This document shows, in pieces, positions 1-37,341 of a DNA stretch of 37,341 nt. The translations under genes were made by a program, and so were the position numbers. The notes under the pieces were generated by a model that did no database searches, was not told the DNA's origin, and saw only the letters and a program-made list of their open reading frames with translations. Each line of letters begins with the position of its first letter. The stretch's first letter is position 1. Source of the stretch: Patescibacteria group bacterium (GTDB lineage Bacteria > Patescibacteriota > Patescibacteriia > Patescibacteriales > BS150m-G62); contig JADHVC010000009.1 of NCBI GenBank assembly GCA_016784175.1, forward strand, positions 1-37,341. Reading direction: 5' to 3'.

Positions 1-452
1 TGTCAAGCTTTTTAGCACTAATACTCTCTATTTTTACAAATTAACGCTTATATTAAACAAAATAATCTTTCAATCAACCCATAATCAGGACAAACTTCAA
101 CCCAATTTTTGGTTCGACAGCTGTCCCTGAACCCGAGCACTAATATTGCATAAAATTAAAGAAAGTAAAATCAAACAATCAGCCTCTAATCAAAAAAACC
201 CTAACAAGAAACGCACATTCTGCAAAGATATACGTGATTGCCCTCTTGTCGACCTGGAACCTGACAATTCACCTTGCAAATCCAGCAATGGTCATGAATT
301 GCCAAGTTGCCCAGATTAAATACTCACAGAAAAAGCAAGACAAAAACGATTGCGTAATAAAAAAAGAAGCCTACAATAAAATCAAAGTAAGTTAACACAG
401 ATTATTTTAGAGCTTCAATCTGAATGTAGTATTTGTGCACAGGAATAAACAT

Positions 453-479
453 GGTAACCACAAGGTTGCCATTTTTTTT
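453..479 (+). terminator. Intrinsic terminator
   Basis: GGTAACC-ACAA-GGTTGCC stem (one G.U) followed by ATTTTTTTT. Confidence 0.7.
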
Positions 480-587
480 ACCTATGAACTCACATTCGAC
501 AAACCGAAAAACACCTAATATTACTCACTTCCACTTCAAAACAGGTTCTAACTTCCTCCCTCCATTGGAGCAAACAGAGAGATTAAG

Positions 588-609
588 CGAGGTTAAAGCC
601 TCGTTTTTT
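588..609 (+). terminator. Intrinsic terminator
   Basis: CGAGG-TTAAAG-CCTCG followed by TTTTTT. Confidence 0.65.
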
Positions 610-659
610 CTTTTTATTAAACTCTTTGAATTTCATCGTATAATAATCAACAAATATAA

Positions 660-946
660 TCTCGTCTAGTTTATCCTCGTATATCCGAACGAGCCTGTTT
701 TCCAAAGCCTTTGGTAGAAAGTTTGATGTGGAACAAAGGGAACATGAAATACCTGTATGACCTTTACCCATGTGGTCCAACCAAACAAGGTTGTAAAATT
801 ATCTTCGGCTCTTCCCAAGTAGATTGGAGCCTTGCATCCTTGGAACTAGGACTTTGTCCCTTTGACACTTGGCGACTTGTCGCCGACATAACAAAAACTC
901 CGCACGCTCTATGCTTTTAAAGCAAACAACGCGCGGGTTCTTTTTT
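660..946 (+). ncRNA. Candidate structured non-coding RNA ending in a terminator (unidentified family)
   Basis: Long-range stem CAAAGGGA (734-741)/TCCCTTTG (857-864) enclosing several local hairpins, then GGCGA-CTTG-TCGCC, then a terminator-like hairpin with T-tract (889-946); no convincing ORF. Confidence 0.35.
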
Positions 947-1016
947 TTGTGATATCATTATTTATCAAACAAAACTATGTTATACTAAATTTATATAACT
1001 TTTAAATTATTAACTT

Positions 1017-2006
1017 ATGTTACTTTTTTGGGTTTTTATTTTTATAGTATCTTTAGCAGTCTTAGTAAAAGGATCTGACTGGCTACTTGAGTCAGCGGAA
1101 AAAATCGGGCTAGCACTTGGACTTTCACCTTTTGTCGTTGGAGTTGTTATAGTTGGAGTAGGCACTTCTTTTCCAGAGTTAATATCGTCACTAATGGCTG
1201 TATTAAAAGGAGCAACAGAGATAGTGGCTGCGAATGCAATCGGTTCAAATATTGCCAATATTCTTTTAGTCGTTGGAATTTCGGCTATAGTTGGCAAAAA
1301 ATTGCGTGTCAGTAAAAATTTGATAGACCTAGATATTCCACTATTAGCCATTTCGACTATGTTGTTCCTGGGTGTTGCTTGGGATCGCGTCATTACTCTA
1401 CCCGAATCTGCCATATTAATAACTACATATATTATCCACCTACTCTATACAATTGGTCACAAAGAGGAAGAAACAGTAAAAAAAATAGAACCCATGAAGG
1501 TAAAGTCAAAAACAAAATATGCAAATACAGTTAAAGCAGAAATTGTAACTAGGCCGAAGATTACCTTCAAGGACTATATTCTTCTTATTGTTGGTCTTGC
1601 TGGCTTAATCATAGGAGCAAAATATTTGATCGATTCTGTAATTAAGTTATCCGAAATATTAAATATAGCTGCTGGAGTTATTTCATTAGCAGCTGTTGCC
1701 TTTGGAACGTCCTTACCAGAGCTACTAGTTTCGATTAAGGCTGCAATGCGTGGAAAAGCAGAAATGGCGCTGGGTAATATTTTTGGATCTAACATCTTTA
1801 ATATTTTAATGGTTGTTGGTATACCTGGTTTATTTTCCACACTAAGGATTGATGAACAAACTTATGTTCTAGCAATTCCAGTTTTAATTGCCACTACTTT
1901 TCTATTTATTGTCTCTGGAATATCAAAAACAATTTATATTTGGGAAGGAGCAATGTACCTTATTGTTTATATATTCTTTATGGGAAAACTATTTAATTTT
2001 ATTTAG
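1017..2006 (+). CDS. CaCA-family sodium/calcium exchanger (YrbG-like)
   Basis: 329 aa, two alpha-repeats (GVGTSFPELISS...GSNIANILLVVG and AFGTSLPELLVS...GSNIFNILMVVG), multiple TM segments. Confidence 0.92.
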   Translation: MLLFWVFIFIVSLAVLVKGSDWLLESAEKIGLALGLSPFVVGVVIVGVGTSFPELISSLMAVLKGATEIVAANAIGSNIANILLVVGISAIVGKKLRVSKNLIDLDIPLLAISTMLFLGVAWDRVITLPESAILITTYIIHLLYTIGHKEEETVKKIEPMKVKSKTKYANTVKAEIVTRPKITFKDYILLIVGLAGLIIGAKYLIDSVIKLSEILNIAAGVISLAAVAFGTSLPELLVSIKAAMRGKAEMALGNIFGSNIFNILMVVGIPGLFSTLRIDEQTYVLAIPVLIATTFLFIVSGISKTIYIWEGAMYLIVYIFFMGKLFNFI

Positions 2007-2032
2007 ATCGTGTTTAAATTCACATTTAAGTC

Positions 2033-2066
2033 AAAAAAAAATCCGCTACAGAATAGCGGATTTTTA
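2033..2066. terminator. Bidirectional intrinsic terminator between convergent genes
   Basis: A-tract + ATCCGCTA-CAGAA-TAGCGGAT + T-tract. Confidence 0.85.
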
Positions 2067-2086
2067 AAATTATAGTGAAAAAATGT

Positions 2087-2284
2087 TTAAATTTTTCTAA
2101 TTTTATCAGCTGCTTGACCTTTTTGAGTATCAATAATCTCGAATTCAACTTTGTCGCCTTCTTGTATATCATTAAATTCAACCTCTACTAAATTATTAGC
2201 ATGGAAGAATAGATCGTTTCCAACGTCATCTCTAGCGATAAACCCAAAATTTTTGTCAGTAAGCTTTTTGATTGTTCCTGTCAT
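2087..2284 (-). CDS. Cold-shock domain protein (CspA family)
   Basis: 65 aa; GTIKKLTDKNFGFIARDD...DLFFHANNL, RNP1/RNP2-type motifs. Confidence 0.9.
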   Translation of the reverse strand: MTGTIKKLTDKNFGFIARDDVGNDLFFHANNLVEVEFNDIQEGDKVEFEIIDTQKGQAADKIRKI

Positions 2285-2380
2285 TGTATTTTGTTCTTAA
2301 ATTAATTTATAAGGGCTTCTAATATACATAGAAATCCGACTTTTTTTCTATTTAGCGATATTAGGAAAAACCTTATTATT

Positions 2381-2408
2381 AGTATAGCAAAATGTTTATT
2401 TTTTGCAA
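2381..2408 (-). promoter_or_regulatory. Putative sigma70-type promoter of the csp gene
   Basis: Minus strand TTGCAA - 16 nt - TATACT, giving a 5' UTR of about 90 nt. Confidence 0.5.
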
Positions 2409-2490
2409 TAGTCGTTCTTAGTATATCGAAAAACCGCAACAGCATTGACTTTTTCAAAAATTAATGTAAACTTAATAACATAAAGAATAA

Positions 2491-2583
2491 GGGAAATAGG
2501 TTGCTATATTCCATTCCCTGGAAATTAAAATAAAAGCACTATAAGCAACTGATCAATGAGTTTATGTTGCTTTTTATTTAATT
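2491..2583 (+). promoter_or_regulatory. Attenuator/riboswitch-like leader with mutually exclusive hairpins
   Basis: GTTGCTATA (2500-2508) and GTTGCTT (2566-2572) compete for TATAAGCAAC (2540-2549); the second hairpin is followed by TTTATTT. Confidence 0.4.
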
Positions 2584-2585
2584 AT

Positions 2586-2780
2586 ATGACCACAAAAGAA
2601 GAATTTATCATTGAGCACAACAAATTATCACCCTTAAATTTAAAGGCTACAATGGAGATGCTTATAAATTTCCAAATAGAAAAACCAGGTCTCCTTAAGG
2701 ATGACGATTGGTCTATCGATAAGATTCGAAGACCTTTCATTCTTTGGTTAACATCTCCAACTAACGCAAAAAGAGATTAA
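2586..2780 (+). CDS. Small hypothetical protein (about 64 aa from internal Met; ORF track start 2556)
   Basis: MTTKEEFIIEHNKLSPLNLKATMEMLINFQIEKPG...; the ORF-track start lies inside the leader hairpin, so the ATG at 2586 is preferred; strong hairpin downstream. Confidence 0.55.
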   Translation: MTTKEEFIIEHNKLSPLNLKATMEMLINFQIEKPGLLKDDDWSIDKIRRPFILWLTSPTNAKRD

Positions 2781-2800
2781 ACTAGAGAAAATTTATCACA

Positions 2801-2853
2801 AATTAAAAGCCATGCGAAATCAAACAACATATTTTCGTATGGCTTTTAATTTT
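2801..2853. terminator. Long stem-loop, probable terminator
   Basis: ATTAAAAGCCATGCGAAA / TTTCGTATGGCTTTTAAT stem of about 18 bp followed by TTTT. Confidence 0.6.
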
Positions 2854-2881
2854 AAAAAAAAGTCGGAAAAATCTTCCGACT
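2854..2881 (-). terminator. Intrinsic terminator for the 2915-3376 gene
   Basis: Minus strand AGTCGGAA-gattt-TTCCGACT then TTTTTTT. Confidence 0.75.
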
Positions 2882-2914
2882 ATACTATTGTGTATTTAAC
2901 AATCTGTCAAATAT

Positions 2915-3376
2915 TTATTCAATAATTTTTACTTGAACATTAACCATTAGTGCACCCCTTGCATTTGTGCAATTAGCTGATTTTTTCGATAATACTTTAA
3001 GTTTATATTGCTTTTCAGGATCCAAGGAAACTTTATTAAGTGCATGTAAAAAATTCATCGTTAACTTGCCTTGAAAATCTGGGTCGCTTTCACTATAAAG
3101 AGCTTGCAACCCAACTTCTGCAACACCCATACTATTCGTCCCCGTTAATTCCTGCGATTCTGTTTCTTCTTGCACTAACTTAGCTTTTATTAGCCCATAT
3201 CTTACACCTTTGTATTCAAAACACCTCATACTACAATAATTCAATTCACAAGTATATTCTACTTTTTCTTTTGGCGTAAATTCTGGTATAATTATTTTTG
3301 GTGTCTCCCATCCTTTTTTTTGTTCGCAAGTAATAGCCATCTGGCCACCTATAAGTTGACGGAATTCAAGACCCAT
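2915..3376 (-). CDS. Hypothetical protein, 153 aa, Cys-containing
   Basis: Intact ORF with its own downstream terminator; no family recognised. Confidence 0.6.
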   Translation of the reverse strand: MGLEFRQLIGGQMAITCEQKKGWETPKIIIPEFTPKEKVEYTCELNYCSMRCFEYKGVRYGLIKAKLVQEETESQELTGTNSMGVAEVGLQALYSESDPDFQGKLTMNFLHALNKVSLDPEKQYKLKVLSKKSANCTNARGALMVNVQVKIIE

Positions 3377-3510
3377 AACAGTCTTTGTTATTTCTGCTTT
3401 CTCCTTTTATTATGAATGAGCAGTTATCCCTATTAAAACAAATTATATCACACTATTATTGTATGTATCAACGGAAATGCAATAAATTAACTAATTATTA
3501 TATTTTTAGC

Positions 3511-4158
3511 TTAGACTAACCCATCAGAATTAATTACCAACATGTGTTCATTCTCTAAAACATCATACAAAAAGACATCAGTCATACTCTTCCTATATTT
3601 AAACTCACGCTCACTCATACATGTATAATTTATCTCCCTACCTAAATCACACTCATAATTACTTAAGACTTTTACCAACTTATCTCTATTGATCTCTCCA
3701 ACTATCAACAAATCTACAGGAGCCTGCTTATTATTCATAAATAAACCAGAAAGTATTAATACCTTTAAATCTCCCGCTTTTTTTAAATCATCAACAAAAT
3801 CATGTTTATATAACACATGTGATTTGACAATTAACGCTCTTATTTCTTCAAATAAAGCAAAACTAGTATTCACTCTATAGTATTTATGATCCTGTAACCC
3901 CTTTGCTTTTTGCACCTTTCCTATTGCCTCCTTCTTGTTCGACCTATCTTTATCCACAGCATCAATGTAAGATTCTAATAAACTCAGCTTCTCAAGGTTT
4001 TCCAGTTCTTTTTTGACCGGACCGAGTTGTAAGCCGAGATCCTTAGTAAGCTGACGAACACTAAAGCTTTTTTCACAATTCACTAGGAATACCTTTAACA
4101 ATTTTACTCTCACTTGTGATCCAAATAATTTTGATAACATATTTAATACACTTAACAT
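3511..4158 (-). CDS. Winged-HTH protein with degenerate nucleotidyltransferase-like C-terminal domain
   Basis: N-terminal HTH pattern (SFSVRQLTKDLGLQLGPVKKELENLEKLSLL) and LKVLILSGLFMNNKQAPVDLLIVG resembling an eroded MNT-type motif. Confidence 0.55.
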   Translation of the reverse strand: MLSVLNMLSKLFGSQVRVKLLKVFLVNCEKSFSVRQLTKDLGLQLGPVKKELENLEKLSLLESYIDAVDKDRSNKKEAIGKVQKAKGLQDHKYYRVNTSFALFEEIRALIVKSHVLYKHDFVDDLKKAGDLKVLILSGLFMNNKQAPVDLLIVGEINRDKLVKVLSNYECDLGREINYTCMSEREFKYRKSMTDVFLYDVLENEHMLVINSDGLV

Positions 4159-4217
4159 TCTTACTTAACTAGCGTATAATAAAATTAAGATGAAGTCAAA
4201 AGTGAATATATAAATTT

Positions 4218-6563
4218 ATGTACTATAAACTATCACCATTAATATTAACACCAGGTCAAAATTCTAATTTTATATCAGAAGTCTATGTAACTCAACCTGA
4301 TTCCCGAAAAGAAGCAGTCGCGGGAAGAGCTTTTATTGTAATAGAAATAGAATCAAGAAAGGCGGAGGACTTAAAGATTGTAAATTTTATCATCGAGAGT
4401 TTTTGTAATAATTATTATGAAAACGATAAAATTCTACTTAGAGAAAAAACAAAAGCAATTTTCATAGAGCATATTTTTGAATCAGCACTAGCAAATACAA
4501 ATAAAAAATTATTGGAATTTTTGCATCAAGAAAAAATTAAATTTAATCCTGAATTTATTAGCGCGACAATAGGCGTAATATTTGAGAATGATATTCATTT
4601 TGCTAATATTGGTAAAAATAAAGCACTATTGATCTACAAGGATAAAAAAGAAGATGTATATAAGATCGCCAATGTAACCGATCACACAACTAGTGGTGGA
4701 GAAAAAAGACAACACATTAATGTAGCGAAACTATTTTCTAGTGTAGTAAGTGGTAAAATTCCGAAAAACGGATATTTCATATTTTCTAATGAAGCTCTAC
4801 CAGAATACATCTCGAATTCACAATTAATAAAAGTTATAACAACATTGCCGCCTATATCAGCAACAGAACAAATGAAGAAAACTCTTTCCAATATAAATAA
4901 CTATATTCCTTTTCTAGGTTTAATTATAAAAAATACTTACGGAACATCAAAAGAAGAACAAAGTATACAGTCATACAGTGAATTAAATCATAACAAATTG
5001 GACTACAAACAAAATTCTCACATCAGTAATATTGAGGAATCCACAGAAGAAATACTTACAACCAAGGGAACCATTAATTTTAAGAAATATTTAAATATAA
5101 TTATTAATTGGATAATATCTGCAAAGGACTATTTATTGCACAAAAAACCAAACAACTTAAAAATATTTCACTTAAAAGACAAAATATTCTTCAAAAAAAG
5201 AGCAGCGAATTTTTCGCTTAATAAGACTAGCGCAATATTAAAAGATATAGCTAGTTTAATTATTCAGTCATTAAAATACATAGCGCAATTATTAAAAAAA
5301 CCGTTCAGTAAAGCAAAACAAGAAGATTACAGCAGTTTAACAAGTAAAATAAAAATCAGCGCACTTAGAAATAGCAGCAAACTATCTAATCCTAGAGAAG
5401 CAATCTCAATGCTCACCAACAAGGTAGTTTCATCAAGCACAAAAAGCAAAGTCTTTGGATTAAGTATTGGTGTTTGCGTCCTGCTATTAATGTTAAATAT
5501 AGACCGCGTTGAAGAGAACAATCAAGCAATAGCTGTTATCGATAATAGTGTTGAAATATTACAAAAAATATCACAAAAACAAAATCAAATAGAGGCAAAT
5601 CTTCTTTATAACAATGAAAACAATGCAAAGAATATTCTAGCTGAAATTACTGCTCTAATCGGAGAACTATCAATAGATACCCAAGAAGAAAATGACAAAT
5701 ATGCATCGATCCTTGAAACACATAATAAACAGCTTGATAAAATTAGACACGCTAAAGACATCGATACAGCAAAAGAAATTTCTAATTTCAGTGAAATAAA
5801 CAAGGAAGCCGATCCGATCAATATCATAATGTCTAATAACGTTATATTTGCTAACGACTCTAAACAAAAAACAATTTATACACTTGATCTAAAGAATAAC
5901 TTAAAAACTGCAATCATTGACATAAAAGAACCCATTGACAACTTAAAATATCCCATCTTAAATACAAACAACAATGATCTTTATTACTTAAACGACAAAA
6001 AAAGTATCATTAAGTTTTCAACAAAGGATAATGAGATATCTAAATTATCAATTAACCTTGAAAATGTAAACTACGATTCTATTAAAGGAGGGGCTGGTTT
6101 TGGATCATATATATACTATGTCTCGAGGGCAGACAACCAAATATTCAAATTTAGCCCTAAGAACGGCGGGTTTTCATCAGGACAAAAATGGATTAAGGAT
6201 GAAAAAGTTGATGTAAGCAATGCAATCGACATGGAGATTGATGGTCATATATATGTACTTAAAGCTAATGGAGAAATTTTAAAATTACTAAAAGGTAAAG
6301 CTGAAGATTTTACTTTAGATATAGTTGAACCAGAACTAAAGATGGCTACAAAATTCTACATATCAAAAGAACTTAACTATGTATATATTCTAGACCCATT
6401 GCAAAAAAGAGTTGTTGTATTCAACAAAAAAGGAGAATTTATTGCTCAATACACATCTAATAATTTCAGTAACCTTAAAGATTTTATAGTCGACGAGCAA
6501 AACAATATCCTATATCTACTTGACACCAGTTCTGTCTATAAAATTAGTGCAACGCACTTGTAG
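4218..6563 (+). CDS. PP2C/PPM-like domain membrane protein with C-terminal beta-propeller-like repeats
   Basis: 781 aa; N-terminal phosphatase-like fold pattern, central TM (SKVFGLSIGVCVLLLMLNI), C-terminal YILD/YLLD repeat units. Confidence 0.5.
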   Translation: MYYKLSPLILTPGQNSNFISEVYVTQPDSRKEAVAGRAFIVIEIESRKAEDLKIVNFIIESFCNNYYENDKILLREKTKAIFIEHIFESALANTNKKLLEFLHQEKIKFNPEFISATIGVIFENDIHFANIGKNKALLIYKDKKEDVYKIANVTDHTTSGGEKRQHINVAKLFSSVVSGKIPKNGYFIFSNEALPEYISNSQLIKVITTLPPISATEQMKKTLSNINNYIPFLGLIIKNTYGTSKEEQSIQSYSELNHNKLDYKQNSHISNIEESTEEILTTKGTINFKKYLNIIINWIISAKDYLLHKKPNNLKIFHLKDKIFFKKRAANFSLNKTSAILKDIASLIIQSLKYIAQLLKKPFSKAKQEDYSSLTSKIKISALRNSSKLSNPREAISMLTNKVVSSSTKSKVFGLSIGVCVLLLMLNIDRVEENNQAIAVIDNSVEILQKISQKQNQIEANLLYNNENNAKNILAEITALIGELSIDTQEENDKYASILETHNKQLDKIRHAKDIDTAKEISNFSEINKEADPINIIMSNNVIFANDSKQKTIYTLDLKNNLKTAIIDIKEPIDNLKYPILNTNNNDLYYLNDKKSIIKFSTKDNEISKLSINLENVNYDSIKGGAGFGSYIYYVSRADNQIFKFSPKNGGFSSGQKWIKDEKVDVSNAIDMEIDGHIYVLKANGEILKLLKGKAEDFTLDIVEPELKMATKFYISKELNYVYILDPLQKRVVVFNKKGEFIAQYTSNNFSNLKDFIVDEQNNILYLLDTSSVYKISATHL

Positions 6564-6595
6564 AGAAAAGACGATAAAAATTTTAACACTAAAAC

Positions 6596-6632
6596 AAAAA
6601 AAAGACTCTACATTTACATAGAGTCTTTTTTT
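6596..6632. terminator. Bidirectional intrinsic terminator between convergent genes
   Basis: AAAAAAAAGACTCTA-CATTTACA-TAGAGTCTTTTTTT. Confidence 0.85.
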
Positions 6633-6650
6633 GTCGTTTATTGTTAACTA

Positions 6651-7088
6651 CTACTTTAGTGTAACTTTTGCACCAGCTTCTTCTAATTGCTTTTTCATAG
6701 CTTCTGCTTCTTCTTTCTTTACTCCTTCTTTCAAGATCTTTGGAGCTGCATCAACTAAATCTTTAGCATCCTTTAATCCCATGTCTGTTAGAGCTCTAAC
6801 TGCCTTAATAACAGCAATCTTTGTGCTACCTGCATCTGTAATTTCAATATCAAAACTATCCTTCTCTTCTTTTGCTTCTTCAGCAACACCTGCCCCACCT
6901 GCCATCATCATTGTTGGAGCTGCAGCAGAAACACCAAATTTCTTTTCTAAAATCTTAACTAATTCTGCTAAGTCCAAGACACTCATCGTTTCAATTCCAC
7001 TCACTAAAGATTGAAATTTTTCAGGAACTAAAACCTCATCAGTTGAAGTTTCAACTTTTACTTCCTCGCTTGTTTGTTCTTCTGACAT
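6651..7088 (-). CDS. rplL: Ribosomal protein L7/L12
   Basis: C-terminal domain [54 protein letters not shown]. Confidence 0.97.
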
Positions 7089-7187
7089 ACAATATGCTCT
7101 ATTACCAAATATCTTTTATAAACTCTACAGTTATTTAAAAAAGTATACTTGATATTAAATATTAATAATAATTATATTTATACTTAT

Positions 7188-7715
7188 TTACGCTTTTTTT
7201 TCTTCAATTGCCTTCAAGACATTTACTAGATTTCTTATATTTCCAGCTAATACATTAACGAAACCACTAATTGGTGCGTTTATTGAGCCAACTATCTTAG
7301 CATATAACTCTTGCTTGCTTGGTAATAAGGCCAAAGCTTCAACTTCCTTTGCTCCAATATATTTACTCTCCAATATTCCTCCAATAAAACTCATCTTCTC
7401 TGGTATTTGTAACTTAAATTTAGCAACAATTTTAGCTGGTGCTACTTCATCTTCATATCCAAGCACAGCAGCCACCTGATCTTTATTTGAGCTAAAATCT
7501 ACCTCTGCTAGATTGTTATTCTTTAAAGATATATTTAAAAGCGTTTTCTTAGATACAATGTATTCTGAAGCCTCACTTCTCAACTCATTCCTTAGGGTTT
7601 CATTTTCAACTACTGTTAATTTATTAAAATTAACAAACATAATTGATTTTGCATCTTTTATCTTACTTGTTAAATTATCTATAATAACTTTTTTCTGATC
7701 TCTTGTTTTTGCCAT
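7188..7715 (-). CDS. rplJ: Ribosomal protein L10
   Basis: MAKTRDQKKVIIDNLTSKIKDAKSIMFVNFNKLTV...; start trimmed from the ORF-track 7778 because upstream sequence is the leader/terminator. Confidence 0.93.
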   Translation of the reverse strand: MAKTRDQKKVIIDNLTSKIKDAKSIMFVNFNKLTVVENETLRNELRSEASEYIVSKKTLLNISLKNNNLAEVDFSSNKDQVAAVLGYEDEVAPAKIVAKFKLQIPEKMSFIGGILESKYIGAKEVEALALLPSKQELYAKIVGSINAPISGFVNVLAGNIRNLVNVLKAIEEKKA

Positions 7716-7735
7716 ATTTTTTTTTATTATTATAC

Positions 7736-7759
7736 AAAAAAAATCTGTGTCACCACAGA
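7736..7759 (-). terminator. Intrinsic terminator in the rplJ leader (attenuator)
   Basis: Minus strand TCTGTG-GTGA-CACAGA-TTTTTTTT, GNRA-type loop. Confidence 0.75.
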
Positions 7760-7860
7760 AAATAAACATCTCGACCAAGGGATAATATACCCCATGATAG
7801 CTTACCTCGACAGATCTTACACAATTAAAATTTGTTGTCTGTTGTCTGTGGCTCCCTATT
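7760..7860 (-). ncRNA. L10-leader-like ribosomal autoregulatory RNA
   Basis: Minus strand CCACAGACAACAGACAACAAATTTTAATTGTGTAAGATCTGTCGAGGTAAG resembles the bacterial L10 leader consensus and lies directly upstream of rplJ-rplL. Confidence 0.65.
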
Positions 7861-7885
7861 TAATTAACTCTCAAATCCTTACTCT

Positions 7886-7913
7886 ATCTTATCGCATTAT
7901 TAAATTTTGTCAA
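7886..7913 (-). promoter_or_regulatory. Putative sigma70-type promoter for rplJ-rplL
   Basis: Minus strand TTGACA - 16 nt - TAAGAT, overlapping the ruvX stop region. Confidence 0.6.
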
Positions 7914-8268
7914 GATAGGCTTGCAATATCAACATAGCTGCTACTGAATCCTCCTTCAACTTAAGCTTTAGTGGTCGTATCAGACCAGATGCATGCTTAG
8001 TCGTCAATCGCTCATCTATTAACTCCAAAGAGACATGTTTTTTTAATCTATTACAAAAAGCATCGTATTCTTCAGTGAAAGTTGCATTTTCACCACCCAT
8101 CTTTATCGGCCTACCTAGTATTGCCTTATCTATTTGCTCCTCTTCTATAATTTTCAAAAGTTCATCAAAATTTGAAACAATACAAAATGGGGAGGCAATT
8201 TTCAACTCATCATCCCCTATTGCAATACCAATTTTAGACTTACCCCAATCTATTCCAATAAAATTCAT
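7900..8268 (-). CDS. ruvX: Putative pre-16S rRNA nuclease / Holliday junction resolvase YqgF (RuvX)
   Basis: FIGIDWGKSKIGIAIGDDE...AILGRPIKMGGENA...LIDERLTTKHA. Confidence 0.9.
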   Translation of the reverse strand: MNFIGIDWGKSKIGIAIGDDELKIASPFCIVSNFDELLKIIEEEQIDKAILGRPIKMGGENATFTEEYDAFCNRLKKHVSLELIDERLTTKHASGLIRPLKLKLKEDSVAAMLILQAYLDKI

Positions 8269-8278
8269 AAATTATATA

Positions 8279-9055
8279 TTACCGAGCAGTTATTATAACT
8301 ACACCTCCATCTACAACAGCTACAGTGTGCTCAAACTGGGCCGCTAGGCTTTTATCCTTTGTTACGACACTAAATCCATCCTTCAAAACATCTACCTCAA
8401 AACTACCAGCTGTTATCATTGGCTCGATTGCTAGCACCATACCCTTTTTTAGAATAATATCATCTCTTCTTGTTTGCTTATTTACAAAATTTGGTACCTG
8501 TGGATCCTCATGAACAGCATAACCAACTCCATGACCGACAAAATCTCTCACAACAGAATACCCATTCATTTCCGTATGTTCCTGAATAGCTTTACTAACA
8601 TCACTTAACTTCGCTCCAGGTTTGATTACTTCAATGCTTTTGTGCAATGAATTATTTGTGACTTTAAGTAATTTCTTAGCCTCATTAGTTATTACACCGA
8701 CTCCAACCGTAACTGCAGTATCAGTGTACAGTCCCTTATACTCCATACCAATGTCTATACCGACTATATCACCAGACTTCAATATTCTTGATGGAATAGC
8801 TGGTGCATGAACAACCTCATAGTTAATAGATGTGCATAAAGCAGTAGGAAATGGCTTACTTCCACGACTTGGTTTGTAACCCTTAAAAGACGGTCTTCCA
8901 TTCGCCGCCTTAATTAATAAACATGCAAGAGTCTCAAGCTCTAGTGTTGTAACACCAGGCTTCACCTTTCTCGCCACATCGTTTAAAATACCTCCTAGAA
9001 TAAGACCTCCTTCCCTTAATACCTCTATCTCTTTGTCTGTTTTTATACTAATCAT
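8279..9055 (-). CDS. map: Type I methionine aminopeptidase
   Basis: GDIVGIDIGMEYKGLYTDTAVTV...VGHGVGYAVHEDPQVPNF...GMVLAIEPM. Confidence 0.96.
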   Translation of the reverse strand: MISIKTDKEIEVLREGGLILGGILNDVARKVKPGVTTLELETLACLLIKAANGRPSFKGYKPSRGSKPFPTALCTSINYEVVHAPAIPSRILKSGDIVGIDIGMEYKGLYTDTAVTVGVGVITNEAKKLLKVTNNSLHKSIEVIKPGAKLSDVSKAIQEHTEMNGYSVVRDFVGHGVGYAVHEDPQVPNFVNKQTRRDDIILKKGMVLAIEPMITAGSFEVDVLKDGFSVVTKDKSLAAQFEHTVAVVDGGVVIITAR

Positions 9056-9071
9056 ACAATCACACTTTAAT

Positions 9072-9740
9072 TCACTTTATAATCTTTAAATCTCTTAATT
9101 CATTTTCTATATCAGCACTTACCACCTTAATATCCTGCTCCCCATTAATCTCAATTAAAATATTCTTTTTTTTCCAATAACTCATAATTGGACCAAACTC
9201 AGTCTGAAATATTTTTATTCTCTCACTTATCACTCTACTGTTATCATCAGCTCTTGTAAATAATTTCTTTTCGCAACTGTCACATACGCCAGTCTTCTTT
9301 GGAGCATTAAATTCAATATGATAAGTCGATCCACACTCGCATGAACGCCTACCCCCCAAACGCCGCTTAATCTCTTGAGAGTCAATTCTCACATATATCG
9401 CATAAATTTTATCGTCCTTACTTGAAATTTTCTTTAACCTATTATCAAGCAATGTTAGCTGATTTTGATTTCTCGGAAAACCGTCAAAGATAATTTTTTC
9501 ATTTGCACCAATCTTTTTTAATTCTTTATCAATAATTAACTCCACAATTTCATCTGGAACTAACTCACCTTTATCTAGGTGTAGCTTGATAAGATTTGCG
9601 ATTTCAGAACGCTTCTTTCTCTCTTCTCTCAAGAGCTTACCTATTGAAATAATCTTAAAGCTAGCCTTTTTCATTAATAGCTCAATTTGCGTTCCCTTAC
9701 CAGACGCAGGTGGTCCGAAAAAAAATATAAATGTTTTCAT
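9072..9740 (-). CDS. adk: Adenylate kinase
   Basis: GPPASGKGTQ P-loop, DGFPRN, Zn-type LID (SCECGSTYH...CDSC). Confidence 0.95.
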   Translation of the reverse strand: MKTFIFFFGPPASGKGTQIELLMKKASFKIISIGKLLREERKKRSEIANLIKLHLDKGELVPDEIVELIIDKELKKIGANEKIIFDGFPRNQNQLTLLDNRLKKISSKDDKIYAIYVRIDSQEIKRRLGGRRSCECGSTYHIEFNAPKKTGVCDSCEKKLFTRADDNSRVISERIKIFQTEFGPIMSYWKKKNILIEINGEQDIKVVSADIENELRDLKIIK

Positions 9741-10705
9741 TATCCTCTATAAGTTATGTGAATTAAATAAAAAATATAAATTAATATAAGAATCATCCCT
9801 TCAAACTTTGAAAGCACATTCTTTTTCCCAGTATAAATAAGTAAAAGCAACAATATAGTCACCGCAAAAAGCAAAATTATGTCTACATTAAGTAATGGAT
9901 CAAACTCAATCGGATGAATAACTGCACTAAGTCCAAGTACCCAAAGAATATTAAATATATTTGACCCAATAACATTTCCAATTGCCATGTCAGTCTTGCC
10001 CTTATATGCAGCCACAGCGGAAGTCGCCAGCTCTGGCAAACTTGTACCCAGCGCAACTATCGATAAACCAATTAGCGCCTCTGAAAGTCCAAAGATTTTA
10101 GCGAACTCAACGCCACCATCTACAATCAATTTTCCACCAACACCTAAACCTACCAACCCTAAAACAACCATTAGCGTGGAAATTAAACCACTTTTCTCGT
10201 GTACACCATCAGCACTAAACTTCTCTATTGTGCCAATCCTACTAATTCCAAATGTGTAATACATAAAAATCACAAAGAATAGTATTAAGATTGTACCATC
10301 AATTCTAGTTAAACTATTTGGAAAAGAGTGGTCGATAATAAGATCATTGAGTAATAAACTGACTGCAAAAATAGCTAATAACGAGAAAGGAATCTCTTTG
10401 TGAACTGTGTTTTTACTTACAGTAAGTGGGCTAATCAGTGCCACAACCCCCAGAATTAAAAGAGTGTTTGACAAGTTCGAGCCGATAATGTTCCCGAGAG
10501 CTAACCCCTCACTCCCCATAAAACTAGCAAAAGTACTAACAATCAACTCTGGGGCCGATGTACCAAACGCAACTACCGTTAAACCAATAACATAAAAAGA
10601 TACATTAAATTTTCTAGCAACTGATGATGCTCCCTCAACCAAAAAATCTGCCCCCTTAATAACAAGAAACAGACCCAAGATAAATAGAGTAACTGTTAAA
10701 AACAT
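9740..10705 (-). CDS. CaCA-family sodium/calcium exchanger (second copy)
   Basis: GTSAPELIVS...GSNLSNTLLILG and GTSLPELATS...GSNIFNILWVLG; stop overlaps the adk start (TAATG). Confidence 0.93.
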   Translation of the reverse strand: MFLTVTLFILGLFLVIKGADFLVEGASSVARKFNVSFYVIGLTVVAFGTSAPELIVSTFASFMGSEGLALGNIIGSNLSNTLLILGVVALISPLTVSKNTVHKEIPFSLLAIFAVSLLLNDLIIDHSFPNSLTRIDGTILILFFVIFMYYTFGISRIGTIEKFSADGVHEKSGLISTLMVVLGLVGLGVGGKLIVDGGVEFAKIFGLSEALIGLSIVALGTSLPELATSAVAAYKGKTDMAIGNVIGSNIFNILWVLGLSAVIHPIEFDPLLNVDIILLFAVTILLLLLIYTGKKNVLSKFEGMILILIYIFYLIHITYRG

Positions 10706-10728
10706 ATTTTATTACTTAAATACAATTA

Positions 10729-10933
10729 AACTTCCAGCAACTGCTCACTATGTCTGCATTATTTTTGAGCACATATAGAATATGTAGTAATTTTTAGCAG
10801 AATTTAACTTAAAAAATTTTATATTTGAGTGAAGCGAGTTTAAAATTTTTGTTAAATTGTGCGTAAAAAATTGCCCAATATTCCATCCTATGCGAAAAAG
10901 TGATGCAGACATAGCGAGCAGTTACAACTTCCA
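10729..10933. mobile_element. MITE-like palindromic insertion (element 10737-10925, 8-bp TSD AACTTCCA)
   Basis: 23-nt TIRs GCAACTGCTCACTATGTCTGCAT / ATGCAGACATAGCGAGCAGTTAC (21/23), imperfect complementarity across the whole element, direct repeats AACTTCCA at 10729-10736 and 10926-10933. Confidence 0.7.
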
Positions 10934-10965
10934 CAAATTACTTGTTTATCATAACAAACATTAAT

Positions 10966-11000
10966 TAAAAATAAAAGCCCCTTTAACAAGGAGCTTTTAT
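10966..11000 (-). terminator. Intrinsic terminator after secY (end of ribosomal super-operon)
   Basis: Minus strand ATAAAAGCTCC-TTGTTAAA-GGGGCTTTTATTTTT. Confidence 0.8.
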
Positions 11001-11018
11001 AACCATATGTACAAGAAA

Positions 11019-12311
11019 CTATTTTATATTATCATACTCTCTCATTGTAAGTTGAGCTTCAATCTGCTTCACAATATCAATAACGACTGATACAACAATC
11101 AACAAGCTAGTTCCACCAATAACCAAGAATTGTGCCCCTGAGAAATATCTAACAATCAAAGGCATCACTGCAATAAAAGATAAAAACAAAGCACCTACTA
11201 AAACCACACGATGAGATATGCGTGATAAATATTCTGATGTCTCGTTACCAGGTCTTATTCCAGGAATAAAACCGCCTTGCTTCTGTAAATTCTCCGCAAT
11301 TCTATCTGGATGAAAAACAACTTCTGTGTAAAAGAATGTAAACCCAAACACTAACACAAAATATACAACACCATAAAACAAATCTTTTTGAAATAGTTCA
11401 ATTACCCATTGTGCAACACTTGCAACCCATGGCGTTTGAGCATTAATAAAGAACTGAGCAATCATGGAAGGGAATATAATAATTGAGATTGCAAAAATAA
11501 TAGGTATCACACCAGCCATATTAACCCTTAGCGGTAAGTGTGTATTTTCTCCACCATAAGTTCTACCAGCTCTAACCTGCCTAGCATATTGCACTGGAAT
11601 ATTCCTTTGCCCCTCAGTCACATATATAACGCCTGCAATAGTAGCAACAGCAAGTGCTAAAAAACCAACAATAGTAAATAATTTTGATGGATCGTATGTT
11701 GCGATTGTCTGTTGAATAACCTGAGGTAGCGAAGATATAATACCAGCAAATATCAAAATAGATATACCATTTCCAATCTTTTTCTCAGTAATTAATTCTC
11801 CTAACCACATCAAAAATACAGTACCAGCAGTAATAGTAACTATCATTACAAACATATCAAACGCACCTATATCACCCAAAATATCATATTGAGATTTTTG
11901 TAAAATTGTAATCATCCCAAAGGCCTGAATAGCCGCAAATGGAACCGTAGCCCATCGAGTCCAAGTATTAATCTTTTGTCTTCCCTGCTCTTCTTTTTGC
12001 ATCTCTTCCATCTTCGGAACAATCATACCTAAAAGCTGAAAAATAATTGAACTAGTAATATAAGGAGCGATTCCCATCATTACGATAGAAAAATTCTCCA
12101 TAACACCACCAGAAAACATATTTAAAAGACCAAGAACCTGATTAGACCCAAAAAACTCTCTCAAATTAGCTGTATTAACGCCAGGAATTGGCACGTGAGC
12201 TGCAAAACGAAATATAACCAATATCCCCAAAACAAACAAAATATTATTTCTTAACTCTTTAATATTTATTATTTGTTGTAACTTATTTACTATCATTATC
12301 TTGTTTTTCAA
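11019..12311 (-). CDS. secY: Preprotein translocase subunit SecY
   Basis: 430 aa; VPIPGVN, APYITSSIIFQLL, GGFIPGIRPG; probably starts at an internal Met. Confidence 0.97.
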   Translation of the reverse strand: MKNKIMIVNKLQQIINIKELRNNILFVLGILVIFRFAAHVPIPGVNTANLREFFGSNQVLGLLNMFSGGVMENFSIVMMGIAPYITSSIIFQLLGMIVPKMEEMQKEEQGRQKINTWTRWATVPFAAIQAFGMITILQKSQYDILGDIGAFDMFVMIVTITAGTVFLMWLGELITEKKIGNGISILIFAGIISSLPQVIQQTIATYDPSKLFTIVGFLALAVATIAGVIYVTEGQRNIPVQYARQVRAGRTYGGENTHLPLRVNMAGVIPIIFAISIIIFPSMIAQFFINAQTPWVASVAQWVIELFQKDLFYGVVYFVLVFGFTFFYTEVVFHPDRIAENLQKQGGFIPGIRPGNETSEYLSRISHRVVLVGALFLSFIAVMPLIVRYFSGAQFLVIGGTSLLIVVSVVIDIVKQIEAQLTMREYDNIK

Positions 12312-12400
12312 TGCTTATAAAAAAACTCTTACAAATTAACAATCATTTGTACAAGGTAAATTAAAAACAATGCAAAAATATAATATACTTATAAAATACT

Positions 12401-12820
12401 CTAAAGAACTACCTTAAACAATTCAGCAGCACCAGAACTAACTGCTACACCTTTTAATTGGATATTCTTAAGCTCCAATTTACCATTTAAGATAATCTTA
12501 ATATTCTTATTATTGCCTACTAAACCAAAACTTTTCAATTTCTTAGGATCCACAATATCACCATCTTTAAAAAATTTATTTAGATCTCCAGTATAAACAA
12601 TTTGATTTGAAGACACCCTATTAAAACCTCTCTTTTTAGGCACACTAAAAAGAATAGATTTTAAACCCAGGCGTTTTAAATTACTAACACCAGCTCTTGA
12701 TCGTTGTCCCTTTTGGCCTTTTCCACTGTAAGTACCTTTACCACTAGCATTTCCACGACCTACACGCTTAGACGTATGTTGAGATTTCTTATTTACTTTT
12801 ATGTTATTTAATGATTTCAT
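12401..12820 (-). CDS. rplO: Ribosomal protein L15
   Basis: KRVGRGNASGKGTYSGKGQKGQRSRAG. Confidence 0.95.
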   Translation of the reverse strand: MKSLNNIKVNKKSQHTSKRVGRGNASGKGTYSGKGQKGQRSRAGVSNLKRLGLKSILFSVPKKRGFNRVSSNQIVYTGDLNKFFKDGDIVDPKKLKSFGLVGNNKNIKIILNGKLELKNIQLKGVAVSSGAAELFKVVL

Positions 12821-12840
12821 TTTTTAAGTAGAATTAAATT

Positions 12841-13422
12841 CTATTTTTTCAAACTTCTTAATGCTTCAAGTGTGCATTTTGCATTACTTGCTTTATTATT
12901 CGTACCGATTATTTTACTTGTTATATCTCGGATTCCTGCTAATTCAAGAACAACTTTTACTACACCTCCAGCAACAACTCCATGACCAGGTTTAGCTGGC
13001 TTTAATAAAATTTTTGCTGCCCCTTGCTTTCGCAAAATAGAATAAGGAATAGTTTTTTCAACCATAGCCACATTAACAATATCTTTCTTTGCTTGATTTA
13101 CAGCCTTTGTAATTGCCTTTTGAACATCAGCACCTTTTGCCATCCCAATACCAACTGAGCCCTTACCATCTCCAATCGCAATACACGCTCTAAAACTCAT
13201 TCTCTTTCCACCACCCATCACACGAGTTACCCTAGCTAAATCTACCACCTTCTGTTCAAATTCATCTTTTGCAACTGGCTTTCTTGCGAAACGCTTTTTG
13301 TCTTCCAGCTTATTACCATAAACACTTCTCCCACCTTGAGATCGTGGTACTTGCACTTGGTCAGCATTGTCAACATTTACATCAGCTTCAGGTTTTAAAT
13401 TTTTTGTATTTGCTTCTGTCAT
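12841..13422 (-). CDS. rpsE: Ribosomal protein S5
   Basis: VTRVMGGGKRMSFRACIAIGDGKGSVGIGMAKG; extended N-terminus. Confidence 0.96.
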   Translation of the reverse strand: MTEANTKNLKPEADVNVDNADQVQVPRSQGGRSVYGNKLEDKKRFARKPVAKDEFEQKVVDLARVTRVMGGGKRMSFRACIAIGDGKGSVGIGMAKGADVQKAITKAVNQAKKDIVNVAMVEKTIPYSILRKQGAAKILLKPAKPGHGVVAGGVVKVVLELAGIRDITSKIIGTNNKASNAKCTLEALRSLKK

Positions 13423-13444
13423 AAATTATTTTAAAATTTTAAAC

Positions 13445-13798
13445 TTATAAAACTAATCCTGCCTCTCTTGCACCTTCAGCAACTGCCTTTACTCTTCCAT
13501 GGTATCTATCACCACCTCTATCAAAAACCACTTTAGTTATTTCCTTAGCTACAGCTTGTTTCGCAATCTCTTTACCAACTTCAAAGCAAATTTCCGTCTT
13601 AGTTCCAACTTTATTAATTTTTTTAGTAGTCATTCCAAATATCGTAACACCTTTTTCATCATCAATTAGTTGCGCGTAAAGTCCTTTATTTGATTTTGAC
13701 ACCCTTAATCTTGGAACAGTTACTGTTCCACTAATACGTGCTCTAATTCTATACTTTCTTCTATTTTTTTTCTCTAATTTTTCTTTTTGCTTATTCAT
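13445..13798 (-). CDS. rplR: Ribosomal protein L18
   Basis: RLRVSKSNKGLYAQLIDDEKG...VFDRGGDRYHGRVKAVAEGAREAGL. Confidence 0.96.
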   Translation of the reverse strand: MNKQKEKLEKKNRRKYRIRARISGTVTVPRLRVSKSNKGLYAQLIDDEKGVTIFGMTTKKINKVGTKTEICFEVGKEIAKQAVAKEITKVVFDRGGDRYHGRVKAVAEGAREAGLVL

Positions 13799-13867
13799 AT
13801 TTTTAATAACTATATTGTAGAATAATTCATCATTAAATTGTAAATAATATTAACTAAAATAAATTAT

Positions 13868-14410
13868 TTATTCACCCTTTCCAGCCTTCTTTCCAACCTT
13901 CCTAATAATCACTTCTTCAATATATTTTATACCCTTACCTTTGTATGGCTCAGGCTTTCTGACTCTTCTAATTTGAGCTGCTGTTTCACCAATAGCCTGT
14001 TTATCGATACCTTCTAGTGTAATAATTTTGCCTTCAACGATAACAGTAATACCTTCTGGCATCTCTTTAATAACAGGATGTGAGTACCCAACATTTAAAG
14101 TTAACACATTGTTAACCGCATTAGCCTTATAACCAACACCATTAACCTCAAGTTTTCTTACAAAACCTTGGTTCACACCAACAACCATATTATTAGTTAA
14201 AGTTCTCATTAGTCCCCACATGGCGCCAACTCTCTTGTCTGCACTTGCCTCCTTAACCAATATTTTACCTTCTTCAATTTCTATCTTTATATAATTCACT
14301 ATCTTTTGTTTAAGCTCCCCTTTAGGTCCTTTCACAACTAAAACACCACCTACTATTTTTGCTTCGGTATCTTTTGGTAATTCGATTGGTAATTTTCCTA
14401 TTCTAGACAT
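13868..14410 (-). CDS. rplF: Ribosomal protein L6
   Basis: MSRIGKLPIELP...RRVRKPEPYKGKGIKY. Confidence 0.97.
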   Translation of the reverse strand: MSRIGKLPIELPKDTEAKIVGGVLVVKGPKGELKQKIVNYIKIEIEEGKILVKEASADKRVGAMWGLMRTLTNNMVVGVNQGFVRKLEVNGVGYKANAVNNVLTLNVGYSHPVIKEMPEGITVIVEGKIITLEGIDKQAIGETAAQIRRVRKPEPYKGKGIKYIEEVIIRKVGKKAGKGE

Positions 14411-14422
14411 TTTATTTTTTTA

Positions 14423-14833
14423 TTAGTAAATTTCACAAATAACTTCTCCGCCTAATTTATTTCTCCTTGCCTCTTTGTTTGTTATAATTCCAAGTTCTGT
14501 TGACATTATCGCTATCCCTCTTCCATTTAACACAACCGGTACTCTTTGTTTTGTAACGTATTTTCTTAACCCAGGCTTACTTACTCTCTTTAGGGCCATA
14601 ATAAAAGGTTTATCATCAACATACTTAAGAAGTACCTTTAACCTCGCAAACCTAGATTCGTCCTTCGCTTCTGGGTCAGCCTCTAATACTTCTACTTTTT
14701 GAATATACCTCTCACGCAACATAACTTCAAGAAGTTTCTTCTTAACATCACTCATAGGAATAATTACCTCTTTCTTATTCACTAAAGAAGCATTCCTTAT
14801 ACGCGTTAACATGTCTGCAATTGGATCTGTCAT
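14423..14833 (-). CDS. rpsH: Ribosomal protein S8
   Basis: MTDPIADMLTRIRNA...RGIAIMSTELGIITNKEARRNKLGGEVICEIY. Confidence 0.97.
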   Translation of the reverse strand: MTDPIADMLTRIRNASLVNKKEVIIPMSDVKKKLLEVMLRERYIQKVEVLEADPEAKDESRFARLKVLLKYVDDKPFIMALKRVSKPGLRKYVTKQRVPVVLNGRGIAIMSTELGIITNKEARRNKLGGEVICEIY

Positions 14834-14837
14834 AATT

Positions 14838-15023
14838 TTACCACGATGACTTAGTTATACCTGGGATATTGCCACTATTGGCTAATTCCCTAAAACATAT
14901 ACGACACAAACCAAAATCCCTCATGAATCCACGATTTTTACCACACCTAAAACAACGTCTTACAATTCTTGTTGAGTACTTTGGTTTTTTCTTTGATTTT
15001 GCTATTAATGCTTTTCTAGCCAC
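14838..15023 (-). CDS. rpsN: Ribosomal protein S14, zinc-binding (type Z)
   Basis: 61 aa with CFRCGKNRGFMRDFGLCRICFRELA. Confidence 0.96.
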   Translation of the reverse strand: MARKALIAKSKKKPKYSTRIVRRCFRCGKNRGFMRDFGLCRICFRELANSGNIPGITKSSW

Positions 15024-15056
15024 CTTGTTTACAATTTTAGTTAATTATCTTATATA

Positions 15057-15593
15057 CTATTTTTTAAATGGAAACCCTAATAATTCGAATAATCTCAATC
15101 CTTCTTTTGAATTCTTTGTGGTTGTACTTACGCAAACTTCTAACCCATGCAACCTATCAACCTCATCATTTCTTATCTCCGGAAATGCAATATGATCACG
15201 AAACCCAATTGTGATATTACCATCTCTATCAACAATTGCACTCTCGATCCCTCGAAAATCTCTGATATTTGCAAAAACTAGGTTAACAAGCTTATCCAAG
15301 AAATTCCACATTCGCTTTCCTCTTAAGGTTACTTTTGATCCGATAATCATACCTTGCCTAACCTTAAATGAAGAGATTGACCTCTTAGCTTTTAGTGTTA
15401 TTGGTTTTTGTCCAGATATTCTTTCTAAACTATTCACAACATTATCAACAAAAACTTTATCTTTTGCGTTTCTACCGAAGCCTGAATTCAACACAACCTT
15501 ATCAATCTTCGGAACCTCAAGATTATTTTTATAACCGAATTCCTCCTTCAACTTAGCTATTATTTCTTTTTTATATTTATCTTGTAATTTCAT
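15057..15593 (-). CDS. rplE: Ribosomal protein L5
   Basis: VPKIDKVVLNSGFG...GQKPITLKAKRSISSFKVRQG. Confidence 0.96.
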   Translation of the reverse strand: MKLQDKYKKEIIAKLKEEFGYKNNLEVPKIDKVVLNSGFGRNAKDKVFVDNVVNSLERISGQKPITLKAKRSISSFKVRQGMIIGSKVTLRGKRMWNFLDKLVNLVFANIRDFRGIESAIVDRDGNITIGFRDHIAFPEIRNDEVDRLHGLEVCVSTTTKNSKEGLRLFELLGFPFKK

Positions 15594-15607
15594 TTGAATC
15601 GCTCTTT

Positions 15608-15946
15608 TTAATTAATAGATTCTTTACATTTCTTACAAACTCTAACTTTCTTCTCCTTATTTTTTTCTTTTTCTTTATCGACTACCTTATTTACTATGTA
15701 ACCAACTCTTGTTGTTTTTTTACACTTCGGGCAAATAAGCATCATATTTGACAAATTCATCGGTGCTGGATATTCTACTCTCTGGCCTTTCTCACCACTC
15801 TTATTTGGTCTAATATGTTTAATAAGAAGATTAACACCATCTACACTGGCTCTATTTTTTTGCGAAAATAATTGCAAAACTTTACCTGTTTTACCTTTAT
15901 CTTTCCCAGTTATTACTTTAATTTTATCTCCACTTTTTATTTTCAT
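15608..15946 (-). CDS. rplX: Ribosomal protein L24
   Basis: KSGDKIKVITGKDKGKTGKVLQ...; C-terminal CPKC/CKKC. Confidence 0.95.
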   Translation of the reverse strand: MKIKSGDKIKVITGKDKGKTGKVLQLFSQKNRASVDGVNLLIKHIRPNKSGEKGQRVEYPAPMNLSNMMLICPKCKKTTRVGYIVNKVVDKEKEKNKEKKVRVCKKCKESIN

Positions 15947-16047
15947 AACTTATAACTCAATGCTTTTTAATCGCTTCAAATATATTACATTAATTTTAAT
16001 TTTATTTCAAGTGCCTTACTATTAAATCACTCCTGCGGATTATATTC

Positions 16048-16419
16048 TTACAAAATCTCTGGTGCCATCGAGGCAATCTTTGAATAACCTGCTCTTCTCA
16101 CTTCTCTCGCAATTGGCCCAAATACTCTTGTTGACTTAGGTTCTTTTTTTCCCTTATCGATTATGACACATGCATTATCGTCAAACCTTAAACAAACTCC
16201 ATTTCGTCTTTTTATCTCTTTAGTAGTTCTAACTATAACTGCTCTTACGACATCTCCTTTTTTAATCGCTGCATGAGGCGTTGCTACCTTCACAGCTGCA
16301 GTAATAACATCTCCAACTCGAGAGTATCGCTTTTTATAACCTCCAAGCACACGAATGCATTGAACCATTCTGGCCCCAGAATTATCCGCTACTTTTAACA
16401 TTGTTTGAACTTGTATCAT
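16048..16419 (-). CDS. rplN: Ribosomal protein L14
   Basis: [27 protein letters not shown]. Confidence 0.97.
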
Positions 16420-16461
16420 ATTTTCTATTATAGTTTAAAAACTATAAACATCTAAATTAAC

Positions 16462-16743
16462 TTATTTATACAACACTCTCCATCGTTTATCCTTTGATAA
16501 TGGTCTACATTCAACGAAAACTACCTTATCGCCTTCCTTATACTGATCCTTTTCATCATGAACCTTATACCTCCTACTAGAAATATATCTTTTATCATAT
16601 TTAGGCTGTATCTTTGCACGATCAACTCTAACTAGAATTGTTTTATTCATTTTATCAGAAACAACAACCCCATTAAATTCTCTAGCAAATTTCTTTTTTA
16701 CATCTTCAATTTTATTAGTAGTAATGTTATTTTCCATTTTCAT
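16462..16743 (-). CDS. rpsQ: Ribosomal protein S17
   Basis: FNGVVVSDKMNKTILVRVDR...EGDKVVFVECRPLSKDKRW. Confidence 0.94.
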   Translation of the reverse strand: MKMENNITTNKIEDVKKKFAREFNGVVVSDKMNKTILVRVDRAKIQPKYDKRYISSRRYKVHDEKDQYKEGDKVVFVECRPLSKDKRWRVLYK

Positions 16744-16942
16744 TTAATTTAACCTCGTTTGTATTTATTAAAGTCAAAACTCTAGCAATATGCTTTCTTT
16801 TTAGTCGAATTTCGTTAACTTTCTTTAAAGATCCAATCGAAACTTTAAATTTAAGCTCTCTTAACTCCTCCTGCGCACTTGTTAAAATCTTTAATAACTC
16901 AGACTTTGACTTATTTTTTATTTCTTTTAAATCAATTTTCAT
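16727..16942 (-). CDS. rpmC: Ribosomal protein L29
   Basis: Operon position and KSELLKILTSAQEELRELKFKVSIGSLKKVNEIRLKRKHIARVLTLIN. Confidence 0.93.
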   Translation of the reverse strand: MKIDLKEIKNKSKSELLKILTSAQEELRELKFKVSIGSLKKVNEIRLKRKHIARVLTLINTNEVKLNENGK

Positions 16943-16944
16943 AT

Positions 16945-17346
16945 TTATATCTTGGTAATAAATTTACACTTAACCGGTAATTTATACATTGCCAACTCCA
17001 TAGCTTTTTGTGCCTGTTTTTCTGTTACACCCTCCATCTCAAACATTATAACTCCAGGCTTAACAACAGCTACGTAATGGTCAACTGAACCTTTTCCCTT
17101 TCCCATAGGCATTTCTCCTCCTTTTGCTGTAACCGGCTTGTCAGGAAAAATTCTTATCCATAGCTTACCACCCCTTTGTACATATCTAGTCATTACTCTT
17201 CTGGCTGCTTCTATCTGTCTAGATGTAACCCAGTGTGCCGTTAAGCTCTTAATCCCAAAACTTCCAAAACTAAGTACATTACCACGCATAGCTTTTCCAC
17301 CACGATTACCCTTATGGGACTTACGATATTTAGTTTTTTTTGGCAT
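16945..17346 (-). CDS. rplP: Ribosomal protein L16
   Basis: [13 protein letters not shown]...[35 protein letters not shown]; start trimmed from 17352. Confidence 0.97.
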
Positions 17347-17375
17347 TAACATTTTAACGACTTCTACTTTTTAAT

Positions 17376-18023
17376 TTATTTATCAAAAATATCCCCTTTA
17401 TATATCCACACTTTTACTCCAACCGCACCATATGTTGTAGCGGCTGCGCTTCTTGCATAATCTATATCTGCTCGAATTGTATGTAATGGAACTTTCCCAG
17501 ATATTAACTTTTCCGATCTTGCTATTTCAGCACCATTCAAGCGTCCATTTACCATAACCTTAACTCCCAATCCGCCAGCTCTCTCTACTCGCATAATAGC
17601 TTGTTTCATCACTCTTCTGAATGGCATTCTTTTCTCTAATTCCTGCACCATCTGCTGCAAAACAATCTGAGCACTTAAATTAGGTCTATCAACCTCATTA
17701 ATATTTAGAAATATCTCATTCAATCTAAAGTTCTTTAGAAATTTTTTATGAATTTTTACTTTAATATCTTCTGCTCCTGTACCACCTCTACCGATAACAA
17801 CTCCAGGCTTACCAGTAAATATATTGATAGTAATTTTATTTGTATTTCTTTCTATCTCAACTCTATCAACTCCAGCTGGAGATAAGGTTTTAATAAGATA
17901 CTTCCTCATAAACACATCCTGTGTAAGATTCTCTATATATTTCTTGCCACTAGCAAACCAACGAGACTCCCAAGTCTTATGCGTTCCTATTCTAAATATT
18001 TTTGGATTTACTTTTCTTCCCAT
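17376..18023 (-). CDS. rpsC: Ribosomal protein S3
   Basis: MGRKVNPKIFRIG...GVVIGRGG...RRVMKQAIMRVERAGGLGVKV. Confidence 0.97.
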   Translation of the reverse strand: MGRKVNPKIFRIGTHKTWESRWFASGKKYIENLTQDVFMRKYLIKTLSPAGVDRVEIERNTNKITINIFTGKPGVVIGRGGTGAEDIKVKIHKKFLKNFRLNEIFLNINEVDRPNLSAQIVLQQMVQELEKRMPFRRVMKQAIMRVERAGGLGVKVMVNGRLNGAEIARSEKLISGKVPLHTIRADIDYARSAAATTYGAVGVKVWIYKGDIFDK

Positions 18024-18074
18024 ATTAATTTATATTTATACATTATTACTAGATTGACCATGAAACTTATAATA

Positions 18075-18668
18075 TTATCCACTTTTTCTTCTAAATATTT
18101 TTGACGTAAAGCCTTTAACTCCACCACCTTCAATTTTCGTATGTCCACCTCTACCCTCACTTTTAGTATCAACTATCTTGTCTACTACTGGCTCAACCTT
18201 TGCCTCTTTATTGGTACCTTTAGAGATCTTTTTAGTTTTATCATCTTTCTTTACAACCTTATCTTCCTTTGGTGCTTCGCCTAGTCTTATTGGTTCATCA
18301 ATTTTATGCTTTATAGATAGAACATTACCAGAGTCTTTTATTTCTTGCAACACCAAACTAATATTGCTCATCATCTTCCTGATTGGTGTAGCTCTTCCAT
18401 GAGCTCTTGGCATCCATCGCTTTATCGTGTTACCTTTATCAACCCTTATCTCATTTATAATTAAATTATTTTCATCTAGATTGTAATTATGTGTTGCATT
18501 AGCAATTGCAGAACTTATCAATTTAAAAATAGGTCTCCCTGCTTTTTTTCCACAATAATTAAGCTGATTTAAAGCCGCGTCGGTTTTTAAACCTCGAACT
18601 AAATCTGCTACTAATCTCACCTTTCTAGGAGAAATTCTTATTCCATTGGCGTTTGCTGTAATTTTCAT
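18075..18668 (-). CDS. rplV: Ribosomal protein L22 with long charged C-terminal extension
   Basis: ISPRKVRLVADLVRG...RWMPRAHGRATPIRK; about 65 extra C-terminal residues. Confidence 0.95.
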   Translation of the reverse strand: MKITANANGIRISPRKVRLVADLVRGLKTDAALNQLNYCGKKAGRPIFKLISSAIANATHNYNLDENNLIINEIRVDKGNTIKRWMPRAHGRATPIRKMMSNISLVLQEIKDSGNVLSIKHKIDEPIRLGEAPKEDKVVKKDDKTKKISKGTNKEAKVEPVVDKIVDTKSEGRGGHTKIEGGGVKGFTSKIFRRKSG

Positions 18669-18693
18669 ACTTTAAATAATCTTTGTTAGGAAT

Positions 18694-18969
18694 TTATTTA
18701 CCCTTTTTCACCATTCTACCACCATGAGATACAAATTTTCTCGTAATGGAGAATTGACCTAATTTATAACCAACTTTATCTTCATCTATAAGCACCTCAA
18801 CATGTTTTCTTCCATTGTGCACACCTATTTTAAAACCTATCATCTCAGGCGTAATAGTACAAGACCTGTCCCAAGTGTTAATTACAGTTGCATCACCAGG
18901 CTTTAAAGCTTTAATCTTATTCAATAATCGTTCATTTATATATGGCCCTTTTTTTAAACTTCTAGACAT
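18694..18969 (-). CDS. rpsS: Ribosomal protein S19
   Basis: MSRSLKKGPYINERLL...GQFSITRKFVSHGG. Confidence 0.97.
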   Translation of the reverse strand: MSRSLKKGPYINERLLNKIKALKPGDATVINTWDRSCTITPEMIGFKIGVHNGRKHVEVLIDEDKVGYKLGQFSITRKFVSHGGRMVKKGK

Positions 18970-19029
18970 ATTCTAAAGTTACAAGTTAGAAGTGCTAAAC
19001 AAATTTAGCATCCTCTTGCTTATTTATTC

Positions 19030-19869
19030 TTACTTCTTTTTCTTTCTTCTTTTAATTATTAGTTTATCGGAGAATTTGCCACCCTTTCGTGTTTTAACAC
19101 CCAAGGCTGGTTTACCCCATGGAGTCTTTGGACGCTTTAAACCAATAGATTGATTTCCCTCACCACCACCATGTGGATGATCCACTGGATTCATTGCGCT
19201 TCCTCTAACTGTTGGTCTAATCCCCATGTGTCTTTTTCTTCCCGCATTACCTATCTTTATTAATCTTTTATCAGGATTACTAACTGAACCAATAGTACAC
19301 AGACACTCTTTCTTAATAAGTCTAATTTCCGATGATGGCATTTTTACTTGCGCGTATTTACCCTCAATTCCCATCACGTACACTAGGTTACCCGCACCTC
19401 TTGCTACCTTACCGCCCATGCCAACTTCAAGCTCAATATTACAAACTGGCACACCAGCCTGCAAGAACTTCAATGGCATCGCATTACCTGGCTTGTATTC
19501 AATCTGTTCTTTAGAACTCACTATCTTGTCGCCTTTTTTTAAATTATTAGGTGCAACAATATATCGCTTCTCTCCATCAATATAATTCAATAGTGCAACT
19601 CTAGCACCACGGATTGGATCATATTCAATAGTAGCAACAACTGCTGGTATGTCAAACTTATCTCTTTTAAAGTCGATCATTCTAACATTTTGTTTTGCAC
19701 CGCCACCCCTATGTCGAATAGTAATCTTGCCCTGATTATTCCTACCAGAATTCTTCTTTCTAGCACGCATTAACGGTTTATAACCTTTATCTGTCGTTAA
19801 ATCAGCGAAATCGTCATAATTCGCCCCTCTTCTTGCGCCTGTTATTGGTTTTACTTTTTTTATTCCCAT
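19030..19869 (-). CDS. rplB: Ribosomal protein L2
   Basis: TIRHRGGGAKQ...VRGSAMNPVDHPHGGGEG. Confidence 0.98.
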   Translation of the reverse strand: MGIKKVKPITGARRGANYDDFADLTTDKGYKPLMRARKKNSGRNNQGKITIRHRGGGAKQNVRMIDFKRDKFDIPAVVATIEYDPIRGARVALLNYIDGEKRYIVAPNNLKKGDKIVSSKEQIEYKPGNAMPLKFLQAGVPVCNIELEVGMGGKVARGAGNLVYVMGIEGKYAQVKMPSSEIRLIKKECLCTIGSVSNPDKRLIKIGNAGRKRHMGIRPTVRGSAMNPVDHPHGGGEGNQSIGLKRPKTPWGKPALGVKTRKGGKFSDKLIIKRRKKKK

Positions 19870-19897
19870 ATTTACTCAGTTTAATAATATCATTCTA

Positions 19898-20293
19898 TTA
19901 CACTTTCTCGTGAATCTGAATTGTCTTGCCCTTTGGAAGCTTTACGATAACCTTCTTCCAATTTTTCCTTTTTCCAACAATCTTACCGCGGCCTACAACC
20001 TTCCCCTTCATTTTTAAAGTATTAATATTAATTGGTCTTATTTTATATACATCTTCAAATGCTTTTGAAATTTCAATCTTGTTAGTATTTACAGCAACTT
20101 CAAAAACATATTTTCCAATCTTCATTAACTCATTTACTTTTTCCGTCATCAATGGACGAATCAAAACTCTATGAGTATTCAAATATTTACTCCCTTTTTT
20201 TGCATCAATTTTTGGTACAAAAATACTCTCAGATGTTTTTAATTCATCTTTTTTGCTTTTATCTTCCGTTGTATCCTCTTTTATTACAGTCAT
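19898..20293 (-). CDS. rplW: Ribosomal protein L23
   Basis: RVLIRPLMTEKVNELMKIGKYVFEVAVNTNKIEISKAFEDVYKI. Confidence 0.95.
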   Translation of the reverse strand: MTVIKEDTTEDKSKKDELKTSESIFVPKIDAKKGSKYLNTHRVLIRPLMTEKVNELMKIGKYVFEVAVNTNKIEISKAFEDVYKIRPININTLKMKGKVVGRGKIVGKRKNWKKVIVKLPKGKTIQIHEKV

Positions 20294-20321
20294 ATAATTT
20301 TAATTAATTCCAAAATATACA

Positions 20322-20984
20322 CTATTTACTATATCTCTCTTTTAAAACATCTAGTGATTCCTTTGTTATAAGCAAGTATTTAAATTTTAACAAATCAATT
20401 ATATTTATGTTATCAACATTTATCATCTCTACGCCTACTAAATTACTAGCAGATCTCTTAGCCATACTATCTTTTGTATTATTAATAATCAATATGCTTC
20501 TTTTTTTCTTTCTATCTTCCTTAACAAACACTTGTGACTCAAATCTTCCAATAACATCATTTAATACTTTTGTCTTATATTCTTTTAATTCAATCTTATC
20601 AAGAATTGTAAAATTGTCACTTTTAACTTTATCACTAAGAACGCATAAAAGCGCCTTCACTTTCATTTTCTTGTTGACTAATTTTTTAAAATTTCGATCT
20701 TTTGTTGGACCAAAAGTCACACCACCACCTACCCATATCGGAGATCTAGATGATCCGGCACGAGCACGACCAGTTCCTTTTTGTTTCCATGGCTTCTTTC
20801 CTCCACCGCTTACTTCTGCTCTACCTTTAGTGTGGGCAAGTACTTGTCTTTTGTTTGCCATATCAGCAACTACCATCTGATGAATCAATCCTTCATTCAT
20901 CTTTAGACCAAAAATTTCAACTGGGAGTTCTGCCTCTTCAATTACTTCAGCTTTTTGATTGTAAACTTTTATATTTTTTAACAT
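20322..20984 (-). CDS. rplD: Ribosomal protein L4
   Basis: KGRAEVSGGGKKPWKQKGTGRARAGSSRSPIWVGGGVTFGP. Confidence 0.96.
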   Translation of the reverse strand: MLKNIKVYNQKAEVIEEAELPVEIFGLKMNEGLIHQMVVADMANKRQVLAHTKGRAEVSGGGKKPWKQKGTGRARAGSSRSPIWVGGGVTFGPTKDRNFKKLVNKKMKVKALLCVLSDKVKSDNFTILDKIELKEYKTKVLNDVIGRFESQVFVKEDRKKKRSILIINNTKDSMAKRSASNLVGVEMINVDNINIIDLLKFKYLLITKESLDVLKERYSK

Positions 20985-20996
20985 ATTTTTAACTGC

Positions 20997-21743
20997 TTAA
21001 GTGTTTTTTATTTCATTACTGTCAGAAATTTTCACAGTCTGCGTTACCTCCTGAACACCCTCATTAGCAGAACTATTTTCCTCTGAAAAAACTTTCAATT
21101 CTCCATCTCCTTTTATCATAACTAATGCGTTTCTAGCACCTGCAACTCCACCCTTAATATACAACAAACTCTTTTTAAGATCAACTTTTATAACCTCTAG
21201 GTTTGCTATACTCACCCTATCTCCACCCATTCTTCCACCCATCCTCATACCCTTAAAAATTCTAGCTGGACCAGTAGCTCCAACTGAACCAGGCATTCTC
21301 ACCTGATCTTTTGTACCATGAGTTGTTTTAGCACCCTTAAAACCATATCTTTTTACGACACCCTGAAAACCCTTTCCTTTCGAAGTTGAAACTAGTTTAA
21401 CTTTATCCCCAACATCAAATGTGTCTACCCTTACTATATCCCCAATATTTAAAGTATTATCTGCCTTAAGTTCATCCACTCTAAATTCTCTTATCGTTTT
21501 AATATTGGTAGAGCGTTCTTTATTTAAAATAGCAACTTTTTTGTAGTGTCCAATTTGAGGTTTATTGATATTTTTTTCTTTCTTCGTACCAGTTCCAAGC
21601 TGAATAGCTTCATAACCATCATTTTTTACATTCTTAATCTGAACAACAACACAAGGTTCTGCCTCAATAACAGTTACTCCAACAAATCTATCACCAGTCC
21701 AAAGCTGAGTCATATTCAATTTTTTTCCTAAAATAAATTTCAT
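20997..21743 (-). CDS. rplC: Ribosomal protein L3
   Basis: GKGFQGVVKRYGFKGAKTTHGTKDQVRMPGSVGATGPARIFKGMRMGGRMG. Confidence 0.96.
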   Translation of the reverse strand: MKFILGKKLNMTQLWTGDRFVGVTVIEAEPCVVVQIKNVKNDGYEAIQLGTGTKKEKNINKPQIGHYKKVAILNKERSTNIKTIREFRVDELKADNTLNIGDIVRVDTFDVGDKVKLVSTSKGKGFQGVVKRYGFKGAKTTHGTKDQVRMPGSVGATGPARIFKGMRMGGRMGGDRVSIANLEVIKVDLKKSLLYIKGGVAGARNALVMIKGDGELKVFSEENSSANEGVQEVTQTVKISDSNEIKNT

Positions 21744-21822
21744 AACAAACTATCTAAAATTATAAACCATAAAATTGAAGTTAACATTATAACTCTTAAT
21801 TATAAATTCTAGATTTTATTTT

Positions 21823-22182
21823 CTACATTTTTATCTCAACATCAACTCCAGCAGGCAAGTTCAAATTCGTTAAATCCTCGATTGTCTTCGCTTGTGGCTC
21901 CACTATATCAATTAATCTCTTGTGGATACGCATTTCATGTTGATCGCGTGATCTTTTAAAAACAAATGTCGAACGATTCGTTGTATACTTCTTCTTTTCA
22001 GTTGGTAGTGGAATAGGACCGAATACTTTAGCTTCACTTCTTCTGACAGCCTCAATAATCGTTCTTGTTGATTGATCGATAATCTTATGATCAAAAGCTT
22101 TAATCCTGATTCTAATACGCTGTAAGTCACCATCGGACCCTTTTTCAATTGTTACTTTTTGATCTGTTTTTGCTTTAGGCAT
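21823..22182 (-). CDS. rpsJ: Ribosomal protein S10
   Basis: [40 protein letters not shown]. Confidence 0.97.
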
Positions 22183-22257
22183 AAATTATTTTTTATACTT
22201 TTTGTAATTTTAAATAAGTATTATGTGGCCCCCTTCATCGAAAGAGGCCCTAAATAT

Positions 22258-23445
22258 TTACTTGATTATTGTAACTACTACACCAGCACCTACAGTTCTA
22301 CCACCTTCACGAATAGCAAATCTTTGCTTGTCCGATAGAGCAACTGGTGCAATTAATTTAACCTTTAAATTAACTGTATCACCTGGCATAACCATCTCTA
22401 CACCCCCTGGTAATTCCACCTCACCTGTTACATCAGTTGTTCTAATGTAGAATTGTGGTTTATATCCCTTAAAGAATGGCTTATGTCTTCCGCCTTCTTC
22501 TTTGCTTAAGATATAAACTTCTGCTTCAAATTCTGTGTGTGGAGTAATAGAGCCCGGCTTTGCCAACACTTGTCCGCGTTGTACATCGTCTTTCTTTGTT
22601 CCACGAAGTAGTATTCCAGCATTATCACCACACAACCCTTCATCAAGTTGTTTATTGAACATCTCTATACCAGTAACAGTCGTCTTTTGTGTATCTGTTA
22701 AACCGACTATTTCAACTTCACTACCAATTTTAATTTTACCAGTTTCGATTCTTCCTGTTACTACCGTACCACGACCTTCAATTGAAAATATATCTTCGAT
22801 AGGCATTAAAAAATCCTTTTCAGTATCTCTAACTGGATCAGGAATATATTCATCTACTGCTTTTATAAGATCTATTACTGGTTGAGCATCTTCTCCGTTA
22901 GAATTCTCTAGAGCTTTTAGAGCAGATCCACGAATAATAGGCGTGATATCACCTGGGAATTTATACTTAGTAAGCAAGTCTCTAATTTCCTCTTCTACTA
23001 GGTCAATCAATTCCTTATCCTCAACCATATCACACTTGTTTATAAATACAACAATGTAAGGAACACCAACCTGTCTTGCTAATACGATATGCTCTCGAGT
23101 TTGAGGCATTGGACCATCAGTAGCAGAAACTACAATAATTGCACCATCCATTTGAGCTGCTCCAGTAATCATGTTCTTTACATAATCAGCGTGTCCTGGA
23201 CAATCTACATGAGCATAATGTCTTGCTTCTGACTCATACTCTACATGAGCTGTAGCAATAGTGATACCTCTTTCTCTTTCTTCAGGCGCTGCATCAATCT
23301 CACCAACTTCCTTGTTAGTAGCTTTAAGGCCTTTTGCAATCATTACCTGCAAAATAGCTGCCGTTAATGTTGTTTTACCATGATCAACATGACCAATTGT
23401 ACCAATATTTACATGTGTTTTTGATCTATCGAATTTGTCTGCCAT
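22258..23445 (-). CDS. tuf: Elongation factor Tu
   Basis: [31 protein letters not shown]...; start trimmed from 23490. Confidence 0.98.
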
Positions 23446-23627
23446 GACAATGTTGTATACAACCCCCAGAAAACTCTGAGGTTTTTCCACTACTTAGAGC
23501 GGACCAGTCGTATTAAATTATTTATTAATTAAAAATACAAATATGTGTTAAAGTCATTAAACTAAGTGTCCTTCTTGCACCTTGATTAATAGCTCTTAAT
23601 GCATATTTCCTTCTTGATTACTTGTTT

Positions 23628-24179
23628 TTAAAATGGGATCTCCTCTAGATACTGCTTATCCTCATCGATATGTTGTTTTACATCTATCCTTCTCTCCTTT
23701 GGAATTAGCCAATTATTTTTTCTATTGCTTTGAGAAGATCTCAATTCCCTTTTATCTCTATCTCCGTTTTCAACACCTCCTTCATCATAATTATTATCTC
23801 CATCTTCATCTTCTTCTTCGTTATCTTCTTCACCTTCGAAGTTAGCATACTCTTCATTATCACCTTCATCTTGACCGGCCATTTCGTCGTGATACTGACA
23901 ACTAATAATGTTCTCGTTGCATGAGCAATCTGTATTTTCAAAGTTACATGTTGCGTCTAAACTATTATACTTTTCATTATTTCTCCAACTTGCAATATCA
24001 GAGTTAATCTTATCAATCATTTTATCCCCTGTCAAGACTTCTCTATCGTCACAAACTTTTAACATTTTTTCATACTCATCGAGAGGTATTACTACATAAG
24101 ACATATCTGTTTCGCTGTCACATATAATTACCTTATCTCCTGTTTTATTTGCGATATTTATTGCTTTAACTATAGACAT
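23628..24179 (-). CDS. Hypothetical acidic protein with Cys cluster, inserted between fusA and tuf
   Basis: 183 aa ORF co-directional with the operon; KTGDKVIICDSETDMSYVVIPLDEYEKML then CNFENTDCSCNENIISC and acidic repeats. Confidence 0.7.
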   Translation of the reverse strand: MSIVKAINIANKTGDKVIICDSETDMSYVVIPLDEYEKMLKVCDDREVLTGDKMIDKINSDIASWRNNEKYNSLDATCNFENTDCSCNENIISCQYHDEMAGQDEGDNEEYANFEGEEDNEEEDEDGDNNYDEGGVENGDRDKRELRSSQSNRKNNWLIPKERRIDVKQHIDEDKQYLEEIPF

Positions 24180-24232
24180 ATAAATTAAATTAAACTATTA
24201 TTAGTTTTCGATTTATAATCCTTTATCTTACT

Positions 24233-26341
24233 CTACTTTCGTTTTTCTTTAATTTCATTTGCTACATTATTTGGTACTTCTTGGTAGTGTGAAAATTCCA
24301 TTGAGTAACTAGCTCTACCCTGTGTCATCGATCGCAACTGAGTTGCATACCCAAACATGTTTGCCAACGGAACCTTTGCCTTAATCAATTTAACTTGACC
24401 CTGATCAAACATCTCATCAATTTGTCCCCTCTTTGAATTTAAATCACCAATCACATCTCCCATAGAAATCTCTGGAGTTACTACATCAACTTTCATAATC
24501 GGTTCTAAAATCACAGCATCAGCTCTAATAACAGCTTCTCTGAATGCCATCGAGCCAGCCATCTTGAATGCAGATTCATTTGAGTCAACATCATGGTAGG
24601 ATCCATCATAAACTGTTGCCTTAATATTTATCAAAGGATAACCAGCAAGCACACCACGATCCATAGCTTCTCTAACACCTTTACCAATAGCTGGAATATA
24701 TTCTCTTGGAATAGAGCCTCCTTTAACTCCATCAATAAATTCAAAGTTTTTAGCTTCCTTGCTCTTACCTTCGTCTTCACCCTCAACATGAACAAGTGGC
24801 TCAATTTTAATCCAACAATGACCATATTGTCCTCTTCCACCAGACTGTTTAACATACTTACCTTCAGCTTCAGCTGACCGTTTAATTGTTTCTCTATATG
24901 AAACTTGTGGTTGACCGATGTTAGCTTCAACACCAAATTCTCTTTTCATTCTGTCAACAATAATATCCAAATGCAATTCGCCCATTCCAGAAATTAATGT
25001 TTGCCCTGTTTCTTCGTCCGATCTTACTTTAAATGTAGGATCTTCTTCTGCTAATTTTGACAATGCCATACCCATTTTTTCTTGATCAGCTTTTGTTTTT
25101 GGCTCCACAGAAATAGATATGACAGGCTCAGGAAAATTGATTGATTCTAAAAGTACGAGTCGTGATTCATCACAAAGAGTATTACCGGTTGTTGTTTCCT
25201 TTAAACCGATTACAGCAGCAATTTCACCCGCATAAACTTCGTCAACTTCCTCTCGATGATTAGCATGCATCCTAACAATACGACCGATTCTCTCCTTCTT
25301 ACCTGTTTTTATATTTACCACATAAGAACCCGCTTTTAAAACTCCTGCGTAAATTCTAACAAAACAAAGTTTTCCAACGAATGGATCTGTTGCTATTTTA
25401 AATGCTAGTCCAGCGAAAGGCTCATCGTCAACTGGATTTACAGCAATCTTCTTTTCTGGATCATTTGGATCGCAACCAATTAAAGCTGGCACATCCAATG
25501 GAGATGGAAGATATTCAGTAACAGCATCTAACATGAACTGGACTCCTTTGTTTTTTAAAGCTGTTCCACACATAACAGGCACTATCCTGTTAATAATTAC
25601 AGCCTTTCTTAGCTCTCTTTTTAAAATTTCCACTGGAATTTCTTCTCCAGCCAAATATTTATCCATTAAATCTTCATCTTCCTCCACAATAGCTTCAATT
25701 AATCTATTTCTATATTCTTCTACCTTTTCAACCATATCAGCAGGTACAAGTGTGTCTTCCCACTTAGTTCCTAGATCATCCAAATATATTCTAGATTGTT
25801 TAGTAAATAAGTCGATTATGCCTTTAAAATTCTCTTCAGTACCAATTGGTAGTTGTATTGGATAAGCATTTTTTGTTAATCGCTCATGAATTGAATTTAA
25901 ATCTTTATAAAAATCTGCACCTGTTCTGTCCAATTTATTAATAAAAGCAATTCTTGGCACTTTATATTTATCTGCTTGATGCCAAACCGTTTCTGATTGA
26001 GGTTCTACTCCAGCTACACCATCAAAAAGTACAACTCCACCATCTAGCACACGCAAGGATCGCTCCACTTCTGCTGTAAAGTCTACATGCCCTGGAGTAT
26101 CGATAATATTTATACGATAATCTTTCCAAAAACAAGTAGTAGCTGCAGAAGTAATGGTAATACCTCGCTCTTGCTCCTGTTCCATCCAATCCATTTCTGC
26201 TGCTCCTTCGTGCACTTCACCAATCTTATGCTTTTTACCTGTATAAAAAAGAATACGCTCTGTTGTTGTGGTTTTTCCAGCATCAATATGCGCAATAATA
26301 CCAATGTTACGTGTTTTATCTAATGAATATTCTCGTTGCAT
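24233..26341 (-). CDS. fusA: Elongation factor G
   Basis: [24 protein letters not shown]...[22 protein letters not shown]. Confidence 0.98.
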
Positions 26342-26397
26342 AAATAGTTTATTATTTAAATTTAAAATTATTTAAAAAATATTATTCAAACAAAAGT

Positions 26398-26422
26398 CCA
26401 CCAACCAATTATGTCGGTGGGC
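26398..26422 (-). terminator. Terminator/attenuator-like hairpin between rpsG and fusA
   Basis: Minus strand GCCCACCGAC-ATAATTG-GTTGGTGGAC followed by TTTTGTTTG. Confidence 0.45.
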
Positions 26423-26465
26423 CTTCTCTTTTGCAGTATTTTTTATCTGCATTTTTTTTACAATA

Positions 26466-26933
26466 TTATCTTGCGTAATGCGCAAAAGCTTTATTAGCTT
26501 CAGCCATTCTGTGTACATCTTCACGCTTTTTAACTGCTGCTCCTTCGTCTTGACTTGCGTCAAGTATCTCTCTTGCTAGTCTTTCAAACATTGGTTTACC
26601 TTTACGTGCTTTTGCTGCGTCAATCAACCACTTACAACCCAAACCAAATCTTCGTTCTCCTCTTACTTGAAAAGGTACTTGATAGTTACCACCACCAACA
26701 CGCTTACCACGAATTTCCATGATTGGAGCTACCTTTTTTAAAGCTTTATTAAAAATGTGTCTTGGATCTTGCTTTGTTTCTTTTTTAATAATTTCAAAAG
26801 CATCATAAACAATACCCTCTGCAATAGTTTTTTTTCCAGACTGCATAATGTAATTTATAAACTTAGCAACATGTATGTCACCGTACTTAACATCTCCTTC
26901 TATGATTCTTTTTGGCGCTTGTTTTCCACGCAT
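26466..26933 (-). CDS. rpsG: Ribosomal protein S7
   Basis: MRGKQAPKRIIEGDVKYGDIHVAKFINYIMQSGKKTIAEGIVYDAFEII. Confidence 0.97.
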   Translation of the reverse strand: MRGKQAPKRIIEGDVKYGDIHVAKFINYIMQSGKKTIAEGIVYDAFEIIKKETKQDPRHIFNKALKKVAPIMEIRGKRVGGGNYQVPFQVRGERRFGLGCKWLIDAAKARKGKPMFERLAREILDASQDEGAAVKKREDVHRMAEANKAFAHYAR

Positions 26934-26951
26934 AAATTGATTATTTTTAAA

Positions 26952-27368
26952 TTATTTCTTTTTATCTTTCTTAACTCCATATTTAGACCTACCTTTTTTT
27001 CTATTCTCTACACCTTGAGAGTCATAACAACCTCTAACCACCTTAAATCGAACACCACCCAAGTCTTTTGTTTTTCCACCCTTAACCATAACAATAGAGT
27101 GCTCTTGTAAGTTATGTCCCATTCCTGGGATATAAGCTGTAATTTCTTGACCATTCGAAAGTCTAACACGAGCAATCTTACGCAAAGCTGAGTTTGGCTT
27201 CTTTGGTGTCGTTGTTGTTACCTTTAAACATACCCCTCTTTTAAAAGGAGATCTGATAAGTCTTTTTTTTCTATGCAACCCGTCAAGCATTATTGTTAAG
27301 GCCGGAGTTTTATCTTTTACTATTTTTGTTTTGCGTCCATTACGGACCAACTGATTTATTGTTGGCAT
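26952..27368 (-). CDS. rpsL: Ribosomal protein S12
   Basis: [12 protein letters not shown]...[22 protein letters not shown]...GHNLQEHS. Confidence 0.97.
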
Positions 27369-27457
27369 TTAAAATTTCATTAAAAATTACGAATAATATC
27401 TTTTTCATAATTAAAGCATATTTCATATTATTCAAACTGTTTACAGATTATCAAAGC

Positions 27458-27473
27458 AAATTTAGTTCGTCAA
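27458..27473 (-). promoter_or_regulatory. Putative promoter of the str-S10-spc super-operon
   Basis: Minus strand TTGACG (27473-27468) followed by GATAAT-like -10 element; spacing short (about 15 nt) so the -10 assignment is tentative. Confidence 0.4.
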
Positions 27474-27476
27474 GTA

Positions 27477-27505
27477 TTGACAGGTTATCTAAAGTATGAT
27501 ACAAT
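27477..27505 (+). promoter_or_regulatory. Sigma70-type promoter of the lipoprotein gene
   Basis: TTGACA - 17 nt (ending AAAGTATGA) - TACAAT. Confidence 0.75.
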
Positions 27506-27549
27506 TTTTTTACCGAACATTAACAACTGAATATGGGGAGCATTACACA

Positions 27550-28551
27550 ATGACACACAGAATGCAAGCGAAGATATTACATCATTTTATTGGTCTATTA
27601 TTTATGTTGCTTTTTCTAGCAGCATGCGGTGGTGGAGGTAGTGGCGGAGGCGGAGGCTACGCAGAAGGTCCAAAAGACAAGCCGACATCAGTGGTTGAAC
27701 CGGAGCCGGTATTAATCGATTCCATTACACCGGATGATGTCTGGTTTGATGGGTCATCACTTGTCATTGGTCATCTTTTTGCCAAATTTGACGAAGCAAC
27801 TCAAAGCGGTTTTAACGCAGGCACCTATACCGTGATGGCCAAAAACATTGCAGGATATGTCAAGGTCAATACTGATCGAGATAGTAATGGATGGATTGAC
27901 CTTACCGCACTATTCTCCAATGAAGCCCCAGGAATCATGCGTTTCAAAGTTGACGTCTATGAAACCCCTGGTGTAGATGAGGAATCAAACACAAAAAAAT
28001 ATGTAACCTATTTTCCTGGCGGAGAAGAATATGGTGAACTGTATCGTCAAGATACCAACGGTGACTGGGTAATGTGTGTCAGAAGAAGTGGGGATGGCTT
28101 TTTTTCCTTCTGCGATAAAAGTATGATTGTTGAGCCGATAGCTGAAATCGTCAATGTAAGCATCACCGACTCATCTACCTTGTCAATAAGAGGTTTTGTC
28201 GCCAAATTCGACGAAGAGACACAAACCGGCTTGGGTAACCATGGACTTATCGCAAGAGCGAAGAGAGTTCAGGGAGGTTACGAAACCTATTCTAATGTCG
28301 ACATAGACGAGCAAGGCAGCGGCCGCATCAACCTCGCAACGCTCTTCGAGAACGAGCCCGCCGGCGTAAAACAGTTCAAGATTGATGTCTACGACGATTC
28401 GTTCAACTATGTCACCTGGTTTCCTGGCGGAGAAGAATATGGTGAACTGTATCGTCTAGATACTAACGGCGAATGGAATGCGACTGTTATCAAGACCGAG
28501 AACGGAACATATGAATTTGCTTCGCCATACGGATTGGTACAAGTTGAATAA
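27550..28551 (+). CDS. Putative secreted lipoprotein with two tandem homologous domains
   Basis: Lipobox LAAC followed by GGGGSGGGGG; two about 136-residue repeats; ORF-track start 27496 lies within the predicted promoter so the ATG at 27550 is preferred. Confidence 0.75.
   Translation: MTHRMQAKILHHFIGLLFMLLFLAACGGGGSGGGGGYAEGPKDKPTSVVEPEPVLIDSITPDDVWFDGSSLVIGHLFAKFDEATQSGFNAGTYTVMAKNIAGYVKVNTDRDSNGWIDLTALFSNEAPGIMRFKVDVYETPGVDEESNTKKYVTYFPGGEEYGELYRQDTNGDWVMCVRRSGDGFFSFCDKSMIVEPIAEIVNVSITDSSTLSIRGFVAKFDEETQTGLGNHGLIARAKRVQGGYETYSNVDIDEQGSGRINLATLFENEPAGVKQFKIDVYDDSFNYVTWFPGGEEYGELYRLDTNGEWNATVIKTENGTYEFASPYGLVQVE
28012..28456 (+). repeat. 37-nt exact direct repeat, copies at 28012-28048 and 28420-28456
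   Basis: TTTCCTGGCGGAGAAGAATATGGTGAACTGTATCGTC twice, 408 nt (136 codons) apart, in frame. Confidence 0.95.
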
Positions 28552-28593
28552 AAAAAACACCAACCAACAAAAATAATAATTCGAACACTAACA

Positions 28594-28624
28594 CGGAGCC
28601 TGAAACATGGCTCCGATTTTTTTT
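28594..28624 (+). terminator. Intrinsic terminator of the lipoprotein gene
   Basis: CGGAGCC-TGAAACAT-GGCTCCG-ATTTTTTTT. Confidence 0.85.
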
Positions 28625-28650
28625 ATGTTTTTACATAGAGGTTGAAGCAA

Positions 28651-29721
28651 TTAGCCCCTTAAGCTCTTCATTAATTTTGCATAAAACTCTAGATTATTTA
28701 AGCTAGCTAACCTAGAACCAAAAGAATCTTTAATTTTAAATAAGTGATGTAGGTACGCTTTTGAGTAAGTTCTTAACTCATCGATCGTTGAATCATCCTG
28801 AACTACAGAAAAATCGTCTTTAAATTTTGCATTTAAAATATTTTCAACAGCTAAATTTGCTTCAACTAAAGTATTTAAATGCTTATACAGCCTACCATGA
28901 CGACCTTCTCTGGTCGGTATAACGCAATCAAACATATCCCATCCAAGTTTATAGCATTCAATAATGTCTTCTGGCTTACCCACGCCTAGTGCAAACCTTA
29001 ACTTATCCTCTGGAATCAAATTGGCTGTATAGGCAAGCACCTCTCTCAATAAGCTCCCTAAGTTATCCACAGGCATTGCTCCATAACCATACCCATCAAA
29101 CCCAATTTTTATTAAATCTTCAGCACATTTTTTTCGCAAGTCTAAAAACTCCCCACCTTGGATTACTCCAAAAAGCAAAGGTCGTTCATCAACTGTAATT
29201 TTTCTATTTTTAATTTGCGCTTCGAATTCTTGCTTACATCTTTTTGCCCAATTGATTGTATGATCAACCGCATCATCAATTTCTTTTTTACTTGCATCGT
29301 TAGGTGGGCAATCATCCAAACAAACCATCATATCCACGCCCAAGTCAAACTGAATTTGAATCGATTTTTCTGGCGTAAGTTCATGTAGAGCGCCGTTTAT
29401 AGGAGACTTAAATACAACTTTGTCGCTGTAAATTTTACCCATGTCTTTATTGCGATGTATTAACGAGAATACCTGGAACCCCCCGGAATCTGACAAAATT
29501 GGTCCATCCCAACCCATAAACGCATGGATTCCACCTGCCTTTTTAATAACCTCAATCCCTGGTTGCAAATACAAATGATAGGTATTAACGCATATTGCCT
29601 CTATCCCTGTTTGCTTTATATCCGACACACTCAAGCCCTTCACAAGCCCCCTAGTTGCGTCTGGCATAAAAAAGGGAGTAACAACACTCCCATGTTTAGT
29701 TTCTATATTTATTTTTCTCAT
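28651..29721 (-). CDS. tgt: tRNA-guanine transglycosylase family protein (atypical Zn site)
   Basis: NTYHLYLQPG, GWDGPILSDSGGFQVFSL, MFDCVIPTREGRHG, YSKAYLHHL. Confidence 0.93.
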   Translation of the reverse strand: MRKINIETKHGSVVTPFFMPDATRGLVKGLSVSDIKQTGIEAICVNTYHLYLQPGIEVIKKAGGIHAFMGWDGPILSDSGGFQVFSLIHRNKDMGKIYSDKVVFKSPINGALHELTPEKSIQIQFDLGVDMMVCLDDCPPNDASKKEIDDAVDHTINWAKRCKQEFEAQIKNRKITVDERPLLFGVIQGGEFLDLRKKCAEDLIKIGFDGYGYGAMPVDNLGSLLREVLAYTANLIPEDKLRFALGVGKPEDIIECYKLGWDMFDCVIPTREGRHGRLYKHLNTLVEANLAVENILNAKFKDDFSVVQDDSTIDELRTYSKAYLHHLFKIKDSFGSRLASLNNLEFYAKLMKSLRG

Positions 29722-29735
29722 ATGTTATTTGCGTA

Positions 29736-31787
29736 CTATCTAACAATTCCGTCGCTTTCGGCTATTTCATCATCACTTAATTTTGTTGTTTTAGCGTTCG
29801 TAGATATATTAATTTTTGAATTAGTAACTTTATCTTGCGCGCTAATTGAGGTTCCTGTCAATAGAACCATTACTTTACCTTTATCACCTTCGGTAGGTCT
29901 AACATTTATATCAAACTCAGCAACGCCATCAATTTCAGCTATTGGTAAGTCTCCGATACTCCAAACTACTTCATTCGTTGTACCATCAAAATGCATATTA
30001 CCGATATTTGGCTCAAAGCTTTTTACCCAAGTAACATTAGCAGCTAATTTGGTTTTAATCTTTAATCCAGAGACCTTATGCAAATTATTTGTCACTCGCC
30101 AATATACCCGATAAATAGTGTCCTCATTAACTTTTGGTGGTATTGGCCCAAGACCAACAGCAATATTATCATCATTAAAATAACGGACATTTTCACTCAA
30201 CAACAAATCGCTATTTAATTTAACTTTTATAACATTACTTTTTGTGTCCTCTGTTTCTGGTGGTGTGCTTGTTCCAGAAAAACCAAGACTATATTGTGCA
30301 TAACTATCAATCTCGAACTTACTGATCTTATTAATTTTAGATTTTAAGTCTTTCAAACTTGAAACATTAATAGAAAAATCAATTACCCCTTCGTCTTTGC
30401 TTTTAATAGATTTTAACGTAGGTAGTTCTCTATAAGTCCAGCTTATAGCACCATCTCTCACTACTCCCTCTTGTTTTGACTTAAAGCTAGACCAATTAAG
30501 AACATCGCTATTAAGTACGGCCATAACAACAGCATCGTGCACATCAGCCTCTCCTTGGTTAGAATAGATCAAAGAATAATTTAAGGTATCACCAAAACTA
30601 GCTCCTTGCTCGCCCGTTGAACCGTTCAAAATCAAGCTAATATTAAAATCATTTTTAACAACATGAAGCGTCAAATCTTCTTGATAAAACTGTCTAGTTT
30701 TACCAATTTCTGGTTTTATCTCAAAGCTTAGTCGCAAATCCTCCTCCTTGTTTACCTTATTTAAAACCTTAAACTCAACTATTATCTCACTTAAGCCCTT
30801 ATCGATTCCTAATATATCCCAAGTCGACTCGCTAATCTTTTCTACATATGCGACTACTAACTCATCGCCACCATCTTGATTGTCTGATTCTACAGCATCC
30901 TTAACACCCTTAACGCTAAGAATTTCAATATCTTCTTTGGGGTCTATTCTTAATGTAAAATTATTAATATAGTTATTTTCTTCCTTGTTTAATTTTATTT
31001 TTAAACTTGAATTTTGGCCCGCCATAATGTTTTGTTCGGCCTCAAACACAAAGCTAAGTCCAGTATTGTTTATAACACTCTCAAGTGCTTGCTCACGCCT
31101 AAATTCTGCTTCTGAATTCTCTGGACTCCAAGTCATATTTACCAAAACTATTTCTTTTTTTTCTTTTCTACCAATCAATCTTCCTCTTATTTCAATACTA
31201 CCGCTTCCACCAGCTAGAACGCGAGATATTTTATACAACGTATTATCTCCTTCTAGTGCAGGCGAACTATCAATAAACAAAAAATCCTCCGGGTAAACTA
31301 TTTTTATTTCTACGTTTTCCAAAGCAACAGCAGTCGGATTTGAATATTTAACCTCATAAACAATATCCTCTAGAACAGACACATTAGTAGGTCCAATCAA
31401 ACTTAAACTAACATTATCGACCGCTCCACCAGCAACAAAGACAAAAGTATAATAACCCCACACACCAGAAACCAAAACTACAAAAACCGTTAAAAGCGAG
31501 AAAAACCATCCTATCATGCCCATACTTATTTTTTTATCCAAAATATTGATATTTTTTTTCTCACCATCCTCACTTTCATAAATCCTAGCTAAACCTTTCT
31601 CCATTTCATCGTCTTTTTTTTGCACCTCAATGTACTTCTCAAACTCCTGAACATCTTCATCGCTCGGAATATTTCTTTTTACAAATTCATACAAGCTAGA
31701 TTCTTTCTTTCTAACAACTAGATTTTCACTAGTCTCGCCTTTTTTAATATTTTTACTTTGCTTTACTTCCTTGTCGCTATTTGACAT
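29736..31787 (-). CDS. Large membrane-anchored protein with repeated Ig-like/DUF11-like ectodomain
   Basis: N-terminal charged region, one TM (WFFSLLTVFVVLVSGVWGYYTFVFV), beta-rich ectodomain with repeated YSNPTAVALENVEI / YSNQGEADVHDAVV motifs. Confidence 0.6.
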   Translation of the reverse strand: MSNSDKEVKQSKNIKKGETSENLVVRKKESSLYEFVKRNIPSDEDVQEFEKYIEVQKKDDEMEKGLARIYESEDGEKKNINILDKKISMGMIGWFFSLLTVFVVLVSGVWGYYTFVFVAGGAVDNVSLSLIGPTNVSVLEDIVYEVKYSNPTAVALENVEIKIVYPEDFLFIDSSPALEGDNTLYKISRVLAGGSGSIEIRGRLIGRKEKKEIVLVNMTWSPENSEAEFRREQALESVINNTGLSFVFEAEQNIMAGQNSSLKIKLNKEENNYINNFTLRIDPKEDIEILSVKGVKDAVESDNQDGGDELVVAYVEKISESTWDILGIDKGLSEIIVEFKVLNKVNKEEDLRLSFEIKPEIGKTRQFYQEDLTLHVVKNDFNISLILNGSTGEQGASFGDTLNYSLIYSNQGEADVHDAVVMAVLNSDVLNWSSFKSKQEGVVRDGAISWTYRELPTLKSIKSKDEGVIDFSINVSSLKDLKSKINKISKFEIDSYAQYSLGFSGTSTPPETEDTKSNVIKVKLNSDLLLSENVRYFNDDNIAVGLGPIPPKVNEDTIYRVYWRVTNNLHKVSGLKIKTKLAANVTWVKSFEPNIGNMHFDGTTNEVVWSIGDLPIAEIDGVAEFDINVRPTEGDKGKVMVLLTGTSISAQDKVTNSKINISTNAKTTKLSDDEIAESDGIVR

Positions 31788-31810
31788 GTTATATTTTTAA
31801 ATTTTAAAAA

Positions 31811-34609
31811 CTATTTAGATAGCATCACAGCCCAATACTTATCACTGTCTATTTTTTCGTCGATATACCACCCTTTCTTATCTGTCGTAATGCCCTGTGG
31901 ATATCTCCACACAATTTTCATATCGTCCGGTAAAATTAACTTTGAACTAAATATACTTTCTTTGAACCCCGCTTGCTTTTGCAATAACAACGCATATGGC
32001 ATCAGATCTAATTGCTTCAATAATATTTTATCTTTTATAAACTCCAGGCCTTCTTCTTTTATTTCCTTTTGCACACGGATCTTAAATGGAAGTTGATACT
32101 TAAAGTTAATTACCTGAGTTTGCCCTGGGTCAAGCATAGTCCAATTAGCAAAGACCGTTTTACCAGATTCTTCATATACTCGAGTTCCACTGGGGTCATT
32201 CGTTATGGCAGCTTCCTCGGCCAACAAATTTGGATCACTCATCCATTCACTATCTGGTTCATCGAAATAACTATCGTCTGGCTTACTAAAGCCGTTTGCC
32301 TCTATTAAATAACTGCCCTTAGGTACATACACCCTAAGCCAATTTACATTCCGAACGCCAGTAAAAGAAACTCCTCTTTGCCCATTATGTTTTCGTGTAA
32401 TATTAACAGTATTAATAACGGTGCCGTCGGACATAACGTGAGCAATATGCTTCACTTCTTGATCAATAACTTTATCAGTTTTTTGGCCAGCGATATTTGT
32501 ATTAATAACAGATAAATAATCCCAAGATGTTTCTTTTATTCTACCATCCCAACCATATTTTTGCACGCTAGTTTGTAATTCCTTATCCTCGAAATAAAAC
32601 AAAATTTGTTTACTATTAAGTGACTTATTAACAGTACTAATTAAAGTTATCAATTTTTCCTGATTCAGTCTTTCTGGTATAACTTCTAAAATCCTCTTTG
32701 CTAGAATTCCGATAATTTTCTTTGGCTTATTAGCATCACTAACTAAATATTTTGGATTATTTTTGTTTGGCTGTTGCTCTACAATCTCTTGAATAGTCTG
32801 CCAAAAATTCTCACTTGTTAAAGTCAAATCGTATTCAGACAAACTAACTGGGCCAATTACTTTAAGTAAATTTTCAAAAAATGTTGGTGTGAATGAAACT
32901 ACACCATCAACAGAAGACCCACCGCTCTTCTCATAAAACCACATCATCTTCTTAGCTGATATTTGCCAATCGGGCCACCAGTTAGCATCCCAGAAATGCC
33001 AAAGCGGATTAACCAATCTTAGTGGCTCTGGAGCGCGAACTAAAACCCTCATGCCACCCTCTGTATCATAACTACCGCCAGAAGGAACTTCTAAGCTTTT
33101 GATTTTACCATTTCTAAAATCAATAAGCGCAAAGCTACCGATAAAGCCACCGCTTGCTCTTGCCTCTGCATTATTTTGAAAAACCAAAAGATACCGCTTA
33201 TCCTCTGTCATGCCCAAAAACTCATATAGACCCTTTGAGATACTTAAAAAACCATCAAGGGCCTGACTCATTATTAATAGCTTGTCCTTAGCGAGTTGAA
33301 ATTTTTCTTGATATTCATCTGGAAGAGTTTTTACATCAACTTTCTCTAAGTGAATACTTGCAATATCTGCTTCAAGACTTGCTTGAGTAGCATATTTATT
33401 AAAATTTTCTAATGCAGAATAAATGCTTTCATTCTTCTCGTTCTTAAGCAAATTTTCAACAGCCATATTTAAATTGTAAGCCATGTCCGATGCTGCTTGA
33501 CCTGCTGCAAGAATATTTCTACTTAATGAGGCCAACTTCAAATCACGAGTTGGGACGGTCCCAGCCAATGTAAACATAAAACCATTAATATCATCCAACT
33601 CTCTTTGTGCCTCGACAAAGTTATTGTTAGCAAGGGCTAAATTTTCACTCACTTGGTCAAAATCTTTACTTGCAGCTGCATTAGCCGCCTCAAAAAAACT
33701 ATCCATTGCTACTTTTGAAGAAGCAATAACTGTTTCTTTTTTATTCTCCAAGCCCAATTGCGTAAAATAAGCAAATATCTTAACAGGAAGAATTAAAACC
33801 AACAACAATAAACCAAAGTAAAATGCTTTCCTAAAACTACTTACTTCAGGATTTCTTTGAAAAACTTTTTTATTCAAAACTTTCACAGCCTTCACTGGCT
33901 TACTTTTTAAAACTACCTTACTTAATAAGACTGACTTACTTTTTAAAAGTCGCTCTTCTTTACTCGGTCTTGAACCCATCAATACTGCTTTTATTCTAGC
34001 TAATAAACTTACTTTCTCTTTTTTTGTTATGAACAAAAATATGGGCGAAATAACAGTGCCGATAATTCTATTCACAAAACTAACTTTCTTTACAGGCTTT
34101 AAAATGAAAATCATAAAAAACCAAATAAATCGCACAAAAAACAGAAAAGACCAGCCTATCATAAAGCTAGCTTTAAATAAAACTTTATATATCTTACTTA
34201 GAAACGCAAAAAATTTTGCAAACGCCTTAATAAAAATCAATCGCCTAAATTTATAAATAAATATAATCCGAAAAAACCTTACATCTCTTTTTGTTTTTAA
34301 AATAGCCTTTTCCTTTACGGCCACAATTCTTTTAACTTTTGGATGATTATTTACTGCCTCTATTTTTTTCTTTTTTGCTTGAACGAGCTTATCAACACAA
34401 CAACCTAAAAACTTTATAAACTCCTCTTTCGATCGAATTGTATTCCACGTACTTAAAATAGAAGACTTGCTAGCACCAATAAACTTTGTAATTTTTGGTA
34501 GTTCTTCTTCTTTTATAACATTTCTTAGATCCACTAAAAAATCAGAGTCGTATCTAGTACCACTGTTTACATTAACTTTTAATTCTATTTTCTTTTGTTT
34601 TTTAGGCAC
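31811..34609 (-). CDS. DUF4012-domain membrane protein
   Basis: RYLLVFQNNAEARASGGFIGSFALIDFRNGKI; TM segments near N-terminus; a GTG at 34609 shortens the ORF-track overlap with the upstream gene (ORF-track start 34651). Confidence 0.8.
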   Translation of the reverse strand: MPKKQKKIELKVNVNSGTRYDSDFLVDLRNVIKEEELPKITKFIGASKSSILSTWNTIRSKEEFIKFLGCCVDKLVQAKKKKIEAVNNHPKVKRIVAVKEKAILKTKRDVRFFRIIFIYKFRRLIFIKAFAKFFAFLSKIYKVLFKASFMIGWSFLFFVRFIWFFMIFILKPVKKVSFVNRIIGTVISPIFLFITKKEKVSLLARIKAVLMGSRPSKEERLLKSKSVLLSKVVLKSKPVKAVKVLNKKVFQRNPEVSSFRKAFYFGLLLLVLILPVKIFAYFTQLGLENKKETVIASSKVAMDSFFEAANAAASKDFDQVSENLALANNNFVEAQRELDDINGFMFTLAGTVPTRDLKLASLSRNILAAGQAASDMAYNLNMAVENLLKNEKNESIYSALENFNKYATQASLEADIASIHLEKVDVKTLPDEYQEKFQLAKDKLLIMSQALDGFLSISKGLYEFLGMTEDKRYLLVFQNNAEARASGGFIGSFALIDFRNGKIKSLEVPSGGSYDTEGGMRVLVRAPEPLRLVNPLWHFWDANWWPDWQISAKKMMWFYEKSGGSSVDGVVSFTPTFFENLLKVIGPVSLSEYDLTLTSENFWQTIQEIVEQQPNKNNPKYLVSDANKPKKIIGILAKRILEVIPERLNQEKLITLISTVNKSLNSKQILFYFEDKELQTSVQKYGWDGRIKETSWDYLSVINTNIAGQKTDKVIDQEVKHIAHVMSDGTVINTVNITRKHNGQRGVSFTGVRNVNWLRVYVPKGSYLIEANGFSKPDDSYFDEPDSEWMSDPNLLAEEAAITNDPSGTRVYEESGKTVFANWTMLDPGQTQVINFKYQLPFKIRVQKEIKEEGLEFIKDKILLKQLDLMPYALLLQKQAGFKESIFSSKLILPDDMKIVWRYPQGITTDKKGWYIDEKIDSDKYWAVMLSK

Positions 34610-35769
34610 TTTATATAAACATTTTTTGTAATTTGTGCGCAATCTTGCCACGAATACTTTTGTACCTGCAATTTTCCTTTTCTTATTAGCTCACGACAAA
34701 CCTCTTTGTTATTAATTATTAGTTTTAGCTTTTCAAGTAAAGACTTATCATCGTTCGGATCAAAGTAGATAGCTGCATCCCCCAATACTTCTGGCATACT
34801 TCCCTTACAAGAAGATATAACCGGACATCCCCAGGCCATAGCTTCTAGCGGTGGTAAACCAAAGCCTTCATAAAAACTTGGAAAAACATAAGCTAGAGCA
34901 TTTCTATATAGCGCAATTAGGTGATGATCCTCCACAAACCCAGAGAAAATTACTCTGTCTTGAAGATTAAGCTTAGTTACATATTCTTTTACACGCCGGT
35001 AAAAATAGTCTTCTTTCCCAACTAATACTAAAACCACACCAGACTCTAACTGGTTAAAAACTCTTAGTAGGCCTTCTAAATTTTTATGCGGGTAAGCATT
35101 TCCAACATAAAGAAAATAAGGCTTACTTACATTATAACACAATAAAGCTTTTCTTTCCTTTTCATTGTCCTGCTCTAACTGTGAATAATTCCCATGACCC
35201 TTATAAAGATCCGCAACCCCCTCATAGCTAACAATTATTTTATCTGGACTAACTTTAAAATGACTAACTATATCATTCCTGGTAAACTCCGAAACTGCTA
35301 ATATAAGTTGCGCTCTAATTAATGCCGAACTAATAACCAGTCTATAACCTAAATTTTTAAATAAATACTTAAGTGGACCAAGCTTCGTCGCCCTAAGTGT
35401 TGGAAATTTTGTTAGTATTAAATCGTGAATAGTGACAATAAAATCAGCCGTACATATCAGCGGAACATTAAAGTGTGGAAAATGCATTAAGTCAATTTTT
35501 TCTTTATATATATAATACGGTAACTCGAATTGTTCACTAAAAGTATACCACCGAGACTTTATAATAATCTTTTTTATATTCGATTGTTTGAGCAAAAAAG
35601 ATTGATGATTTTCTGGGGATAAAAAAATAACATAGTTACAATCGTGCTCATTTTTCACAATTCTATCTATGATCTCCTGAGTATATCGACCTAAACCTTT
35701 TCCAATCGATCCATAAAATCGTGCGTCGATCCCTATTATTTTTTTATTCTTTTGACAATTAAAATTCAT
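34585..35769 (-). CDS. GT4-family glycosyltransferase
   Basis: GIDARFYGSIGKGLGRYTQEI...YFLYVGNAYPHKNLEGLLRVF...PSFYEGFGLPPLEAMAWGCPVISS; ORF-track start at 35796 is a TTG, the first ATG is 35769. Confidence 0.9.
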   Translation of the reverse strand: MNFNCQKNKKIIGIDARFYGSIGKGLGRYTQEIIDRIVKNEHDCNYVIFLSPENHQSFLLKQSNIKKIIIKSRWYTFSEQFELPYYIYKEKIDLMHFPHFNVPLICTADFIVTIHDLILTKFPTLRATKLGPLKYLFKNLGYRLVISSALIRAQLILAVSEFTRNDIVSHFKVSPDKIIVSYEGVADLYKGHGNYSQLEQDNEKERKALLCYNVSKPYFLYVGNAYPHKNLEGLLRVFNQLESGVVLVLVGKEDYFYRRVKEYVTKLNLQDRVIFSGFVEDHHLIALYRNALAYVFPSFYEGFGLPPLEAMAWGCPVISSCKGSMPEVLGDAAIYFDPNDDKSLLEKLKLIINNKEVCRELIRKGKLQVQKYSWQDCAQITKNVYIKCLKNKRK

Positions 35770-35829
35770 ATGATAATATATTATATCGACTTTCAAAATA
35801 CTGTTAATAACTTTACAGTCATAATAGAA

Positions 35830-35881
35830 CTATAATCAAAATTTAAAATAACCTCAAGGTAGTTTAAAATTTTGATTATAG
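35830..35881. repeat. Perfect 15-bp inverted repeat in divergent intergenic region
   Basis: CTATAATCAAAATTT (35830-35844) / AAATTTTGATTATAG (35867-35881). Confidence 0.7.
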
Positions 35882-35949
35882 CTTTAAAAAAATGATTTGC
35901 TAATATTAGTGAATTTTTTGAACTTTGTAAGCTAATCTGGCTTAATCTG

Positions 35950-35978
35950 TTGACAAAATTTATAAAGTATGCATAAAT
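35950..35978 (+). promoter_or_regulatory. Putative promoter of the 36293 gene
   Basis: TTGACA - 17 nt (ending AAAGTATGC) - ATAAAT. Confidence 0.55.
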
Positions 35979-35999
35979 TAGATCAATATAAACATAGTC

Positions 36000-36063
36000 C
36001 TTGCTTCTTTAGAAAATGTTATTTTTTAATATCAGCAAAGATAGTATTTTCTAAGGAAGCAAG
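36000..36063 (+). repeat. Long stem-loop in the 5' UTR (about 23-bp arms)
   Basis: CTTGCTTCTTTAGAAAATGTTAT / ATAGTATTTTCTAAGGAAGCAAG. Confidence 0.75.
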
Positions 36064-36190
36064 TTTGTTCCTTAAAAGTGAATAATAAGATCAGTTAGTT
36101 TTAATATAATTAAACACTAAGGGAGGGTAGGCAGACGACAACAAATTAATTAGCAAGGCATTGGTTCAACCAACCAAGAAGGAGAGAAGC

Positions 36191-36223
36191 ATGAAAAATA
36201 AGAAAAATGCCCTTGGTCGGTGA
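36191..36223 (+). CDS. Possible 10-aa leader peptide MKNKKNALGR
   Basis: AAGGAGAG Shine-Dalgarno-like sequence then ATG and in-frame TGA; stop codon lies in the loop of a hairpin. Confidence 0.35.
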   Translation: MKNKKNALGR

Positions 36224-36292
36224 CACCAAAGGCTGAGCGGTAAAAAGTCGTCACACCAACAAAAAAAACCAACCCAAAGAGGAGTAGCAAAG

Positions 36293-37201
36293 ATGGAACA
36301 TTATGATGCAAAACGCAGCCACGTCGGGCTAAAAGCCCTAGGAGTCATGGCAATAGCGGTTGCCATAGGAGTATTTGGACTGGCCGTTGCGGCCTATTCT
36401 GGGAAAGCCCAGGCAATCGGAGAAACGGCTCAAGCCCCACTGGAACAGACGCAACCGGTCAGCGCAGAGGATGAAGAGAAAAGACGTCTTAAAAAGGCAA
36501 TGAGTGTTGGATCAAGTCTCACTGCGCAAGCCTCAGGGCGCGTAGACGCTTTTTACGCAACCTTCCAGGACAAGGACCTAAGCGAAGCACTTATCGCAGC
36601 GATCGGCGTATTCCCAAGCAAGTTCGAACCAATCATGGAGAGCCGAATTAAAGCCATGAAGGCACAAATGTATGGACAGGTAGGCAAAAACACCTCTGAC
36701 ATTGAAGTCATTGTCCCAGAGGTCAAAGCCAACAAAGCTGTGACAACATCTTTTATCGGCATGGAATTGAACGATGCAAAAGTCGACCCAGCTTACCGGA
36801 AGCTTCTCGCCACTGCAATCCGAACGAGCGGTGAAGAGGGCATGACCGCCTTGAACTATACACACGAGAGCGGTAGAAATATACAAAAGAAAGCCTATGC
36901 GAATTTGTCCGCAAAAGTAAGCAAAAAAGCCGACAAAACCGCATTGGCCGAAGTGCAAGCTGTTGCAGCACGCAACAGTGCACTGTTTGGGCCATGCCAG
37001 TGGGCAGACCCCCTGACTGGAGAGCCGAAACCCGGCTGCAAAGTAGAATCATTTGTGCAGCACATGCCGGATCAGTTCATAGCAGGGACGTTCGCCGGGC
37101 AAAAATTGCCCACCGTAAACCTGCCAGACCCATGGAATAATACACCGAACAATGCACCAGCACCGGTCGCCAACCCCATAATGACCTTCACAACCAACTA
37201 A
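36293..37201 (+). CDS. Hypothetical exported protein, high-GC gene
   Basis: 302 aa, N-terminal hydrophobic segment ALGVMAIAVAIGVFGLAVAAYSGKAQA, GGAG-type RBS, downstream terminator. Confidence 0.7.
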   Translation: MEHYDAKRSHVGLKALGVMAIAVAIGVFGLAVAAYSGKAQAIGETAQAPLEQTQPVSAEDEEKRRLKKAMSVGSSLTAQASGRVDAFYATFQDKDLSEALIAAIGVFPSKFEPIMESRIKAMKAQMYGQVGKNTSDIEVIVPEVKANKAVTTSFIGMELNDAKVDPAYRKLLATAIRTSGEEGMTALNYTHESGRNIQKKAYANLSAKVSKKADKTALAEVQAVAARNSALFGPCQWADPLTGEPKPGCKVESFVQHMPDQFIAGTFAGQKLPTVNLPDPWNNTPNNAPAPVANPIMTFTTN

Positions 37202-37224
37202 CGATCATTCACACCCAACAAGGC

Positions 37225-37253
37225 AGGGGAGGCATAGCCTCCCCTCATTTTTT
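37225..37253 (+). terminator. Intrinsic terminator
   Basis: AGGGGAGGC-ATA-GCCTCCCCT-CATTTTTT. Confidence 0.85.
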
Positions 37254-37280
37254 ATCTTGTACTTTTGGAAGGTGAAAACG

Positions 37281-37341
37281 ATGAGAAACATGAGATATCT
37301 TATATTTGTTGGTATGGTAATATCAGCATTGGCACTCGCAG
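37281..37341 (+). CDS. 5' end of a putative exported protein, truncated by window edge
   Basis: GGAAGGTG RBS-like then ATG; MRNMRYLIFVGMVISALALA looks like a signal peptide. Confidence 0.5.
   Translation, partial: MRNMRYLIFVGMVISALALA

Follow-up and report, generated by a model that had tools for sequence, protein, structure and literature searches.

The leader of rplJ in the window (the whole stretch of 37,341 nucleotides analysed here, which its sequence places in the Patescibacteria) very probably encodes an autogenous transcription attenuator of rplJ-rplL, most likely an RNA switch that stops transcription when ribosomal protein L10 is in excess; L10 as the ligand, the termination event, the start site and the direction of control in vivo are parts of this reading that we infer. 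Its computed support comprises the individual elements, covariation within the aptamer, covariation between the aptamer edge and the terminator arm across the Patescibacteria, mutual exclusion of the alternative structures, and switching in silico. In the Patescibacteria, a group of mostly uncultured bacteria in which, to our knowledge, little is known of gene regulation, an antiterminator that covaries with a protein-binding site gives direct evidence from evolution that an RNA switch exists, and the feedback it implies for ribosome stalk supply can be tested. Within the open-licence papers searched we found no study of an L10 attenuator in Patescibacteria, and the main texts of a 2010 survey of premature terminators (PMC2965389) and of a 2020 survey of leaders (PMC7247131) mention neither L10 nor rplJ.

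The nearest named records, among them two from Candidatus Falkowbacteria, share 59-63% identity with the L10 protein of the window. The genes and the elements of the leader are as follows:

8268-7900, minus strand: ruvX, upstream of the rplJ leader
7913-7886, minus strand: promoter-like site TTGACA-N16-TAAGAT (-35 at 7913-7908, -10 at 7891-7886), 10 of 12 consensus matches
7854-7802, minus strand: L10-type kink-turn aptamer, or anti-antiterminator, GAGCCACAGACAACAGACAAC...GTGTAAGATCTGTCGAGGTAA, from the RF00557 match and covariation
7852-7844, minus strand: 5' edge GCCACAGAC, the P1 5' strand plus the kink-turn loop, which is strand 1 of the antiterminator and pairs with the terminator 5' arm
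7852-7850 and 7806-7804, minus strand: aptamer helix P1, GCC with GGT
7849-7845, minus strand: kink-turn loop of the aptamer, ACA-GA
7842-7838 and 7814-7810, minus strand: aptamer helix P2, ACAGA with TCTGT
7819-7817 and 7808-7807, minus strand: UAA and GA of the aptamer
7798-7774, minus strand: linker hairpin between aptamer and terminator, predicted in folds of the window
7759-7744, minus strand: terminator hairpin TCTGTG-GTGA-CACAGA, -7.3 kcal/mol
7759-7752, minus strand: strand 2 of the antiterminator, the terminator 5' arm plus two loop bases
7743-7736, minus strand: run of eight T, the presumed termination site, from the sequence
7715-7188, minus strand: rplJ, ribosomal protein L10, 175 aa, ATG at 7715 (Pfam PF00466 Ribosomal_L10, E 4.4e-17)
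7088-6651, minus strand: rplL, ribosomal protein L7/L12, 145 aa (Pfam PF00542, E 3.6e-29; PF16320, E 3.3e-15)

In the proposed mechanism the transcript would start just before the aptamer. At low levels of free L10(L12)4, the 5' edge, GCCACAGA, would pair with TCTGTGGT (the terminator 5' arm and two loop bases), and this long-range antiterminator would enclose the inner helix of the aptamer and the linker hairpin, destroy the kink-turn and allow the polymerase to continue into rplJL. Once L10(L12)4 outnumbers its sites in 23S rRNA, it would bind and stabilise the kink-turn aptamer, which would take the 5' edge; the terminator 5' arm would then pair with its 3' arm, and transcription would stop at the T run. 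The product of rplJ is presumed to be both the protein of the regulated gene and the regulator.

The Rfam model RF00557 (L10_leader) matches 7869-7728 over its full length (positions 1-138) with 35 bits (E 3.6e-4 in 401 nt), and in the whole 1.21 Mb genome the element of the window is the best of 12 matches (E 2.7e-4; the next has 0.021). The first-pass annotation had noted a resemblance to the L10 leader here and proposed an Rfam search, the outcome of which is mixed: the match has the full span and the first rank in the genome, while the score falls short of the gathering threshold of 44 bits, so that the element is not filed as a formal member of the family. Eight of 20 rplJ loci from the same order exceed that cut-off. 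Among the 153 genomes of the phylum sample, 78 have a match with E 0.01 or better and 42 have one over the cut-off; this run used a stricter filter, and it missed the window's own genome. The features of the family are nevertheless present in sequence and covariation, namely the kink-turn stem with its conserved loop, GA, the inner helix and UAA, and the element lies within the rplJ-rplL 5' UTR and ends in a Rho-independent terminator. In a 26-row alignment that includes the window, the ten P1/P2 pairs are 89.2% paired, compared with 23-47% in slid registers, and nine of the ten show compensated changes on both sides; none of 500 shuffles scored as high on four of five measures. A search of the window's assembly for 23S rRNA, sought for comparison with the genome's own L10 site, found none. 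The RF00557 match covers the whole model, terminator included, but the structure line of this match holds the inner pairs of the aptamer and the terminator alone, without the antiterminator pairing of the window.

Of 60 genomes of the order, 53 proved to encode L10, as did 146 of the 153 in the phylum sample; the DNA before rplJ was taken from these genomes and from 79 of 80 named loci (L071, which lacks the gene start, was omitted). A simple aptamer pattern finder was dropped after 27 of 261 shuffled sequences matched at its cut-off, and a covariance model, R1, built from 26 aptamers including that of the window, was used instead. The R1 set holds 153 Patescibacterial matches of at least 15 bits that cover the whole model, window included, and the removal of 12 duplicates left 141 unique leaders. 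Excluded were matches below 15 bits, partial matches (L146, L246, L265, L266, L278, L279) and matches outside the Patescibacteria (for example L052, L054, L061, L062 and L087); as partial and low-scoring matches were omitted, the leader frequencies are slightly underestimated. In the order, 49 of the 53 genomes with L10 have a full-length R1 leader of at least 15 bits before rplJ, as have 72 of the 146 in the phylum sample, and an R1 scan of whole order genomes gave a match in 50 of 60, nearly always a single one. Terminator counts among the unique leaders depend on the detector: the loose one found 125/141, compared with 32 after shuffling, and the strict one 115/141 within 140 nt, compared with 6/141.

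The pairing on which the switch would turn, CCACAGA (7851-7845) with TCTGTGG (7759-7753) of the terminator 5' arm on the minus strand, is perfect, as the first-pass annotation had it, and the coordinates given there are exact in the sequence. Since 7 complementary nt within about 125 nt are weak evidence on their own, the case for the pairing is carried by the relatives, in which covariation of the two segments had been set beforehand as a refutation test. Related bacteria clearly keep the 5' edge and the terminator arm matched, with the pairing both conserved and compensated. The edge occurs as CCACAGA, CCGCAGA, CCATAGA, CCGTAGA, CCAAAGA, CCGAAGA, CCCAAGA, TCGCAGA and other variants, and the arm changes along with it (TCTGTGG, TCTGCGG, TCTATGG, TCTACGG, TCTTTGG, TCTTCGG, TCTTGGG, TCTGCGA). 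When arms were swapped among 125 leaders, the mean pairing score was 17.68 for cognate and 12.80 (sd 0.32) for permuted combinations, a z of 15.2 that none of 20,000 permutations reached. The excess appears separately in the order with the named loci (n=66, z 8.7) and in the phylum sample (n=59, z 9.8), and with strict terminators it is the same (n=115, z 15.2, 0 of 10,000 permutations). The kink-turn loop alone, which is unpaired within the aptamer and hence free of its pairing constraint, gives a z of 10.9. Two control segments showed no pairing excess, the apical region of the aptamer (z -0.5) and the 20 nt upstream (z -0.3).

For the column counts a TCT anchor, present at the arm in 86 of 125 leaders, was set opposite the near-invariant AGA, using near-invariant columns only. 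Columns 2-7 are then 77.3% paired, compared with 34-42% when slid, with 103 double-changed cells (12-46 when slid) and compensated changes in all six columns; columns 4-10 are fully paired in 60 of the 86 leaders. Anchoring on the last base of the terminator, without the TCT step, was dropped: the register varies, and the result was much weaker (57.7% paired vs 35-43%; 81 double-changed cells vs 49-92 when slid). On an L10 tree with 69 leaders, contrasts favoured the cognate arm in 20.5 cases and the swapped one in 1.0 for columns 3, 4, 6 and 7 (median p 2e-5), and in 15.5 vs 4.0 for the whole edge (p 0.019); these contrasts lean on weakly supported branches, as all branches were used. Independent pairs from treekit, restricted to well-supported branches, were too few to reach significance. 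The complement of the edge lies in the terminator 5' arm in 75 of 115 Patescibacterial leaders and in the loop in 17, and is shorter than 6 bp in 23. The full anchored 7-bp pairing is present in 57 of the 115 and absent in 58, and a direct copy of the edge stands in the terminator 3' arm in 19 of 57 leaders by a crude text match.

Folding agrees with this arrangement. The minimum free energy structure of the free RNA of the window (-29.2 kcal/mol) contains the antiterminator, with pair probabilities of 0.80-0.99 and a terminator probability of about 0.01; the alternative states lie at -25.9 kcal/mol for the terminator and -22.7 kcal/mol for aptamer plus terminator. Enforcing the aptamer raised the predicted terminator probability from 0.13 to 0.97. 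Taken singly, the fold of this leader is unexceptional (z -1.46). Across 115 leaders the enforced aptamer gave a gain of more than 0.3 in terminator probability in 64 and a loss of that size in none. Clean switching (below 0.2 when free, above 0.8 when bound) was obtained in 41 of the 115: 28 of the 57 in which the 7-bp pairing is complete and 13 of the other 58. With a terminator swapped in from another leader, the median terminator probability of the free RNA was 0.80, compared with 0.04 for the native one (57 leaders), and values below 0.2 were seen in 19 of 57, compared with 38 of 57 native. Strand overlap, constrained folds and covariation all make the antiterminator mutually exclusive with both the aptamer and the terminator. 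By our own energy comparison, the gap of about 6.5 kcal/mol would be within what tight binding can pay, considering the Kd of 33 nM given for L10(L12)4 of Bacillus subtilis in the available text of PMC4538822. The switch logic first proposed for this leader, in which the free RNA holds the antiterminator and a formed aptamer releases the terminator, is thus reproduced in the folding models for the window and many relatives, and its interpretation as an L10-linked attenuator is supported, with L10 binding and termination as predictions.

The attenuation step, offered in the first-pass annotation as an inference, has an experimentally established counterpart: in B. subtilis, as described in the available text of Yakhnin et al. 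2015 (PMC4538822), L10(L12)4-dependent attenuation of rplJL works by stabilising an anti-antiterminator. To the extent that this text describes it, the B. subtilis system shares with the window the genes, the kink-turn/UAA recognition hairpin, the logic of anti-antiterminator, antiterminator and terminator, and readthrough as the default. The same text places the B. subtilis antiterminator immediately downstream, with an overlap of 8 nt with the L10 site and of 5 nt with the terminator, and reports less termination when an oligonucleotide is directed at the 5' side of the L10 site. In leader L287 of B. subtilis, the fold of GAGGTGTATAT...ATATACAGCCTC has an energy of -14.5 kcal/mol, with GAGGTGTA (8 nt) and GCCTC (5 nt) as the shared segments. 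Together, the overlaps and oligonucleotide results in that text and the folding of L287 point to the 3' strand of the site as the one that forms the antiterminator. The same wiring in the window, with the 3' strand pairing with the terminator 5' arm and the complementarity of the 5' edge secondary, could claim the weak 3'-strand excess in the swap test (z 2.0 and 3.4) as well as the B. subtilis precedent, but the 5'-strand signal is far stronger (z 15.2) and the free fold of the window uses the 5' strand; we did not encounter the B. subtilis type here and regard it as very improbable. The window and most Patescibacteria instead appear to form the antiterminator from the 5' strand, so that it encloses the aptamer.

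Several Bacillota seem to share the 5'-strand wiring. In ten leaders from Bacillota and Fusobacterium (L287-L296) the terminator hairpin contains a sequence complementary to the 5' edge more often than in dinucleotide shuffles (Fisher p 1.6e-7), though the ten tests are not independent, as the edge is similar in all. The complement is strongest in Paenibacillus (10 bp), Listeria innocua (10 bp), Acetoanaerobium (9 bp) and Monoglobus; it does not reach p 0.05 singly in Agathobacter, Enterococcus, S. aureus and B. subtilis, the last with 5 bp and p 0.40. In the hairpins inspected from Bacillota and Fusobacterium the complement lies largely in or around the loop, whereas in Patescibacteria it is mostly in the 5' arm. 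We tentatively suggest, as a proposal that may well prove wrong, that the enclosing 5'-strand antiterminator is widespread and possibly ancestral in Bacillota and Patescibacteria, and that the 3'-strand arrangement of B. subtilis is a derived rewiring. If so, one conserved protein-binding aptamer would serve at least two interchangeable transcription switches, and B. subtilis, the best-studied model, may not represent the wiring of most L10 leaders.

The terminator of the window is short, with 6 bp of which three are G-C, and a terminator scan gave five sites in 3 kb, with 1.1 expected. Because ruvX ends at 7900, close upstream, the hairpin could merely be the 3' terminator of a ruvX operon, leaving the aptamer to act, if at all, on translation, as L10 does in repressing the rplJ leader of E. 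coli according to the available texts of PMC4538822 and PMC10931766. The promoter proposed in the first-pass annotation, TTGACA-N16-TAAGAT, is present as a promoter-like site at the end of ruvX, before the aptamer. Of the 141 unique leaders, 106 have a site with at least 10 of 12 matches in the 75 nt that precede the aptamer, as do 5 of 141 shuffled stretches. From the end of the -10 to the aptamer there are 31 nt in the window and a median of 13.5 nt across leaders, so the 5' edge is probably near the very start of the RNA. The same texts describe L10(L12)4 bound to an rRNA-like leader site in E. coli, to which the aptamer of the window is putatively alike; E. coli control is translational, whereas in the window the terminator coevolves with the aptamer. 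Further against control of translation, the T run ends 20 nt before the rplJ ATG, leaving the start codon outside the hairpin, and inspection of the window sequence revealed no evident Shine-Dalgarno-like sequence before rplJ. We give a terminator of ruvX little credence, slightly below the 3'-strand wiring, and retain the attenuator of rplJ-rplL.

Least probable of all is a constitutive partial attenuator or stable small-RNA element whose pairing fixes the level of readthrough without sensing L10: we infer L10 as the ligand, and in 58 of 115 leaders the anchored 7-bp antiterminator is incomplete, but the conserved kink-turn, the UAA and the compensated P1/P2 pairs match the Bacillus/Geobacillus features of L10 recognition in the available text of PMC4538822, and conservation of the site would be unexplained without L10.

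Other parts of these leaders also carry recurrent structure. The linkers of 99 leaders fold better than mononucleotide shuffles (median z -2.3). AAGATAG is common to the linkers between aptamer and terminator of Moranbacteria-type leaders (L036, L037, L039, L040, L041, L042), and a GCTA...TAGC hairpin recurs in Falkowbacteria-type linkers (10 of 115 linkers by one pattern, none after shuffling). A stretch like CTTAYAAACCAGCG...CGCT...AAAAATATG stands right before the rplJ start in L021, L022, L023, L028, L031 and L105, a second element between terminator and rplJ in one group of relatives. In L187, L219, L231, L236, L254, L255 and L238 the aptamer lies just 2-40 nt before the rplJ start and no terminator was detected, which suggests translational control in these lineages. 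One locus (L297, G029:C61:13600-17600) has near-identical L10 aptamers at contig positions 15959-16009 and 14900-14950. The additional copy lies upstream of the true rplJ leader at a distance of about 1 kb, without a matching terminator arm and directly before a reading frame broken in two, whose peptide we take to resemble a GH130-type glycosidase; it is possibly a stray duplication or an assembly artefact.

Downstream of the operon in the window, three long frames (4218-6563, plus strand; 3511-4158 and 2915-3376, minus strand) have no Pfam match at E 0.001. Directly after rplL, between it and the converging 781-aa frame at 4218-6563, a bidirectional terminator-like hairpin of 14-16 pairs with T runs on both sides occupies 6632-6597.

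Follow-up and report, generated by a model that had tools for sequence, protein, structure and literature searches.

Patescibacteria are usually described as streamlined, and a 189-bp palindrome flanked by 8-bp direct repeats, lying between two genes of one of them, raises the question of whether it is a transposed element or a structure kept for its function and, if it was transposed, which transposase moved it. The window analyzed here is a stretch of 37,341 nucleotides from a Patescibacteria group bacterium (contig JADHVC010000009.1), and its assembly, G000, comprises 1,211,824 bases in 61 contigs and is 91% complete. Genome sizes across the order range from 0.6 to 1.7 Mb. Within the window, the ribosomal protein genes L15 and S5 are adjacent, with no L30 gene in between. 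The small genomes and this gene order fit Patescibacteria, as do the groups in which ISAon1 relatives were found (below).

The original prediction placed the element between a terminator following secY and the start of an exchanger gene; matches of the two genes to PF00344 and PF01699, together with a terminator-like hairpin, bear this out, and the predicted boundaries with AACTTCCA on both sides are exact in the sequence (Table 1). The first 23 bases and the last 23, once reverse-complemented, agree at 21 positions, as had been claimed, with mismatches at positions 2 and 11. An ungapped inverted-repeat search returned 33-nt arms of 85% complementarity, and the consensus ends of the family pair perfectly over 30 bp when G-U pairs are allowed. 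As RNA, and with its flanks included, the whole element folds into the expected single hairpin, at −75.4 kcal/mol compared with −33.2 ± 3.7 kcal/mol in shuffles (z −11.3), and none of 200 shuffles folded as well. No ORF of at least 80 aa overlaps it, in line with its description as noncoding, and an Rfam search of the window returned no family at gathering score.

Table 1 Coordinates of the window element, its neighbors, and related elements in this and other genomes.
Feature	Location	Strand	Basis or details
Sodium/calcium exchanger gene	window 9740..10705	-	PF01699, E 5e-67; start 31 bp from element
Left copy of 8-bp target-site duplication AACTTCCA	window 10729..10736	.	sequence
MITE, 189 bp, imperfect palindrome over whole length	window 10737..10925	+ (arbitrary, as written in window)	full length; the assembly holds 44 such copies
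Left terminal inverted repeat, consensus GTAACTGCTCACTATATCTGCA; window copy has C at position 2	window 10737..10758	+	alignment of 43 copies
Inner AT-rich stem and loop of hairpin, AAAAATTTTA / TAAAATTTTT	window 10812..10852	+	fold
Right terminal inverted repeat	window 10904..10925	-	sequence and alignment of 43 copies
Right copy of 8-bp target-site duplication AACTTCCA	window 10926..10933	.	sequence
Terminator-like hairpin in the gap from secY to element	window 10971..11000	-	consensus scan
secY	window 11019..12311	-	PF00344, E 6e-107; upstream of element, same strand as exchanger
Mini copy	G000, C54:46060-46114		
Mini copy	G000, C58:3720-3800		
Mini copy	G000, C36:147-208		
Mini copy	G000, C26:7770-7825		
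Mini copy	G000, C39:5560-5672		
Intact IS66 element L145	G135		1505 bp; ends GTAACTGCTCACTGACCCC, exact duplication AAATGCGA; NF033517, E 2e-62
IS66 element L160	G169		1513 bp; ends GTAACTCCTCACTGAC, duplication CTTAACCA
IS66 element L120	G020		1553 bp; ends GTAACTGCTCACTACCCATCCA; no visible duplication
MITE-sized element	G049		194 bp; exact 8-bp duplication TAGACCAT
MITE-sized element	G064		185 bp; exact 8-bp duplication GTGGATTT
MITE-sized elements	G347		177 and 156 bp; exact 8-bp duplications AATGTAGA and GAAATTTT
MITE-sized element	G169		172 bp; exact 8-bp duplication ATTTTGTC
MITE with TGTCATTGCGAG motif	L142 3070-3231		
MITE with TGTCATTGCGAG motif	L148 1556-1732		
MITE with TGTCATTGCGAG motif	L149 1845-2000		
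MITE with TGTCATTGCGAG motif	L150 261-432		
MITE with TGTCATTGCGAG motif	L151 1158-1329		

A BLAST search against its own genome showed the element to be multicopy, with matches at 40 unrelated sites (~187 bp, 91–96% identity). Counting within the sequence stretches around end motifs gave 44 full-length copies (188–190 bp, 91–96% identical) and 34 partial ones, about ten of which are cut by contig ends, the others being internal deletions with both ends kept or one-ended remnants. With up to two mismatches allowed, the 22-bp end motif matches G000 at 57 + 63 = 120 places, and its reversed control at none. With its 44 full copies, this genome does not bear out the prediction that elements of this kind are rare where genomes are streamlined. 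Some mini copies of 55–113 bp keep both ends while most of the interior is gone, and some of these have near-exact flanking repeats (Table 1).

The same end motif has no match among 110 other genomes of the order, the nearest kin among the compared genomes belonging to other families. Elsewhere in the order, BLAST returned matches of 20–50 bp, which are short and AT-rich and were taken as chance. An exact pattern of end plus interior found no match in genome_contigs, a set that possibly excludes the window's own records, and viral_contigs gave no match to either the end pattern or the ISAon1 protein. A single-copy sequence shared at one position among relatives, the outcome that had been named as refuting transposition, is thus excluded by the many unrelated loci and by the absence of the 22-bp end from the 110 genomes. 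The copies diverge from their consensus by 0.5–6.9% (median 3.2%), indicating a burst that was fairly recent, though not of the very latest date.

The flanks of the copies look as transposition with a stagger of 8 bp would leave them. When a shift of one base is tolerated at each end, 17 of the 42 copies with both flanks present show an exact 8-bp target duplication, compared with 0.35% in a mismatched-flank control, and 24 of the 42 match at 7 or 8 of the 8 positions, compared with 2.2% when flanks of different copies are paired. Exact unshifted repeats have a length of 8 in 16 copies and a length of 9 in none. Nine of the 42 copies have no recognizable duplication (5 or fewer of 8 matches).

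By simple ORF calling rather than curated annotation, 40 of the 41 classified copies are intergenic, although ORFs cover 86% of positions drawn at random from these stretches; the bias is explained by selection against insertions that disrupt genes. An intergenic, palindromic, and abundant repeat could also be a REP/REPIN-type palindrome that a Y1 (RAYT) transposase has spread, or a repeat resembling the Rickettsia palindromic elements, but Y1 transposition leaves no target duplication and RPE-type repeats often lie inside coding genes, contrary to the 8-bp duplications and the intergenic placement seen here. REPs are moreover 20–40 bp long with a GTAG or CGTC tag (PMC3733652), compared with a unit of 189 bp with IS66 ends, which makes such an origin barely credible.

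In tandem gene settings, the strand written as plus in the window lies opposite to the flanking genes in 19 of 24 copies (p 0.007, post hoc). The consensus RNA hairpin has −66 or −84 kcal/mol depending on the strand, and the favored tandem orientation puts the less stable one in the message. GC skew was considered as the cause of element orientation and rejected (27 of 44 opposite, not significant).

The very stable fold could instead mark a structured RNA or regulatory hairpin (an attenuator, terminator, or small RNA) that is retained for its function and only looks like a transposon. Across the copies, 96.8% of the paired cells of the helices are standard pairs, and double-sided changes occur in 32 cells compared with 18.6 in shuffles, as a conserved structure might show. 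However, almost all of these changes fall at end positions 7, 16, and 17, as for two ends that must match, while the inner stem (helices 5 and 6) has 99% of its cells paired and is almost invariant, so that it offers no independent evidence of selection on structure. The copies also sit at unrelated loci with direct duplications and occupy tandem (22), divergent (9), and convergent (9) gene settings among the 40 intergenic copies. They are paralogous insertions whose end motif the 110 relatives lack, and covariation through the helices at an orthologous locus, as expected of a conserved RNA, was not found. Together with the lack of an Rfam match, this makes a functional RNA highly improbable.

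IS66 elements have inverted repeats starting with GTAA (GTAAGCG in typical members) and 8-bp direct repeats (PMC11946415). A search of G000 with an intact IS66 transposase found two remnants only. The first, at C7:5352-5788, is a 437-bp deletion derivative with 22-bp ends identical to those of the MITE and an exact duplication, AGTTAGAG; of an IS66 transposase it retains both tips, N-terminal and C-terminal, the frame at its right end matching NF033517 at 337–382 of 387 (E 7e-5). In the second, on C30, a MITE-type 22-bp end leads into a frame whose residues 42–94 match the start of the intact IS66 transposase (44% identity, E 2e-7). By inspection, the MITE interior has no similarity to these remnants beyond the ~22-bp ends.

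The C30 locus is also the source of a competing reading, that an ISAon1 (ISL3-group) transposase mobilized the MITE. The sole long transposase frame attached directly to a MITE end in G000 is of the ISAon1 family: the MITE-type 22 bp come first on C30, and ISAon1 upstream and downstream reading frames follow. ISL3-family elements likewise make 8-bp duplications. But related ISAon1 elements (L117, L118) end in GGATCATACGCAATA, compared with MITE-type ends of GTAACTGCTC / GTAACTGCTCACTAT, and at its far end the C30 copy has GGTTTTACGTGTGATCC, which is an ISAon1-type end in reverse complement. Over its first ~95 residues the C30 frame matches the beginning of the IS66 transposase and not ISAon1, and IS66 coding sequence forms the end of the C7 derivative. 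The best reading of C30 is a fusion of an IS66 remnant with an ISAon1 copy. ISAon1 was dropped as a partner, since its own ends differ and IS66 was identified in the C7 derivative; the ends refute this reading, and we consider the involvement of ISAon1 very unlikely.

Several further features of these loci were recorded. At L050:780-2500 (G000:C30), the IS66 start, including the transposase N-terminus, is fused in frame to the ISAon1 upstream gene; the ISAon1 DDE transposase after the fusion is split by a frame change, and the far ISAon1-type end is present in two tandem copies. ISAon1 relatives were found in Berkelbacteria, Doudnabacteria, and other bins. A complete 1944-bp IS66-like element with a 563-aa transposase lies at L043:1304-3247 (G000:C50), where the 28-bp ends, GTATCCTCTTTAAATTCCAAGGTAAACC, are perfect and the repeat of 8 bp is GGTTGTGT/GGTTGTGC (7 of 8); it was rejected as the partner, its ends being GTATCCTCTTTAAATTCCAAGG.

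No intact transposase or IS66 element with ends GTAACTGCTCACTATGTCTGCA is present in the 91% complete G000 assembly, and an intact source copy would have been lost or missed in assembly. The insertion sequence with matching ends that had been called for was nevertheless found, as remnants here and intact in relatives (L145, L160, and L120, Table 1). Intact ~1.5-kb IS66 elements of the class have GTAACTGCTCACT-type ends, and related intact elements have the first 13–14 end bases in common with the MITE. The transposases P0005 and P0004, from elements with these ends, score above cut-off for PF03050 and NF033517.

MITE-sized elements were also found in four other genomes (G049, G064, G347, and G169, Table 1); they have the same end core as the window copy but interiors unrelated to its own, and all fold as long hairpins. 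In G169, the L160 IS66 element coexists with hairpin MITEs of 172 bp whose ends are of the same type. Elsewhere in the class, hairpin MITEs that have IS66-type ends contain a TGTCATTGCGAG palindrome motif in their interiors (Table 1).

MITEs are generally shorter than ~300–600 bp and contain no transposase gene. The family conforms to this at 188–190 bp, with no ORF of at least 80 aa, with terminal inverted repeats, an 8-bp duplication, and 44 copies, and its ends are common to an autonomous element, as judged from the C7 and C30 remnants and from the coexistence of IS66 element and MITE in G169. The IS66 traits are present as well: ends beginning with GTAA (GTAACTGCTCACTATRYCTGCA), 8-bp direct repeats, and elements with such ends that encode an IS66 DDE transposase. 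The prediction of a non-autonomous transposed element is therefore supported by the copies at unrelated sites, the insertion sequences with matching ends, and the single hairpin fold. On these sequence comparisons, we put at roughly 90% the probability that the window element is a MITE and that a DDE transposase of the IS66 family moved it in trans; the mover was presumably this IS66 lineage, and the shared ends suggest that this clade recognizes them.

Under the proposed mechanism, the IS66 transposase would bind both MITE ends, GTAACTGCTCACTATRYCTGCA, and cut out or copy the element, which would then be joined at an 8-bp staggered cut in AT-rich intergenic DNA; repair of the stagger would leave the flanking duplication AACTTCCA. 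The palindromic interior may help to bring both ends together or may merely be tolerated.

The alignment of 43 copies revealed a four-fold difference in diversity between the 44 end positions (1–22 and 168–189; 0.145) and the interior (0.036), with a sharp step at 22/23. Alleles at positions 16–18 are alike at both ends of the same copy in 28 of the 43 copies, a value reached in 0 of 10,000 permutations. Such matching is expected if the transposase prefers matched ends or if correction runs from one hairpin arm to the other. Several unrelated MITE interiors of 156–194 bp in five genomes each form one long hairpin, and a class-wide reading would be that IS66 transposases repeatedly mobilize fully palindromic short elements, whose extruded hairpin may pair the ends and let one end correct the other. 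We regard this extension as unlikely; if true, an end-correcting hairpin would account for the matched end alleles together with the four-fold end variation.

The window element represents a new family of a kind already known. With the IS66 insertion sequences of the single-transposase type it shares GTAA ends and the 8-bp duplication, but, unlike them, it is noncoding, and the 145 bp of its interior are not IS66 sequence. IS-derived bacterial MITEs of similar character are MITECca01 of Cardinium, with 240 bp, 169 copies, and IS982 as its parent (PMC9769881), and Chunjie of Geobacter uraniireducens, with 178–235 bp and 38 copies plus 57 partial ones (PMC10969869). Both resemble the window MITE in size, terminal inverted repeats, intergenic placement, the mixture of full and truncated copies, and a burst in one lineage, and MITECca01 also in its reduced host genome; the window MITE differs from them in its IS66 parent (IS982 for MITECca01), in having no intact parent in the assembly, and in its whole-element hairpin. 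The Correia elements of Neisseria have other ends, and they differ in duplicating TA at the target and in having a parent of the IS630 type, compared with 8 bp and IS66 here. They are likewise small, palindromic, intergenic, and of high copy number (204 bp, more than 120 copies; PMC10969869). A non-exhaustive literature search found no report of MITEs in Patescibacteria or of IS66-derived MITEs.

Contigs break inside MITE copies at the starts of C3, C12, C13, C14, C35, C38, C42, and C52 and at the ends of C1 and C29, and the repeat thus limits the G000 assembly. The MITE copies explain these assembly breaks and are usable as markers of strain divergence. The burst amounts to ~1% of a 1.2-Mb genome; its parent family can be named as IS66 and its end sequence is defined, and the gap in diversity between ends and interior bears on how such elements evolve.
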